Source of the DNA: Synechococcus sp. GreenBA-s
Lineage (GTDB): Bacteria > Cyanobacteriota > Cyanobacteriia > PCC-6307 > Cyanobiaceae
DNA: 60,837 bases
Direction of reading: 5' to 3'
Assembly (NCBI RefSeq): GCF_024345855.1
Contig: NZ_JAGQBX010000012.1
Coordinates: forward strand, 1-60,837
Numbering within the stretch: position 1 is the stretch's first letter; every line of letters begins with the position of its first letter. Of this stretch, positions 1 through 60,837 are shown piece by piece. The notes under the pieces are model-generated. The model made no database searches. It saw only the letters and a program-made list of their open reading frames with translations, and had not been told where the DNA came from. The translations under genes and the position numbers were made by a program.

Positions 1-1568
<1,568 letters not shown>

Positions 1569-1694
1569 GACCCGGATCCCAGGGTGGGCGGGATCCTAGG
1601 AACAGCGGCCAGCCGCTCAGGCCACCACGGCATCCCGCCTGGGCTGGCAGATGGCCCCGGGGCTGGAAGGCTGAGCGGTGGCCCCGGGCGCCTG

Positions 1695-2084
1695 TCAGGC
1701 GCCCTCCACCTTGGCCCGGTAGGTCCCCGCCTCCAGCAGCCCATCCAGCTGGGCCGGGTCTGCGGGCCGCACCAGCAGCAGCCAGCCCTCGCCGTAGGGA
1801 TCGTTCTGGAGCTCCTCGGGGCTGGCCAGCACCGCTTCATTGCGGGCCTCCACCGTGCCGCTGATCGGCGCAATCACCTCCTCCACCGCCTTCACCGACT
1901 CCACCGTGCCGAAGCTCTCGCCCTGGCGGATCGCACCGCCGGGCTCGGGCAGTTCCACGAACACGATGTCGCCCAGCTGATCGACGGCGAAGGCGCTGAT
2001 GCCGATGCGCACCAGCTCGCCCTCGGGGCGCACGTATTCGTGGCTGTCGGCGTAGCGGAGGTCGTCGGGGAAACTCAGCGCCAT
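1695..2084 (-). CDS. gcvH: Glycine cleavage system H protein
   Basis: This 129-residue protein is the lipoyl carrier that shuttles the aminomethyl group between the P, T and L proteins. The lipoylation site is clear in the segment [10 protein letters not shown], around residues 61-70, with the lysine as attachment point. The C-terminal NDPYGEGW motif and the overall length are normal for the family. It starts at ATG 2084 and precedes gcvP on the same strand, so the two are probably cotranscribed. gcvT is encoded elsewhere in the window (54641). The protein acts in the cytoplasm. I see no abnormality in the frame. Confidence 0.96.
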
Positions 2085-2427
2085 CGGGCCGGGCTGCAGT
2101 CGGGCTCCCAGTCTGTCGGCTGGGTGCCTGGGGCGCCTCAGAGGCGTGGGTCAGGGAGAAGAGAAACTCCAGAACGGCAGCGGATCAAAAGGAGGGGTCA
2201 GCGGGAGAGGCGCCAACGGGCAGGGGCAGAAGCCACCTTTCCCCGACATTCCAAGAAGCCGTACAGGCTGTACAGACCCTTGGAGAGTGGCGGATCCCTA
2301 CTGGCCGTGGTGGATTCCTTTCAGAGACAGCCGCCAAGAGTCGCGAGGGGGCGGGAAGGGCCTCGAAGAGGGCCATGGCGCCCAACCACCCAGCCCGTCT
2401 GAGGCCCCGCTGACAGCGCCCGGTCGA
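2085..2427. other. Intergenic region, 343 nt, between gcvH and the PLP lyase gene
   Basis: No convincing coding frame was found. The stretch should carry the gcvH promoter on the minus strand. I looked for a glycine riboswitch on both strands and saw no match to its conserved cores. The only structured signal noticed is the GTACA-N3-TGTAC palindrome at 2261-2273. Confidence 0.6.
2261..2273. repeat. Palindrome GTACA-GGC-TGTAC (copy 1 of 2)
   Basis: A perfect 5-bp inverted repeat with a 3-nt centre. The flanks CGTACAG-NN-TGTACAGA are shared with a second copy at 51182-51194 near mazG and arfB. Function is unknown. It could be an operator or a dispersed element. Confidence 0.6.
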
Positions 2428-3732
2428 CTACCCGGCCGGCAGCAGCCCCGCCTGCTTCAGGGCCAGCAGCGCCCGCTCCAGGGCCAGGGCGTGGTGACTG
2501 TGGTGGGTGCCGCCCTGGGCGTAGAGCACGTAGGGCTCCCGCAGCGGGCCGTCGGCACTGAACTCGCTGGTGCTGCCGTCGATGAAACTGCCGCCCGCCA
2601 TCACGAGCTCGCTGGCGTAGCCAGGCATGGGCGCCGGCACCGGATCCAGATAGGAACCCACGGGCGAACAGGCCTGGAAAGCCCGGCACACCGCCTTGAG
2701 CGGCTCGGGCGCGCCCAGGCGCACCGCCTGGATCACGTCGCTGCGGGGGCCACCCAGCAGGGGTTTCACCGCGAAGCCCAGGTCGTCGAACACGGCCGCG
2801 GTGAGCTCGGCGCCGATCAGGGCCTCGGCCACCATCTGGGGCGCCAGGAACAGGCCCTGGAAGATCAGGCGGTGCAGGTCGAAGCCGGTGCCGCCCTCAC
2901 TGCCGATGCCCGGGGCCGTGAGCCGGCAGCAGGCCTGCTCCACCAGCTCGGCCCGGCCGGCCACATAGCCGCCGGTGGGGGCGATGGTGCCGCCCAGGTT
3001 CTTGATCAGCGAACCGGCCATCAGATCCGCCCCCACGGCGGTGGGCTCCTGCAGCTCCACCAGCTCGCCGTAGCAGTTGTCCACGAACACCAGGCAGTCC
3101 GGCTGGATCGCCTTCACCCGCTCCACCAGCCGGCCGATCTGCGCCACCGGAAGCGAGGGGCGCCAGCTGTAGCCGCAGCTGCGCTGGATCAGCACCATCC
3201 GCGTCGGCACCGCCAGGGCGCCGGCGATGCCGGCCTCATCCACCGTGCCATCGGCCAGCAGATCGAGCTCGTCGTAGGCGATGCCGAACTCCGCCAGGGA
3301 GCCCTGGCCGCTGCCGCGGATGCCGATCACCTCCTCGAGGGTGTCGTAGGGGCGGCCGGTGAGGGCCAGCAGCCGATCGCCGGGGCGCAGCACCCCGTAG
3401 AGGGCGGCGGCGATGGCGTGGGTGCCGCTCACGAACTGCATCCGCACCGCCGCGGCCTCCGCCTGGAGCACCCGCGCGAACACCCGATCCAGCACCTCGC
3501 GGCCCAGGTCGCCGTGGCCATAGCCGCTCACCGAGGCGAAGTGGTGCACCCCCAGCCGCTCGGCGGCGAAGGCCGCCAGCACCCGCTCCAGCCTGGGCTT
3601 CACGCCCGCGGTGCGCACGGCCGCCAGGGGGGCGATGCGCTCCTGGGCACGGGCGACGCGCTCGGCGGCCCAGCCGCCGCAGGCCACCTCAACTGTTGCG
3701 GCTTCCATCAGAGCCCTGCGCTGCGCCGCCAT
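2428..3732 (-). CDS. PLP-dependent C-S lyase-like protein, aluminium-resistance (COG4100) family
   Basis: A fold-type I PLP enzyme related to cystathionine beta-lyase and methionine gamma-lyase, in the family annotated as aluminium resistance protein; the physiological substrate is not known. The cofactor lysine is in AGSLIKNLGG and the preceding FVDNCYGE carries the aspartate that pairs with the pyridine nitrogen. FVSGTHAIAAAL and the late GGTHHSHHALALE motif are typical of this family rather than of true cystathionine lyases. I chose ATG 3732, giving 434 residues; GTG 3756 is an alternative and would add eight residues. No clear Shine-Dalgarno supports either. It is divergent from the desaturase at 3872. 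Confidence 0.85.
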   Translation of the reverse strand: MAAQRRALMEAATVEVACGGWAAERVARAQERIAPLAAVRTAGVKPRLERVLAAFAAERLGVHHFASVSGYGHGDLGREVLDRVFARVLQAEAAAVRMQFVSGTHAIAAALYGVLRPGDRLLALTGRPYDTLEEVIGIRGSGQGSLAEFGIAYDELDLLADGTVDEAGIAGALAVPTRMVLIQRSCGYSWRPSLPVAQIGRLVERVKAIQPDCLVFVDNCYGELVELQEPTAVGADLMAGSLIKNLGGTIAPTGGYVAGRAELVEQACCRLTAPGIGSEGGTGFDLHRLIFQGLFLAPQMVAEALIGAELTAAVFDDLGFAVKPLLGGPRSDVIQAVRLGAPEPLKAVCRAFQACSPVGSYLDPVPAPMPGYASELVMAGGSFIDGSTSEFSADGPLREPYVLYAQGGTHHSHHALALERALLALKQAGLLPAG

Positions 3733-3871
3733 GCTGCCTGGCGGTGCAGGGCCCACGGCTAGATTTTCCCGCGATGCAGTGGCACCCGCCCGCGTCCCAG
3801 GCCATGTGGTGCGTCATCCCCTTCGCCGGGGCCCCGCGGACCGGAGCCTGCGCATTCCACCGGAGATTGTC

Positions 3872-4837
3872 TTGGTCGTTGCACCTGATGCCGCCTCCGC
3901 GGCCCGCTCGAATCCTCGGCCGCAGGTCGAAGCGAGCGGAACCGCAGGCCTCACGGCGGCCCAGGAGGCCCGCATCCGCGCCTCCCTGGTCGTGCCTCGG
4001 GCACCGCTTCCCCCCAGCCAGCGCAAGTTCAAGGGCGGCACCACCGGCTTCATGCTGGCGATGCATGTGGGCGCCGTCTTCGCACTGCTGCCCCAGTTCT
4101 GGAGCTGGCAGGCCGTGGTGGTGCTGGCGGTTCTCTACTGGACCACGGTGCTGGGGGTGACCCTGGGCCTGCACCGGCTGGTGTCGCACCGCAGCTTCGT
4201 GGCCCCCAAGTGGGTGGAGCGGGTGCTGGTGTTCATGGGCGCCCTGGCCTGCCAGAGCGGTCCGATCGAGTGGGTGGGCCTGCACCGCCACCACCACAAG
4301 TATTCCGACCAGCCCAACGACCACCACGACGCCGCCCGCGGCCTGTGGTGGGCCCACAGCGACTGGATGCTGCACGACATCCCGGCGATCCGTGAGCTGC
4401 ACCGCTTCACCGGCGACCTGCTCCAGGACCCCTTCTACGTGTGGCTGGACCGCTGGTTCCTGCTCTTGCAGGTCCCCGTGGGCGCCGCCCTCTACTGGTA
4501 CGGCAACGCCGCCGGGGTTCATGGCGGCGGCCTGGGCCTGGTGCTCTGGGGCATCCCCCTGCGCCTGGTGCTCGTGTACCACGTGACCTGGCTGGTGAAC
4601 TCGGCCACCCACGCCTGGGGCTACCGCAACTTCGACTGCCCCGACCTGTCGCGCAACAACTGGTGGGTGGCGATCCTGAGCTTCGGCGAGGGCTGGCACA
4701 ACAACCACCACGCCCACCCCTCCAGCGCCCGCCATGGCCTGCGCTGGTTCGAGTTCGACATCACCTGGCAGCACATCAAGCTTCTGAAGGCCCTGGGCTG
4801 GGCCAAGCGGGTGCGCGAGGCGCGCTATCCGGGCTGA
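3872..4837 (+). CDS. Acyl-lipid delta-9 desaturase family protein (paralog 1)
   Basis: A membrane di-iron desaturase of the DesC/acyl-CoA desaturase family, which introduces the first double bond into membrane fatty acids. The three histidine boxes are intact: HRLVSH, HRHHHKYSD and EGWHNNHHAHP. Hydrophobic spans surround them in the usual order. The open frame extends far upstream into the divergent gene, so the start is uncertain. TTG 3872 is preferred because GGAG lies six bases upstream and it gives 321 residues, normal for the family. A close paralog lies at 5697 in the same direction, separated by an oppositely oriented HTH-like gene. The 3' end converges with that gene with a 28-nt gap. 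Confidence 0.9.
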   Translation: MVVAPDAASAARSNPRPQVEASGTAGLTAAQEARIRASLVVPRAPLPPSQRKFKGGTTGFMLAMHVGAVFALLPQFWSWQAVVVLAVLYWTTVLGVTLGLHRLVSHRSFVAPKWVERVLVFMGALACQSGPIEWVGLHRHHHKYSDQPNDHHDAARGLWWAHSDWMLHDIPAIRELHRFTGDLLQDPFYVWLDRWFLLLQVPVGAALYWYGNAAGVHGGGLGLVLWGIPLRLVLVYHVTWLVNSATHAWGYRNFDCPDLSRNNWWVAILSFGEGWHNNHHAHPSSARHGLRWFEFDITWQHIKLLKALGWAKRVREARYPG

Positions 4838-4865
4838 GCCGGCCGGCCTCCCGATCAGGCCCGCC

Positions 4866-5642
4866 TCAGGCGGCCTCCAGTTCCCGCCGGATCGCCGCCG
4901 CCAGCTCCTGGCGCGGATCGCGGTCCTCCCCCCGGCCCGGTTGCGCCAGCAGCCGGGCCTTCTGGCGCAGCAGCTCCAGGAACTGATCGGCGCTGAAGGC
5001 CGACTCGCTGACCGCGCCGAGGGCCACCAGGGTGCGGCGCAGATCCGGCAGCTCCGCGTCCAGCTCGGTGGCGGTGTAGTCGCGCTGGCCGGCCAGCACG
5101 GCGGCGAACTGCTCACGCCGCTGGCGCTTCTCGGCCGGGTAGGCCGCCAGCACGGCCTCGCGGCACTGGCGCCAGGGCCGGCCGGCCGTGAACAGCTCGG
5201 CCAGGGCCGCACTCAGGCCAGCGGCCTCCTCGTCGGCGATGCGCAGGTCGAAGGCGCGGGGCGGCTGGCGCAGGCCCACGAAGATCTCGAACAGCTGGGC
5301 CGGCCCCAGGGGCTGGCCGTCGTCGGCGAGCACCGGCAAGTCTGAGCCCAGAAGGGCCTGGCGCAGGTCGGCCTGGTCGGCGAGCTCGGCCGCCAGGGCC
5401 GGCCCGCCCCGTTCCGCCAGCAACTGGTTGAGACGCCCCAGCACCACGAACAGCTCCGGGCCCGGTGCGGCCAGCTTGCGGTTGCGCAGGTTGGAGAGCT
5501 GGGAGTTGTGGACACGGCCCAGATCCAGGTGCTCGGCCAGGGCCGGCAGCACCCGCAGCGACCAGCCGTTGCGCTCATGCCACACCCGGATCAGATGCCC
5601 AAACGCATCGCGCCCTGCTTCGAGTTCGTCCCGGTGCCCCAC
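4866..5642 (-). CDS. Putative HTH (XRE-like) DNA-binding protein, conserved cyanobacterial
   Basis: A 258-residue soluble protein of unassigned family. Residues ~12-70 look like a helix-turn-helix unit of XRE type, with the segments HERNGWSLRVLPALAEHLDL and HNSQLSNLRNRKL in the turn and recognition positions. The rest is charged and helical with no enzyme motif. The start is taken as GTG 5642; the frame stays open much further upstream only because it runs antisense to the desaturase. The gene is divergent from desaturase paralog 2, with 54 nt between them containing a perfect 14-bp palindrome. That makes it a candidate autoregulator and regulator of the desaturase. The function is inferred from layout and weak HTH resemblance. 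Confidence 0.65.
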   Translation of the reverse strand: MGHRDELEAGRDAFGHLIRVWHERNGWSLRVLPALAEHLDLGRVHNSQLSNLRNRKLAAPGPELFVVLGRLNQLLAERGGPALAAELADQADLRQALLGSDLPVLADDGQPLGPAQLFEIFVGLRQPPRAFDLRIADEEAAGLSAALAELFTAGRPWRQCREAVLAAYPAEKRQRREQFAAVLAGQRDYTATELDAELPDLRRTLVALGAVSESAFSADQFLELLRQKARLLAQPGRGEDRDPRQELAAAIRRELEAA

Positions 5643-5645
5643 GCG

Positions 5646-5659
5646 ATACGGATCCGTAT
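5646..5659. promoter_or_regulatory. 14-bp perfect palindrome in a divergent promoter (candidate operator)
   Basis: ATACGGATCCGTAT is fully self-complementary. It sits four bases upstream of the HTH-like gene start and 37 bases upstream of the desaturase start. The AT-rich stretch TACTATTGTACT follows and could supply a -10 element for the desaturase. Operator function is inferred. Confidence 0.55.
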
Positions 5660-5696
5660 TGCTACTATTGTACTGATCCCTTCCCGGAGCAGGCCC

Positions 5697-6653
5697 ATGA
5701 CGGCCTCCAGCCTCGCGGCACCGGCAGCGCCCGGCGGCGCCGCCATCAGTCCATCCCGGCGCGCCGTCGCCCTGCACGCCCCCCGCCGCGGCGAGGCCCC
5801 TCTGGTGCCGCCCCAGGGCCGCAACTGGACGGTGGTGGGCTTCATGGTCGTCATCCACGTGCTGGCCGTGGTGGCCCTGCTGCCCCGGTTCTGGAGCCTG
5901 CCCGCCGTGGGCTCGCTGCTGGTTCTCTACTGGGTCACCGCCTGCCTGGGCGTGACCATCGGCTACCACCGCCTGCTCAGCCACCGCGCCTTCCGGGTGC
6001 CCCAGTGGCTGGAGCGCTTCTTCGCCACCTGCGGGGCCCTCAGCTGCCAGCACGGCCCGATCGACTGGGCCGGCCTGCACCGCCACCACCACAAGTTCTC
6101 CGACACCGACCCCGACCACCACAACAGCCACCGCGGCTTCTGGTGGAGCCACATGGGCTGGATGTTCGAGCCCATCCCCGCCATGGCCGCCGTGCCCCGC
6201 ATGACGGGCGATCTGGCCGCCGACCCCTACTACCGCTGGCTCAACAACAACTTCCTGCTGCTGCAGATCCCCTTGGCGCTGCTGCTGTTCGCCATCGGCA
6301 CCGCCACCGGCGCCGGCGGCTGGGCCCTGGTGCTCTGGGGCATCCCCCTGCGCCTGGTGCTCGTGTACCACTGCACGTGGCTGGTGAACTCGGCCACCCA
6401 CCGCTGGGGCTACGTGCGCCACGCCAGCGGCGACGGCTCCCGCAACAACCCCTGGGTGGCGGCGCTCACCTTCGGCGAGGGCTGGCACAACACCCACCAC
6501 GCCTACCCGCACTCGGCCCGCCACGGCTGGGGCCGGCGCGAGCCCGACCTCACCTGGCTGCACATCCAGCTGCTGCGCCGCCTCGGCCTGGCCACCCAGG
6601 TGCGCCTGCCCGCGCCCCTCGTAGCACAGGCCGCAAGCCGTGCCGTAGGCTGA
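5697..6653 (+). CDS. Acyl-lipid delta-9 desaturase family protein (paralog 2)
   Basis: The second DesC-type membrane desaturase, 318 residues from ATG 5697. Histidine boxes [15 protein letters not shown] and [11 protein letters not shown] are complete, and the sequence is strongly similar to paralog 1 over the catalytic core, including [15 protein letters not shown] shared by both. The N-terminal ~45 residues are Ala/Pro-rich and poorly alignable between the two. Two desaturases of this type are common in picocyanobacteria and may differ in lipid position or temperature response. Its promoter region is shared with the divergent HTH-like gene. rplI follows 37 nt downstream. Confidence 0.93.
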
Positions 6654-6690
6654 CCCATCGCCCAGACGCAGACCGTCCGTAACGACCCCC

Positions 6691-7149
6691 ATGGCCAAGC
6701 GCGTTTCCGTAGTCCTCAGCGAGGACGTCCTCAGCCTGGGCAAGAACGGTGATCTGGTGGACGTGGCCCCCGGCTACGCCCGCAACTTCCTGCTCCCCAC
6801 CCGCAAGGCGGTGCCCGTGACCCCCGCGGTGCTGCGCCAGGTGGAGCACCGCCGCGCCAAGGAGGCCGAGCGCCAGGCCGCCCTCAAGGCCGAGGCGATC
6901 GCCTTCCGCACGGCCCTCACCACCATCGGCCGCTTCACGGTCAAGAAGCAGACCGGTGGTGACGACGTGCTGTTCGGCACCGTGACCAACGGCGACGTGG
7001 CCGAGGCCATCGAGGCCGCCACCAAGAAGGATGTGGATCGCCGCGACATCCTGGTGCCCGAGATCCACCGCACCGGCACCTACCAGGTGACCGTGAAGCT
7101 CCACCCCGAGGTGGTGGCCGAGATCAACCTGGAAGTGGTCAGCCACTGA
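6691..7149 (+). CDS. rplI: 50S ribosomal protein L9
   Basis: This 152-residue protein binds 23S rRNA through its N-terminal domain. The N-terminal signature with [19 protein letters not shown] is present, followed by the long connecting helix rich in Lys, Arg, Glu and Ala at ~45-75 and the C-terminal domain. Length and order are normal. It starts at ATG 6691. A strong UUCG-capped hairpin lies between it and dnaB. The rplI-dnaB-mnmG order is typical of this cyanobacterial group. Confidence 0.98.
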
Positions 7150-7189
7150 GCCCTGACGGCCGCCGTTGGCGGCAGGATGAGCACCCCCT

Positions 7190-7221
7190 ACGCCGTCAGG
7201 TCCTTCGGGGCCTGACGGCGT
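7190..7221 (+). terminator. UUCG-capped hairpin between rplI and dnaB
   Basis: ACGCCGTCAGG pairs with CCTGACGGCGT, extended by TCC/GGG (one T-G wobble) and closed by a C(TTCG)G tetraloop. The 14-bp stem is very stable. Only a short T/C tract follows, so it may be a terminator or an mRNA-end-stabilising hairpin. Confidence 0.75.
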
Positions 7222-7273
7222 TCCCGTTGGAGCGGTGCCTGGATCCGCGACCCGGTCCTTCTCTTGTGCGGCG

Positions 7274-8698
7274 ATGGTGAGCGTTCCCCTGTCCAGTTCC
7301 GATCCCTCCGGCGACAGCCCCGGCTGGGGGCGCGGTGGTGGCCGGGGCCGGCCCCGGGAGGAGGCCGGCTTCGAGGCCCTGCCCGACTCGGTGCCGCCCC
7401 AGAACCTGGAGGCCGAGGAGGCGGTGCTGGGCGGCATCCTGCTGGATCCCGACGCGATCGGCCGGGTGGCGGACGTGCTGCAGCCCGAGGCCTTCTACCT
7501 CAACGCCCACCGGGAGATCTACCGCACGGCCCTGATGCTGCACAGCCAGGGCAAGCCCACGGACCTCACCGCCATGACCGCCTGGCTGGCGGACACCGGC
7601 GCCCTCGAGAAGGTGGGCGGCAGCGCCCGGCTGGTGCAGCTGGTGGAGGGCACCCTCTCCACCGCCTCGATCGACCAGGTGGCGCGCCTGGTGATGGACA
7701 AGTACCTGCGCCGTCAGCTGATCCGCTCCGGCAACGAGGTGATCCAGCTCGGCTTCGACCAGAGCAAGCCGATGGAGCAGGTGCTCGATGAGGCCGAGGC
7801 CAAGATCTTCGCCATCAGCCAGGAGAAGCCCTCGGTGGGGCTCACCCCCACGGCCGAGATCCTCACCAGCACCTTCAACGAGATCGAGAGCCGCTCCCTG
7901 GGCACGGCCGTGGCCGGCATCCCGGTGAACTTCTACGACCTCGACGCCATGACCCAGGGGCTGCAGCGCAGCGACCTGATCATCATCGCCGGCCGGCCCG
8001 CCATGGGCAAAACCGCGATCACCCTCAACCTGGCCAAGAACGTGGCCCAGCTGCACCAGCTGCCGGTGTGCGTGTTCTCGCTGGAGATGAGCAAGGAGCA
8101 GCTCACCTACCGGCTGCTGGCCATGGAGGTGGGGATCGAGAGCGGGCGGCTGCGCACCGGCCGGCTGCAGCAGGAGGAGTGGCCGCTGCTGGGCCAGGGC
8201 ATCAACACCCTCGGCCAGATGCCGATCTTCATCGACGACAAGCCGAATGCGGGCGTGCTGGAGATGCGCTCCCTCTGCCGCCGGCTGATGGCCGAATCGG
8301 GCAAGGAACTGGGCCTGGTGGTGATCGACTACCTGCAGCTGATGGAGGGCTCGGGCTCCGACAACCGCGTGCAGGAGCTGAGCCGCATCACCCGCGGCCT
8401 CAAGCAGATGGCCCGGGAACTCAACGTGCCGGTGGTGGCCCTCTCCCAGCTCAGCCGCGGCGTGGAGTCCCGCACCAACAAGCGGCCGATGCTCAGCGAT
8501 CTGCGGGAATCCGGCTCGATCGAGCAGGACGCAGACCTGGTGCTGATGATCTACCGCGACGAGTACTACAACCCCGACACCCCCGACCGCGGCATCACCG
8601 AGGTGATCGTGACCAAGCACCGCAACGGCCCGGTGGGCACGGTGAAGCTGCTGTTCGAACCCCAGTTCACCCGCTTCCGCAACCTGGCGGCGCCGTAG
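7274..8698 (+). CDS. dnaB: Replicative DNA helicase DnaB
   Basis: The hexameric 5'-3' helicase of the replisome. From ATG 7274 it is 474 residues long. The N-terminal domain opens with the typical [14 protein letters not shown] stretch. The RecA-like domain carries Walker A in [10 protein letters not shown], Walker B around [10 protein letters not shown], and the conserved SQLSRGVE and [14 protein letters not shown] segments. There is no intein, which some cyanobacterial DnaB proteins carry. The first ~35 residues are Gly/Ser/Arg-rich and low in complexity. An upstream in-frame GTG at 7235 exists but lies just after the rplI hairpin and is less likely as the start. Confidence 0.97.
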
Positions 8699-8737
8699 TC
8701 AGCCCCGGCGACAGAGCCTGGGCCAGGGCGGCCCCCC

Positions 8738-9090
8738 GCCGCCGTGGCCTGGGCTCCCGGCCAGCCCCTCGAGATCACCACGGTGGATGTGGCGCCGCCC
8801 TGGAGGCGTGCCACAAGGGCTGGGGGGAATCCACAATCATCGGTGTGGCCGGTGCCCGCCAGGAGATCAGCACCCGTCCCTTCCAGCTGGTGACGGGCCG
8901 GGTGTGGCGCGGTTCGGCCTTCGGCGGCGTGCGCGGCCGCACGGAGCTGCCGCTCTACGTGGAGCGGGCGCAGAGGGGGGAGATCCCGCTGGACCCCTTC
9001 ATCACCCACACCATGGGCCTGGAGGACATCAACGAGGCCTTCGCGCTGATGCAGGCCGGCAAGAGCATCCGCACGGTGATTCACTTCTGA
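8738..9090 (+). pseudogene. frmA: Remnant of S-(hydroxymethyl)glutathione dehydrogenase (class III ADH)
   Basis: Two ends of one gene remain. From 8738 a frame reads AAVAW...[12 protein letters not shown], the start of class III alcohol dehydrogenase. At about 8795 the match jumps, in a different frame, to the C-terminal ~90 residues ([17 protein letters not shown] through the family's normal end TVIHF, stop 9088-9090). About 250 central residues, including the catalytic zinc and NAD-binding regions, are absent. The junction lies in a short GCGCCGCC-type sequence, consistent with deletion between microrepeats. A second decayed gene of the same pathway, fghA, follows 54 nt downstream. Formaldehyde detoxification through glutathione is therefore lost at this locus. 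Confidence 0.85.
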
Positions 9091-9144
9091 GCCCACGGCG
9101 GGCCCGCCTGCTTCCGGCCCCGATCCCCTGCCGAGGCGCGCCCC

Positions 9145-9321
9145 GTGCTTGAGCGGCTCAGCAACAACCGCTGTTTCGGTGGCGTCCACCGCCGCTACCG
9201 CCACCACTCCCGCGCGCTGGACTGCGCGGTGGAGTTCACCGTGTTCCTGCCGCCGGCGGCCCTGGCCGGTGAACGGGTGCCGGCCCACCTCAACCACCAT
9301 GCGAGGGCCCTGCTGAGCTGA
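9145..9321 (+). pseudogene. fghA: Remnant of S-formylglutathione hydrolase
   Basis: A 58-codon frame starting at GTG 9145 matches the N-terminus of S-formylglutathione hydrolase: LERLSNNRCFGGVHRRYRH, then EFTVFLPP and GERVP. It then joins directly to what looks like the extreme C-terminus (HHARALL). The nucleophile, acid and histidine of the esterase triad are all missing, so any product would be inactive. Normal length is about 280 residues. The gene follows the frmA remnant in the arrangement of an frmA-fghA operon, and both halves decayed the same way. Confidence 0.8.
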
Positions 9322-9569
9322 TCAACCCCAACTGGGCGAGTTGGCGGCACTATTCCTACCCCTGAGGGGGGAGCAGAGCAATATCGCTTCACAGCAGATG
9401 CCACGGCACGGATTGACGCAAGGACGACCAGAAAACGCTTCAGCACTGGGCTCAGCTCCCCAGTCGCAGTAACGGCCAGACCCGGGGGCCAAGCACGGTC
9501 GCCCCAGATACACCCAAAGGCCCGCAGCATTGGCGATGGTGGGTTCATGACGATCAGGGGTGGCGATCA
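9322..9569. other. Intergenic region with lower GC between the fghA remnant and the PilZ gene
   Basis: These 248 nt are visibly less GC-rich than the flanks. I looked for a transposase fragment, tRNA or riboswitch on either strand and recognised none. It may hold the PilZ gene promoter. Confidence 0.5.
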
Positions 9570-9947
9570 GTGGCCAAAAACACAACCCAGGCCCGCACGC
9601 CCCGGGCGCAGAAGCGCCATCCGATTCCCCTCGGCGCCGGATCGATCAGCGCTGAGCTGCGGGTCCGCGGCGAGCCGGTGCACCATGGCCAGCTCTGGGA
9701 CCTGAGCCGCACGGGGGCCTGCCTGCTGGCCCGCGGTGCCCTGAAGCTGCTGCATGCCACCGGTCATGAACTGGAGCTGGTGCTGCGCCCCAGCCTCGGC
9801 GTCGCCGAGGCGGTGACGATCCCCGTGGCCACCCGCTGGTGCCAGCCCGAAGGTCACCAGACCTTCATCGGCCTGCAGTTCGCCAGCCGTGCCCTGCCCG
9901 AGAACAGCTTTCTGGTGGACTTCCTGCAGGAGTCCTGGGCGGCGTAG
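9570..9947 (+). CDS. PilZ-domain protein (candidate cyclic-di-GMP receptor)
   Basis: A 125-residue single-domain protein from GTG 9570. The two c-di-GMP-binding motifs of PilZ are visible: RAQKR near the N-terminus (RxxxR) and DLSRTG (D/NxSxxG) about 35 residues later. The remainder reads as the PilZ beta-barrel, ending in GLQF and a short helix. It is probably a cytoplasmic adaptor controlling motility or surface polysaccharide. Two active-looking c-di-GMP enzymes are encoded at 23655 and 29344, so ligand is likely to be available. The target cannot be read from the sequence. The 3' end is 65 nt before mnmG. Confidence 0.8.
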
Positions 9948-10012
9948 GCCCCCCGCGCTTGGCCCACGACGCCCGGCCACCAGGCCCGCCACACGCCAGG
10001 GAGAATGGGCCC

Positions 10013-11980
10013 ATGGCCTTCTCCACTCCCCCCACCGAAGCCTTCGACGTGATCGTGGTGGGCGGCGGCCATGCCGGCTGTGAAGCGGCCCTCACCGCGG
10101 CGCGGCTGGGCCTGAACACGGCCCTGTTCTCGCTCAACCTCGACCGCATCGCCTGGCAGCCCTGCAACCCGGCGGTGGGCGGCCCCGCCAAGAGCCAGCT
10201 GGTGCATGAGGTGGATGCCCTCGGCGGCGTGATCGGTCGCCTCGCCGATGCCACCGCCCTGCAGAAGCGGGTGCTCAACGCCAGCCGCGGCCCGGCCGTG
10301 TGGGCCCTGCGCGCCCAGACCGACAAGCGCCAGTACGCCCGCCAGATGTTGCAGCTGCTGCAGCACACCCCCAACCTGGCCCTGCGCGAGGCGATGGTCA
10401 CGGGGCTGGAGGTGGACAGTGCGGCAGACGGCGGTGGCCGAATCATCGGCGTGCGCACCTACTTCGGCAGCACCTACGCCGCCGGCGCGGTGATCCTCAC
10501 CACCGGCACCTTTCTGGGGGGCCAGATCTGGGTGGGCAACCAATCCATGCCCGCCGGCCGCGCCGGCGAGCAGCCCGCCGAGGGGCTCACCGAGGCCCTT
10601 GAGGCCCTGGGCTTCCAGATGGGGCGCCTCAAGACCGGCACCCCGGCGCGGGTGGATCGGCGCAGCATCGCCCTCGATCAGCTCGAGGAGCAGCCGAGCG
10701 ATGCCGCGGACCGCTTCTTCTCCTTTGATCCGGCCGCCTGGGTGAGCGGCGAGCCGATGAGCTGCCACATCACCCGCACCACGGCGGCCACCCACCAGCT
10801 GATCCGCGACAACCTGCACCTCACGCCGATCTACGGGGGCTTCATCGACAGCAAGGGCCCCCGCTACTGCCCCTCGATCGAAGACAAGATCGTGCGCTTC
10901 GCCGACAAGGAGAGCCACCAGATCTTCCTGGAGCCCGAGGGCCGCGACACCCCCGAGATCTACGTGCAGGGCTTCTCCACGGGCCTGCCGGAGCGGCTGC
11001 AGCTGGAGCTGCTGCGCACCCTGCCGGGCCTGGAGCAGTGCGTGATGCTGCGGCCCGCCTACGCGGTCGACTACGACTACCTGCCGGCCACCCAGCTCAA
11101 GCCCTCGCTGGAGACCAAGCGGGTGCAGGGCCTGTTCTCGGCCGGCCAGCTCAACGGCACCACCGGCTACGAGGAGGCTGCCGCCCAGGGCCTGGTGGCC
11201 GGCCTCAACGCCGCCCGGCAGGTGCGCGGCCAGGAGCCGGTGCACTTCCCGCGGGAGGGCAGCTACATCGGCACGATGATCGACGATCTGATCACCAAGG
11301 ACCTCAGGGAGCCCTACCGGGTGCTCACCAGCCGCAGCGAATACCGGCTGGTGCTGCGGGGCGACAACGCCGACCGGCGCCTCACCCCCCTGGGCCGCGA
11401 GCTGGGCCTGATCGACGAGCGCCGCTGGCAGATCTACAGCCGCAAGCAGGAGGCGATCGCCGCCGAGAAGCAACGGCTGGACACGGTGCGCCTCAAGGGC
11501 AGCGACCCGGCCGCCGCCGCGGTGGAGGCCGAAACCAAGGCGCCGATCAAGGGCTCGATCACCCTGGCGGATCTGCTGCGCCGCCCCGGCTTCCACAGCG
11601 CCGATCTGGTGCGCCACGGCCTGGCTGATCCGGCCCTGCCCGCCGACGTGCGCGAGGGCGCTGAGATCGACATCAAGTACAGCGGCTACCTGGCCCGACA
11701 GCAGCAGCAGATCGACCAGGTGAAGAAGCAGGAGCACCGGCCGATTCCCGCCGGCCTCAACTACGCCGCCATCGCCACCCTCTCGGCGGAGGCCCGCGAG
11801 AAGCTGGCGGCCGTACAGCCCCTCAGCCTGGGCCAGGCCTCGCGGGTGCCGGGCGTCAGCCATGCCGACGTCACCGCCCTGCTGCTGTGGCTGGAACTCC
11901 AGCGCCGCCGGGCCCGGGACGCCGCCGGCAGCAGCGCCGCAGCGGGCACGACGGCCGGCACCGCCCAGGGCTCCCGCTGA
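10013..11980 (+). CDS. mnmG: tRNA uridine 5-carboxymethylaminomethyl modification enzyme MnmG (GidA)
   Basis: The FAD-dependent subunit that, with MnmE, installs cmnm5 on the wobble uridine of several tRNAs. It is 655 residues from ATG 10013. The N-terminal FAD-binding motif [12 protein letters not shown] is intact, followed by the signatures [14 protein letters not shown] and [13 protein letters not shown], and the C-terminal helical domain with SAEAREKL and [12 protein letters not shown]. The length is normal. It begins 65 nt after the PilZ gene on the same strand. The frame has no lesion. Confidence 0.97.
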
Positions 11981-12135
11981 GCAGGCCGGCCGGGGCAGCC
12001 AGCTCAGCTTGAGTCCCGCGCCGCTCGTCAGATCCGGCTGCGGCCGGTACCGTGGCGCCCAGATCGACCCGTTCCGCCGCAGGCAGCTCCTTGGTGACCG
12101 GACCCGCCACCTCCACCTCACGGGCCTTCTGGGAG

Positions 12136-13089
12136 ATGAAGGCCGAGCAGGTGATGGATCGCGTCTTCGCCAACGCGCTGCACAGCTACCGGCGCCACGG
12201 CGCCGAGGCCACGGCCAGCCCCGACGCGGCTCCGGCCCCCGAGGCCCCGATCGAGCTGGTGGAGGTGCGCGAGGAACCCCGCCCCGCCCCGGCCTGGCCC
12301 GGCGCCGCCACCGCCCCGGCCGCTGGGGTTGCGGCCGGCATTCCGGCGCCGCCCCCGCCACCGGCTGCGGCGCCCCCCCGCAGCCAGGGCCGACCCCAGG
12401 GCCGCGCCGTCAAGAGCGCAGGTGCGGTCGCGGGCTGGAGCGTGGCGGGCCTCGCCCTCTCGCCACGGGTGGTGATGGCGAGCCTGGGCTCGCTGGCCGT
12501 GATGGCCGCCGGCACCTCCCTGGTGTTCTGGAAGGGCTGGAGCGAGGCCAGCTTCGACCTGCGCCAGGAGCGCACCGTGCGGCTGCTGGAGAACCTGCGC
12601 GGCATCGGCAGCGAGGCCGGCGCCCCGGCGGCCGTGGCCGCCGACAAGGCCGCCGCCGCCAAGCCCGGCGCCAGTGCCGACGGCGCCCTGCCGCCGCCGC
12701 CGCCCGATGAGCCCTGGATCCAGGAGCTGGGCCAGCTCCCCGGCGGCGAGGGGGGCAACCAGGCCGCCGTGCTGCGGGTTCCGGTCAGCGGCACCCTGAG
12801 CCGCCCCGCCCCGCCCGCCAGCGGTGGCCCCAGCGGCGGTGGCGGCGGGCGCAGCGGCGGCGCCCCGGCGGCGGCCCCGAGCGGTCCGGTGCCGGAGCTG
12901 GTGGGGGTGGTGCAGATTCCCGGCCGCTCGGGCTCGGCCATCTTCCAGCTGGGCGGCAGCTCCACCAATGCCCTGGTGGGCGACCAGATCGGCAGCAGCG
13001 GCTGGCGCCTGCAGTCGGCCACGGGCGACACGGCGGTGATCGAGAAGGGCGGCGTGGAGCGCCGCATCAGCATCAGCAGCGGCTTCTGA
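12136..13089 (+). CDS. Conserved cyanobacterial membrane protein with PilP/GspC-like C-terminal domain
   Basis: A protein of about 317 residues with a cytoplasmic N-terminus (VMDRVFANALHSYRRHG), a Pro/Ala-rich spacer and one membrane segment around VMASLGSLAVMAAGTSLVFW. A long periplasmic part follows, with poly-Pro and Gly/Ser-rich low-complexity linkers. The last ~65 residues (VPELVGVVQIPGRSGSAIFQ onward) resemble the small beta domain of pilus and type II secretion inner-membrane components such as PilP and GspC. A role in pilus or secretion assembly is an inference from this layout. ATG 12136 was chosen; ATG 12154 is an alternative, and an upstream in-frame start at 12052 is possible but less likely. 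Confidence 0.6.
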   Translation: MKAEQVMDRVFANALHSYRRHGAEATASPDAAPAPEAPIELVEVREEPRPAPAWPGAATAPAAGVAAGIPAPPPPPAAAPPRSQGRPQGRAVKSAGAVAGWSVAGLALSPRVVMASLGSLAVMAAGTSLVFWKGWSEASFDLRQERTVRLLENLRGIGSEAGAPAAVAADKAAAAKPGASADGALPPPPPDEPWIQELGQLPGGEGGNQAAVLRVPVSGTLSRPAPPASGGPSGGGGGRSGGAPAAAPSGPVPELVGVVQIPGRSGSAIFQLGGSSTNALVGDQIGSSGWRLQSATGDTAVIEKGGVERRISISSGF

Positions 13090-13144
13090 AGCCGGGCCTG
13101 CGCAGCATCCCAGCCTGCCCCCTCCCTAGGGTTAATCACCCTGG

Positions 13145-13738
13145 ATGGCCGCCATGGCCCCCGCCAGCGCCCTGCTGCTGCCCTCCCCCCCGCCGCTGTG
13201 GCAGGCCCCCCTGGCGGAGGTGCTCGACGCCCAGGCCGGCCAGGAGCTCAGCGGCGCCTGGAAGCTGCTGCTGCTGGGGGACGGCAGCCCCACCCGCCAC
13301 CTGCAGCTGCTCACCGGCCTGCCGGTGGAGGTGGATCTGATCGCCATGGAGCGGGAGCCGGCGGCGGGGCCGGAAGCGCCGGCGGAGGTGGCGGAGCTGG
13401 AGCGGCCGCTGCTGCGGCGCCAGGTGTGGCTGCGCTGCGGTCACCAAACCCTGGCCTGGGCCGAGAGCTGGTGGAACCAGGCGGAGGCGGAGCAGCACCT
13501 GCGCCAGCGGGAGCAGCCGATCTGGCGCAGCCTCACCGCCGGCCGCACCGAGCTCTACCGGGAGGTCGACGGCCTGGCCCAGGTGCAGGCCCCCTGGCTG
13601 GCGGAGCGATTCGGGGCAGCGGGTCCGTTCTGGAGCCGCCACTACCGCTTCTTCCGCAGCGGCCGCGAACTCACGGTGATCCGCGAAGTGTTCTCCCCGG
13701 CCCTGGAGCGCTGGCTGGGCCCCGCCCAACCAGCCTGA
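13145..13738 (+). CDS. Chorismate lyase, cyanobacterial (DUF98) type
   Basis: This enzyme converts chorismate to 4-hydroxybenzoate plus pyruvate, the first step toward the plastoquinone head group in cyanobacteria. The 197-residue frame carries the features of the cyanobacterial family: DGSPTRHLQLLTG, LLRRQVWLRC, ESWWN, a GRTELYREVDG segment and the C-terminal FWSRHYRFFRSGRELTVIREVFSP motif, which contains the product-binding arginines and glutamate of the fold. It is the usual size. The start could be ATG 13145 or 13154. The enzyme is cytoplasmic. Confidence 0.88.
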   Translation: MAAMAPASALLLPSPPPLWQAPLAEVLDAQAGQELSGAWKLLLLGDGSPTRHLQLLTGLPVEVDLIAMEREPAAGPEAPAEVAELERPLLRRQVWLRCGHQTLAWAESWWNQAEAEQHLRQREQPIWRSLTAGRTELYREVDGLAQVQAPWLAERFGAAGPFWSRHYRFFRSGRELTVIREVFSPALERWLGPAQPA

Positions 13739-13855
13739 GGGCCAGCGCCCCGCCGGCCAACGCGAGCACGCCAGGGACTGGCCGCCAGCCCCGGCAGAAC
13801 GTCATGACAAATTGTAAAGCCTGTAACAGGTTGCAGCGGTCCTGGCTTGACAGCT

Positions 13856-13878
13856 TGCGCTCACTCGTGCTGAGCGCA
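13856..13878. promoter_or_regulatory. Inverted repeat TGCGCTCA-N7-TGAGCGCA
   Basis: A perfect 8-bp inverted repeat with a 7-nt spacer, just downstream of a consensus-like -35 hexamer TTGACA (13847-13852) and 27 nt before the start of the gene at 13905. Its position over the probable core promoter suggests a repressor operator. No regulator is identified. Confidence 0.5.
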
Positions 13879-13904
13879 CGATTGGCGCATCACGCCCCAC
13901 GGCC

Positions 13905-14540
13905 ATGGAGACCACCACCCCCGCCAGCCCCTGGCTGACCCTCACCGACCTGGGCCGCCTCTACGGCATCTCCGCGGTGCACTGCGGCCATCTGCTGGCC
14001 GAGGCGGGCCTGCGCGGCGCCAACGGCCAGCCCAGCGCCGCCGCGGTGGCCGCCGGCCAGGCCTTCAGCCGTGCGCCCCGCCACCAGGGCCGCGCCGTGC
14101 TCTGGCACCGCGACGGCTGCGGCGCGGTGCTGGAGGGCCGCGGCCTGGTGCCCCTGCGCCGCAGCACCCTGGTGGACCAGTGGGCCACCCTGCTGTCGGC
14201 CCTGGCGGAGGGCGCGGCCGCCATCAGCACCTCGGCGGCCCAGATGGCCGAGGAGCTGCCACCGGAGCTGGTGGACGCCGTGAACGGGGAGCTGCAGGCC
14301 ATGGGCTGCAGCTTCCAGGTGGGTCGGCCCCGAGCGGGCCAGCCGAAGCGGTACCGGCCCGAGTGTGCCTTTGCACTGCCCAGCCCGGCCGAGCCCAGCC
14401 CGGCGGAACCCGTGAAACCGGCAGGGCGCCCGGCCCCTCGCCGGCGGGCCGCCGCCAAGGCCGGCCAGGCGAGCCCCGCTCCGGGGCCGGCCGCCAGCCC
14501 ACGGGGCGACCACCAGCGCCGCAGCCGCAGCCGTTCCTGA
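13905..14540 (+). CDS. Conserved hypothetical protein with a possible N-terminal HTH
   Basis: A 211-residue soluble protein with no recognised family. Residues 11-40 (LTLTDLGRLYGISAVHCGHL) could form a helix-turn-helix. RAVLWHRDGCGAVL is a compact central motif, and a helical part PPELVDAVNGELQAMG follows. The last ~70 residues are Pro/Ala/Arg-rich and likely disordered, ending in a basic RRSRSRS tail. Upstream are a TTGACA hexamer and an inverted repeat, so it appears to be individually regulated. It converges with the gene at 14549 with an 8-nt gap. A nucleic-acid-binding role is plausible but unproven. Confidence 0.6.
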   Translation: METTTPASPWLTLTDLGRLYGISAVHCGHLLAEAGLRGANGQPSAAAVAAGQAFSRAPRHQGRAVLWHRDGCGAVLEGRGLVPLRRSTLVDQWATLLSALAEGAAAISTSAAQMAEELPPELVDAVNGELQAMGCSFQVGRPRAGQPKRYRPECAFALPSPAEPSPAEPVKPAGRPAPRRRAAAKAGQASPAPGPAASPRGDHQRRSRSRS

Positions 14541-14548
14541 CGGTCGCC

Positions 14549-15388
14549 TCAGGCCTGGCGGCGCCGGGTGGAGCGGGGCAGGGGCCGGGCCGGCGCCGGC
14601 CGGCCGGCTGCTGGTCCTGGGTCGGCAGCGGGTCTGGCCTCCCGGGGGGAGGCGGCCCCAGCTCCCGGGCTGAACCCGGAGCGCTGGGGCTCGCGCTGCC
14701 AGCGGGGCACGCTGAAGCTGGCGTCATCGGGCCAGTCGTCGCCGTCCGGCTGGTCGGACAACACGGCGGCCGCCGGGCCCGCCGCACCGCTGCGGGGGGA
14801 GAGCAGCGGCGGGGTGCGACGGGAGATCGCCTCCAGGGGCCGGCGCTCCACGGGGGGCTGGGCCGCCACCGTGCCAAAGGCTGGACTGCCGCTGGCCCCA
14901 CGGGCTGGACGGCGGGCCATGTCCCCAGCCTCTGCGGGAGGGGCGGGCCGGTCCCAGGGGTCAGGTGACGCGGGCCGGCCGGCGCCGTAGGCCTCCGGCC
15001 CCTGGGCGCCGGCCGGCTCGGACCAGCGCTCCTCGTCGCGGCGGGTCAGGGTGGAGCGGCGCGGCGCGGGCGGTTCCCAGGGCTCGCGCCAGTCATCGTC
15101 GTCTTCCAGCAGCCAATCGAGGCGGGTCTCCACCCAGCGGCCCAGGCCGTCCAGGCTCGGGCGCCCGCCGGCGCGGCCCTCGGCTGGACGTCCCCCCGGA
15201 CGCGAGCCCGGGCGAGCCCCGGAGACCCCATCGACCAGCTGCCGTCCCCTGCGCACCCACTGATCCAGCCGACCCGGATCGAAGCGGCCCGCCTCAAGGC
15301 GTCCCGGCTCGCGGCGCCCATCCCGGCGGGGCTGATCGCGCGGGTCGGGGCGCGGCTCACGCCGGTAGGGGTTGCGATCCGGATCCAT
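14549..15388 (-). CDS. Hypothetical low-complexity Arg/Pro/Asp-rich protein
   Basis: A 279-residue frame from ATG 15388. The composition is extreme: the first ~50 residues are Arg/Asp/Pro-rich, and the remainder alternates acidic patches (LLEDDDDWREPWE) with Pro/Ala/Arg stretches. A short ordered-looking segment LDGLGRWVETRLDWLLEDD around residues 80-98 is the only part resembling a conserved motif. No signal peptide or membrane span is visible. It is probably intrinsically disordered. Coding status rests on the long frame, an ATG start and tight convergent packing with its neighbour. I do not recognise the family. Confidence 0.5.
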   Translation of the reverse strand: MDPDRNPYRREPRPDPRDQPRRDGRREPGRLEAGRFDPGRLDQWVRRGRQLVDGVSGARPGSRPGGRPAEGRAGGRPSLDGLGRWVETRLDWLLEDDDDWREPWEPPAPRRSTLTRRDEERWSEPAGAQGPEAYGAGRPASPDPWDRPAPPAEAGDMARRPARGASGSPAFGTVAAQPPVERRPLEAISRRTPPLLSPRSGAAGPAAAVLSDQPDGDDWPDDASFSVPRWQREPQRSGFSPGAGAASPREARPAADPGPAAGRPAPARPLPRSTRRRQA

Positions 15389-15437
15389 CGGATCAGGCTA
15401 AGGCGAGCGCCCCAGGCGGCGGTTCGGCCAGGCCGAC

Positions 15438-15596
15438 TCAGCGCGGGGCGCCCGACCGCGGCCCGCTGCGCTGCAGGGACCGCCCCCGCAGCCAGCGCTC
15501 GCGACCCATCCCCACCAGGGCGATGCCCACGCCGCTGAACTGCAGCACCCAGAGAAAGGTGGCGATGGAGCCGGCCCGCCCGAAGCAGGCCGCAAC
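15438..15596 (-). pseudogene. 5'-truncated remnant of a small membrane protein
   Basis: Directly after the SprT-like gene stop, the same frame continues open for about 52 codons and encodes a hydrophobic segment (GSIATFLWVLQFSGVGIALVG) followed by a basic tail (GRERWLRGRSLQRSG) and a stop at 15438-15440. This looks like a typical one-span small cyanobacterial protein lacking its start region; the only in-frame start is an internal GTG. It could instead be a short functional ORF using an unusual start. Confidence 0.35.
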
Positions 15597-16142
15597 CTAG
15601 GCCGCCGCGCTGGCCTCGAACAGCAGCTGGTAGCGCGGGTCCCAGCGGCCGCCGCTGAAGCGCTCGCAGCAGAGCCGGCAGGCCACGCCCTTCACCCGGC
15701 GCCGGTAGGGGGCGGCGAGGTCGCAGCTGGGGCAGCGGGCGATCCAGCGGGGCGGCCGGGCCGGCACCGGGAAGCGGTGGCGCACGCTCAGCCGGAACTC
15801 GTCCTGGGCCGCGTTGATGGCGGCCATGCGGGCCCGGAACTGGGGGCCATGGGCCTCACGCACGCCCAGCACCCGGTCGACCCAGGCGTGGATCATCTCG
15901 TGGCAGAGCGTGCTGAGCGTGGCTTCGCGGGGCAGGGGCTCGAGCAGCGGTCGCGAGAGCACGATCTCGCACAGGTCGCGGCCATCGGCATGGCGGCCGC
16001 TGCGGTAGAGGCCGGCGGTGCGGCGCATGCGGCCATCGCTCCAGCGCACCGCCACCAGGCTGGCGCCCCCGGGGGCCAGGGCGCCGGCGAAGTGCTCGCG
16101 GTTGAGCCGGTGGAACAGGGGCAGCAGCGGTTCGAGCGGCAT
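15597..16142 (-). CDS. SprT-like zinc metallopeptidase family protein
   Basis: A 181-residue protein with the SprT-like domain. The zinc-binding catalytic motif HEMIH (residues 81-85) is followed by a third histidine at 98 in EAHGPQF, as in the family. A C-terminal zinc ribbon is visible as CPSCD and CRLCC pairs around residues 138-160. Related eukaryotic SPRTN proteins cleave DNA-protein crosslinks; the bacterial role is largely inferred. It starts at ATG 16142 and is divergent from the gene at 16226. A possible gene remnant follows immediately after its stop in the same frame. Confidence 0.85.
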   Translation of the reverse strand: MPLEPLLPLFHRLNREHFAGALAPGGASLVAVRWSDGRMRRTAGLYRSGRHADGRDLCEIVLSRPLLEPLPREATLSTLCHEMIHAWVDRVLGVREAHGPQFRARMAAINAAQDEFRLSVRHRFPVPARPPRWIARCPSCDLAAPYRRRVKGVACRLCCERFSGGRWDPRYQLLFEASAAA

Positions 16143-16225
16143 GCCGGCGGGCGCGGCGGCGGATCGGCCCCAGTGTGGCGTGGTTGTCCGGCAGACTCGG
16201 GGGCCCGAACGGTGACGAACGCGCG

Positions 16226-16657
16226 ATGGACCTGGACATGGGGCTGGTACAGCAGGTCGGCACCAAGGCCCTGGCGGCCGGTCTGGGCGCCCTGCTCCTC
16301 TTCTGGACCGTCAACGCCGTGAAGCTGGTGCTGAACGCCCGGGGCATCAACCCGGTGATCAAGCAGTTCTTCACCCAGGTGGCCTCGGGCCGCATCGATG
16401 CCGCCTACCTGCTCACCACCAAGAACTACCGCTCCCACGTGAACCGGCAGCAGTTCATCCGCTTCCTGGCCGGGCTGCAGCTCAACAAGTACAACAACCT
16501 CAAATCGGGCCGGCCGCGCATCCAGGAGGAGCAGATCATCCTCACGGTGAAACTCAAGGCCGAGAACAACGACGAACTGCCCCTGGACTTCACCTTCGTG
16601 AAGGTGGACGACGCCTGGCGGGTGGACCGCATCCAGAAGGTGGCGGCGGCGGCCTGA
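16226..16657 (+). CDS. Conserved cyanobacterial membrane-anchored protein
   Basis: A 143-residue protein from ATG 16226. One transmembrane helix lies near the N-terminus (ALAAGLGALLLFWTVNAVKL). A soluble domain follows, with RIDAAYLLTTKNYRSHVNRQ and WRVDRIQKV near the end. The pattern resembles NTF2-like DUF4864/DUF4878 domains, which are small alpha+beta folds often tethered to the membrane, but I do not recognise a specific function. It is 41 nt upstream of ligA on the same strand, so the two may be cotranscribed. Confidence 0.65.
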   Translation: MDLDMGLVQQVGTKALAAGLGALLLFWTVNAVKLVLNARGINPVIKQFFTQVASGRIDAAYLLTTKNYRSHVNRQQFIRFLAGLQLNKYNNLKSGRPRIQEEQIILTVKLKAENNDELPLDFTFVKVDDAWRVDRIQKVAAAA

Positions 16658-16671
16658 TCGGCCCGCCCTGA

Positions 16672-18891
<2,220 letters not shown>

Positions 18892-18895
18892 GGCC

Positions 18896-19249
18896 TCAGC
18901 GCCAGCCGGCGCGGTTCACCGGGCCACCGGCGTTGGCGCCCGCACCGGGGCCAGCGGCGGGGTGGTAGTTGGCCGGGCCGCCGTAGTTAGGGCCCACGCC
19001 GGGGCCGGCCCCCGGCCGCACGCCGACCCCCGGAGCGCCGTAGCCGACCCCCGGGGTGGGGTTGACCACCGGGCCGGCGCCGACGCTGCAGCCCACGGGG
19101 AAACCGGGCCGCACGCACACGGCGGCCTGGGCGGCCCCACCGCCCAGGACCAGGGCGGCGGCCACCAGCAGGGCCGAGCGGAGCGGCTGGAGATTCAGTG
19201 GGCGAAGGCTGCGCAGGCCCTCGGAGCGGAGGCGTTGCAGGCGGGCCAT
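18896..19249 (-). CDS. Small secreted Gly/Pro/Ala-rich protein
   Basis: A 117-residue protein with a basic N-terminus, a hydrophobic core (SALLVAAALVLGGGAAQA) and a likely signal peptidase site after AQA. The mature part has two cysteines close to its start (CVRPGFPVGC), then imperfect Gly-Pro-Val-Gly-Tyr repeats with no fold signature. It is probably an exported structural or surface protein. It converges with ligA with only a 4-nt gap. The family is not recognised. Confidence 0.6.
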   Translation of the reverse strand: MARLQRLRSEGLRSLRPLNLQPLRSALLVAAALVLGGGAAQAAVCVRPGFPVGCSVGAGPVVNPTPGVGYGAPGVGVRPGAGPGVGPNYGGPANYHPAAGPGAGANAGGPVNRAGWR

Positions 19250-19383
19250 GGGGCCACTCCAGGGGAGGTAGGGACTCCAGCATGGCCCAGCCGCGGCTGG
19301 GCACAGGACCCCCGCTCCCAGGGTGGAGTCCGTACCGTGTTGGTTCGGCCCCTCGTGGCCACGCCGCTCCTGCCAGCGCCCCG

Positions 19384-19566
19384 ATGAGTCCCCGGCAACC
19401 CGGCGCCTACCGCTGGATCAAGACCGCCTGCGGCCGCGCCCAGTACAACGAACTGGCGGCGCGCACGGGCCCCTGGGCCCCGCTGCGGCTGGCCTGGTTC
19501 GTGGCGATCGCGGCCCTGCGGGACTGGCGGCTGGAGCAACCCCCAGAGCCCGGCGACACGCCCTGA
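19384..19566 (+). CDS. Small conserved hypothetical protein
   Basis: A 60-residue protein from ATG 19384. The sequence reads RWIKTACGRAQYNELAARTG, then a Trp-rich LRLAWFVAIAALRDWRLEQ helix and an acidic Pro tail. The central helix is amphipathic or semi-hydrophobic and might associate with membranes. It sits between the small secreted protein gene (minus strand) and the convergent TVP38 gene. The frame extends upstream without a better start. Function is unknown. Confidence 0.5.
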   Translation: MSPRQPGAYRWIKTACGRAQYNELAARTGPWAPLRLAWFVAIAALRDWRLEQPPEPGDTP

Positions 19567-19617
19567 GCACCGGAACGGGCGGAGATCAAGGTGCCGCAGG
19601 CCAGGGCGGCCCTCCCC

Positions 19618-20241
19618 TCAGCCGGGCTCACCCCCCTGCAGCGCCCGCTGGGCCGCCCGACCCACCAGCCACACCGTGGCCAGCGTGGCCAGCAGGCCCC
19701 CGATCCGCAGGGTCCAGGTGCCGGCGTCAGCCTCGCCGGAGAGCACCTCGCCGAAGCGGGCTACATCCCCCGCCAGGGCCCCCAGGCCGCAGAACAGCAC
19801 CGTGCCCGGCAGGATGCCGATCAGGCCGATGCTGTAGTCGCGCAGGCTCACCGCACTGAGGCCGTAGGCGAGGTTGAGCAGGCTGAAGGGGAAGGCCGGC
19901 GAGAGGCGGGTGAGCAGCACCAGCTTCAGCCCCTCACGGCTCACCGCCTGCTCCACGGCCAGCAATTTGGGCAGGGCACGGAGCCGCCGGTGGGCCCACT
20001 CCCGCAGCCAGTGGCGCCCCAGCAGGAAGGCCGCCTCCGCTCCGAGGCAGGCGCCCACGAACACCAGGAGGCTGCCCCACCAGGGGCCATAGAGCGCCCC
20101 CGCCAGCATCGAGGCCCAGACGCCGGGCAGCAGCAGCGTCACCCAGAGGGCGTAGAGGGGCACGAAGGCGACGGCGCCCCAGGGGGACTGCAGGGCAGGC
20201 AGCCAGCTCTGCCAGTCCCAGATGATGGCCAGGCTCTCCAT
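19618..20241 (-). CDS. TVP38/TMEM64 (SNARE-associated/DedA-like) family membrane protein
   Basis: A 207-residue integral membrane protein. Family hallmarks are present: the segment LPGVWASMLAGALYGPWWG, the polar EAAFLLGRHWLREW stretch, and LLTRLSPAFPFSLLNLAYGLSAV with the conserved Arg-Leu-Ser-Pro-xx-Pro pattern, followed by ILPGTVLFCGLGALAGD. Members are thought to act in membrane lipid flipping or homeostasis. Its ATG overlaps the upstream MliC-like gene stop by one base (TGATG), so the pair is probably translationally coupled. Confidence 0.88.
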   Translation of the reverse strand: MESLAIIWDWQSWLPALQSPWGAVAFVPLYALWVTLLLPGVWASMLAGALYGPWWGSLLVFVGACLGAEAAFLLGRHWLREWAHRRLRALPKLLAVEQAVSREGLKLVLLTRLSPAFPFSLLNLAYGLSAVSLRDYSIGLIGILPGTVLFCGLGALAGDVARFGEVLSGEADAGTWTLRIGGLLATLATVWLVGRAAQRALQGGEPG

Positions 20242-20591
20242 CAGCGGCCAGGCCTCGGCAGCGGCCCGCAGCGCAGCGGCGGGGCTGATCCCTGGCGCCA
20301 GCTGGCCTGATCGCCCTTGATCCAGAACTCCTGGTCAGCGGCGGCATAGCGGGAGCCGCTGGCCGCCAGGGCCTGGGGCAGGCGGGTGGCGGTTGCGCCC
20401 ACCAGCACCACCACCTCGGCCGGCGCCTGATTGAAGAACAGGGCCGTCACATCCGTGGCAGCCCCACCCCCCAGGCAGCGGTACTCGGCGCGGATGGCCT
20501 GCTCGGCCTGGGGCGCGGCCAGGGCCGGCAGGGGGAACACCAGCAGGAGCCCCAGCCAGGCCCGAGGTGTCCAGGAGTGCAGCCGGGCCAT
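20241..20591 (-). CDS. MliC-like (C-type lysozyme inhibitor fold) exported protein
   Basis: A 116-residue protein with an N-terminal signal peptide (WLGLLLVFPLPALAAPQ, cleavage after ALA likely). The mature domain matches the MliC/PliC pattern: YRCLGG, FFNQAPAEVVVLVG, LPQALAASGSRYA and FWIKGDQA. Family members inhibit host-type lysozymes in pathogens. In a free-living cyanobacterium it may protect peptidoglycan from predator or phage lysozyme, or be a structural lipocalin-like relic. No lipobox cysteine is seen, so it is probably soluble in the periplasm. It is coupled by overlap to the TVP38-family gene downstream. Confidence 0.8.
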   Translation of the reverse strand: MARLHSWTPRAWLGLLLVFPLPALAAPQAEQAIRAEYRCLGGGAATDVTALFFNQAPAEVVVLVGATATRLPQALAASGSRYAAADQEFWIKGDQASWRQGSAPPLRCGPLPRPGR

Positions 20592-20668
20592 CAGGACACA
20601 ACGCGCTGCCCAGAAGTCTGGCGTGGCTGCAACGACGCCGGCCCACTAAAACGGAGGCACCCTGATCC

Positions 20669-21778
20669 GTGACCATGGCGGTGCTCCCCTCGGGCGGCCC
20701 GAAGCGGGGCTGGAGGCGCTGGCTGGCCCCCGGCCTGGTGGTGCTCCTGCTGGTGGCCGGGGGCATCGCTGTGGCCGAGCGCCAGCGGCAGCAGCGCCGC
20801 GAAGCCCAGGCGCGGCAGCAGCAACCCCTGCCCCGCCGCATCGCCGCCCTCGGGCGGGTCGAGCCCCTCGATCGCGTCGTGAAGCTCTCGGTGCCGGCCG
20901 CGCTCAGCAACGATGCCGTGCGCGAGCTACGGGTGAAAGAGGGCCAGCAGGTGGGCCAGGGCCAGGTGCTGGCGGTGATGGACAGCGCCGAGAGCCTCGA
21001 TCGCAGCGTTCGGGAAGCCCGTGCGGCCGTGCAGGTGGCCGAGCGCAAGCTCACGGCCCAGGCGAGCGTGATCAGCCGCTACCGGGCGGAGCTGGCCCAG
21101 GCGGAGGTGGAGCTGCGGCGCTACCGGCAGCTCTACGAGCAGGGGGCCAGCAGCGCCGAGGTGCGCGACCGGCGGATCACGATCGAGAGCACCAGCCGCG
21201 CCAACTTCGAGCAGGCCGGGCGCGATGAGGCCACGCTGCGGGCGGAGCTGGAGGAGAAGCGCGCCACCCTCTCCCGCGACCAGGCCGAGCTGGCCAAGGC
21301 CGTGATCCGCGCCCCCTTCGCCGGCACGGTGTTCAAGATCAATGCCTACCCCGGCGACAAGGTGGGCGATGACGGCATCCTGGAGATCGGCGACAGCAGC
21401 CGCATGGGTGTGATCGCCGAGGTGTACCAGACCGACCGGGCCGGCATCACCCTCGGCCAGCGGGCGGTGATCAGCGCCGACGGCTTCCCCGGCAAGCAGA
21501 TGGAGGGCAAGGTGGTGGAGATCGCCCGCCAGGTGAGCCGTCAGAGCGTGTTCAGCGGCCAGGCGGGCGAAAACCTCGACCGCCGCGTGTTTGAGGTGAA
21601 GATCGGCCTGGGGCCGGAGGCGGCCGCCGTGGCCAGCGCCATCAACTACCTGCAGGTGAACGTGCTGTTCGATCCCCTCAGCGCCGAGCAGCTGCAGCAG
21701 CAGCGCCAGCGACTGGAGCAGCTGGTGGACCAGCAGCGGCGCGGGCAGGACAGCCTCTCGCGGCCGAACCCGCGATGA
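20669..21778 (+). CDS. devB: DevB-type membrane fusion protein (HlyD family)
   Basis: The periplasmic adaptor of a DevBCA ABC exporter, joining the inner-membrane pump to a TolC-like outer-membrane channel. From GTG 20669 it is 369 residues; ATG 20675 is an equally good start. One N-terminal transmembrane span (LVVLLLVAGGIAVA) is followed by a lipoyl half (LSVPAALSNDAVRELRVKEG), a long alpha-helical hairpin (~105-205) and the second lipoyl/beta-barrel part with IRAPFAGTVFKINAYPGDKV. It overlaps devC by 4 nt (ATGA). In filamentous species the system exports heterocyst glycolipids; in a unicellular strain the cargo is unknown. Confidence 0.9.
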   Translation: MTMAVLPSGGPKRGWRRWLAPGLVVLLLVAGGIAVAERQRQQRREAQARQQQPLPRRIAALGRVEPLDRVVKLSVPAALSNDAVRELRVKEGQQVGQGQVLAVMDSAESLDRSVREARAAVQVAERKLTAQASVISRYRAELAQAEVELRRYRQLYEQGASSAEVRDRRITIESTSRANFEQAGRDEATLRAELEEKRATLSRDQAELAKAVIRAPFAGTVFKINAYPGDKVGDDGILEIGDSSRMGVIAEVYQTDRAGITLGQRAVISADGFPGKQMEGKVVEIARQVSRQSVFSGQAGENLDRRVFEVKIGLGPEAAAVASAINYLQVNVLFDPLSAEQLQQQRQRLEQLVDQQRRGQDSLSRPNPR

Positions 21779-22944
21779 AGCCCCCAGCGCTGCTGCGCCG
21801 CACACCCCTGGCCTGGCGCCAGGCGATTCACCGGCCGATGCGCCTGGCCGCCGCCATCGCCGGCGTGAGCTTCGCCAACGTGCTGGTGTTCTTCCAGCTG
21901 GGCCTCTCGGGCGGCCTCTACGACAGCCAGAAGCGGCCGATCCAGCGGATCAACGGCGAGCTGGTGATGGTGAGCGGCCGCTACCTCTACCTGGGCGAGC
22001 AGCTCAACTTCCCCCGCGCCCGCCTCACCCAGGCCCTGGGGGTGGAGGGCGTGAAGGCGGTGACGCCCCTGTATGTGGGCCTGAGCGAATGGCTCAACCG
22101 CGACACACGCCAGCAGAAGCAGGCGCTGATCTTCGGGATCGCCCCGGAGAATCCAGGCCTGCAACTGCCCGAGCTGGCCCGCGATCCGCTGCTGCTGCAG
22201 CGGGGCGACGCCCTGCTGTTCGACACCCGCTCCAAGGCCAATGCCGGGCCGGTGGCCGACACCGTGCGCCGCGAGGGCCGCTACGAGACGGAGCTGGGCG
22301 GTGTGCGGGCGGTGGTGACCGGACTGTTCACGCTGGGGCTCACCTTCGCCGCAGACATCAACCTGGTGACATCCAGCACCAACTTCAAGAACTACTTCCC
22401 CAAGCAGAGCGCCGACGACATCCAGATGGGGGTGATCCAGCTGCAGCCGGGGGTGGACCCGCTGCGGGTGAAGGCCACCCTGGCCACCTTCCTCGATCCC
22501 TCGGTGAAGGTGTTCACCATCGAGGAGCTGGCCGCCGCGGAGGAGAATTACTGGCGCCGCAACACCTCCTTCGGCCTGATCTTCGGCCTGGGGGTGCTGG
22601 TGGGCCTGGTGGTGGGAGGGATCATCGTGTATCAGATCCTCTACTCCGATGTGAGCGATCACCTGGCGGAATACGCCACCCTCAAGGCGATCGGCTACAG
22701 CGACAACTTCGTGGTGGGGATCATCCTGCAGGAATCACTGATCCTGGCCGTGCTGGCCTTCGCCCCCAGCCTGCTGCTCTCGCTGGGGCTCTACAGCTTC
22801 CTGGCCCGCTCCACCTCGCTGATGGTGGTGATGACGGCAGGCCGGGCGGTGCTGGTGTTCGCCTTCACCCTGGGGGTGTGCGGCCTCTCGGGATGGCTGG
22901 CCACCGCCAAGCTGCGCCGCCTCGATCCGGCCGAGATCTTCTGA
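21775..22944 (+). CDS. devC: DevC-type ABC exporter permease
   Basis: A 389-residue FtsX-like/MacB-like permease. It has an N-terminal transmembrane segment after RPMRLAAAIAGVSFANVLVF, a large periplasmic domain (~50-270), and three C-terminal membrane spans starting with FGLIFGLGVLVGLVVGGIIVYQIL, followed by the family motif SDHLAEYATLKAIGYSD. It starts inside the devB stop and ends 2 nt before devA, so all three form one tightly coupled operon. It works with DevA as motor and DevB as adaptor. Confidence 0.93.
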   Translation: MKPPALLRRTPLAWRQAIHRPMRLAAAIAGVSFANVLVFFQLGLSGGLYDSQKRPIQRINGELVMVSGRYLYLGEQLNFPRARLTQALGVEGVKAVTPLYVGLSEWLNRDTRQQKQALIFGIAPENPGLQLPELARDPLLLQRGDALLFDTRSKANAGPVADTVRREGRYETELGGVRAVVTGLFTLGLTFAADINLVTSSTNFKNYFPKQSADDIQMGVIQLQPGVDPLRVKATLATFLDPSVKVFTIEELAAAEENYWRRNTSFGLIFGLGVLVGLVVGGIIVYQILYSDVSDHLAEYATLKAIGYSDNFVVGIILQESLILAVLAFAPSLLLSLGLYSFLARSTSLMVVMTAGRAVLVFAFTLGVCGLSGWLATAKLRRLDPAEIF

Positions 22945-22946
22945 CC

Positions 22947-23648
22947 ATGGCGGATCCGCTGGCACCGCTGATCACAGTGGAGCACCTTGACCACTCCTTC
23001 GAGGAGGCAGGCGCGGCCAAGCCGGTGCTGCACGACATCAACCTGAGCGTGCACCCCGGCGAGATCGTGATCCTCACCGGCCCCTCCGGCTCCGGTAAGA
23101 CCACCCTGCTCACGATGCTGGGCGGTCTGCGGGCGGCCCAGAGCGGCAGCCTGCGGATCCTCGGCGCCGAGCTGCTGCACGCCGACCGGGCCACCCTCAC
23201 CCGACTGCGACGCCAGGTGGGCTTCATCTTTCAGGCCCACAACCTGCTGCCCTACCTCAATGCCCTGGAGAACGTGCGGGTGGGGCTGGAGGTGCACCCC
23301 GACTGGCTGGAGCGCGGCCGTCCGGCCATGGATGAGCGCTGCGTGGCGCTGCTGGCCGAGGTGGACCTGGCCGAGCGGGCCAGCTACTACCCGGAGAAGC
23401 TCTCGGGCGGCCAGAAGCAGCGGGTGGCCATCGCCCGAGCCCTGGCGCCCCAGCCCCGGCTGCTGCTGGCCGATGAGCCCACCGCCGCCCTCGACAAGAA
23501 CTCAGGCCGCATGGCGGTGGAGCTGTTCCGGAGCCTCGCTGACCAACAGAAAGCCGCCATCGTGATGGTGACCCACGACAACAAGATCCTCGACATCGCC
23601 GACCGGGTGGTGAACCTCGACGACGGGCGGCTGGTTGCCGGCAGCTGA
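22947..23648 (+). CDS. devA: DevA-type ABC exporter ATPase
   Basis: The cytoplasmic ATPase of the DevBCA exporter, 233 residues from ATG 22947. Walker A is GPSGSGKT at 45-52, the Q-loop is FIFQAHNLL, the signature is LSGGQKQR, Walker B with catalytic Glu is LLLADEP, and the H-loop is VTHD. The type resembles the LolD/MacB family of extrusion motors. It is the third gene of the operon. Its 3' end lies 6 nt from the end of the convergent EAL-GGDEF gene, leaving no room for a conventional terminator. Confidence 0.95.
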   Translation: MADPLAPLITVEHLDHSFEEAGAAKPVLHDINLSVHPGEIVILTGPSGSGKTTLLTMLGGLRAAQSGSLRILGAELLHADRATLTRLRRQVGFIFQAHNLLPYLNALENVRVGLEVHPDWLERGRPAMDERCVALLAEVDLAERASYYPEKLSGGQKQRVAIARALAPQPRLLLADEPTAALDKNSGRMAVELFRSLADQQKAAIVMVTHDNKILDIADRVVNLDDGRLVAGS

Positions 23649-23654
23649 AGCCCC

Positions 23655-26384
23655 CTAGGCCAGGCCGAGCTGGCGCACCACCACTCGGTTGCGCCCCTGG
23701 CGCTTCGCGGCGTAGAGACAGTCGTCGGCCAGCTGCTGCAGGGCATCGGCGTCGCCATGGGGGGAGGCCTGCGGGCACCACACGGCCAGGCCGATGCTGA
23801 TCGTGAGGCGATGGTCACAGAGGGCCGAGGGATGGTGAATGCCGGCGGCGGCCACGGCCTGCCGCACCTGCTCACAGATCCGCGCGGCCTGGGTGGCGTC
23901 GGTGTGGGAGAAGATCACGCCGAATTCCTCACCGCCGAGCCTGGCCACGAGATCGTTCTCGCGCTGGAAGTGCTGGGCCAGCAGGTTGGCCACCTGGATC
24001 AGGCAGGTGTCGCCATAGGCGTGGCCCATGGTGTCGTTCACGGCCTTGAAGCGATCGATGTCGATCAGGGCCAGCGCCAGGGGGGAACGCGCCGTGGCCG
24101 CGGCCACCAGGGCCGCCTGGAGCTGGGAGTCGTAGCGGCGGCGATTGGGCAGCTGGGTGAGGGCGTCGAGCAGCGCCAGCCGCTTGGAGCGCTCACTCTC
24201 GTAGGCGTGGAAGATCAGGCTCAGCAGGCTGCTCATCGCCTCGATCCGCTCCACCTGCTGCTCGGAGAAGCGGCTGCTGCCCGCCAGGCACACGCTGAGC
24301 ACCGGAATCGAGATCCCGCGCGAGTCGAGCCGCAGGCCGAGGTAGTCGCTGCCGCCCTCCGCCTGCAGCTCCCTCAGGAATGGGAAGGGCGGATCGGCGC
24401 CCGCGGCCAGCCGCAGGCGCAGGATCCGGCTGCGGATGGCGAGGAAATGCAGCGGACTGGCGAGGTGCTCAGGAGTCTCCAGGAAATCGCGCTGCATCCG
24501 CAGGGTCGTCACCTCCCCCGGTCGGGTCCGCAACCACACGTACTGGCTGCAGTCGATGTCGTCCTGATCGGGCAGGAAGGCCAGGGACAGGCGCAGCAGC
24601 TCCAGCCCCCAGGACCGGAGCTCCTGGACGAACAGCAGCACGAACTCCTCGAAGCTACGCAGGGTCGACCAGTTGTCGAGGATGTAGCGCTCCAGCGGCA
24701 CCGCGCCGGGGCTGGCCGCCCTGCCACTGGCCTCCGGATCCGCCAGGGCCAGGTCGCGATCGGCGGCCCGCATCTCGGCCTGCAGCTGAGCCAGCCCGGA
24801 GGGCGAGGCCCAGGGGGAGTCCCGCAGGAAGTCGGGCAGCGCCTCCCAGGGCATGGGCCTGGCGATCAGATAGCCCTGGATGGCATCGGCCCCGAGCCGC
24901 AGCATCGCGGCCAGGTCGCGATGGTTCTCCACCCCCTCGGCGATCACGGTCTTGCCGAGCTGATGGACCGTGGCGATCAGGGAGCCGACGAAGCGCTGCA
25001 GACGGAAGGAGCGGCCGATCCCCCGCACGAGGCCGAGATCGAGCTTGATGGCGTCGTACCAGGCCTCGCTGACCCGGCGGTAGTTGGAGAGGCCCGAGCC
25101 GAAGTCGTCGATGAACAGCCGGAAATCCAGCTCGTTCTTGAGCCGCTGCGACGTGGTCACCAGACTCCGCTCCTCCTTGACCAGATCGGTGGCCGCGGTC
25201 TCCGTGAGCTCCAGACAGAACAGCGAGGCATCGACCCGATGGGCGCGCAGCAGGGCGATCAGCTCCGCCAGACGCTGGGGTGTGGCCACCGAGGCGCTGC
25301 TGACATTCACGGAGATGTAGTCAATCCGGGAGGCCAGGGGGCCGAGGGCCTGACGCGCCTGGCGCACATCGGCCAGCCGCTCCAGCAGCAGGGCATCGAT
25401 CCGATGGGCGATGCCCATGGCCAGGGCCCGCTGGAACACGGCCTCGGTGCCCAGCCCGGCCAGGCCAGGGGGCCGGAACCGCATCAGCAGCTCCAGCCCG
25501 ATCTGACCAGGACTGGCCAGCAGCAGGATGGGCTGAAAGCGCAGCTCCAGGTCCTCGGCGCTGAGGCCGAGCAGCTCACGCTGGATCGCATCGTCGGCCT
25601 CGAGCCGCTGGCGATCGTCGGGCCCGAGCAGATGCAGGGCCCGCGGGTGCTCGTCGGCCAGGGCCTCCCCGAAGGTCTGCAGCCGCAGCCAGGCCTGGGG
25701 GCTCTCGCCGCCCCGCAGGTACTGGGCCACGATGCGGATGTCATCGTCCTGGCGGGTGCCCGCCAGGAAGCGGCCGCAGACCCCGACCGCGATCCCGCGC
25801 ACCTGCTCCAGCCAGCTCTGGCACCGGGCGGGATCCAGCAGCGGGTTGTCGGGCCCGAGCCCGACCCGCAGCGCCAGGGCGTCGTCCCCGGCCCGGTAGC
25901 CACTCCAGGCCCAGCTCTCTGGCAGGGCCGCCCCCAGGTCCTGATGGAGGACCGTGAGGATGGCGGCGATGGTGGTGGTGGGTTCCACCAGCAGCCGCTG
26001 CTTCCCCAGGCAGCGGCAGTACACCGTCACCAACAGGGCCACGGGACCGTCGCCCGGTGCGTCGAGGCCCGCGGCCTGGTGCTCCAGGTCGTGCTCCAGG
26101 GCAAAGCGGGAGAGCAGGGCGCTGGGGCCATCGCGGCGCATCGCCGCGAGCACGAGGCGTTCCCGACGCGAACGGCTGCGGACCAGCAGCGCCGCCGCAG
26201 CGCCAGCGCCCAGGGCCAGACCCGCGAGCAGCGCGCCCGCATCACGGCCAGCCTCAGCGGTGAGTGGCCAGCCCCTGGCTGCGCCCACGGCGGGCTGGGC
26301 GGGCAACACCTGGCCGGGGCTCAGCAGGGCACCGAGGACCAGGCCATGGGCCAGCAGGAGCCGTCCTCGCGCCGCGACGGACAT
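23655..26384 (-). CDS. EAL-GGDEF cyclic-di-GMP protein with inverted domain order
   Basis: A 909-residue predicted inner-membrane protein. Hydrophobic segments lie near 8-28 and 45-68. The EAL phosphodiesterase domain comes first (~280-525) with apparent catalytic residues: GLELL 296-300, ELTE 392-395, DDFG 426-429 and AEGVE 482-486. Residues ~565-730 resemble the sensor region found before class III nucleotide cyclases (FLRELQAEGGSDYLGLRL, then a Phe-Ser-glutamate stretch). The GGDEF domain is C-terminal with DIDRF 775-779, GGEEF 817-821 and an RxxD inhibitory site (REND 808-811) exactly five residues before it. Both activities look possible. Most hybrids have GGDEF before EAL, so the order is unusual. 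Confidence 0.9.
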   Translation of the reverse strand: MSVAARGRLLLAHGLVLGALLSPGQVLPAQPAVGAARGWPLTAEAGRDAGALLAGLALGAGAAAALLVRSRSRRERLVLAAMRRDGPSALLSRFALEHDLEHQAAGLDAPGDGPVALLVTVYCRCLGKQRLLVEPTTTIAAILTVLHQDLGAALPESWAWSGYRAGDDALALRVGLGPDNPLLDPARCQSWLEQVRGIAVGVCGRFLAGTRQDDDIRIVAQYLRGGESPQAWLRLQTFGEALADEHPRALHLLGPDDRQRLEADDAIQRELLGLSAEDLELRFQPILLLASPGQIGLELLMRFRPPGLAGLGTEAVFQRALAMGIAHRIDALLLERLADVRQARQALGPLASRIDYISVNVSSASVATPQRLAELIALLRAHRVDASLFCLELTETAATDLVKEERSLVTTSQRLKNELDFRLFIDDFGSGLSNYRRVSEAWYDAIKLDLGLVRGIGRSFRLQRFVGSLIATVHQLGKTVIAEGVENHRDLAAMLRLGADAIQGYLIARPMPWEALPDFLRDSPWASPSGLAQLQAEMRAADRDLALADPEASGRAASPGAVPLERYILDNWSTLRSFEEFVLLFVQELRSWGLELLRLSLAFLPDQDDIDCSQYVWLRTRPGEVTTLRMQRDFLETPEHLASPLHFLAIRSRILRLRLAAGADPPFPFLRELQAEGGSDYLGLRLDSRGISIPVLSVCLAGSSRFSEQQVERIEAMSSLLSLIFHAYESERSKRLALLDALTQLPNRRRYDSQLQAALVAAATARSPLALALIDIDRFKAVNDTMGHAYGDTCLIQVANLLAQHFQRENDLVARLGGEEFGVIFSHTDATQAARICEQVRQAVAAAGIHHPSALCDHRLTISIGLAVWCPQASPHGDADALQQLADDCLYAAKRQGRNRVVVRQLGLA

Positions 26385-26501
26385 GCCCGGTCAACGCGCC
26401 GGGCAACGCCCGGTGCCCGGCAGCGAAGGGACTGTCGCAACCATGGCCAGCCAATCCCCCACCAGCACCCTCAAGCACGGTACGCCCGTCCCGGGGGAGC
26501 C

Positions 26502-29339
26502 TCAGCCCAGATCCGCCAGCCGCGTCCTGGCCAGCGCCGCCTGGGCCTCGGCTTCCGCCAGGTTGGCCTGGCACTCGGCCACCACCTCCGGCGGTGCCTT
26601 GCCGGCGAAGTTGGGGTTGGCGAGGCGGCCGGCGAGGCCCGCGATCTCCTTCTCAGCCTTGGTGAGATCCTTCTCCAGCCGGCCGCGCAGGGCCGCCAGA
26701 TCCACCAGCCCCTCGATCGGCAGCAGCACCTGCAGTTCGCCGCACACCCCGGCGAGGGCCCGCTGGCCGCGGGCGGCCTCGGCGCCGGCGGGATCGAGCA
26801 CGGCCACGCCCTCGGCGCGGGTGAGGGCCGTGATGTCCGGGGTGGCCTCGCGCAGCAGGTCCGCCAGGTCGGCGCGGCCGGTCACGAACTGCACGGGGGC
26901 GGGCTGCGAGGGCTTGAGGCCGGCCACGGCCCGCAGGTTGCGCACCACCCGGATCGCCTCGATCAGCTCGGCGAAGCTGGCCTCCAGGGAGTCGTTCAGG
27001 GCTGCGGTGTTCAGGGCCGGCCAGCTCTGCAGGGCCAGAAAGGTGGCCTCCGGCTCACCGGTGAGGCCATGCCAGAGCTCCTCGCTGAGGTGCGGCATCA
27101 GCGGGTGCAGCAGCACCAGCAGCTCCTGGAGCACCTTGGCCAGCACCTGGCGCGCGGTGCGCTGATCCGCCAGGGCCGCCGCGCGGGCCTCCCCCTCGAG
27201 CTCGGCCGGCACCTGCAGGCGCCGCTTGATCAGCTCCAGATACCAGTCGCACACCTCGTTCCAGGCGAACTCATAGAGCCCCTTGGCAGCTTCTCCGAGG
27301 CCGTAGCTGCCGTAGCGCTCGGCGCTGTCCCGGTTCACCCGGGCCAGGCGCGAGAGGATCCAGCGATCCGCCAGCTGCAGCGCCGCCGGATCGGACTCCC
27401 CCAGGGAGGCCGGCGTCTCGCCGTCCAGGTTCATCAGCGCGAACCGGGTGGCGTTCCAGAGCTTGTTGGCGAAGTTGCGGGCCGCCTCCACCGTGGCCGA
27501 GGTGTCGCTCTTGCGGTCGTAGTCGAGGCGAATGTCCTGGCCGGCGCCGGCCACCTCGCGCACCAGGGCGAAGCGCAGGGCATCGGCGCCGTAGCGGTCG
27601 ATCAGCAGCAGCGGGTCGATGCCGTTGCCCGCCGACTTGCTCATCTTGCGGTTGTTCTCATCCCGCACCAGGCCGTGGATGTAGACGTCTCTAAAGGGAA
27701 TCCAAGGGATTCCAGAATCTTCCCGGCCGCTCATTAAGGCGCCGGCCATCATCGTCATCCGGGCCACCCAGAAGAAGATGATGTCGAAGCCCGTCACGAG
27801 CACGCTGGTGGGATACCAGCGCCGCAGATCGGCGGCGTTGTCATCCGGCCAGCCCAGGGTGGAGAAGGGCCAGAGGCCGCTGGAGAACCAGGTGTCGAGG
27901 GCGTCGGGGTCCTGCTCCAGCACCACGGGGTGGGCATGGGTGCCGCCGCCGAACTGCGCTTCCGCCTTGTCGCGGGCTTCGGCTTCGCTGCGGGCCACCA
28001 CGTAGGGGGTGCCGTCGCTGATCTGGCCGCCCGTCTCGCTCACCACAAACCAGGCGGGGATGCGGTGGCCCCACCACAGCTGACGGCTGATACACCAGTC
28101 GCGGATGCCCGTGAGCCAGTCGCGGTAGACCTTGCTCCAGCGCTCCGGCACGAAGCGGGGATCGGCCTTCTCCAGGGCCTCACGGCAGCGGGCTGCGAGG
28201 GGCTCGGTCTTCACGAACCACTGGGTGGAGAGCAGCGGCTCCACCGGCACCTTGCCGCGATCGGAGAAGGGCACGCTGTGGCGATAGTCCTCCACCGTCA
28301 CCAGGAAGCCGCCCTCCTCCATCGCCGCCACCACGGCCTTGCGGGCCTCAAAGCGATCCAGCCCGGCGAAGCGACCGGCGGCCGCATTCATGGTGCCGTC
28401 CTTGGCCATCACCGTGATCAGCGGCAGGTCGTGGCGCTGGCCGATGGCGAAGTCGTTGGGGTCGTGGGCGGGGGTCACCTTCACGCAGCCCGTGCCGAAG
28501 TCGGCATCCACATGGTCGTCGGCCACGATCGGGATCTCGCGGCTCACCAGCGGCAGGGTGAGGGTCTGGCCCACGAGATCGGCGTAGCGCGGATCCTTGG
28601 GATTCACCGCCACGGCCGTGTCGCCCAGCAGGGTTTCGGGGCGGGTGGTGGCCACCTCCAGATGGGTGCGGCCATCGGCCGCGGGGGCCGTGAGCGGATA
28701 GCGGAAGTGCCAGAGGTGGCCATCCACCTCCTTCATCTCCACCTCCAGATCGCTCACCGCCGAGCCCGAGGCGGGGCACCAGTTCACCAGGTATTCGCCC
28801 CGGTAGATCAGGCCCTGTTCATGCAGCCGCACGAACGCCTCGATCACCGCCTCACTGCAGCCGGCATCGAGGGTGAAGCGCTCCCGCCGCCAGTCGACGG
28901 AATAGCCCAGGCGGCGCAGCTGGCCCACGATCGTGCCGCCGCTCTCGGCCTTCCAGGCCCAGGCCCGCTCCAGGAACGCCTCGCGGCCCAGGGCCTCCTT
29001 GCTGGTGCCCTCCGCCTTGAGCAGCTTCTCCAGGATCGTCTGCACCGCGATCGAGGCGTGGTCGGTGCCGGGCAGGCAGAGCACGTTCCGGCCGCGCAGC
29101 CGCTGGAAGCGCACGATCGTGTCGATCAGGGCCGTCTCGAAGCCGTGGCCCATGTGCAGGCTGCCGGTCACGTTCGGCGGCGGGATGACGATGGAGAAGG
29201 GTTCACCCTCCGCCGCAGGGTCCGGATGAAAGGCGCCGGCCTGCTCCCAGGCCTGCTGCCAGCGGCTCTCGGTGCCGGCCGGGTCGTAGGTCTTGGGCAG
29301 GGCTTCGGCGGACACGGCGGGGGTACGGCGTGGCCCCAT
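26502..29339 (-). CDS. valS: Valyl-tRNA synthetase
   Basis: A class Ia aminoacyl-tRNA synthetase, 945 residues from ATG 29339. The HIGH-like motif is in [12 protein letters not shown], the KMSKS loop in [10 protein letters not shown]. The editing (CP1) insertion, anticodon-binding domain and C-terminal coiled-coil arm ([20 protein letters not shown]) are present. In-frame codons upstream of 29339 run into the preceding diguanylate cyclase gene, whose stop is only 4 nt away, so the two are likely cotranscribed. The only tRNA gene in this window is a tRNA-Val, about 20 kb away. A short stretch near 27680-27730 is less GC-rich than the rest, but the protein there is normal. Confidence 0.97.
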
Positions 29340-29343
29340 GGTC

Positions 29344-30846
29344 TCAAAGCGGCAGCGAAGCCAGGCACACGCGGTTGCGCCCTTCATCCTTGGCCCTGTA
29401 GAGCAGGGTGTCGGCGGCGGCGAGCAGCTCCTCCGGCGTGATGCCGTCCCTGGGGACGGCCGTCGCCAGCCCTAGGCTGATGGTGACGACGCCCTCGGAT
29501 CCGCCGCGGGCATGGGTCAGAGCAAGACCGTGGATGCTGCTGCGGAACCTTTCGCCCAGCGGGCCCACGGCCTCGAGCGGCAGACCGGGCAGCAACACCA
29601 CGAATTCCTCTCCGCCATAGCGGGCGATCAGCTCGCCAGGGCGTCCCAGCGACGCCGCGAGCACGGCCGCAATCCGCTCCAGGCAGCGGTCTCCGGCCGG
29701 ATGGCCGTAGTGGTCGTTGTAGGCCTTGAAATGGTCCACATCCAGCATCCCCACCGTCAGAGGCAGCTGGTGGCGCAGGGCCCGCTGCCACTCGGCGGCG
29801 AACGTCCGCTGGAAACCGCGGCGGTTGGGGATGCCCGTGAGGGTGTCCTGATGGCTGAGCAGCTCCAGCCGGGCATTGGCCACGGTCAGGTCCTGGGTGC
29901 GCGCCGCGACGACCTCCTCCAGGCGACGCGCCTGTTGCTCCAACCCGGCGCGCATCCGCCGGTGTTGCTGATTCGTCACCAGCACCATCTGCACCATGAC
30001 CAACATGCCGCAGAACAGGCGGCCCATGAACGAGCGGAGCAGGAGATCGCCGGAGGTCGGCAGGGCCTCGCTGCCGATGAAGGGGAACCAGGTCTGCAGC
30101 ATCGCCGCCAGCAGGTTCAACCCCGTGGCAGCAGCCGGCGAGAAGCGGAAGCCCGCCACCAGCAGCAGGGGAAAGAGCAGGGCCAGGGGCGAGAGGCTCA
30201 GGGTCGGCACGAAGCCCCCATTGATGAGCAGGGTGCTCAGCGTGATGGCCAGCAGCAGCGCCCACCAGTCCGGCCGGCGCAGCTCAGCGACCAGGCGCTG
30301 CAGGCCTGCCCGATCCCCGGGCTCGGGCAGGGCCAGCAGAAGCGGCGTCAGCGACAGAACTCCCGCCAGGTGGAGGATGAACGACAGGAGCGCGTACGGG
30401 CCTGCGGGTTGCAGCAGCCCGATGGCCCCGACCGACAGCGCCACCCCGATGGCGGCAGCGCTGTAGAAGCCGGCGAAGTCGTGCAGGCTCTCCAAGGGGT
30501 CTCGGCTGCGCATCAGCCGGGGCGCCAGCAGCAGCACGGCCATGGGCTCGAGACAGGTCGCCAGTCCCAGGGCGGCGTGGAGCCCCAGGGAGCCCGGACT
30601 GGAGAGGGCTCCGACGAGGCTGGCCCCCAGCCAGAGACCGGGCAGAACGGTGGGGCCGCTCCGCAGGGCGAAGGCCACCATCAGTCCGGAGGGGAACCAG
30701 ATGCCTGGCACCAGGGCATCGCCCCCCGCCAGGGTCAGGGAGAGACCGGCCAGCACCCCGTAGGCCACCAGGGCCACCAGGTTGAGCGAGAGGACGCGTC
30801 GGAGAGAGGTCAGGGGATTGGTGCTGGGGACAAGCAGAACGACCAT
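29344..30846 (-). CDS. MASE1-GGDEF diguanylate cyclase
   Basis: A 500-residue membrane diguanylate cyclase. The N-terminal ~290 residues form about eight hydrophobic spans with the MASE1-type motif [14 protein letters not shown] and are likely a sensory membrane module. A short coiled linker (residues ~310-340) leads to the GGDEF domain, with DVDHFK for metal binding and GGEEF at 411-415. The inhibitory I-site position reads RPGE instead of RxxD, so product feedback may be weak. It makes cyclic-di-GMP from GTP at the inner membrane. It is followed 4 nt later by valS. Confidence 0.9.
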
Positions 30847-30953
30847 GCTCCTGAGCTGAGCTACTGCTTTTGAGGGAGGCTAGACCCGGCAACCCTGGAG
30901 GGAAGGGTCAGCCCCTGGCAGGGTCACCCCATCAAGATCCGCCACGGTCTCCC

Positions 30954-31215
30954 TCAGCCAGCAGGCAGTTCCGGATCCAGCTCCACCCGGTTGCGGCCCG
31001 CCTGCTGGGCGCGATAAAGCCCCCATCCACCCGCCGGAACCAGGCCTCCGCCGGCTCCAGCGGCCGCCGCTGCGCCACCCCGAAGCTGGCGGTCACCGTG
31101 CCCATGCCCTCGAGGGGGGTCTCCGCCACCAGCCGCCTCAGGGTCTCCGCCAGCCGGCGCGCCTCCTCGCCGCCCATCGTCGCCAGCGCCGGCACTGCGG
31201 TCAGCGCGACAGGAG
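30954..31215 (-). pseudogene. Remnant of a third GGDEF-domain gene
   Basis: A piece of a diguanylate cyclase C-terminus survives: GGEEARRLAETLRRLVAETP, then GTVTASFGVAQRR. Close to the end the frame shifts, and the expected LYRAQQAGRNRVEL continues in another frame to a stop at 30954-30956. The whole N-terminal part with the GG(D/E)EF active site is absent; the fragment begins next to the start region of the divergent DUF2157 gene. It is a degraded relic, transcribed if at all from an unknown promoter. Confidence 0.75.
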
Positions 31216-31232
31216 CTGCCTAGCTTGCAGCC

Positions 31233-32417
31233 ATGGCCAAGGGCTGGCAGTCACAGCTGGAGCGCTGGCGGCAGGCGGGACTGATCGAGCCCGCCACCGC
31301 CGACGCCATTCAGGCCTGGGAGCAGGCCCAGCCCCAGCAGACGCGCCTGCAGGCGCCGGTGCTGGTGACCATCGCCCTGGGGGGCGTGTTGGTGGCGGCC
31401 GGGCTGCTGCTGTTCGTGTCCACCCACTGGGAAGCCCTGGCGCCGGGGCAGCGGTTCGGGCTGCTGCTGGCCCTGGTGGTGGGGCTGCACGGGGGCGGTG
31501 CCGCGGTGGAGGAACGCTTTGCGCCGCTGGCGGTGGCCCTGCACGGCGTGGGCACGGTGACCCTGGGGGCCGGCCTCTTCCTGGCGGCCCAGATCTTCCA
31601 CCTGGAGGCCCACTGGCCCCTGGGCCTGCTGCTCTGGGCCATCGGCGCCGGCCTGGGCTGGGGCCTGCTGCGCCAGTGGCCGCAGCTGGCGGTGCTGGCG
31701 CTGTTGGTTCCGGGCTGGCTGGGCAGTGAGTGGGCGGTGGCCGCGGAGGGGGCCACAGCGGGATTCCAGCGGAGTTCGAGCGATCCCACAGCCCTGGCGG
31801 TGCCGGCGGCGGGCCTGCTGCTCACCAGCCTCAGCTACCTGGGGGCACCGCTGGGGAGCGGCCCCACCTCCGCGGCGCGGCGGGTGCTGCTCTGGATCGG
31901 TGGGCTGGGGCTGCTGCCCGCCGCCCTGTTTTGGCTGTTCGTCAGCCTGTCGATGGGGCCCTGGGTTCTGGGGAGCCAGTCCGCGACGGCCCTGCCCCTG
32001 CCGCTGGCCCTGGCCGGCTGGTGCCTCGCCCTGGGCGGGCCGCTGCTGCTTGGTTGGCTGCTGCGGGGCGCCCGGATCGCCCCCCTGGGGGTGGCGATCG
32101 GCTGGCTGCTGGTGAGCCTGGTCGCGGGCGGCGGCGGACGCTTCGATCCCGGCCTGTTCACCTACCTCTGGTGGGCCGTGGGTGGCCTGCTGCTGCTGGC
32201 CTGGGGCGTGGCCGAGGGCCGCAGCGAGCGGATCAACGTGGGGATGGCCGTGATCGGCCTCGACGTGCTGGCCTTCTACGTGTCGCAGGTGATGGACGCC
32301 CTAGGCCGCTCCGCCAGCCTGATCGGCCTGGGGGTGCTGTTCCTGGGGGGCGGCTGGGGGCTGGAGATACTGCGCCGCCGGCTCCTGGCCCGCGCCGTGC
32401 GCCCGGAGGCCCCATGA
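31233..32417 (+). CDS. DUF2157-family multi-span membrane protein
   Basis: A 394-residue protein from ATG 31233. The N-terminal ~45 residues are soluble and match the DUF2157 opening (QLERWRQAGLIEPATADAIQAWE), followed by about ten transmembrane helices, including APGQRFGLLLALVVGLHGGG and LGAGLFLAAQIFHLEAHWP. The function of the family is unknown. It overlaps the next gene by 4 nt (ATGA). That gene encodes a GDYXXLXY-type protein, a pairing seen repeatedly in bacteria, so the two likely form a membrane complex. Confidence 0.85.
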   Translation: MAKGWQSQLERWRQAGLIEPATADAIQAWEQAQPQQTRLQAPVLVTIALGGVLVAAGLLLFVSTHWEALAPGQRFGLLLALVVGLHGGGAAVEERFAPLAVALHGVGTVTLGAGLFLAAQIFHLEAHWPLGLLLWAIGAGLGWGLLRQWPQLAVLALLVPGWLGSEWAVAAEGATAGFQRSSSDPTALAVPAAGLLLTSLSYLGAPLGSGPTSAARRVLLWIGGLGLLPAALFWLFVSLSMGPWVLGSQSATALPLPLALAGWCLALGGPLLLGWLLRGARIAPLGVAIGWLLVSLVAGGGGRFDPGLFTYLWWAVGGLLLLAWGVAEGRSERINVGMAVIGLDVLAFYVSQVMDALGRSASLIGLGVLFLGGGWGLEILRRRLLARAVRPEAP

Positions 32418-32962
32418 CCGCCTTCGGCCGTCCGGGATGGCGCCGGGGCGTGGCGCTGGCCCTGCTGCAGGGCGGACTGCTGCTGAGCCTGGCGGGCCAG
32501 CTGCTGCTGGATCGGGCCAGCCGCCCCCGGGGCTGGATCCGCACCGAGCCGGTGGATCCCCACCTGCCGATCCGGGGCCGCTACGTGGATCTGGCCCTCG
32601 TGGTCCCCGCGCCGACAGGACTGAGCGAGGCCGGCCACTCCGGCGCCCCGGTGGTGCTGCGCGCCGAGGGCGGCCAGGTGCGGGCCGAGCTGGCCGGTGC
32701 CTCAAGCCCCCGCGCCCGCAGCCTGCAGGCGTTCCCTCAGCCCAGCTGGGGGCAAGGCCCCGGGCCCGCGGCAGCCCGGCTCTGGCGCCTGGAACCCCGC
32801 GTGGCCTTCTTCATCCCGCCCGACGTGCCGGATCCCTCCCGCCGCCCGCCGGGCGAGCAGCTGTGGGTGGAGGTGACCCTGCCGGCGGAGGGCCCGCCGC
32901 GGCCGATCCGGCTGGGGGTGAAGCGGGAGGGTGGGCCGATCACGCCCCTGGCGCTGCGCTGA
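32414..32962 (+). CDS. GDYXXLXY-type membrane-anchored protein
   Basis: A 182-residue protein translationally coupled to the DUF2157 gene by an ATGA overlap. An N-terminal membrane anchor (GVALALLQGGLLLSLAGQLLL) precedes a periplasmic domain. The family-defining GDYxxLxY motif appears as the variant RGRYVDLALVV after DPHLPIRG. The rest is beta-rich (VAFFIPPDV, QLWVEVTLP). It ends 9 nt from the convergent gene at 32972. The role is unknown; the gene pair is the best clue. Confidence 0.75.
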   Translation: MTAFGRPGWRRGVALALLQGGLLLSLAGQLLLDRASRPRGWIRTEPVDPHLPIRGRYVDLALVVPAPTGLSEAGHSGAPVVLRAEGGQVRAELAGASSPRARSLQAFPQPSWGQGPGPAAARLWRLEPRVAFFIPPDVPDPSRRPPGEQLWVEVTLPAEGPPRPIRLGVKREGGPITPLALR

Positions 32963-32971
32963 GGAGGCGGC

Positions 32972-33868
32972 TCAGGCGCGGACTCCGGCCTGGGCGGCAT
33001 CGCGGATGGCCACCAGGCGCCCCATCGCCTCCACCAGCACATCGAGGGCCACATCCTCGGCGGAATTGGGGTCGGCGAAGCCGAAGGGATTGTCGATATC
33101 GGCGATCAGACGGATCAGGAAGATCAGCAGGAAGGCAATCACGAAGATGAAGAAGATCGCCTCGAGGATGGTGGTGGTGGCCATGAACACCAACCCGGTG
33201 CAGAGCAGGGCGGTGCTGGCATAGGCCAACCAGTACACCAGGGGGACGAAGGAGGTCTGGCGGATCGTGTCGATGCGGTTGATCAGCTTCAGCAGGCCAC
33301 CCATCTCCGCCATCAGCCGCGCCTGGAGGGTGGCATTGCCCTGGAGCAGCACGGCCGCCTCCACAGTGGCCGCATGGCACTGGTGAAACTGCAGCAGCAG
33401 CTCCCGGGTCGAGAGGCGCTCCAGCAGCCAGGCGAGCAGGGCGTCGGCGAAGGCGGCCACCGCCATGAGCGGCCTGTCCACGACAGCCGCGGGATTGTGG
33501 GCGGGAATGGCCTGGATCTCCAGGCTCAGCACCTCCAGACCGGTGGCCAGCTCACCGGGGAGCCGCTCACTCTCCTTGAAATCCGACAGCACGCCATTGA
33601 GCAGGAAGCCCAGCAGGAACACCGTGGAGGCCACCAGGGAGGTGAACAGGGGATTCACCTGAATGGGCTCAAGGCCCAGGTGGTGCACGAGCAGCTTGGC
33701 CAGGCCGATCAGGAGCACCAGCAGCAGCACCTTGAGCAACTTGAGCGCCCGGCGGCGTGCGGCCTCACGGCGGCGCCGCCGGCTGTAGGCCGCGAAATCG
33801 GCGAGGGACTGGAGCGACAGGGTGGGCGACGGCCTTGGTGGCGGCAGGTCTACCACCACCGCGATCAT
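32972..33868 (-). CDS. Membrane protein of unknown function, possibly bestrophin-like
   Basis: A 298-residue protein. A basic stretch (SRRRRREAARRRALKLLK) precedes the first membrane helices (VLLLVLLIGLAKLLV; LFTSLVASTVFLLGFLLNGV). A long soluble helical part follows, and then two further spans near the C-terminus (AYASTALLCTGLVFM; AIFFIFVIAFLLIFLIRLI) ending with DIDNPFGF. That last motif and the layout resemble bestrophin-like DUF4239 membrane proteins, but I am not sure of the family. It is followed 17 nt upstream in transcription order by nothing cotranscribed that I can identify, and the 2OG-oxygenase gene lies 17 nt away on the same strand. Confidence 0.6.
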   Translation of the reverse strand: MIAVVVDLPPPRPSPTLSLQSLADFAAYSRRRRREAARRRALKLLKVLLLVLLIGLAKLLVHHLGLEPIQVNPLFTSLVASTVFLLGFLLNGVLSDFKESERLPGELATGLEVLSLEIQAIPAHNPAAVVDRPLMAVAAFADALLAWLLERLSTRELLLQFHQCHAATVEAAVLLQGNATLQARLMAEMGGLLKLINRIDTIRQTSFVPLVYWLAYASTALLCTGLVFMATTTILEAIFFIFVIAFLLIFLIRLIADIDNPFGFADPNSAEDVALDVLVEAMGRLVAIRDAAQAGVRA

Positions 33869-33885
33869 TCAGCAGGTATTCGGCC

Positions 33886-34545
33886 TCACGGTGCAGCCGC
33901 CGGTTCCGTGGCCAGGCGGGCCAGGTAATCGTCCAGGCGACCGGCGTTGATCCAGCCGGTGGCGATCGTCTTGCTGTGGCTGTGGCTCACCCGGCCCCGG
34001 TGGATGTGGGAGAGGCCCGCCGGGAAGATCACGAGCTTGCCCCGCTCCGCCTCCTCGTGGTGCTCCTGCCAGTGGAACTCGGTGCCGCCCTCCGGCAGGG
34101 TGTCGCAGTAGAGGATCCAGGCCAGCACACGGCGAATCGGCTCCGTGGCCTCGTCGCTGGTGGTCCAGTCGCAGTGCCAGCTGCGGAAGCCCTCGCCGGG
34201 GGCGTAGCGCTGCAGGTTGAAGATCGGGTTCACGAACAGACTCTGCTCCGGGCAGCACTGGCGCAGCAGCGGCCGCTCCTGCAGGTAGCGGTTGAGGCCC
34301 GCCGTCACGCCGCGCAGGATCACCTCGGCCAGGGCGAAGGCCTCCGGATCGGAGCGGTCGATCGCCACCAGGCTGATGTCTGTGGAGATCTTGGCGGGTA
34401 CGGCCGCGGATTCGCCCCCAGCGCCCGCGTCGGGGCCGAAGGCGACGCCCGGGCGCTGCAGATCCAGGCGGCGATCGAAGAAGGCCATCACCCCGTCGGC
34501 CAGGGCCTCGAAGCCGGCGTTGCGGTAGCTGGCGATCAGGCGCAT
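33886..34545 (-). CDS. 2-oxoglutarate/Fe(II)-dependent oxygenase (prolyl-4-hydroxylase-like)
   Basis: A 219-residue enzyme. The iron triad is visible as H124 and D126 in SWHCDW, and H182 in SHIHRGR, with K192 (HSKTIATGW) placed to bind 2-oxoglutarate. The PIFNLQRYAPGEGF segment before the first ligand is typical of this group. The substrate is unknown and may be a protein or a small molecule. The start at 34545 overlaps the upstream gene's stop region by 10 nt, so the two probably work together. The gene is about 3 kb from the GlnT/Rieske region, but I see no direct link to it. Confidence 0.85.
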   Translation of the reverse strand: MRLIASYRNAGFEALADGVMAFFDRRLDLQRPGVAFGPDAGAGGESAAVPAKISTDISLVAIDRSDPEAFALAEVILRGVTAGLNRYLQERPLLRQCCPEQSLFVNPIFNLQRYAPGEGFRSWHCDWTTSDEATEPIRRVLAWILYCDTLPEGGTEFHWQEHHEEAERGKLVIFPAGLSHIHRGRVSHSHSKTIATGWINAGRLDDYLARLATEPAAAP

Positions 34546-34994
34546 GGCTGGCTCCAGGGGATGGCCACCACCGACTCCAGGCTCTGCCAGCAGCTGCGGT
34601 CTCCCACCAGCCGCTCGGCCAGCCCCACCCGCTCCAGGGCCTCCGCCACGGCCTCCAGCGGCGGTGCAGCGGAGGGCCCCAGGGGCAGCGCCAGCACCTG
34701 TTGCTCGGCCGGGTCGGCCAGCAGCTGCAGGTCAAGGTCGTCGAGCACCCGCTCGAAGTAGATCCGCCGCATCCGCCCCGTCAGAGCCGGGCCGAGGGCG
34801 GCCGCGAAGGCCTCCAGCCCCTGCCGATCGCCGCTGCAGCCGCAGTTCAGCGAGAGCCAGATCAGCAGCTTGGCCCAGGCCTCCGGGGTCCAGAGCGGCT
34901 GAAAACTCTCGCGGTGCTGGCGCACCAGCTCGCCGATCGCGAAGTCGAACAGGGTGGCCTGCAGGGCGGCCGGGTCAGGGGTTGGGCTGCTCAT
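34536..34994 (-). CDS. Conserved hypothetical protein coupled to the 2OG-oxygenase
   Basis: A 152-residue soluble protein. Segments LFDFAIGELVRQHRESFQPLW, then LLIWLSLNCGCSGD, and a helical part RMRRIYFERVLDDLDLQLL are readable but match no family I know. ATG 34994 is preferred; ATG 35003 is three codons upstream. Its 3' end overlaps the 2OG-oxygenase start by 10 nt, suggesting translational coupling and perhaps a substrate or accessory relation. It is divergent from the small gene at 35050. Confidence 0.6.
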   Translation of the reverse strand: MSSPTPDPAALQATLFDFAIGELVRQHRESFQPLWTPEAWAKLLIWLSLNCGCSGDRQGLEAFAAALGPALTGRMRRIYFERVLDDLDLQLLADPAEQQVLALPLGPSAAPPLEAVAEALERVGLAERLVGDRSCWQSLESVVAIPWSQPCA

Positions 34995-35049
34995 GCCTGC
35001 CATCTTCCCCGCCACCGGGCAAACTGCGGGGGCATGCGCCTGTCGCACC

Positions 35050-35307
35050 ATGGCCCTGGACCTCAACGATCCCGATCTGGAGTTCTCCGATCTGGTCGAC
35101 GCCTACCTGAGCTGGGTGCTGGCCGTGATCAACGACGAGAAACTGGAGGGTGAGGAGAAGCTGCTCACCGACGAGATCGCCGAGGATGCCCTCAACGCCA
35201 TGCGCTTCCTGCCCGGCGAGGTGACCGCCGCGATCGAATCCAGCCTGGCCCGCGTCTACGACGTGGATCCCGACGAACTGGCCTCGCTGCTGTTCCCCGA
35301 GGACTGA
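35050..35307 (+). CDS. Small acidic conserved cyanobacterial protein
   Basis: An 85-residue, highly acidic, all-helical protein from ATG 35050. It contains ALDLNDPDLEFSDLVDAYLS and ends VDPDELASLLFPED. Such small acidic proteins are widespread in picocyanobacteria, mostly without known function. It is divergent from the hypothetical gene at 34994 with 55 nt between, and 48 nt upstream of the methyltransferase gene on the same strand. Confidence 0.6.
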   Translation: MALDLNDPDLEFSDLVDAYLSWVLAVINDEKLEGEEKLLTDEIAEDALNAMRFLPGEVTAAIESSLARVYDVDPDELASLLFPED

Positions 35308-35355
35308 GCGTCCCGGAGGACGGAGCTCCCAGCCCGTCCCGCGGGTGAGGCGGCC

Positions 35356-36159
35356 GTGAGCGACTACATCCTCGGCACCCATGACGCCGAGCTGGCCCGG
35401 CTGCAGCTGCAGCATGCGCTCTGGCGGCCCGCCGCCCAGGCCGCCTGGCGGCGGGCCGGCCTCGGCCCCGGCCAGCGGGTGCTCGAACTGGGGGCCGGGC
35501 CGGGCCTCGCGGCCCTGGAGCTGGCCCGCGCCGTGGGTCCTGCGGGCCGGGTGCTGGGCCTGGAGCTCAGCCCGGCCTACGTGGCCGCCGGCCAGGCCGT
35601 GGCCGAGCGTGAGGGCCTCGAACAGCTGGAGCTGCGCCGCCACGATCTGCGCACGGATCCCCTGCCGGCCGAAGGCTTCGATCTGCTCTGGTGCCGCTGG
35701 GTGGCGATGTTCCTGCCCGAGCTGGAGCCGCTGCTGGACCAGCTGGCGCCGGCCCTGCGGCCCGGGGGCACCGTGCTGTTCCACGAGTACCTGCACTGGG
35801 ACACGTTCGGCCTGCATCCCCACGGGGCGGCGATCCGGCGCTTCGGCCAGGCGGCGCAGCGCAGCTTCCGGGAGGCGGGCGGCGATCCGGACGTGAACCG
35901 GCGCCTGCCCGCCCTGCTGGCCCAGCGGGGCTTCCAGATCCAGGAGCTGCGGCCGCTGCCGGTGCTGGGGCAGGCCGGCTCGATGGCGGCGCAGTGGATG
36001 GGCTCCTTCGTGGCGGTCTACGGCGAGCAGCTGCAGCGGCTGGGCCTCTGGAGCGCGGCCGATGCCGCCCAGGCCGCCGCCGAAGTCAGCGAGGCCCAGC
36101 GCGCTGCCGGCAGCTACTGGATGGGACCCACGCTCCTGGAGCTGCGGGCGACAAAGTAG
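35356..36159 (+). CDS. Class I SAM-dependent methyltransferase
   Basis: A 267-residue protein from GTG 35356. Motif I VLELGAGPGLAALELA binds S-adenosylmethionine, the acidic end of beta-2 is in VLGLELSP, motif II is FDLLWCRW and motif III LRPGGTVLFHEY. The C-terminal half is substrate-specific and gives no clear clue, though the general arrangement resembles small-molecule methyltransferases of the UbiE/menaquinone type. The next gene, a short-chain dehydrogenase, starts 5 nt downstream, so the pair likely acts on a common substrate. Confidence 0.85.
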   Translation: MSDYILGTHDAELARLQLQHALWRPAAQAAWRRAGLGPGQRVLELGAGPGLAALELARAVGPAGRVLGLELSPAYVAAGQAVAEREGLEQLELRRHDLRTDPLPAEGFDLLWCRWVAMFLPELEPLLDQLAPALRPGGTVLFHEYLHWDTFGLHPHGAAIRRFGQAAQRSFREAGGDPDVNRRLPALLAQRGFQIQELRPLPVLGQAGSMAAQWMGSFVAVYGEQLQRLGLWSAADAAQAAAEVSEAQRAAGSYWMGPTLLELRATK

Positions 36160-36164
36160 GTCTT

Positions 36165-37103
36165 ATGCCCTGGACCACCGCCGACATCCCCGACCAGAGC
36201 GGTCGGATCGCCCTGATCACCGGCGCCAACAGCGGCCTGGGCCTGGAAACCGCCCGGGCCCTCTCGGCGCGGGGGGCCACGGTGCTGCTGGCCTGCCGCG
36301 ATCCCCGCCGCGGCGAGCAGGCCCGCCAGGAGCTGCTGCCCCAGGCCCGCGCCGGCCTGGAGCTGCTGACGCTCGACCTGGCCGACCTGGCCAGCGTGGC
36401 CGCCGCCGCCGAGCGGGTGCAGCGGGAGTTCGGCCGGCTGGATCTGCTGATCGCCAATGCCGGCGTGATGGCTCCGCCGCGGCGCCTCACCCGCCAGGGC
36501 CACGAGCTCCAGTTCGGTGTGAACCACCTGGGCCACTTCGCCCTGGTGCGGCTGCTGCTGCCCCTGCTGGCGCAGGCCCCCGGCGCCCGGGTGGTGGGCG
36601 TCAGCTCGGGCGCCCACTACTTCGGCCGCATCGCCTTCGACGACCTGCAGGGCGAGCGCCGCTACGACGCCTGGGCCGCCTACGCCCAGAGCAAGCTGGC
36701 CAACGTGATGCTGGCCCTGGAGCTGCAGACGCGGCTTGAGGCCGCCGGCAGCGGCGTGCTGTCGGTGGCGGCCCATCCGGGCCTGGCCCGCACCAACCTG
36801 CAGCCGGCCTCCGTGGCGGCCCGCGACTCCCAGCTGGAGGCCCTGGCCTACCGGCTGATGGATCCCCTGTTCCAGAGCGCGGCCATGGGCGCGCTGCCCC
36901 AGCTGCACGCCGCTACCGCACCGGAACTTCCGGGCGGCAGCTTCTTCGGCCCCGGCGGCCTGGCCAACCTGCGGGGCTGGCCGGTGCCCTGCCGCATCGC
37001 CCCGGCGGCCCTGGTGACCAGCGATCGCCAGCGGCTGTGGGAGGTGAGCGAGCAGCTCTGCGCCGCGGCGGGGCTGGAGCTGCCGGGCTGGCCTGCCGGC
37101 TGA
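36165..37103 (+). CDS. Short-chain dehydrogenase/reductase, retinol-dehydrogenase-like
   Basis: An NAD(P)-dependent SDR of 312 residues from ATG 36165. The cofactor motif TGANSGLGLE starts at residue 19, NAG appears in IANAGVM, and the catalytic Ser (VGVSSGAH) and YAQSK (Tyr-x3-Lys) are present. The family (RDH11/WWOX-like, related to protochlorophyllide reductase) is broad in substrate. It follows the methyltransferase by 5 nt and converges with glnT-like gene 1 with a 36-nt gap. The specific substrate is unknown. Confidence 0.87.
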   Translation: MPWTTADIPDQSGRIALITGANSGLGLETARALSARGATVLLACRDPRRGEQARQELLPQARAGLELLTLDLADLASVAAAAERVQREFGRLDLLIANAGVMAPPRRLTRQGHELQFGVNHLGHFALVRLLLPLLAQAPGARVVGVSSGAHYFGRIAFDDLQGERRYDAWAAYAQSKLANVMLALELQTRLEAAGSGVLSVAAHPGLARTNLQPASVAARDSQLEALAYRLMDPLFQSAAMGALPQLHAATAPELPGGSFFGPGGLANLRGWPVPCRIAPAALVTSDRQRLWEVSEQLCAAAGLELPGWPAG

Positions 37104-37139
37104 CCATCGTCGGCCTGTTGATGCCCAGCGCCACTCACC

Positions 37140-38456
37140 TCAGCCATCCAGCCCTGTGTGACGCTCCCATTCCGTCACCTCAGCGCGATACTCCTGCCAC
37201 TGACGACGGCGCAGGCGTTCGTAGGCGCTGCAGAACGCTTCACCGAGGGCGGCTCGCAGCACGGCATCCTGACCAAAGGCCTCGAGGGCTTCACCCAGAT
37301 CGCTGGGCAGATGGCCGAAACCGGGAGACTGCAGGGGCTCAGCAAAGTTGTCATTGTCGTGGCGCGGGCCTGGTGAGAGCTGGCGCTCGATCCCATCGAG
37401 GCCCGCAGCCAGCACGGCGGCCTGGAGGATATAGGGATGGGCGGCACCATCGGGGAGGCGCAGTTCCAGGCGTTGGTCGTCAGGAATGCGCACCATGTGG
37501 GTGCGGTTGTTGCCGGTGTAGCTGATCCCAGCCGGCGCCCAGGTGGAGCCGGAGGTGGTGGGGGGTGCCGACAGTCGCCGGTAGCTGTTCACGCTGGGGT
37601 TCGTGAGACAGCACAGGGCCGGGGCATGGGCCAGCAATCCCGCCAGGAAGTGATAGGCCAGCGCCGACAATCCCAGCGCGCCGCCTGGATCGTGAAAGAG
37701 ATTGCGGCCGGCCTGGGCCGTGCCGGCGGCACCCCAGAGCGACAGATGGGTGTGGCAGCCATTGCCGGTGCGATGGGCAAAGGGCTTGGGCATGAAGCTG
37801 GCGCGCAGCCCCTGCTCCTCCGCCAGCGACTTCACCATCACCTTGAAGAAGGCGTGGCGATCGGCCGTGGTGAGGGCATCGGCGAAGGTCCAGTTGAGTT
37901 CAAACTGACCGTTGGCATCTTCGTGATCCGCCTGGTAGGGCCCCCAGCCCAACGCCTCCATCGCCTCCAGCAGCGGCGCCACCAGGGGGTAGTGACGCAT
38001 CAGGGCGAGCTGGTCGTAGCAGGGCTTCTGCTGGGTGTCGGCGCGATCGGCGGGCGCCTCACCGCTGGGATCCAGCAGAAAGAACTCGGCCTCCACCCCA
38101 CTGCGCAGCTCGAACCCCAGGGCCTGGGCCCGCTCCTGCTGACGGCGCAGCAGGCGCCGGGGGCACTGGGCCATCGGCTCGCCATTCAGCAGCAGCTCCG
38201 TGGCCACCCAGCCCACCTCGGGCTGCCAGGGCAACGGCATCAGGCTGGCGGGATCGGGCACCGCCATCACATCGCCATCGGCCGGAGTCAGGTCGAGCCA
38301 GGCGGCGAAGCCCGCAAACCCGGCACCCGCGGTGGCCATCCCCTCCACCGCTGAGGCCGGCACGAGCTTGGCCCGCTGCACGCCGAACAGGTCGGTGAAG
38401 GACATCAACAGAAAGCGGAGGCCCCGCTCTTTCATCAGGCCAGCGAGATCAGCCAT
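37140..38456 (-). CDS. glnT: GlnT-type glutamine synthetase-like ligase 1
   Basis: A 438-residue member of the glutamine synthetase superfamily, GlnT (type III) branch. Catalytic features are kept: VEAEFFLL (metal Glu, 122-129), HEDANGQFE (178-186), FMPKP (221-225), GNGCHTHLS with His235, NPSVNSYRR (286-294) and the nucleotide/glutamate arginine region VRIPDDQRLELR. Members form a gamma-glutamyl amide from glutamate, ATP and either ammonia or another amine; the substrate here is not predictable. It ends a three-gene minus-strand unit with the desaturase and alpha/beta hydrolase (45-nt gap). A distinct paralog sits in the guanidine operon at 45345. Confidence 0.85.
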   Translation of the reverse strand: MADLAGLMKERGLRFLLMSFTDLFGVQRAKLVPASAVEGMATAGAGFAGFAAWLDLTPADGDVMAVPDPASLMPLPWQPEVGWVATELLLNGEPMAQCPRRLLRRQQERAQALGFELRSGVEAEFFLLDPSGEAPADRADTQQKPCYDQLALMRHYPLVAPLLEAMEALGWGPYQADHEDANGQFELNWTFADALTTADRHAFFKVMVKSLAEEQGLRASFMPKPFAHRTGNGCHTHLSLWGAAGTAQAGRNLFHDPGGALGLSALAYHFLAGLLAHAPALCCLTNPSVNSYRRLSAPPTTSGSTWAPAGISYTGNNRTHMVRIPDDQRLELRLPDGAAHPYILQAAVLAAGLDGIERQLSPGPRHDNDNFAEPLQSPGFGHLPSDLGEALEAFGQDAVLRAALGEAFCSAYERLRRRQWQEYRAEVTEWERHTGLDG

Positions 38457-38501
38457 GGACGCTCTGCAAGGAACAACAACAAGAACAAGGAGCCGGGACC
38501 G

Positions 38502-39503
38502 TCAGCCGGCGAGGAGCTGATCCACGACCTGGCGCAGCTGCTGCTGTTCCGGTGGGCTGCTGTGGGGATTGCCGGCGCGATGGCCCAGGATCGACGCGAT
38601 CACGTGCAACTGGGCGCCGGGGATGGCGGCGGCATCGGCAGCCAAATCATCCGGCGTGAAGTAGAGATCGTGGCTACCAGCCACGATCGCCGTGCGGGCC
38701 TGAAGGCCTCCCAGCACGGCCTCCAGATCACCGCCAGCGGCCACATCGTGGGCCATCCAGGTATCCAGCATGGCGATCAGATCGCGGGGATCATGGCGCT
38801 GGTAGTGGGGCAACCACTGGCGCTCCACGTGCTCCTCCATCGGCTCGGCGATGGTGCGGAAGAAGGGCTGACTGGCGGCCCAGCTAGCGTAGATCAGGGC
38901 GTAGGTGCGCAATCCCTGGTCGGGGGTGGCCTCGAATCCCTCGCCGTTCCAGTGGCGATCAGCCGTGAGGGCCTGCCGCAGGCTGAGGCAGAAGAGGCGG
39001 TTGTGGGGGGAGGTGCGGGCACTGCCGCACACACAGCAGATCCGCTCCACCAGCTCGGGATAGTCCACGGCCCACTGGTAGGCCTGCTGGGCGCCCATCG
39101 ACCAGCCGTAGATCAGGGGGAGCCGTTCCACGCCGAACAGCTCCGCCAGCAGCTGCCGCTGGGCGGCCACATTGTCGTGATGACGGACGATCCAGCCCTG
39201 CTCGGCCAGGCCCATGGCTCCGTGGCTGGGGCTGCTGGAGGCTCCGTTGCCGAACATGCCGGCGATCACGATGCACCAGCGCTCGGGATCGAGCACCGGC
39301 CCCGCCAGCCAGGCCAGATCCTCCGGCCGGGCGCCGTAGGAGGTGGGCACCAGGATCAGGTTGGAGCGATCGGCGTTGAGGGCACCGATCTGCAGATAGC
39401 TGATCTGGGCGTCGGGGATGGTGTGGCCGCAGGCCAGGGGCCAGGGGCCCAGGGCGTGCTCCTGCCGCTGGACGCGGGGGAGCGGAACGGTGACGGTGCT
39501 CAT
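38502..39503 (-). CDS. Alpha/beta hydrolase, homoserine O-acetyltransferase-like
   Basis: A 333-residue alpha/beta-fold protein in the MetX-like branch. The nucleophile elbow is YGWSMGAQQAYQW, with the acid likely in YFTPDDLA and the histidine in ILGHRAGNP. Typical MetX features around SYLQIGALN and GARPEDLAWL are present, but overall sequence and length point to a paralog rather than the methionine-pathway acyltransferase. It may be an acyltransferase, esterase or amide hydrolase. Its ATG overlaps the desaturase stop by 4 nt (ATGA), which links the two functionally. Confidence 0.8.
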   Translation of the reverse strand: MSTVTVPLPRVQRQEHALGPWPLACGHTIPDAQISYLQIGALNADRSNLILVPTSYGARPEDLAWLAGPVLDPERWCIVIAGMFGNGASSSPSHGAMGLAEQGWIVRHHDNVAAQRQLLAELFGVERLPLIYGWSMGAQQAYQWAVDYPELVERICCVCGSARTSPHNRLFCLSLRQALTADRHWNGEGFEATPDQGLRTYALIYASWAASQPFFRTIAEPMEEHVERQWLPHYQRHDPRDLIAMLDTWMAHDVAAGGDLEAVLGGLQARTAIVAGSHDLYFTPDDLAADAAAIPGAQLHVIASILGHRAGNPHSSPPEQQQLRQVVDQLLAG

Positions 39504-40456
39504 GCCGGCAGGCCCAGGGCCGGCAGCTGGGTCAGCAGCTGCCGGTGCACCTGCAGGTAGCCGTGGTCGAGGTGCTTCAGGTGGGGGGCGATGTGCCCAT
39601 GGGCCGCCGGCAGGGCGTGGAAGGGCAGCGAGGCGTAGAGGTGGTGCTCGGCGTGGAAGGGCATGTTCCACATCAACCAGCGCACCGGAGCGCTGGTGAG
39701 GGTGGTGCGGGTGTTGGCGGTGCCATCGCTGCTGAAACTGCAACCGGTGTGCTCCGCCAGCAGCACAAAGCGCAGGAAGGGCTGTCCCAGCGCCAGCGGC
39801 AGCAGCCAGTACCAGAGCAGAAAGCCGTTGCCGCCGATCAGCGACAGCGCCGCCAGCACCGCATAGACGCTGCACTGCAGCCAGATGGAGCGGCGCACCT
39901 TGGGGATCAGCTCGGCGTTGAGATAGGGCACCGCCGAGAGGTCACCCCAGAGCAGCCGGGCGGTGCCCCGCAGCTTGCCGGTCCACCAGTTCCAGCCGCT
40001 CAGCTCCAGCAGGTAGCCAACGGGAGTGGTGGGCAAGGGATCCTCCAGCTCGGGATCCAGCCCCGGCTGGTGGGCATAGCGGTGGTGCCACTGGTGGTAG
40101 CGGCGGTAGGCGGTGGCGTTGTAGAAGCTCAGCAGACCCAGCAGCCAGGCCGCCGCATCGTTGGCCCAGCGGCTCTTGAAGGCGGTGCGGTGGCTGCACT
40201 CGTGCAGCCCGGCAAAGCAGGTGGCCAGGCCCACGCCGCCCAGCAGCAGGCCGACCAGCCGCAGGGCCAGCGGCCAGCCGGACTGGGCCCACACCAGGCC
40301 GCCGGCGGTGATGGTGACCAGGTGGCTGAGCAGGCGCAGGGCGGCCGGCCCGTTGCGCAGCTGGTTGAGGTCGGCCAGCGCCTGACGGGGAATCAGGCCG
40401 GAGCTGGCGGCGACAGGGGCAGTCAAGGAGGGTGGGCAGGACTGGATCCAGTCCAC
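39500..40456 (-). CDS. Membrane fatty-acid-desaturase-type di-iron enzyme
   Basis: A 318-residue membrane protein from GTG 40456. Histidine boxes are HECSH, HQWHH and HAEHH, of the FADS/beta-carotene-hydroxylase type rather than the DesC type found near 4-6.6 kb. Membrane spans flank them as usual. Substrates in the superfamily include acyl lipids, carotenoids, amino-acid derivatives and alkanes, so specificity cannot be stated. It begins the unit desaturase, hydrolase, GlnT-like 1. Upstream lies a 12-C homopolymer. An alternative TTG start is 11 codons in. Confidence 0.82.
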   Translation of the reverse strand: MDWIQSCPPSLTAPVAASSGLIPRQALADLNQLRNGPAALRLLSHLVTITAGGLVWAQSGWPLALRLVGLLLGGVGLATCFAGLHECSHRTAFKSRWANDAAAWLLGLLSFYNATAYRRYHQWHHRYAHQPGLDPELEDPLPTTPVGYLLELSGWNWWTGKLRGTARLLWGDLSAVPYLNAELIPKVRRSIWLQCSVYAVLAALSLIGGNGFLLWYWLLPLALGQPFLRFVLLAEHTGCSFSSDGTANTRTTLTSAPVRWLMWNMPFHAEHHLYASLPFHALPAAHGHIAPHLKHLDHGYLQVHRQLLTQLPALGLPA

Positions 40457-40514
40457 CAGCGGATGGGCCCGGCTTCGGTAGGCAATGGCACCGTTGCCGC
40501 CATCGCCCCCCTCG

Positions 40515-40526
40515 CCCCCCCCCCCC
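40515..40526. repeat. Homopolymeric C12 tract in a divergent promoter region
   Basis: Twelve consecutive C, preceded by a C6 run (40506-40511) and followed by a G7 run about 17 nt later, between the minus-strand desaturase start (40456) and the plus-strand gene at 40588. Such tracts are prone to slippage in replication and sequencing. Confidence 0.9.
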
Positions 40527-40587
40527 GCCGTGGCGGGCGTTGCGGGGGGGCTGCCAAGATTGCGCTCTGGAACCGCTGCAGCCGTTG

Positions 40588-40746
40588 ATGGCCACCACCG
40601 ATCCCCGCCGGCAGGCGATGGTGGATTCGCTCCGCAGTCGCTACGAGGAGGCCGAGCAGCAGCACGACGTCGAGGCCAAGCAGGCCCTGTTCAAGGAGGC
40701 GGTGTACCTGGGCATCCAGCCCGAGGAATTCACCCAGGCCAGCTGA
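40588..40746 (+). CDS. Small conserved cyanobacterial protein
   Basis: A 52-residue hydrophilic protein from ATG 40588, containing MVDSLRSRYEEAEQQHDVEA and KQALFKEAVYLGIQPEEF. The charged helical pattern is typical of short conserved picocyanobacterial proteins. It is 2 nt upstream of the TIM-barrel gene on the same strand, so cotranslation is likely. Function is unknown. Confidence 0.55.
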   Translation: MATTDPRRQAMVDSLRSRYEEAEQQHDVEAKQALFKEAVYLGIQPEEFTQAS

Positions 40747-40748
40747 CG

Positions 40749-41591
40749 GTGCCTGCCCCCCTGCTGCTGTTCAGCCTCTGGGGGTTTGCTGGCGATCTGA
40801 CCGCGGCCAGCGCCCTGGCCCGAAGCCATGGCTTCGACGGCCTGGAGGCCAACCTGGCCCACCCCGCCCTGGCGGCCCTCGAGCCTGGGGCCGTGGCCCA
40901 GCAGCTGGCGGCGGCCGGCCAGGCCCTGGTGCTGGAGCTGCTCACCGGCGGCGACTACGTGCCCCGGCTGGACTGCACCCCGGCCCAGCACCTGGAGGAG
41001 CTGGAGCGGCAGCTGGCGGTGGCGCCGGCCCTGGCGCCGCTGCGGATCACGGTGCTCACCGGCAGCGACAGCTGGCCCTGGCCGGTGCAGGAGCGCTTCT
41101 GGGGCCGGGCCCTGGAGCTGGCTGCCGCCTGCCCGCTGCCGGTGAGCTTCGAAACCCACCGCTCCCGCAGCCTCTACAGCCCCTGGTTGATCGGCTCCTA
41201 CCTGGAGGTCTTCCCGCAGCTTCGGCTCACCGCCGATCTCAGCCACTGGTGCGCGGTGGCGGAACGGCTGATGACCCCCGAGCTGGAGCCGGTGCGGGCG
41301 ATCGCCTCGCGGGTGGATCACATCCATGCCCGGGTGGGCCATGCCCAGGGCCCCTCGGTGGGCCATCCCTTCGCGCCCGAGTGGGCCGAGGCGTTGGCGG
41401 CCCACCGGCGCTGCTGGCAGCTGTTCGCCCGGGAGCGCTCGGCCGCCAGCCAGGGGTCGTTCACGATCACCCCGGAATTCGGCCCCGACGGCTACCTGCC
41501 GCTCTTGCCCTTCACCCGCCAGCCCGTGGCCGATCTGCTGGAGATCAATGCCGCCATGGCGGCGTGGCTGCAACGCCAGGTGCCGTGGTGA
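40749..41591 (+). CDS. Xylose-isomerase/AP-endonuclease-2-like TIM-barrel protein
   Basis: A 280-residue protein from GTG 40749. The pattern resembles the sugar phosphate isomerase/epimerase superfamily: FDGLEANLAH, LELLTGGDYVP, PVSFETHRSR with a metal-type Glu and His, LTADLSHW, and HIHARVGH, all consistent with a divalent-metal site in a TIM barrel. The substrate is unknown. It lies on the plus strand between two minus-strand units (desaturase unit and guanidine operon), and its last 47 nt overlap the 3' end of the Rieske gene in the opposite direction. Confidence 0.75.
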   Translation: MPAPLLLFSLWGFAGDLTAASALARSHGFDGLEANLAHPALAALEPGAVAQQLAAAGQALVLELLTGGDYVPRLDCTPAQHLEELERQLAVAPALAPLRITVLTGSDSWPWPVQERFWGRALELAAACPLPVSFETHRSRSLYSPWLIGSYLEVFPQLRLTADLSHWCAVAERLMTPELEPVRAIASRVDHIHARVGHAQGPSVGHPFAPEWAEALAAHRRCWQLFARERSAASQGSFTITPEFGPDGYLPLLPFTRQPVADLLEINAAMAAWLQRQVPW

Positions 41592-42645
41592 GGCCCTCGG
41601 GGGCCAGGTCGTCGAGCGCCATCCAGCTGACATAGAGGGCCTGCCACTGGAGGATGCGCTGCTCCAGGCGGTGGGCAGGCCCTGGCTGCAACCCACTGGC
41701 GTAGCCGCGTTGGGCCGATTCCACCAGACGCCGGTCTTCCTCCAGGAAGCGCTGCATCTCGGCCATCCAGGCCTCGGCGCCGTCGGCGTGCTGCTCCAGG
41801 CCCAGCAGCCACACCTCCATCCGGCAGCGATCCAGGGCTGAGGCCTCCGGCAGGAAGCTGATCAGGGCCAGACGGCCATCGGGCCAGAGCAGCAGGTGGG
41901 TCCAGGGGGCCAGGCCGAAGGTGAAGAAGGTGCCGCCCTCGCCCCAGGGGGTCGCCAGCAGGGTGCCGTGGCGGCTGAGGCCATGGCGGTAGTGGCGCAC
42001 CGGCCCCTGCTCACGGTGCAGGGTGCTCGGGTGGGCGATCGCCACGTGGTAGTCGTCAAGGGTGTTGTCGTGGGCCACCTTCCAGTTGCAGGCCAGGGGC
42101 CGCTGCTGCCGCGCCAGGAGCTGTCGGGGTTGGTCCCAGAGCGCGCCGGCCTCCGCCAGGACCAGATCCAGCTGTTGCTCCAGGGGCACCGGTTCGGGCC
42201 CGAGGGCCACCCAGATCAGCGGACCCAGCTGCCGGCAGGGCAGCTCCGCCAGGGGCCAGTCGTCGCGGCGGAAGGGCTCGAGGAACTCCCCCTCCCGGGC
42301 CGCCGCCCGCAGCTGACCCTGCAGGTCGTAGGTCCAGCCGTGGTAGGGGCAGATCAGGCGCCGGCACGGCTGGGCAGGGCCGTCGCCCTCCAGCAGGGCC
42401 ACGCCCCGGTGGGGGCAGCGGTTGAGAAAGGCCCGGGGCTGCTGGGGCCCCTCGCCGTCGGCCGGGCGGGTGATCAGCAGCGGCAGCTCGAGCAGCTCAC
42501 GGGCCAGGGCCTCGCCGCTGCCCAGCTCAGCGGTGGCGGCCACCGGGTGCCAGCAGTGGCCGGCGTAGTGGCTGCGCTCCCGCTGGGCAACGGCCGCAGA
42601 GCCGTAGACCCATCCGGGCAGAAAGCGGGCAGCGGGCAGCGCCAA
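41545..42645 (-). CDS. Rieske non-heme iron oxygenase, alpha subunit
   Basis: A 366-residue mononuclear-iron oxygenase. The Rieske [2Fe-2S] ligands are C77 and H79 (NRCPHRGVAL) and C99 and H102 (CPYHGWTYD). The catalytic iron motif DNTLDDYHVAIAH places H200 and H205, and an N194/D197-198 bridge, as in the family. Such enzymes hydroxylate or N-demethylate small substrates, and need a reductase that is not encoded here. TTG 42645 is the best start. The gene starts 24 nt after the ABC ATPase gene, making it the last member of the guanidine operon. It is not part of the known guanidine pathway. Confidence 0.9.
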   Translation of the reverse strand: MALPAARFLPGWVYGSAAVAQRERSHYAGHCWHPVAATAELGSGEALARELLELPLLITRPADGEGPQQPRAFLNRCPHRGVALLEGDGPAQPCRRLICPYHGWTYDLQGQLRAAAREGEFLEPFRRDDWPLAELPCRQLGPLIWVALGPEPVPLEQQLDLVLAEAGALWDQPRQLLARQQRPLACNWKVAHDNTLDDYHVAIAHPSTLHREQGPVRHYRHGLSRHGTLLATPWGEGGTFFTFGLAPWTHLLLWPDGRLALISFLPEASALDRCRMEVWLLGLEQHADGAEAWMAEMQRFLEEDRRLVESAQRGYASGLQPGPAHRLEQRILQWQALYVSWMALDDLAPEGLTTAPGVAATPPWRH

Positions 42646-42669
42646 CGGGGGGCCTCGCAGGTGATGGGA

Positions 42670-43440
42670 TCAGGTGGGGAGGGCAGGCTCCAGGCCGCGC
42701 AGGCACTGGGCCAGCTCCTCGCGCAGGTCGAGGAAGGGGCGGGAGAGCCGCAGCTGGCCCATGGCGGAGCGGTCGAGATCGACGGCCACGCTGCGCACGA
42801 TCCGCCCCGGAGAGGGGGCCATGATGTGCACTTGGCCGGCCAGCAGCAGGGCTTCCTCGAGGTCGTGGGTGATCAGCAGCGCCGTCAGGCCGGTGCGCTG
42901 CCACAGGTGGTAGAGAAACTCCTGCATCGACTCGCGGATCTGGATGTCGAGGGCGCCGAACGGTTCATCCAGCAGCAGCAGTTTCGGCTCGGCAGCCAGG
43001 GCCCGGGCAATGGCCACCCGCTGCTGCATGCCGCCGGAGAGTTCCCGCGGCAGCCGCCGGGCCGAATCGGCCAGGCCCACCACCTCCAAGAAGTAGGCCG
43101 TGCGCTCGCGAATCTCCTGGCGGCTGCGCCGTTGCAGTTCCATGCCGAAGGCCACGTTCTGCGCCGCCGTGAGCCAGGGGTAGAGGCTGTACTTCTGGAA
43201 CACCATGCCCCGATCGGAGCCGGGGCCAGTGATCGGGCGGCCATCGAGACTCACCACGCCGGAGCTGGGGGAGTCGAGGCCGGCGATCAGGCGCATCACC
43301 GTGGATTTGCCGGAGCCAGAGCTGCCCACCAGGGCCACGAACTCACCAGCGTTCACGTCGAAACTCACGTTGCGGAGCACCTCTTTGCGCTGGGCTCCGT
43401 AGCCGAAGCTCTTGCAGAGATTGGCAATCTGGAGATGCAT
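42670..43440 (-). CDS. ABC importer ATPase (nitrate/taurine-type, guanidine operon)
   Basis: A 256-residue ATPase of the SsuB/TauB/NrtD group. Walker A GSSGSGKST at 39-47, signature LSGGMQQR, Walker B LLLLDEPFGALD, and the H-loop in LITHDLEEAL are all intact. It powers uptake through the permease at 43451 with the binding protein at 44237. By operon context the substrate is probably guanidine or a related guanidino/amine compound. The gap to the permease is 10 nt. Confidence 0.92.
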   Translation of the reverse strand: MHLQIANLCKSFGYGAQRKEVLRNVSFDVNAGEFVALVGSSGSGKSTVMRLIAGLDSPSSGVVSLDGRPITGPGSDRGMVFQKYSLYPWLTAAQNVAFGMELQRRSRQEIRERTAYFLEVVGLADSARRLPRELSGGMQQRVAIARALAAEPKLLLLDEPFGALDIQIRESMQEFLYHLWQRTGLTALLITHDLEEALLLAGQVHIMAPSPGRIVRSVAVDLDRSAMGQLRLSRPFLDLREELAQCLRGLEPALPT

Positions 43441-43450
43441 GGTGGTGTGC

Positions 43451-44218
43451 TCAGGTGGCCCAGGCGCAGGCCCGACGCATCAGGGCGCGGAAGCCCAGAT
43501 CAATCACCAGGCCAATCAGACCAATCACAATCAGACCCATAAAGATCTCATCGGTTTTCAGGAAGCGCTGGGCCAGACTGATGCGCTTGCCCAGACCCTC
43601 TGTGGCCGCCACCAGTTCCGCCACGATCACCAGATTCCAGGCCGAGGCCATGTTGATCCGGTAGGTGTCGAGAACCTGGGGGGCGATGAAGGGGGCCACC
43701 ACCCGGGTGAGGATCGGCAAACCACGCCCCCCGAGGGTCAGGGCGGTTTCCACGAGCTCCCGGGGGACGAACTTCACCGCATCCATGATCATCAGCGTGT
43801 TGAAGAAGAAGGTGCCGATGAAGATCAGCAGCACCTTCGGCAGCTCCTCCAGGCCGAAATAGATGATCAACAGCGGGATGAAGGCGGGAGCCGGCATGTA
43901 GCGGATCAGGCCCATCAGGGGCTCCAGCAGGCGGCAGATCACCACGTTGGTGCCCATGGCGATGCCCACCGGCAGGGCCAGGCCAGCCGAGAGGGCAAAG
44001 CCGATGAACACCCGCTGGATGCTGGCGGCGGCATCCTTAAGCAGCAGGCCACTGCTCCACTGCTGCTGCCCGGCCTGCCACACCGCTTGCGGGGAGGGCA
44101 GGAAGAGCTTGTTCACCGTGCCGCTGGCGGCGATCAGGAACCACAGCAGCAGAACGATGCCGATCCCCAGGATGCCGAGGGCCCAGGGATGCCGGATCAG
44201 ACGACGGAACGCAGGCAT
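43451..44218 (-). CDS. ABC importer permease (nitrate/taurine-type, guanidine operon)
   Basis: A 255-residue inner-membrane permease with about six spans, including LGILGIGIVLLLWFLIA and VLLIFIGTFFFNTLMIM. The EAA-type loop is around VETALTLGGRGLPILTRVVAP. It belongs to the SsuC/TauC/NrtB group. It sits 18 nt after the substrate-binding protein gene and 10 nt before the ATPase gene. It likely forms a homodimer in the importer. Confidence 0.93.
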   Translation of the reverse strand: MPAFRRLIRHPWALGILGIGIVLLLWFLIAASGTVNKLFLPSPQAVWQAGQQQWSSGLLLKDAAASIQRVFIGFALSAGLALPVGIAMGTNVVICRLLEPLMGLIRYMPAPAFIPLLIIYFGLEELPKVLLIFIGTFFFNTLMIMDAVKFVPRELVETALTLGGRGLPILTRVVAPFIAPQVLDTYRINMASAWNLVIVAELVAATEGLGKRISLAQRFLKTDEIFMGLIVIGLIGLVIDLGFRALMRRACAWAT

Positions 44219-44236
44219 AACCAGGGGCTGCAGGTC

Positions 44237-45274
44237 TTATTTGGCGTTGTTCACAAACGTGGGGTTGAGCAACTGGCTCAGATCCGGCTTCTTCTTGGCC
44301 AGGCCCACCTCCACCAGGAAGGCGCTGATCTGCTCCGCCGCATAGGGGAGCGAGATCATGGTGGTGCCGGGCTTGAAGTTGGCCCGGTTCTGCTCCAGGG
44401 TCTGAATCGTGGTGCCGGCGTCGTAGGCCTTGAACTCCTGCTCCGACACCCCCGAGCGCGCCACCAGGATCGGCAAGGTGGCTGCCGGATCCTTCTTCAT
44501 CAACTGCAGGGTGGCAAACCAGGCATTCACCACCTGCTGAATCGCCTCGGGATTCTTCTCCACAAACTCGCGGCGGCACACCAGCAGGTCGCTGATGGCG
44601 CCAGGGTGATCGCTGGAGGTGACGAGGGCCTTGCTACCGGCCCGCTTGAGGGCCTGGGTGGTGAAGGGGGCATAGACACCCACGGCATCCACCTGGCCCG
44701 CCGCGAAGGCAGCGGCAGCGGCACCGGTTTCCAGGGGAACAAAGGTGATGTCACTGGCCTGGAGGCCGCCCTCCTTGAGCACCTTCAGCAGCAGGTAGTG
44801 ATCCACCGTGCCCTCCTCGGCCGCCACCTTTTTGCCCTTGAGATCGGCCACGGATTTGATGCCCTCGGCCACGATGATCTGGTCGTTGCCGGTGGAGTAG
44901 TCGTTCTGCAGAACCACCTGCAGATCGGCGCCACCAGCGACCGAACTGATGGTGTCATTGAGGGTCTGGCTGTTGCAGTCCAGCTGGCCCGCATTGAGGG
45001 CATTGATGCTGTCGAGGTAGCCGTCAAACCACTGCAGCTTGGCGCTCACACCGGCGGCGCCGAACAGCCCCTTGGCCTCGGTGACCGCCCAGGGGAACCA
45101 GCCGGGCCAGGCGCTGTAGCCGATGCGCACGGCGGGACCTTCGCTGGCTGGCTTCTGACAGGCGGTGAGCAGGCCGGCGCCGAGGGCCGTGATCAGGGCC
45201 AGGGCCTTGAGACGCCGGCGGCGGGCCGGAGCTGGGCTGGTCGGAGCTGAGCTGGAACGGTGGGAACGCAGCAT
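44237..45274 (-). CDS. ABC importer substrate-binding lipoprotein (guanidine operon)
   Basis: A periplasmic NrtA/SsuA/TauA-like binding protein. From ATG 45274 it is 345 residues. The signal peptide ends in a lipobox LLTAC with Cys39 as the lipid-anchored residue. IGYSAWPGWFPWAVTEAKGL is the typical start of the mature domain, followed by the NDTISSVAGGADLQVVLQND and DLLVCRREFVEKNP segments. Ligand specificity is inferred from the operon: guanidine or a guanidino/amine compound. It follows glnT-like gene 2 with a 70-nt gap, which may hold a secondary promoter. Confidence 0.9.
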   Translation of the reverse strand: MLRSHRSSSAPTSPAPARRRRLKALALITALGAGLLTACQKPASEGPAVRIGYSAWPGWFPWAVTEAKGLFGAAGVSAKLQWFDGYLDSINALNAGQLDCNSQTLNDTISSVAGGADLQVVLQNDYSTGNDQIIVAEGIKSVADLKGKKVAAEEGTVDHYLLLKVLKEGGLQASDITFVPLETGAAAAAFAAGQVDAVGVYAPFTTQALKRAGSKALVTSSDHPGAISDLLVCRREFVEKNPEAIQQVVNAWFATLQLMKKDPAATLPILVARSGVSEQEFKAYDAGTTIQTLEQNRANFKPGTTMISLPYAAEQISAFLVEVGLAKKKPDLSQLLNPTFVNNAK

Positions 45275-45344
45275 GGCAAACAAGCGGTGGAAGTCGTGCA
45301 GTCAGCGGGTTAAGGACAGGGCGCGGGTATAGCGCTCCAGTGGC

Positions 45345-46703
45345 TCAGAAGAACTCCAGGTAGCGAGCCTGCTCCCAGTCGGATACGGCCGAGTGGTAGG
45401 CCTCCCATTCGCCCCTCTTGTAGTCGACGAAGGCCTCGAACATGGCATCACCAAATACGGTTCGCGACAGCGGATCAGCGGCAAAGGCGTCCACCGCCTC
45501 CCCCAGGGTGCGCGGCAGCCGATGCAGGCCCCGTTCGGCCCGCTCCTCAGCGCTGAGGGTGTAGGCATTCACCAGGTTGGGCGGGCCTGGATCCAGCTGC
45601 TCGCGGATGCCTTCCAGCCCGGCGGCCAGAATCATCGCAGCCCCCAGATAGGGGTTGCAGGAGATGTCGGCAGCCCGGCATTCCACCCGTCCACCCGGCG
45701 AGGGAATGCGCAGCATGTTGGTGCGGTTGTTGTTGCCGTAGCAGATGAACACCGGCGCCCAGGTGAAACCCGACATGCTGCCCTGGGCCACCAGCCGCTT
45801 GTAGCTGTTCACCGTGGGGGCGATCACCGCACAGATGGCTGGGGCATGGCGCAGCACCCCGGCGATGAACTGATGGGCCAGCGCACTCACCTGGCCAGGA
45901 GCCTTGTCGGCAGTTTCAAACAGATTGGCACCGCTGCTCAGATCCGCCAGCGACATGTTGAAGTGGGCGCCACTGCCGGTGCGATCGGCAAAGGGCTTGG
46001 GCATGAAACTGGCGATCAACCCATGCTGGTGGGCGATCTCCTTGGCCATCAGCCTGAAGAAGGTGAACCGATCGGCCATGGTGAGGGCCTCGGCGTAATC
46101 GAAGTCGATCTCGAACTGGCCGGGACCGTCTTCATGGTCGAAGGAATACACCCCCCAACCGAGTTCGTTCATGGCGCTCACCAGCTCATCGAGCCAGGGC
46201 AGGTTGTCGAGCAGGGTGCGCACGTCGTAGGCCGGTTTGTCCAGCGTGTCGCGTGGACTCAACGGCACCGCCCGCCCCTGGGCATCGCGCCGCAGCACGA
46301 AGAACTCGGTCTCGATGCCGAGGTTGAAGCGAAAGCCCATGGCCGCCGCCTGGGCCCGCACCCGGTGCAGGATGTTGCGGCTGCAGGCCTCAAAGGGCTG
46401 GCCGTGCAGGTGCAGATCACTGGCCATCCACACCAGCTCCCGCTGCCAGGGCAGCACGGTGGCCGAGGCCGGATCGGGCAGAGCCGCCACCTCGTCGTCG
46501 CTCATGTCCTGGGGGATGCCATCGAGGGCCGCCCCGGTGAACAGCTCCGAACCGCGCAGCATCTGGCCCAGATGGCTCAGCGGTACCGCCTTGGCCTTGC
46601 AGATGCCGTGCAGATCCACGTAGCTGGCGAGGGCGTAGCGCACCCCCTGTCTCTCGAGATCGCCCCGCAGGGTCTGGACATCGAGGGATTCGCTGCCGCT
46701 CAT
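45345..46703 (-). CDS. glnT: GlnT-type glutamine synthetase-like ligase 2 (guanidine operon)
   Basis: A 452-residue GlnT-branch ligase. Key elements: [10 protein letters not shown] (Glu131/133), HEDGPGQFE (190-198), FMPKP (233-237), GSGAHFNMS with His247, PTVNSYKR and a C-terminal [20 protein letters not shown]. The segment after His247 (HFN) differs from the HTH of paralog 1, hinting at different amine specificity. Its ATG overlaps the hypB stop by 4 nt (ATGA), so it is tightly embedded between nickel chaperone and transporter genes. It may capture ammonia released from guanidine as glutamine, or gamma-glutamylate an amine. Which of these is right is not known. Confidence 0.85.
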
Positions 46704-47407
46704 GCCAGCACCATCGCCGGGGTGAGCTGGGCGATCTGCTGGGCCAGCTGCTGGCGCACCCAGCTGTGCCAGGCCTCCAGGCCTTCGCCGGTGCTGGCGG
46801 ACACGCGGATCACGGTGCAGCGGGGATTCACGGCGCGGATGTGGGCTTCAATCCGCTCCACCTCCACCGGCAGATAGGGCAGCAGATCGGTCTTGGTGAT
46901 CAGCACACAATCGGCTTCTCGGAACATCACCGGGTACTTGAGGGGCTTGTCATCGCCCTCGGTGACGCTGAGCAGCGCCACCTTGCGGTGTTCGCCGACC
47001 TCAAACTCAGCCGGGCACACCAGGTTGCCCACGTTCTCCACCCAGAGCAGATCGAGGCAGGCGGGATCGAGCTGCTGCCTCAGCAGCTTCAGCCCGCCGC
47101 TCACCATCGCCGCATCCAGATGGCAGGCGCGACCGGTCGTGATCGGCACCACCGGTACCCCCACCGCCTCCAGCCGCTCGGCATCGAGCTGGGTGGTCAT
47201 GTCGCCCTCCAGCACGGCCATCGAGAGGTCGGTGGCCAGGGCGGCGAGGCTGCGCTCCAGCAGGGAGGTCTTACCGGCGCCAGGGCTGCTCATCAGGTTG
47301 ATGCACAGCAGCCGCCAGGCATCGAAGTGTTCGCGGTTGTGCTCAGCCTGGTGCTGGTTGGCGGCCAGCAGATTGAGGCCGAGCGTGTCTTCCAGGGGCA
47401 TGTGCAT
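46700..47407 (-). CDS. hypB: HypB-like nickel-insertion GTPase of the guanidine operon
   Basis: A 235-residue SIMIBI GTPase. Walker A is SSPGAGKTS at 40-48, Ni/Zn-binding C95-H96 and a further cysteine at 131 are in the usual places, and TKTD (171-174) gives guanine specificity. In the cyanobacterial guanidine system a HypB paralog (GhaB) and a HypA paralog (GhaA) load nickel into the hydrolase, and no hydrogenase gene occurs in this window. The start could be ATG 47407 or 47401. It is 8 nt after hypA. Confidence 0.93.
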
Positions 47408-47415
47408 GGCAGATC

Positions 47416-47811
47416 TCAGGAGGGAACAGGCGCGGGCTTCTCAGCTGGAACTGAGGCGGTGAGGGTGTAATCCACAGAGCGGATTCGCAGCTCCCGTCCA
47501 CTGACGACCTCCTCCATCGGGTGGTCGCAGCAGGGGGAGCGATAGGCCGACTCGGCACTGGGCCGGTAGGTGGCGGAGCAGCACACGCAGCGCCCCACCA
47601 GCGGGATGGCCTCAATGCTGAGGCGAGCCCCCTCCAGCCAGCTGCCGCGGATGGCCACATCCCAGGTGGTGACGAGCTGGGCGGGCTCCACACAGGTGAA
47701 ATCCCCTACCTGGAGATGCACCACCTCGACGCTGGGACTGACGGAGCCGTGCTGTTGCCTCCAGTCCTGCATGGAGAGCAGCAGGCACTTGGTCATGTCG
47801 ACTTCATGCAT
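47416..47811 (-). CDS. hypA: HypA-like nickel metallochaperone of the guanidine operon
   Basis: A 131-residue HypA-family protein. The N-terminal MHE supplies the nickel-binding His2. The zinc site is formed by C75-x2-C78 (with an additional C77) and C94/C95 with H97, a variant of the canonical four-cysteine ribbon. The C-terminus carries [11 protein letters not shown], typical of the family. It works with the HypB-like GTPase to insert nickel into GdmH. It starts 3 nt after the gdmH stop, so translation is coupled. Confidence 0.93.
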
Positions 47812-47814
47812 CGC

Positions 47815-49005
47815 TCACCTCCACTTCTGGTCGACATTCATGTTGCAGACGTCGCTGAGCCAGCTGGGCCGCTCCTTCCTGGGCAGCTGACCGCTCACCA
47901 CCAGATGGGCCATGGTGTCGCAGATCACGCGCGTGGCCATCAACGACGTCATGTCGCTGATGTCATAGGGAGGGGAGACTTCCACCACCTCAAGGCCGCA
48001 CACGGGAACGTTGCGAACGATCAGTTCCAGCAGCTTGAGGGCCTCCCGAGGCAGCAGGCCGCCCGGCTCAGGCCAGCCGGTGCCGGGCACGAAACCGGCA
48101 TCGATGCAGTCGATGTCGAAGGAGATGTAGACGCAGTCGGTGCCATCGGTGGCGCGTTCGATGGCGAACTTGGCCGCCGCCTCCAGGCCCATTTCGCAGA
48201 TGTCGGTGACGGTGAGCACGTTGGTGCCCCGCTCCCGGCAGACCTTCACCCCCTCGCGTGGCACCTGCCAGCCGCCGATCCCCAGTTGCACCAGGTTGTG
48301 GGCAGGGGCATTGGCCATGTTGGTGGCATGGAACCACGGGCAGGTATGCATCCGCTCGTCCAGATCGATCTCCTGGGTATCGACATGGCGATCGAAGTGA
48401 ATGATGCCCACCTTCTTGTCGCCCAGGTGGCGGCAGACACCGCGCACCGTGGGGAAGCCGATGGAGTGATCGCCCCCCAGGATGATCGGGAAGGCTCCAC
48501 TGGAGAACACATGGGCCACGCCCTTGGAGATCTGGTCGAAACTCTTTTCGTTGTTGGCGGGGATGGTGAAGATGTCGCCGACATCGCAGAGCGTGATCTG
48601 CTCCCGCAGATCCACGCCCATCTCGTAGTTGTAGGGCGTGTAGAGGGCCGAGATGCGGCGGATGCCCTGCGGGCCGAAGCGGGTGCCCGGCCGGTAGGTG
48701 GTGCCGCTGTCGTGGGGCACACCGAGAATGGCCACATCGAATTCGCCGACGCGGTTCACGTCCTCGATGTAGGGCGCCTTCATGAAGGTGTTGATGCCCG
48801 CGTAATGGGGCAGCTCACCGCGCGAGAAGGTGGAGATGCGTCGATCGATGATGCTCTCGGCAGCTTCCAGGCCATAGCGATGGGCCTGGTCCACTTCCTG
48901 CTGCCAGCCCGTCAGGGGCAGGGCCCGCTCTTTCTCGAGGGCCCGCAGTCCCTCAGTGGGATGCAAGCGTTCGAACGCCGCCGCAGCGTCTGAATCCTGA
49001 GCCAT
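47815..49005 (-). CDS. gdmH: Nickel-dependent guanidine hydrolase
   Basis: A 396-residue ureohydrolase that converts guanidine to urea and ammonia. Metal-binding elements: GGDHS (177-181), DRHVD (205-209) and FDIDCID (296-302), followed by the conserved PGTGWPEPGG. The insertions RMHTCPWFHATN and GGWQVPREG and the end NMNVDQKWR distinguish the guanidine hydrolase branch from agmatinases; the sequence closely follows the Synechocystis Sll1077 pattern as I recall it. Upstream is a guanidine-I riboswitch, downstream are hypA and hypB, and the importer is in the same operon. This is the known guanidine nitrogen-scavenging route. Note that urease is not in this window. Confidence 0.95.
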   Translation of the reverse strand: MAQDSDAAAAFERLHPTEGLRALEKERALPLTGWQQEVDQAHRYGLEAAESIIDRRISTFSRGELPHYAGINTFMKAPYIEDVNRVGEFDVAILGVPHDSGTTYRPGTRFGPQGIRRISALYTPYNYEMGVDLREQITLCDVGDIFTIPANNEKSFDQISKGVAHVFSSGAFPIILGGDHSIGFPTVRGVCRHLGDKKVGIIHFDRHVDTQEIDLDERMHTCPWFHATNMANAPAHNLVQLGIGGWQVPREGVKVCRERGTNVLTVTDICEMGLEAAAKFAIERATDGTDCVYISFDIDCIDAGFVPGTGWPEPGGLLPREALKLLELIVRNVPVCGLEVVEVSPPYDISDMTSLMATRVICDTMAHLVVSGQLPRKERPSWLSDVCNMNVDQKWR

Positions 49006-49025
49006 TGTGCTGGAGGGTTGGAGAT

Positions 49026-49124
49026 GGAGCGGTCTCCCGGGCTTTTATCCCTCCGTGCAGCCGGTGAACCCGACCGATACCTCTCGGACCTGACACTCCT
49101 GGATCAGGAGCCGGAACCCTAGGC
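49026..49124 (-). promoter_or_regulatory. Guanidine-I (ykkC) riboswitch upstream of gdmH
   Basis: On the minus strand the conserved cores appear in order: CTAGGGTTCCG (49112-49122), GGTCCGAGAG (49081-49090) and GGGATAAAAGCCCGGGAGA (49033-49051), matching the guanidine-I aptamer closely. It ends 20 nt before the gdmH ATG. No intrinsic terminator is visible after the aptamer. Instead three CTCC-type tracts (49026-49029, 49020-49023, 49012-49015) could pair with the aptamer's GGGAG. The gdmH start has no Shine-Dalgarno sequence. A promoter probably lies just upstream; AAGAAT near 49128-49133 could serve as -10. Confidence 0.95.
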
Positions 49125-49194
49125 ATTCTTTCCGCTCGTTGACTATGGAACTGGGGTCGTGGGGTGGCGGTACCAGGGGATACCGAATCCCATC

Positions 49195-49368
49195 TCAGTG
49201 CTGATGAGAGCCGCTGTGGCTGTGGTCCTGGGCCTGCTGGGCCGCAGGGTTGGACTGATGCTTCGGCTGGTGATGATCTGGATGGGCCTGAGCGGAAGGC
49301 GCGAGCCCCAGGGCCAGCGCGGAGAGCACAGCCAGTCCGAAAGTGTGTCGGGACACAGTTCGGGACAC
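49195..49368 (-). CDS. Small exported His-rich peptide
   Basis: A 57-residue frame from GTG 49368 (GTG 49356 also possible), ending 70 nt upstream of the riboswitch on the same strand. It has a signal peptide (FGLAVLSALALGLAPSAQA) and a mature part of about 29 residues with eight histidines (HPDHHQPKHQ ... DHSHSGSHQH). The composition suggests binding of nickel, zinc or copper in the periplasm. Position next to a nickel-enzyme operon suggests nickel buffering or supply, but this is inference. It is too short to be assigned to a family. Confidence 0.55.
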   Translation of the reverse strand: MSRTVSRHTFGLAVLSALALGLAPSAQAHPDHHQPKHQSNPAAQQAQDHSHSGSHQH

Positions 49369-49547
49369 AGTGTTGAGCCGGGACAACGGGAAAGGCGTCA
49401 GAGGCGGGCGCGACCGTATCGGCGCGGCGGCCCCAACCCGGTGGCCGTTGTTACCGACGGGGCCGGCCTTGCCATCCACCTGATCACCCACCGTGGCGGT
49501 TCCGCAACGGCCTGCCCCGCCCGATGGCCAGGGGCGAGGAGAAGCGA

Positions 49548-49619
<72 letters not shown>

Positions 49620-49668
49620 GGTGCGGCCATTCTGCAGGCACACTCGCCCCAGGACCGAGCCGATCGGC

Positions 49669-50190
49669 ATGGCCAGCGGCCGCAGCCACGACCGCACCAC
49701 CTGGGCCCTGGCCCTGCCCTTCGGGCTGCTGTGGTGGCCCTGGCTCGGTCTGGGCGGTCTGACGGCGGCTGCGGCGGCCTTCCTGGCGGGGGGCCTGCTG
49801 CTGTCGCCCGACCTGGACACCCGCTCCAACGCCACCCGCCGCTGGGGTCCGCTGCGGCTGCTGTGGTGGCCCTACCGGCGCCTGCTGCGTCACCGCTCGC
49901 TGCTCTCCCACAGCCCGCTGCTGGGCAGCGCCGTCCGGCTGGCCTATCTGGCGGCGGCGGCCCTGGTCCTCTGCCTGCTGCTTCAACCCCTCGGCGGGCC
50001 GCCCCCCCAGCGGCTCGCTGCCGCAGCCCAAGGGCTGTGGCAGCAGCAGCGGCCGCTGGTGATCGCGGCCCTGGTGGGGCTGGAGGCCAGCAGCTGGCTG
50101 CACCTGATCCAGGACGGCGACCCCCTGCCGAAGACCCCGCGGATCCTGCGGCCGCTGCTGCGGCACCGGCGCCGCCCGCGGCGGAGATGA
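49669..50190 (+). CDS. DUF2227-family putative metal-binding membrane protein
   Basis: A 173-residue protein from ATG 49669 with the DUF2227 signature: an early SGRSHDRTTW (His motif), DLDTRSNATRRWG, HRSLLSHSPLLG and the late LHLIQDGDP. Membrane spans lie at ALALPFGLLWWPWLGLGGLT and LAYLAAAALVLCLLL. The ordered His/Asp residues resemble those of YdjM/LexA-regulated membrane hydrolases, but the function is uncertain. It is divergent from the tRNA-Val gene (49 nt) and 30 nt upstream of mazG. Confidence 0.75.
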   Translation: MASGRSHDRTTWALALPFGLLWWPWLGLGGLTAAAAAFLAGGLLLSPDLDTRSNATRRWGPLRLLWWPYRRLLRHRSLLSHSPLLGSAVRLAYLAAAALVLCLLLQPLGGPPPQRLAAAAQGLWQQQRPLVIAALVGLEASSWLHLIQDGDPLPKTPRILRPLLRHRRRPRRR

Positions 50191-50220
50191 CAGGGTTGCA
50201 CCAACCCCGCCGCGCCGCCC

Positions 50221-51153
50221 ATGGAGCCCCGCCCCCTCGATCCGGCCGCCCCGTCGCCCGCGGCGGCGGCCGCCAGCCTGGAGGCCCTGGCGGAACTGGT
50301 GGCCGTGGTGGACCGGCTGCGGGATCCCGAGACCGGCTGCCCCTGGGACCTGGAGCAGACCCACGCCTCGCTGGTGCCCTACGTGCTGGAGGAGGCCCAT
50401 GAGGTGGCGGATGCCATCCGCCATGGCGATGACCGCCACCTGGCCGAGGAGCTGGGCGACCTGCTGCTGCAGGTGGTGCTTCACGCCCGGATCGCCAGCG
50501 AGGCGGGCCGCTTCGATCTGGAGCAGATCGCCCGGGGCATCAGCGCCAAGCTGATCCGCCGCCACCCGCACGTGTTCGAGGCCGCGGAGGGGGAGCAGCA
50601 GGCCAACCGGGGCAGCGGAGGCGACAGTGCGGAGGTCCGGCGCCGCTGGGAGGCGATCAAGGCGGAGGAGGCGGCCAGCAGCAGGCCCGGAGAGGGCAGC
50701 CACTCCGGGCCCTCCGCCAGCCCCCTCAGCGATCGGCTCGCCGGCAAGGTGCGCGGCCAGCCGCCCCTGGCCGGTGCCATGACCATCTCCCGCAAGGCCG
50801 CCGCGGCCGGCTTCGAGTGGGAGGGGCTCGACGGCGTGTGGGAGAAGGTGCACGAGGAGCTCGATGAGCTCAAGGAGGCGGTGGGCGAAGCCAGGGCCAG
50901 CGGCGATCCGGCCCATGCCCAGGAGGAACTGGGCGACGTGCTGTTCACCCTGGTGAACGTGGCCCGCTGGTGCGGCATCGACCCGGAGGAGGGCCTGGCC
51001 GGCACCAACCGCCGCTTCCTGGATCGCTTCTCCCGCGTGGAGGCCGCCCTGGGCGGGGAGCTGGGCGGCCGCTCGATCCGCGAGCTGGAGGACCTGTGGC
51101 AACAGGCCAAGGCGCAGATCCGGGCCGAAAACGGCTCGCCACCGAGCTGCTGA
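50221..51153 (+). CDS. mazG: Nucleoside triphosphate pyrophosphohydrolase MazG
   Basis: A house-cleaning NTP pyrophosphohydrolase, 310 residues from ATG 50221. Both MazG half-domains are visible: GCPWDLEQTHASLVPYVLEE with EELGDLLLQVVLHA in the first, and FEWEGLDGVWEKVHEELDEL with EELGDVLFTLVNVARW in the second, including the ExxE...ExxD metal ligands. A longer linker rich in Ser/Gly/Glu sits between them. The enzyme removes aberrant dNTPs/NTPs. It is 30 nt downstream of the DUF2227 gene. Confidence 0.93.
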   Translation: MEPRPLDPAAPSPAAAAASLEALAELVAVVDRLRDPETGCPWDLEQTHASLVPYVLEEAHEVADAIRHGDDRHLAEELGDLLLQVVLHARIASEAGRFDLEQIARGISAKLIRRHPHVFEAAEGEQQANRGSGGDSAEVRRRWEAIKAEEAASSRPGEGSHSGPSASPLSDRLAGKVRGQPPLAGAMTISRKAAAAGFEWEGLDGVWEKVHEELDELKEAVGEARASGDPAHAQEELGDVLFTLVNVARWCGIDPEEGLAGTNRRFLDRFSRVEAALGGELGGRSIRELEDLWQQAKAQIRAENGSPPSC

Positions 51154-51181
51154 AACCCTGCCGGCACCCCTCCCTCAATCC

Positions 51182-51194
51182 GTACAGCTTGTAC
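51182..51194. repeat. Palindrome GTACA-GCT-TGTAC (copy 2 of 2)
   Basis: The same palindrome as at 2261-2273; the flanks CGTACAG-NN-TGTACAGA match exactly over 16 of 18 positions. It lies between the convergent mazG and arfB genes, where no promoter is expected. Confidence 0.6.
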
Positions 51195-51234
51195 AGATTC
51201 AGGGACGCCACCCTGCGGACAGCACCGCCACCCC

Positions 51235-51687
51235 TCACTCCTCCGGCAGCTGGGGCCGCGAGCGCCGTTGCCCCTTGATGGCGCCGCGCTGCTTCTTGGC
51301 CGCCAGGCGCCGCTCCACCGATCCCCGGCTGGGCTTGGTGGGGCGCCGCGGCGGCGGCGGCGGCCGCAGCGCCTCCTGCAGCAGCTCCACCAGGCGCCGC
51401 TGGGCCGCCACCCGGTTCTGCCACTGGGAGCGGTGCTCGCTGGCGGCGATCACGATCGCCCCATCCACCAGCTTTCCCTCCAGCCGCCGCAGGGCCCGTG
51501 CCTGGAGGTGCGGCGGCAGGGCCTGGGAGGCCGCCAGGTCGAACACCAGCTCCACCCGCGAGTCGGTGGTGTTCACGTTCTGGCCGCCGGGGCCGGAGCT
51601 GCGCGAGAAGCGCCAGCCCAGCTCCACCGCCGGGATGCGCACGGCCGGGGTCACCCGCAGATCGTCGGTGGGGCGCTCGCCGGCCAT
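51235..51687 (-). CDS. arfB: Alternative ribosome-rescue factor ArfB (peptidyl-tRNA hydrolase, class I RF domain)
   Basis: A 150-residue GGQ-domain protein from ATG 51687. The catalytic GGQ is at 34-36 within [13 protein letters not shown], and the C-terminal half ends in the basic ribosome-entry tail ([15 protein letters not shown]). It lacks the codon-recognition domains of RF1/RF2. It releases nascent peptides from stalled ribosomes. Earlier in-frame starts exist, but ATG 51687 gives the standard N-terminus. It converges with mazG. Confidence 0.92.
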
Positions 51688-51770
51688 GGCCCCAGGCTCG
51701 CAGAGGCCGGGTGCCGGGGGCGACACCGGCGATGCGCAAATCTGGATGCCAAGCAGCGCCACCAGGGCCC

Positions 51771-52670
51771 ATGGCAGAGCCCGCCCCCGCGTCCAACCCC
51801 GCCCCCACGCCCGGCTGGCCCATATCCAGCCCAGGCTGGGTGGACGAGATCTTCGAGGGCGTGCGCTACGGCCTGGAGGGCACGGTGATCGCCGAGCAGG
51901 AGTCGCCCTTCCAGCGCGTCACGATCATCGACAGCCAGCGCTACGGCAAGGGCCTGCTGCTCGATGGCTGCTGGATGACGGCCGAGCGCCAGGAGCGGCA
52001 CTACCACGAGGCCATCGTGCATCCGGCCCTCTGCAGCGCCGCCAGCATCGAGCGGGTGCTGGTGATCGGCGGCGGCGATGGCGGCACCGCCCGCGAGTGC
52101 CTGCGCCACGCCGGCGTGCAGCACCTCGACATGGTGGAGATCGACGGCCTGGTGGTGGAGTGGAGCCAGCGGTACCTGCCCGCGATCGGTGGCGGCGCCT
52201 GGAGCGATCCCCGCTTCCACCTCACCGTGGGCGACGGCATCGCCTGGGCCGCCAATGCCCCGGATGCCAGCTACGACGTGGTGATCGTGGACGGCTCCGA
52301 TCCGGCCGGCCCGGCCGAGGGCCTGTTCAACCGCGCCTTCTTCGAGCAGTGCCGCCGCATCCTGCGGCCCGGCGGTGTGTTCGCCACCCAGAGCGAATCC
52401 CCCGAGGCCTTCCGCCAGGTGCACCTCGACACGGTGCAGCTGATCCGCGAGGTGTTCGGCCACGCCGATCCGATGTACGGCTGGGTGCCGATGTATCCCA
52501 GCGGCTGGTGGAGCTGGACGTTCGCCGCCATCGACGGCCGTCGCTATCTGCAGCCGGATCCCTCCCGTGCCGCGGCCGTCGTCGATGGCTGTGAGATCTG
52601 GTCCCCCCGCTGGCAGCGCGGCGCCTTCGACGCCATCCCCGCCGCCATCGAGCGCGCCCTCAACGCATGA
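51771..52670 (+). CDS. speE: Spermidine/polyamine aminopropyltransferase
   Basis: A 299-residue enzyme that transfers an aminopropyl group from decarboxylated SAM to putrescine-type acceptors. The dcSAM-binding [10 protein letters not shown] and the acidic D-S-S region [18 protein letters not shown] are present, along with the family start [15 protein letters not shown]. Starting at ATG 51771, its last codon overlaps the speB ATG by 4 nt (ATGA). This pair makes the polyamine module. No arginine or SAM decarboxylase gene lies in this window. Confidence 0.93.
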
Positions 52671-53536
52671 CCAACCTCTTCGACACCGATTTGTTTGATA
52701 CAGACGGCGCCATCTACATGGGCAGCCAGCGCGACCCCGCCGGCTGCCGGGTGGGTCTGTTCGGCGTGCCCTACGACGGCACCACCTCCTTCCGCCCCGG
52801 CACCCGCTTCGGCCCGGCGGCGATCCGCGAGGTGAGCAGCGGCCTGGAGAGCTACGACCCCCAGCTCGATCGGGATCTCGAGGAGCTGGCCATCGCCGAC
52901 CTCGGCGCCGTGGAGATCCCCTTCGGCGCCCCCGAGCCGGTGGTGGCGGCCGTGAAGGCCGCCACCGAAGCCGTTCTGGCCCTGGGGCTGAAGCCGCTGA
53001 TGCTCGGCGGCGAGCACTCGATCAGCTCCGGCGCCGTGGCGGCCGTGGCGGCCCGGCACCCGGAGCTGGTGCTGGTGCAGCTCGATGCCCACGCCGACCT
53101 GCGCCACGAATGGCTCGGCGCCCACCACAGCCACGCCTGCGCCATGCGCCGCTGCCTGGAGGTGCTGCCCAGCCAGCAGCTGCTGCAGATCGCCATCCGC
53201 AGCGGCACCCGCGAGGAGTTCGCCGAGCTGCGCCAGTCGGGCCGGCTCGTGGCGATCGAGCGCATGGCCGAGGCGCTGCGTCCCCTGCGCGGGCAGCCCC
53301 TGTATCTCACCGTGGATCTGGACTGGTTCGATCCGGCGGTGATGGCCGGCACCGGCACCCCCGAACCCGCCGGCTTCCTCTGGAGGGATTTCGCCGCCCT
53401 GGTGGAGGAGCTGCGCCACCACAACCTGGTGGCCGCCGATGTGGTGGAGCTGGCGCCCCAGCTGGATCCCAGCGGCGTGAGCAGCGTGCTGGCCGCCAAG
53501 GTGGTGCGCAGCCTGCTGTTTCTGCTGGATCGCTGA
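52667..53536 (+). CDS. speB: Agmatinase
   Basis: A 289-residue ureohydrolase of the agmatinase type. Metal-binding motifs: [14 protein letters not shown] and TVDLDWFD, then [10 protein letters not shown]; all are intact. The N-terminal ~15 residues include a duplicated FDTD. It hydrolyses agmatine to putrescine and urea; the upstream speE uses putrescine. It is a paralog of gdmH (47815) but lacks the guanidine-branch insertions. With gdmH, two urea-producing enzymes lie within 6 kb. It overlaps speE by 4 nt. Confidence 0.93.
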
Positions 53537-53616
53537 GCCTGGGAGCCCGGGGGCCTGGATCTCGGAGCCTTGGATCGCTGGGGACCACCGAACGGCGGCC
53601 CCTCAGCGCCAGGTCC

Positions 53617-54015
53617 TCAGTAGGCGCAGCTGCCGCTGGCCCGCTGCTCCCGCAGGCGCTCGTGCTGCTGGCCGATCAGCTGTACCGCCAGGGTCGGGTG
53701 GTTGTGCAGCAGGTTCAGGAAGCGCAGCCGATCCAGCTTCAGCAGCTCCACCGGCGTGCGGGCGATGGCGTCGTTGCGGTAGGTGCAATCCCGCCAGACG
53801 ATGTCCTCGTAGCTGAACAGCTCGCCGGGGCGATAGCAGAGGTGTTCGCCGGCCGGGTTGGTCACCTCCACGATGCCGCGACGCACCGCATAGATGGCAT
53901 TGGCGGCCTGGCCGCGGCGGAAGATCGGGGCGCCGGTGGGAAACGACAGGCAGTCGCTGTCGACCTGGGCCGCAATCAGGTCAAGCGGCGTGGCCGCCAA
54001 CAGGGTTGTGGTCAA
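53617..54015 (-). CDS. Stand-alone cyclic-nucleotide-binding-domain protein
   Basis: A 132-residue protein with only the Crp/Fnr-type sensory fold: beta strands through FPTGAPIFRRGQAANAIYAV, RRGIVEVTN, the PGELFSYEDIV segment (phosphate-binding-cassette position), and RTPVELLKLDRLRFLNLL. The classical PBC signature (GExA/RA) is not conserved, so true cNMP binding is doubtful. No C-terminal helix-turn-helix is present, so this is not a normal DNA-binding regulator. TTG 54015 is chosen because GGAGGT lies about 8 nt upstream; the predicted C-terminus is short. Confidence 0.75.
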   Translation of the reverse strand: MTTTLLAATPLDLIAAQVDSDCLSFPTGAPIFRRGQAANAIYAVRRGIVEVTNPAGEHLCYRPGELFSYEDIVWRDCTYRNDAIARTPVELLKLDRLRFLNLLHNHPTLAVQLIGQQHERLREQRASGSCAY

Positions 54016-54221
54016 TAACCCACCTCCGCAGTACTCGCTGGTCAGGTGTCAAGGATGGCACCACGGGCAAGCCTTCTGCGATACAACCCGCACAATCCGC
54101 CCAGACGATCCGCCGATCCATCGGCTGGAGCGGCCGGTCCGTTGACTGGAACGGCCGAACGGCTTGCTGGCACGGCCAGGCCAGGCCCTGGGAATCGCAG
54201 TGGTGACCGCCGCTGCGGGAC

Positions 54222-54464
54222 TCAGGCCACGTCGCTGTGCAGCAGCTCCGCCAGGGCCAGCTGGCGCTCGCCGGCCGCTGCCAGGGCCTGCTGCCCGGCG
54301 CCGAGCACCGGCAGGCGCGGAGCCCGGGCGGTCCAGTGGTGGCACCACAGGTCGCCCGCCAGCTCGGGATGGATCGGCAGCTGGCGCAGCTGGCACCAGC
54401 CCTGCTCCACGCCGCTGGGGGGCGTGCAGTGGCGGCAGCTGCGGCAGCTGGGGCGGTGACCCAT
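54222..54464 (-). CDS. Small Cys-rich conserved cyanobacterial protein
   Basis: An 80-residue protein from ATG 54464 with an N-terminal cysteine cluster (CRSCRHC, then GWCQLRQ and LWCHHW), suggesting a metal or iron-sulfur site. The C-terminal half is helical (AAAGERQLALAELLHSD). It precedes gcvT on the opposite strand (176 nt between starts). Function is unknown. The cysteine pattern and size support coding status. Confidence 0.6.
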   Translation of the reverse strand: MGHRPSCRSCRHCTPPSGVEQGWCQLRQLPIHPELAGDLWCHHWTARAPRLPVLGAGQQALAAAGERQLALAELLHSDVA

Positions 54465-54640
54465 TCCGATCCATGGGGGTTGCCCAAGTTAGGGCGATGG
54501 GGCAGGCCCCGCAGCCCGGAAGCCCCAAAGGTGCGGCTTCTCTTCGGGATCGGGAAGCCCAGCGGACAATTCCCGCCGGCACCAGGGGAACGGGCCCAGT
54601 CCGTCCTCCATAGGATCCGAACACCTGCCCCGCCGCCGCC

Positions 54641-55804
54641 ATGGCCGAAGCCCAGGCCGCCCCGGCCACGCCCCTGCGGCGCACACCCCTGTTCGAGGCC
54701 GCCCGCGCGGCCGGCGGGCGCCTGGTGCCCTTCGCCGGCTGGGAGATGGCGGTGCAGTTCGCGGGGCTGGTGGCCGAGCACAACGCCGTGCGCCAGAGCT
54801 GCGGGGTGTTCGACATCTCCCACATGGGGGTGCTCAGCCTGCGGGGTGAGGGCGTCAAGGACGCGCTGCAGGGCCTGGTGCCTAGCGACCTGTTCCGCAT
54901 CGGCCCCGGCGAGGCCTGCTACACAGTGCTGCTCAACGACACCGGCGGCATCCGCGACGACCTGATCGTCTACGACCGGGGCCGGCTGGCCGCCGGCGCT
55001 GACCCCAGCGAGACCGACGAGCTGCTGCTGGTGCTCAACGCCGCCTGCGCCGAGGCCGACACGGCCTGGCTGCGCAGCCAGCTGGAGCCCCAGCGCATCG
55101 CCATCGCCGACCGCAAGGGCGACGGGGTGCTGCTGGCCCTGCAGGGCCCCGAGGCTCCGGCCCGCCTGGAGGCCCTGGCCGGCGTCGACCTGGGCGGCCT
55201 GCCCCGCTTCGGCCACCGCACCCTGCGTCTGGCCGGCACGGCCCGGGGAGCCGCCGCCGGCGCCAGCGTGTTCGTGGGCCGCACCGGCTACACCGGCGAG
55301 GACGGCTTCGAGCTGCTGCTGGAGCGGCCGGCCGGCCTGGCCCTGTGGGAGCAGCTGCTGGCCGAGGGCGTGGTCCCCTGCGGCCTCGGCGCCCGCGACA
55401 CCCTTCGCCTGGAGGCGGCCATGCACCTCTACGGCAACGAGATGGACGCCGGCACCACCCCCCTGGAGGTGGGCCTGGGCTGGCTGGTGCACCTGGAGAT
55501 GCCCAAGCCCTTCATCGGCCGGGCGGTGCTGGAGCGCCAGGGCGCCGAGGGTGTGGGCCAGCGCCTGGTGGGCCTTGAGCTGGCGGGGCGGGCCATCGCC
55601 CGGCACGGCTACCCGGTGCTCTGGAACGGCGAGCCGGTGGGGGAGGTCACCAGCGGCAGCTGGTCGCCGAGCCTGGGCAAGGCGATCGCCCTGGCCCGGG
55701 TGCAGACCGCCGCGGCCAGGCTCGGCACCGAGCTGGCGGTGGAAATCCGCGGCAAGGCGGAGCCGGCCGTGGTGGTGAAGCGCCCCTTTTACCGGCGCGG
55801 CTGA
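54641..55804 (+). CDS. gcvT: Glycine cleavage system T protein (aminomethyltransferase)
   Basis: The tetrahydrofolate-dependent aminomethyltransferase that releases ammonia and forms methylene-THF. It has 387 residues from ATG 54641. Family landmarks include TPLFEAARAAGGRLVPFAGW, SCGVFDISHMG, the RTGYTGEDGFELL segment and RLEAAMHLYGNEMD, ending with the beta-barrel and VVKRPFY. It is intact, unlike gcvP at the other end of the window. Upstream 54465-54640 has a small hairpin (GGCTTC/GAAGCC near 54533) but no recognisable glycine riboswitch. Confidence 0.95.
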   Translation: MAEAQAAPATPLRRTPLFEAARAAGGRLVPFAGWEMAVQFAGLVAEHNAVRQSCGVFDISHMGVLSLRGEGVKDALQGLVPSDLFRIGPGEACYTVLLNDTGGIRDDLIVYDRGRLAAGADPSETDELLLVLNAACAEADTAWLRSQLEPQRIAIADRKGDGVLLALQGPEAPARLEALAGVDLGGLPRFGHRTLRLAGTARGAAAGASVFVGRTGYTGEDGFELLLERPAGLALWEQLLAEGVVPCGLGARDTLRLEAAMHLYGNEMDAGTTPLEVGLGWLVHLEMPKPFIGRAVLERQGAEGVGQRLVGLELAGRAIARHGYPVLWNGEPVGEVTSGSWSPSLGKAIALARVQTAAARLGTELAVEIRGKAEPAVVVKRPFYRRG

Positions 55805-55903
55805 AGGCCGACCCAGCGGCCTGCAGCACGGGCCCGATCGATCGGGGTTGATCCGGTCGGTCGGATCGTCCTCGGCTGGACGCAGCCCTGCGGCACGCTG
55901 CTG

Positions 55904-55947
55904 CCGCCGACGGTGCTTCCGCCGACGGTGCTTCCGCCGAAGTGCTG
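55904..55947 (+). repeat. Short tandem repeat (CCGCCGACGGTGCTT-type units)
   Basis: Two perfect 15-bp units (55904-55918, 55919-55933) plus a variant third, between gcvT and the carbonic anhydrase gene (convergent). It is non-coding as far as I can tell. Confidence 0.8.
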
Positions 55948-55980
55948 CCGCCGATCGATGCCGATTCGATCGGTTCCGAT

Positions 55981-56727
55981 TCAGACGACCGTCACCAACC
56001 CCGTGGCGATATCGAAGGTGGCGCTGTGGATAGCCAGCTTGCCGCTGGACTGGGCCTCCCTGAGCACGGCACTGCGGGCGGTGAGCTGACCGGCCGCATA
56101 GCGGCAGTTGCCCGCGATGGCCTTGGTGAGGCTGTCACCGCTCACCAGGCTGGCGCGGATCGGCTTGACCAGCTCCTCGAGCAGGGGGGTGAGCGGATCG
56201 CTGCCCATGGCCGCCTTGACGGCACCGCAGCTGCTGTGGCCCAGCACCAGGATCAGCGGCACCTGCAGCACGCTCACCGCGTACTCCATCGAAGCGATCG
56301 CCTCATCGAAGGCCGTGTTGCCGGCGCTGCGCACCTGGAAGAGCTCGCCCGAGCCGGAGGCGAAGATGAACTCCGGCGCCACCCGGGCATCGGCACAGCT
56401 CAACAGCCCCGCCCAAGGCCGCTGCCCCTGATCGAGAGCACTGGGGTCGATCTGACAGCCGCTCTTGTAGATCCCCGCCTGCAGCCGCATCCGCGCTTCG
56501 GGGTCAGGCTCCTTGTCCATGGCCTGCCAGGCCTTGCTGAAACCGCGATTGCGCTCCAGGAGGGCCTGGAGCGGATCGCCGGGCGGATCGCACACCTTCA
56601 GCTCCCGGTCCAGCTCCGCTGCCATCGGCTTGGCCGCCCAGGTCGGCGCGTGGGGCAGCTGGCTGAGCGCGAGGCCCCCTGCCACGGTTCCTGTGAGCTG
56701 CAGCAAGGCGCGACGGGACAAACTCAT
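55981..56727 (-). CDS. Beta-carbonic anhydrase with a Tat-type signal peptide
   Basis: A 248-residue beta-class carbonic anhydrase. ATG 56727 starts a twin-arginine signal (SRRALLQLTGTVAGGLALS), so it should act in the periplasm or thylakoid lumen. Zinc ligands are C111 (in SCADARV with D113 and R115), H164 and C167 (VLGHSSCGAV). It may feed bicarbonate conversion at the cell surface. An upstream in-frame start (56772) would hide the Tat motif. It is convergent with gcvT and divergent from aspS. Confidence 0.9.
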   Translation of the reverse strand: MSLSRRALLQLTGTVAGGLALSQLPHAPTWAAKPMAAELDRELKVCDPPGDPLQALLERNRGFSKAWQAMDKEPDPEARMRLQAGIYKSGCQIDPSALDQGQRPWAGLLSCADARVAPEFIFASGSGELFQVRSAGNTAFDEAIASMEYAVSVLQVPLILVLGHSSCGAVKAAMGSDPLTPLLEELVKPIRASLVSGDSLTKAIAGNCRYAAGQLTARSAVLREAQSSGKLAIHSATFDIATGLVTVV

Positions 56728-56926
56728 GGGGTATTCGATGGGGGATCGGTCCCCCGGCAGCGGTAGCCCCACAGTGCTAGTCGGGTTGTGGGACGGGCAC
56801 CACGCCGTTCACGCCGGTCCACACATCCCCTCCAGGCCGGGCAGACAGCTGCCCCCCCAACACACACCACCAGCCGCGGGGCACGGGCCCCTATGGGAAA
56901 CTCGCTGATTCCCCTCGTTTGATCTG

Positions 56927-58750
56927 ATGCGCAGCCACGGGTGCGGCGACCTGCGTGCGGATGCCGCCGGCCAGGCGGTGCAGCTCTGCGGCTGGGTGGA
57001 CCGGCGCCGCGACCACGGCGGCGTGATCTTCATCGACCTGCGCGACCGCAGCGGCACCGTGCAGATCACCGTGGACCCGGACCTGGGCGCGGACGCCTTC
57101 GCCGTGGCCGAACACCTGCGCAACGAGACGGTGATCCAGGTGACGGGCAAGGTGCGGGCCCGCCCCGCCGAATCGATCAACGAGCGCCTGGCCACCGGCG
57201 CCGTGGAGGTGCTGGCCAGCGGCATCACCGTGCTGAACAGCGTGAAGGGCAACCTGCCCTTCGCCGTGTCGGTGCACGACGAGGAGAACACCCGCGAGGA
57301 GCTGCGGCTGCGCCACCGCTACCTGGACCTGCGCCGCGAGCGCATGAACGGCAACCTGCGCCTGCGCCACCAGGCCGTGCAGGCGATGCGCCGCTTCCTC
57401 GAAGACCAGGGCTTCATCGAGGTGGAGACCCCGGTGCTCACCCGCTCCACCCCCGAGGGCGCCCGCGACTATCTGGTGCCCAGCCGGGTGTGCGGCGGCG
57501 AGTGGTTCGCCCTGCCCCAGTCGCCGCAGCTGTTCAAGCAGCTGCTGATGGTGGGTGGCCTGGAGCGCTACTACCAGGTGGCCCGCTGCTTCCGCGACGA
57601 AGACCTCAGGGCCGACCGCCAGCCGGAATTCACCCAGCTGGACATCGAGATGAGCTTCATGGGCCAGGAGGAGATCCTGGAGCTCAACGAGGCCCTGATC
57701 GCCAGCATCTGGAAGGCCGTTAAGGGCATCGAGCTGCCGCGACCCTTCCCGCGCCTCACCTGGCATGAGGCCATGGCGCGCTACGGCACCGACCGGCCCG
57801 ATACCCGCTACGGCCTGGAGCTCACCGACGTGAGCGACCTGGTGGCCACCATGGGCTTCAAGGTGTTCAGCGGCGCCGTGGCCGCCGGTGGCTCGGTGAA
57901 GGTGATCGCGGTGCCCGGCGGCAACGACGCCATCAGCAACGTGCGCATCAAGCCGGGCGGCGACGTGTTTTCCGAGGCCCAGGCCGCCGGTGCCGGCGGC
58001 CTGGCCTTCATCCGCGTGCGCGAGGGCGGCGAGATCGACACGATCGGCGCCATCAAGGACAACCTCTCCGAGCAGGCGAAGGCCGAGCTGCTGGAGCGCA
58101 CCGGCGCTGAGCCCGGCACCCTGCTGCTGTTCGGCGCCGGCGACACCGCCACGGTGAACAAGGCCCTCGATCGGGTGCGCCAGTTCCTGGCCCGCGAGCT
58201 GGGCCTGGTGAAGCCCGACCGCGACAACGACCAGTGGAACTTCCTCTGGGTGGTGGATTTCCCGATGTTCGAGTTCAACGCCGACGAGAACCGCCTCGAG
58301 GCGCTGCACCACCCCTTCTGCGCCCCCAACGCCGACGACCTCGGCGCCGATCCCGAGCGCTGGGCCGAGACCCTGCCCACCGCCCGGGCCCAGGCCTACG
58401 ACCTGGTGCTCAACGGCCTGGAACTCGGTGGCGGCTCGCTGCGCATCCACGATTCGGCCCTGCAGCGCCAGGTGCTGCAGACCATCGGCCTGCCCCTGGA
58501 GGAGGCCAACCGCCAGTTCGGCTTCCTGATGGAAGCCCTGGACATGGGCGCCCCGCCCCACGGCGGCCTGGCCTACGGCGTGGACCGGATCGTGATGCTG
58601 CTGGCCGGCGAGGAGTCGATCCGCGACACGATCGCCTTCCCGAAGACCCAGCAGGCCCGCTGCCTGATGACCGGCGCCCCCGGCGGGGTGTCCACCAGGC
58701 AGCTGGAGGAACTGCACGTGGCCAGCACCTGGGTGGAGGACGAGGACTGA
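56927..58750 (+). CDS. aspS: Aspartyl-tRNA synthetase (class II)
   Basis: A 607-residue class IIb synthetase from ATG 56927. It has the N-terminal OB fold ([20 protein letters not shown]), motif 2 around [15 protein letters not shown], the bacterial GAD insertion (~295-410), and motif 3 [11 protein letters not shown]. As cyanobacteria use GatCAB, it may be non-discriminating and also charge tRNA-Asn; this follows from family knowledge, not from a residue I can point to. The sigma-factor gene follows after 126 nt. Confidence 0.96.
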
Positions 58751-58876
58751 GGCGGCGCGGGCCGATCCGGCGTGAGGGGGCGATCGTCGGCGCGATCCCG
58801 AACACAAACCCTGGATTTGCACCACCTTCTCAACTGAGACCCGAGCCTGGGACTGTTCCCCGTTCCTCCAGGTCCG

Positions 58877-60004
58877 GTGCCCCAGACCGCTTCCCGCACC
58901 GAGGACAGCCCCAGCCCGCGCCGCGGCAGCCCCGATCTGGTGCGCCTCTATCTGCAGGACATCGGCCGGGTGGAACTGCTCAGCCAGGAGGAGGAGCTCA
59001 CCCTGGCCCGCCTGGTGCAGGGGCGGGAGCGGCTGCTGGCGGGGCGGGGCGGGCTGGCCGCCGGCACCCCGGCCCTGGCCCGGCTGATCGACCTGGAGGA
59101 CGGCCAGCGGCGCCTGGCCTCCCAGCTGGGCCACTGGCCCAGCGTGCCCCAGTGGGCGGAGCAGGCCGGCGTGAGCCCTGCCGAGCTGCGGGAGCAGCGG
59201 CAGGAGGGTTACCAAGCCTGGGCCGGGTGCCTGGGGCTGAGTGTGGCCGAGCTGAAGCAGGCCCTGCACCGGGGCCGCCGCGCCCGCGACCGCATGATCC
59301 AGGCCAACCTGCGGCTGGTGGTGGCGGTGGCCAAGAAATACCAGCAGCGCGGCCTGGAACTGCTGGACCTGGTGCAGGAGGGCACCCTCGGCCTGGAGCG
59401 GGCCGTGGAGAAGTACGACCCCACCCGCGGCTTCCGCTTCAGCACCTACGCCTACTGGTGGATCCGCCAGGGCATCACCCGCGCCCTCGCCACCCAGAGC
59501 CGCACGATCCGCCTGCCGGTGCACGTGACGGAGAAGCTGAACCGGATCAAGAAGGCCCAGCGCCAGATCGCCAGTGAGAAGGGGCGCCTCGCCTCGGTGG
59601 CGGATCTGGCCCAGGAGCTGGGTCTCAGCGAGGAGGTGGTGCGCCTCACCCTGCTGCGGGTGCCGCGCTCGGTGTCGCTGGAGGCGCGGGTGGGCCAGGG
59701 CCAGGACACGGAGCTGGGCGACCTGCTGGAGGACCACCACGCCACCCCGGAGCAGCAGCTCAGCCGCGAGCAGCTCCACGCCGACCTGGAGGCGCTGCTG
59801 GAGGAACTGAGCAGCCGCGAGGCGGCCGTGATCCGCCTCCGTTACGGCCTGGAGGACGACACGCCCCAGACCCTCTCCCAGATCGGCGAGGGCCTGCAGC
59901 TCTCGCGGGAGCGGGTGCGGCAGATCGAGTCGCGGGCGCTGCACAAGCTGCGCCAGCCCCAGCGCCGCGGCCGCGTGCACGACTACCTGCTGGACCTGGG
60001 CTGA
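58877..60004 (+). CDS. RNA polymerase sigma-70 factor, RpoD-like group 2
   Basis: A 375-residue sigma factor from GTG 58877. Region 1.2 is LVRLYLQDIGRVELLSQEEE. An Ala/Gly/Gln-rich non-conserved segment (~55-130) precedes region 2 (RLVVAVAKKYQQRG, FSTYAYWWIRQGI for -10 recognition). Region 3 and region 4.2 (LSQIGEGLQLSRERVRQIE) are complete. It lacks region 1.1, hence group 2 rather than the primary factor. Such factors respond to light, stress or the diurnal cycle in cyanobacteria. Its own promoter would lie in the 126 nt after aspS. Confidence 0.92.
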   Translation: MPQTASRTEDSPSPRRGSPDLVRLYLQDIGRVELLSQEEELTLARLVQGRERLLAGRGGLAAGTPALARLIDLEDGQRRLASQLGHWPSVPQWAEQAGVSPAELREQRQEGYQAWAGCLGLSVAELKQALHRGRRARDRMIQANLRLVVAVAKKYQQRGLELLDLVQEGTLGLERAVEKYDPTRGFRFSTYAYWWIRQGITRALATQSRTIRLPVHVTEKLNRIKKAQRQIASEKGRLASVADLAQELGLSEEVVRLTLLRVPRSVSLEARVGQGQDTELGDLLEDHHATPEQQLSREQLHADLEALLEELSSREAAVIRLRYGLEDDTPQTLSQIGEGLQLSRERVRQIESRALHKLRQPQRRGRVHDYLLDLG

Positions 60005-60138
60005 GCGGGCTGGTAACGGGCCGGGCCTGGAACTCAGCCGGCCAGGAAAGCCCGATGTGCTGCAGGCCACCGGTGGCAGGCGGCGGACCATCGCTAGAAC
60101 GGAGCCATCTCCACACCGGACTGACTCCGGAGAGGACC

Positions 60139-60636
60139 ATGGCCAAGGCCCCCGCCGTCGTCGCACCCCCGATCGACATCGGCATCCCCGCAGACCAGCG
60201 CCAGGCCATCGCCGAGGGCCTGGGCCGGCTGCTGGCTGATTCCTATGTGCTCTACGGCAAGACCCACGGCTTCCACTGGAACGTGACCGGGCCGATGTTC
60301 AACACGCTCCACCTCATGTTCATGGGTCAGTACACGGAGCTGTGGACTGCCCTCGACGTGATCGCTGAGCGCATCCGCGCCCTCGGCCATCCCGCCCCCT
60401 TCGGCGGCGCCACCTTCGCCGCCCTGGCCTCGATCCCCGAAACCCAGGGGGTGCCGCCGGCCCTGGAGATGGTGAAGGAGCTGGTGATGGGCCACGAAGC
60501 CGTGGCCCGCACCGCCCGCGGCGTGTTCGCGCTGGCCGAAGCCGCCAACGACCAGCCCACCGCCGACCTGCTCACCCAGCGGCTGCAGGTGCACGAGAAG
60601 ACGGCCTGGATGCTGCGGAGCCTGCTGGAGGGCTGA
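60139..60636 (+). CDS. dps: Dps-type DNA-protecting ferritin
   Basis: A 165-residue Dps protein from ATG 60139 with GGAGAGGA just upstream. Ferroxidase-site residues H46, H58, D73 and E77 sit in the family spacing (HWNVTGP, TLH, ALDVIAERIRALG). It oxidises and stores iron and protects DNA from peroxide. Its last 44 codons are repeated in inverted orientation after a 55-nt spacer. A hairpin at 60662-60678 may terminate transcription. Confidence 0.95.
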   Translation: MAKAPAVVAPPIDIGIPADQRQAIAEGLGRLLADSYVLYGKTHGFHWNVTGPMFNTLHLMFMGQYTELWTALDVIAERIRALGHPAPFGGATFAALASIPETQGVPPALEMVKELVMGHEAVARTARGVFALAEAANDQPTADLLTQRLQVHEKTAWMLRSLLEG

Positions 60637-60661
60637 GCCGGGCACCGGCCTGCGGCGGGCG

Positions 60662-60678
60662 CCAGCCCGTTGGGCTGG
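60662..60678 (+). terminator. Hairpin CCAGCCC-GTT-GGGCTGG downstream of dps
   Basis: A 7-bp perfect stem with a 3-nt loop inside the 55-bp spacer of the inverted repeat. It could serve either dps copy; there is no T tract after it. Confidence 0.5.
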
Positions 60679-60705
60679 AATCCCGCCTTCGGCTCGGCGC
60701 CCGGC

Positions 60706-60837
60706 TCAGCCCTCCAGCAGGCTCCGCAGCATCCAGGCCGTCTTCTCGTGCACCTGCAGCCGCTGGGTGAGCAGGTCGGCGGTGGGCTGGTCGTTGGCGG
60801 CTTCGGCCAGCGCGAACACGCCGCGGGCGGTGCGGGC
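60706..60837 (-). CDS. dps: Partial second dps copy at the window edge
   Basis: The minus strand encodes the last 43 residues and stop of Dps, identical to the copy at 60139-60636 in inverted orientation. The rest lies beyond the window. It may be a real duplicate or an artefact. Confidence 0.5.

Follow-up and report, generated by a model that had tools for sequence, protein, structure and literature searches.

We analysed a window of 60,837 nt, the whole of the stretch taken from contig NZ_JAGQBX010000012.1 of Synechococcus sp. GreenBA-s. On its minus strand lies a collinear unit consisting of a Guanidine-I riboswitch, gdmH, hypA, hypB, glnT2, the three genes of an ABC importer and the gene for a Rieske oxygenase. 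The Guanidine-I (ykkC) aptamer (49032..49133; Rfam RF00442, full model 1–107, 89.4 bits, gathering threshold 63) is located 26 nt ahead of gdmH and is the sole match to this family in the whole genome at E 0.001. The motif precedes gdmH in relatives too (five relatives aligned); upstream of one Prochlorococcus gdmH (L144), Rfam models gave no guanidine riboswitch even with E relaxed to 1. The gdmH gene (47815..49005; PF00491, 261 bits) encodes a Ni-dependent guanidine hydrolase, which matches PDB entries 7esr and 7oi1, both deposited as probable agmatinase 2, with 765 bits over 382 residues. It is followed by hypA (47416..47811; PF01155, 84 bits), encoding a nickel metallochaperone, hypB (46700..47407; TIGR00073, 284 bits, cut-off 121), encoding a nickel insertion GTPase, and glnT2 (45345..46703; TIGR03105, 567 bits, cut-off 470), encoding a gamma-glutamyl ligase of the GmaS-like superclade. 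The importer comprises an SsuA/Tau-type substrate-binding protein (44237..45283; TIGR01728, 241 bits, cut-off 163.5), a permease (43451..44218; PF00528, 74 bits) and an ATPase (42670..43440; PF00005, 121 bits), and the last gene of the unit, with a TTG start, encodes the Rieske non-haem iron oxygenase (41545..42645; PF00355, 57 bits; PF00848, 53 bits). The smallest spacing is the 4 nt overlap of hypB and glnT2 (a gap of −4) and the largest lies before the binding protein gene, being 61 nt with the TTG start and 70 nt with an alternative ATG start at 45274. All of the features named in the first-pass annotation are thus present with the gaps of −4 to 70 nt that it gave, the upper value being that of the ATG start. 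Scanning 40400–49600 for promoters and terminators turned up nothing resembling a promoter and three terminators, against 3.0 expected by chance, a result that is uninformative as to co-transcription of the unit, which we infer.

The Synechocystis cluster (sll1077 and its neighbours) has the same guanidine riboswitch, gdmH, hypA, hypB and SsuA-type ABC importer, whereas the GreenBA-s operon adds glnT2 and the Rieske gene, the second of these already noted in print as setting picocyanobacterial clusters apart from that of Synechocystis (PMC10119275). The core genes likewise match the published clusters Pro-eCAG_004 and Syn-eCAG_001 with Rieske CK_00002251, and the Rieske gene lies downstream in most Synechococcus and Cyanobium genomes that have the guanidinase cluster (PMC10119275); GlnT2, however, is present in GreenBA-s while glutamine synthetase has 0 occurrences in the main text of that paper. 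Judged from its sequence, the unit is a guanidine hydrolase operon of the cyanobacterial type, its additions being real and recurrent, and the earlier assignment of gdmH, hypAB and the importer to that system is borne out by the riboswitch, the protein families and the GdmH match.

A second unit nearby, also on the minus strand, contains genes for an FA_desaturase-family membrane diiron enzyme (39500..40456; PF00487, 127 bits), a MetX-like alpha/beta hydrolase (about 38502..39497, its open frame starting further upstream at 39875; PRK07581 model, 337 bits, cut-off 332) and GlnT1, a GmaS-like gamma-glutamyl ligase (37140..38456; TIGR03105, 609 bits). The best PDB match of GlnT1 is GmaS (7cql, 565 bits), and the GmaS catalytic and methylamine-site set Q, D, E, N and W is retained in 14/14 GlnT1 sequences. 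This unit had been described as separate from the riboswitch unit and we exclude it from the latter because plus-strand ORFs intervene between it and the Rieske gene. GmaS-like type-III ligases also occur in six genomes with no gdmH match. The desaturase–hydrolase–GlnT1 unit looks like an independent module, and its inclusion in the guanidine operon was rejected.

Linkage of the Rieske and glnT2 genes to gdmH

In a family sample of 151 genomes, gdmH was present in 55, the Rieske gene in 37 and GlnT2 in 31; all 37 Rieske-positive and all 31 GlnT2-positive genomes were gdmH-positive (hypergeometric 6e-22 for Rieske, a calculation that ignores shared ancestry). A phylum sample gave Rieske matches above 250 bits in 13 genomes, every one with gdmH. 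Named Rieske loci were found by peptide patterns drawn from operon sequences and are biased towards this clade; among the best 80 of 121, gdmH was carried by 66, including 21 of the 27 loci L140–L166 (nearly all titled Prochlorococcus), and the remaining 14 begin at a contig end. The ATPase gene lies directly before the Rieske gene in 36/36 family loci having the latter and in 79 of the best 80 of 121 named loci, with gaps of −17 to 45 nt over both sets. A conserved gdmH–Rieske neighbourhood in other genomes, which the first-pass annotation had proposed to look for, is therefore strongly supported.

The two added genes do not travel as a pair. Fifty-two gdmH loci could be scored from the 55 gdmH genomes, L056, L084 and L085 being dropped as cut or broken operons and both G047, which is split over two contigs, and the GreenBA-s window being added by hand as positive for both genes. 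Of these, 26 had both genes, 11 Rieske only, five GlnT2 only and 10 neither (Fisher p 0.027 for co-occurrence, not corrected for ancestry), one of the last 10 holding a GlnT2 remnant. At E 1e-50, nine of the 11 Rieske-positive, GlnT2-negative genomes, one of which (G097) is only 82% complete, gave no match to a type-III ligase; GlnT2 was absent from all 27 loci L140–L166; and in G032 (L078) a GlnT2 remnant sits beside a Rieske frame of 337 aa. In G212 the gdmH operon retains guanidine import and the Rieske gene sits in a separate sbp-perm-hydrolase-atp-Rieske set. The Rieske and GlnT2 genes are gained and lost independently.

The link of the Rieske gene to the guanidinase cluster is already in print for Synechococcus and Cyanobium (PMC10119275). 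For GlnT2 and guanidine we found no published link in a literature search, supplements, preprints and most subscription papers lying outside its reach, and the GlnT2–gdmH association is thus one for which we found no earlier report. Several glutamine synthetases (glnA, glnN1–4) are counted in freshwater picocyanobacteria in the accessible portion of PMC9361551, a set in which GlnT2 may appear under a different name; that paper nowhere uses the word guanidine. The accessible portion of the Vulcanococcus limneticus paper (PMC5902973) names neither guanidine nor Rieske.

The Rieske oxygenase

The predicted structure of the Rieske enzyme (pLDDT 88) is closest in fold to CntA (Z 33.8) and stachydrine demethylase (Z 31.2), both amine oxidisers, the latter tied with terephthalate dioxygenase (Z 31.0), and the best profile match is likewise carnitine monooxygenase CntA/Group V (130 bits). 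In an alignment of 56 sequences (the GreenBA-s window and 55 of 78 usable named-locus sequences), C77, H79, C99, H102, H200, H205 and D304 are present in 56/56, so that the CxH...CxxH cluster site and the 2-His-1-carboxylate iron site are both intact. Membership of the quaternary-ammonium Group V was nevertheless rejected on the missing aromatic and Cys-pair residues: the ammonium-binding aromatic of Group Va (CntA Tyr203) is T195, and the Cys-x-x-Cys beside the iron in some Group V members is D198 and V201, each in 56/56. The enzyme differs from CntA also in having Asp for the bridging Glu and in the absence of a reductase gene from the riboswitch operon. D198, matched by motif, stands where CntA has Cys206, the residue that the ammonium of the CntA substrate faces, and could plausibly pair with a cation bearing NH groups as far as the alignment goes; Asp is found at this place also in L188, a Rieske protein outside this clade, and hence is not special to it. 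A sister clade, members of which are carried in the gdmH operons of G204 and G269, has Cys at the expected bridging carboxylate (the tree drew on 14/36 family loci and 3/27 of L140–L166, without L182, L192, L193 and four duplicate loci).

The GlnT2 ligase

The best PDB match of GlnT2 is 9qur, a glutamate–methylamine ligase (396 bits), and in the tree GlnT2 forms a discrete clade, sister to GmaS-like ligases, which was found only beside gdmH in the genomes examined. A single 14-site signature is fixed in 30/30 GlnT2 sequences and in G311 (the residue table is without L075, which has a broken frame, and L085, which is short). With residue roles taken from PMC7948447, the catalytic Asp177, Glu186 and Arg312 of GmaS are matched by D189, E198 and R327 in 30/30 and in L211, and in the flap W315 aligns with Trp300 of GmaS, which takes the place of the catalytic flap Glu of glutamine synthetase (PMC7948447). 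GlnT2 therefore shares with GmaS (7cql) and 9qur the catalytic Asp, Glu, Arg and Lys and the Trp flap, yet differs from both in Ser for Gln175, Asp for Asn188, Phe for Trp189 and Thr for Ala48. The first two replacements, S187 and D200 at the methylamine site, hold in 30/30 GlnT2, whereas Q and N occur there in 14/14 GlnT1 and 11/11 other GmaS-like sequences. At the ammonium-binding Asp50 position of glutamine synthetase GlnT2 has T56 (30/30), where 15/15 glutamine synthetase-like sequences have D. That GlnT2 makes only glutamine, which the first-pass annotation had listed among what would overturn its proposal, is unlikely because Asp50 and the flap Glu are missing. We rejected GlnT2 as a plain glutamine synthetase on the Thr at the ammonium-binding Asp, the Trp flap and the sister position to the GmaS-like clade. 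The pocket residues Asp200 and Phe201 are those of true glutamine synthetases, and this pair may have been inherited from an ancestor instead of being an adaptation to guanidinium.

Discussion

Our working hypothesis, which we hold tentatively as a possible account of the whole, is that of a guanidine scavenging operon extended by a Rieske oxygenase for N-dealkylation of a substituted guanidine and by GlnT2 as a ligase in parallel. The riboswitch would sense guanidine, the ABC importer would bring it in and Ni-loaded GdmH would convert it to urea and ammonia; urease is present, encoded elsewhere in the GreenBA-s genome. The Rieske enzyme would most likely act on an N-substituted guanidine brought in by the importer, hydroxylating its N-alkyl carbon, with electrons presumably supplied by photosynthetic ferredoxin, and the hemiaminal would collapse to an aldehyde and guanidine, which GdmH could use; the first candidate substrate is methylguanidine, which would give guanidine and formaldehyde. 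GlnT2 would be an ATP-dependent gamma-glutamyl ligase whose acceptor is an amine or guanidine, not ammonia and probably not methylamine, and would work alongside the Rieske enzyme and not ahead of it. The suggestion that the additions serve substituted guanidines has stood in part: such compounds offer the likeliest explanation of why the operon has a Rieske gene, but the proposed route of ligase, then Rieske enzyme and then hydrolase is unsupported.

The hypothesis draws support from the linkage to gdmH, from the amine oxidisers among the closest folds and D198, and from the separate transporter set of the Rieske gene in G212. Published work on methylguanidine also speaks for it. According to the accessible text of PMC11410670, a comammox guanidinase given methylguanidine yielded no detectable urea, a result that in its authors' view agrees with what had been found before for the cyanobacterial enzyme. 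As described in the accessible text of PMC12508155, a 2OG dioxygenase and a lyase (MgdH/MgdL) in a guanidine-riboswitch operon of Vreelandella boliviensis demethylate methylguanidine, and the class-I switch of that operon showed no methylguanidine binding up to 1 mM. That operon, like the one described here, is a guanidine-riboswitch operon extended by an oxygenase and with an ABC importer inside, but there a 2OG-Fe(II) dioxygenase is joined to a guanidine carboxylase pathway, whereas in GreenBA-s the oxygenase is of the Rieske type and is joined to a guanidine hydrolase. Counting against methylguanidine demethylation is the missing link to formaldehyde dehydrogenase: among gdmH-positive genomes the full-length glutathione-dependent enzyme is no more frequent where the Rieske gene is present (17/37) than where it is absent (9/18), and the GreenBA-s genome has it only as a 98-position remnant. 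Against the hypothesis stand also the near-equal fold score of terephthalate dioxygenase, the Cys that the sister clade has at the bridging carboxylate and the lack of a reductase gene in the operon.

The missing link to formaldehyde dehydrogenase would be accounted for if the guanidine freed by the Rieske enzyme came instead from a larger compound with a guanidino group (agmatine, guanidinoacetate, guanidinobutyrate or one that is arginine-like), with a multi-carbon aldehyde as the other product rather than formaldehyde. Known guanidine-forming enzymes, namely the ethylene-forming enzyme and plant homoarginine-6-hydroxylase, act by hydroxylation next to the guanidino nitrogen, and the Rieske enzymes SxtT and GxtA, distant folds to our model (Z about 20.7), have guanidinium toxins as substrates. 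The importer, however, belongs to the family of known guanidine operons and no gene of the operon obviously handles multi-carbon aldehydes, and we consider this reading unlikely. It is improbable that GlnT2 is an ammonia-assimilating glutamine synthetase for ammonia released by GdmH; the name of TIGR03105, type III glutamate–ammonia ligase, and the Asp200/Phe201 pocket speak for it, and the Thr, the Trp flap and the position of the clade given above speak against it. Distinctly improbable is the published suggestion that guanidine itself is the substrate of the Rieske enzyme, or that the enzyme merely brings iron dependence, the Fe-S protein having been suggested as the reason for the absence of the cluster from low-iron waters (PMC10119275). 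The Rieske gene is dispensable for a guanidine operon, since both additions are missing from 10 of the 52 gdmH loci that could be scored, and Synechocystis, from whose cluster it is named as a difference (PMC10119275), degrades guanidine. Moreover, in G212 the substrate of the Rieske enzyme is probably other than guanidine itself, because the enzyme has its own transporter set while guanidine import stays in the gdmH operon.

Independent losses do occur, as they would if both genes were passengers co-inherited by chance with no guanidine role, but in divergent genera, among them Prochlorococcus, the additions keep their place and their close spacing, and gdmH is present in 37/37 Rieske-positive genomes, all of which makes this very improbable. 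Least probable of all is an AtdA-like pathway, in which an amine first receives a gamma-glutamyl group from GlnT2, the product is then oxidised by the Rieske enzyme and glutamate is at last freed by a hydrolase: both enzyme types share one operon and tend to co-occur, yet all four gene combinations refute the route as an obligatory one (Rieske without GlnT2 in 11/37, GlnT2 without Rieske in 5/31), the ligase-less genomes, L140–L166 and the G032 remnant stand against it, and none of the amidotransferase-like hydrolase, small oxygenase subunit and reductase that accompany AtdA-type pathways is encoded among the genes of the riboswitch unit.

Only recently has guanidine been recognised as a nitrogen source, and its natural origins are unclear. 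If the Rieske enzyme frees guanidine from substituted guanidines, then methylated or other N-alkyl guanidines would be nitrogen sources for which very abundant phototrophs of marine and fresh waters find an iron enzyme worth having. GlnT2 offers a second, independent handle as a ligase clade found only beside guanidine hydrolase in the genomes examined. It is interesting to speculate, although as a joint reading this is doubtful, that in picocyanobacteria including Prochlorococcus the Rieske enzyme strips alkyl groups off guanidines as a non-homologous counterpart of MgdH, and that many lineages add a novel kind of gamma-glutamyl ligase, with guanidine or a substituted guanidine as its acceptor, making gamma-glutamylguanidines in which a chaotropic source of nitrogen is stored or made harmless.

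Results

On the minus strand of the window, from 49133 to 41545, a Guanidine-I riboswitch and eight close-packed genes occur in the order gdmH (Ni-dependent guanidine hydrolase), hypA, hypB, glnT2, ABC binding protein, permease, ATPase and Rieske oxygenase. Intergenic gaps are -4 to 61 nt (up to 70 nt if the binding protein starts at ATG), and all parts of the collinear unit claimed in the first-pass annotation are present. The riboswitch (89.4 bits; gathering score 63) is the single match in the genome, in which a urease was also found. GdmH matches PDB entries 7esr and 7oi1, both deposited as probable agmatinase 2, at 765 bits. Among the best 80 of 121 named-genome relatives, the nearest met is Vulcanococcus limneticus LL (Rieske protein 94 %).

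A second nearby unit of desaturase, hydrolase and GlnT1 genes is likewise present as claimed (40456-37140, minus strand); ORFs on the plus strand separate it from the Rieske gene. Besides the window, 13 of the 54 gdmH loci fetched have the desaturase grouped with a MetX-like hydrolase and a GmaS-like GlnT1, and the unit could be an alkylamine pathway. The desaturase matches the guanitoxin arginine hydroxylase GntB weakly (48 bits; cut-off 380). A minus-strand ORF of 219 aa at 33886-34545, 7 kb from the Rieske gene, matches a 2OG-Fe(II) oxygenase domain weakly (33.7 bits against a cut-off of 27).

The Rieske gene is linked to gdmH elsewhere, as the first-pass annotation had proposed to check. 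Within the family it was found in 37 of 151 genomes and gdmH in 55, all 37 Rieske-positive genomes having gdmH, and it starts -17 to 45 nt past the ABC ATPase gene in 36/36 fetched family loci that have it. In a separate scan of named genomes, among the best 80 of 121 relatives, the ATPase gene lies directly upstream in 79, the exception being L137, where the contig end falls within the Rieske gene; gdmH is present in 66 of these 80, and the remaining 14 all start at a contig end. Contigs L129 and L133, titled as Bifidobacterium breve and Acidiferrobacteraceae MAGs, carry gdmH operons of cyanobacterial type and are probably misbinned. In the phylum sample of 292 genomes, Rieske matches above 250 bits occur in 13, all with gdmH (11 further genomes with matches below 115 bits were left out of the count). 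Four of the 13 lie outside the family: in G204 and G269 the Rieske gene closes the gdmH operon, and in G212 and G313 it is on another contig. P-values for the association are 6e-22 and 5e-12, shared ancestry ignored.

All 31 GlnT2-positive family genomes have gdmH, and in the fetched loci glnT2 follows hypB and precedes the binding protein gene. The single close relative from outside the family (G311, 68 %) is flanked by hypA and hypB in a gdmH operon that has no Rieske gene. GlnT2 matches glutamate--methylamine ligase 9qur best (396 bits), ahead of GmaS 7cql (336) and glutamine synthetases (271.5 and lower). A tree places both GlnT proteins apart from glutamine synthetases, GlnT2 as its own clade (98/100), sister to the GmaS-like ligases that include GlnT1. 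Fourteen positions, most of them named as active-site residues (PMC7948447), separate GlnT2 (30/30 and the G311 protein), GmaS-like ligases (14/14 GlnT1, 11/11 others) and glutamine synthetase-like proteins (15/15) with zero exceptions. Like GmaS, GlnT2 keeps the catalytic Asp, Glu, Arg, Lys and the Trp flap and, unlike glutamine synthetase, is without the ammonium Asp; its amine pocket differs from that of GmaS in having Ser in place of Gln175 and Asp in place of Asn188. Its Asp200 and Phe201 are shared with glutamine synthetases, and so could be an ancestral state. From these residues we infer a gamma-glutamyl ligase whose acceptor would be neither ammonia nor clearly methylamine.

The AlphaFold model of the Rieske protein (pLDDT 88.3, 56 sequences) resembles most closely the fold of carnitine monooxygenase CntA (Z 33.8, rmsd 2.4, 332 aligned), followed by stachydrine demethylase (Z 31.2), tied with terephthalate dioxygenase (31.0). 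Cluster ligands and iron triad are unchanged in 56/56 sequences. Assignment to Group V was rejected, the hallmarks described for it (PMC10952381; PMC7948474) being replaced: Tyr203, the aromatic residue, is Thr, the bridging Glu205 is Asp, and Asp and Val occupy the positions of the Cys pair. By motif alignment, Asp198 occupies the place of CntA Cys206, towards which the substrate ammonium points; Asp is also found there in L188, a Rieske protein outside the clade. The picocyanobacterial clade, Prochlorococcus included (100/100), is sister to that of G204, G269, G212 and G313 (99/97), and in the tree both stand apart from other sampled cyanobacterial Rieske proteins. Sister-clade proteins (L176, L177, L178, L179) have Cys where the bridging carboxylate is expected (NTLCDYH), which to our knowledge is unusual among Rieske oxygenases.

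Of the 27 loci L140-L166, 25 bear the name Prochlorococcus in their titles and two that of uncultured Synechococcaceae; 21 include gdmH, none has GlnT2, and none matches a strict riboswitch motif upstream of gdmH. No Guanidine-I riboswitch reaches the gathering score in the Prochlorococcus gdmH-Rieske loci L140 and L144, nor is one seen upstream of gdmH in L144 even at E up to 1. Some 5 kb downstream from the Rieske gene, both loci have a Glutamine-II riboswitch (L140:15963-16025; L144:16273-16335).

Discussion

Tentatively, and at somewhat less than even odds, we read the Rieske enzyme's role as guanidine-releasing dealkylation. Genome G212 has a stand-alone set of binding protein, permease, isochorismatase-like hydrolase, ATPase and Rieske genes (L196:7363-11906) without a guanidine riboswitch match, on a different contig from a gdmH operon that retains its own importer and riboswitch, which suggests that the Rieske enzyme acts on something other than guanidine. 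The nearest model for the hydrolase is biuret amidohydrolase (91 bits, below the cut-off of 370). Comammox guanidinase gave no detectable urea from methylguanidine, consistent, according to its authors, with the cyanobacterial enzyme (PMC11410670), so a cell importing methylguanidine would need a demethylase; Rieske demethylation would then yield guanidine for GdmH. Vreelandella has a methylguanidine demethylase, of another family, encoded in an operon behind a guanidine riboswitch; the class-I switch there does not bind methylguanidine (PMC12508155).

Against demethylation, full-length formaldehyde dehydrogenase is found in 17/37 Rieske-positive and 9/18 Rieske-negative genomes, all with gdmH. 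The only match in the host is a C-terminal remnant of the glutathione-dependent enzyme (8794-9087; 98/368 positions), immediately downstream of a gene that by eye looks like dnaB. Given this flat distribution and the remnant, the group removed may be a larger N-alkyl group, releasing another aldehyde, and methylguanidine as the specific substrate is held less likely than guanidine-releasing dealkylation in general.

The AtdA-type route of the first-pass annotation, in which the ligase's product feeds the Rieske enzyme, fails as a general scheme, since at E 1e-50 no type-III ligase was matched in 9 of the 11 genomes that have Rieske but lack GlnT2, and L078 has a GlnT2 remnant next to a Rieske frame of 337 aa. 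In the 52 scorable family gdmH loci (50 fetched, the window and G047), both genes occur in 26, Rieske alone in 11, GlnT2 alone in five and neither in 10 (Fisher P 0.027, ancestry ignored). GlnT2 has also decayed in some genomes: it is reduced to a remnant in L078 and in L067, and an in-frame stop interrupts it in L075, with gdmH still full length.

Half of the finding, the Rieske link to the guanidinase cluster, is already in print: protein CK_00002251 lies downstream of the cluster in most Synechococcus and Cyanobium genomes that have it, with an iron cofactor suggested (PMC10119275). The passages of that paper on this protein propose no substrate, and its main text does not mention glutamine synthetase. 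Another report gives hypA, hypB and ABC genes as operon partners (PMC8390497), and the word Rieske is absent from its text. We found no published account of the GlnT2 clade, or of the independence of the two genes. The extension of the guanidine operon is real, with stronger support than the first-pass annotation could know; GlnT2 and the Rieske oxygenase are independent additions to it.
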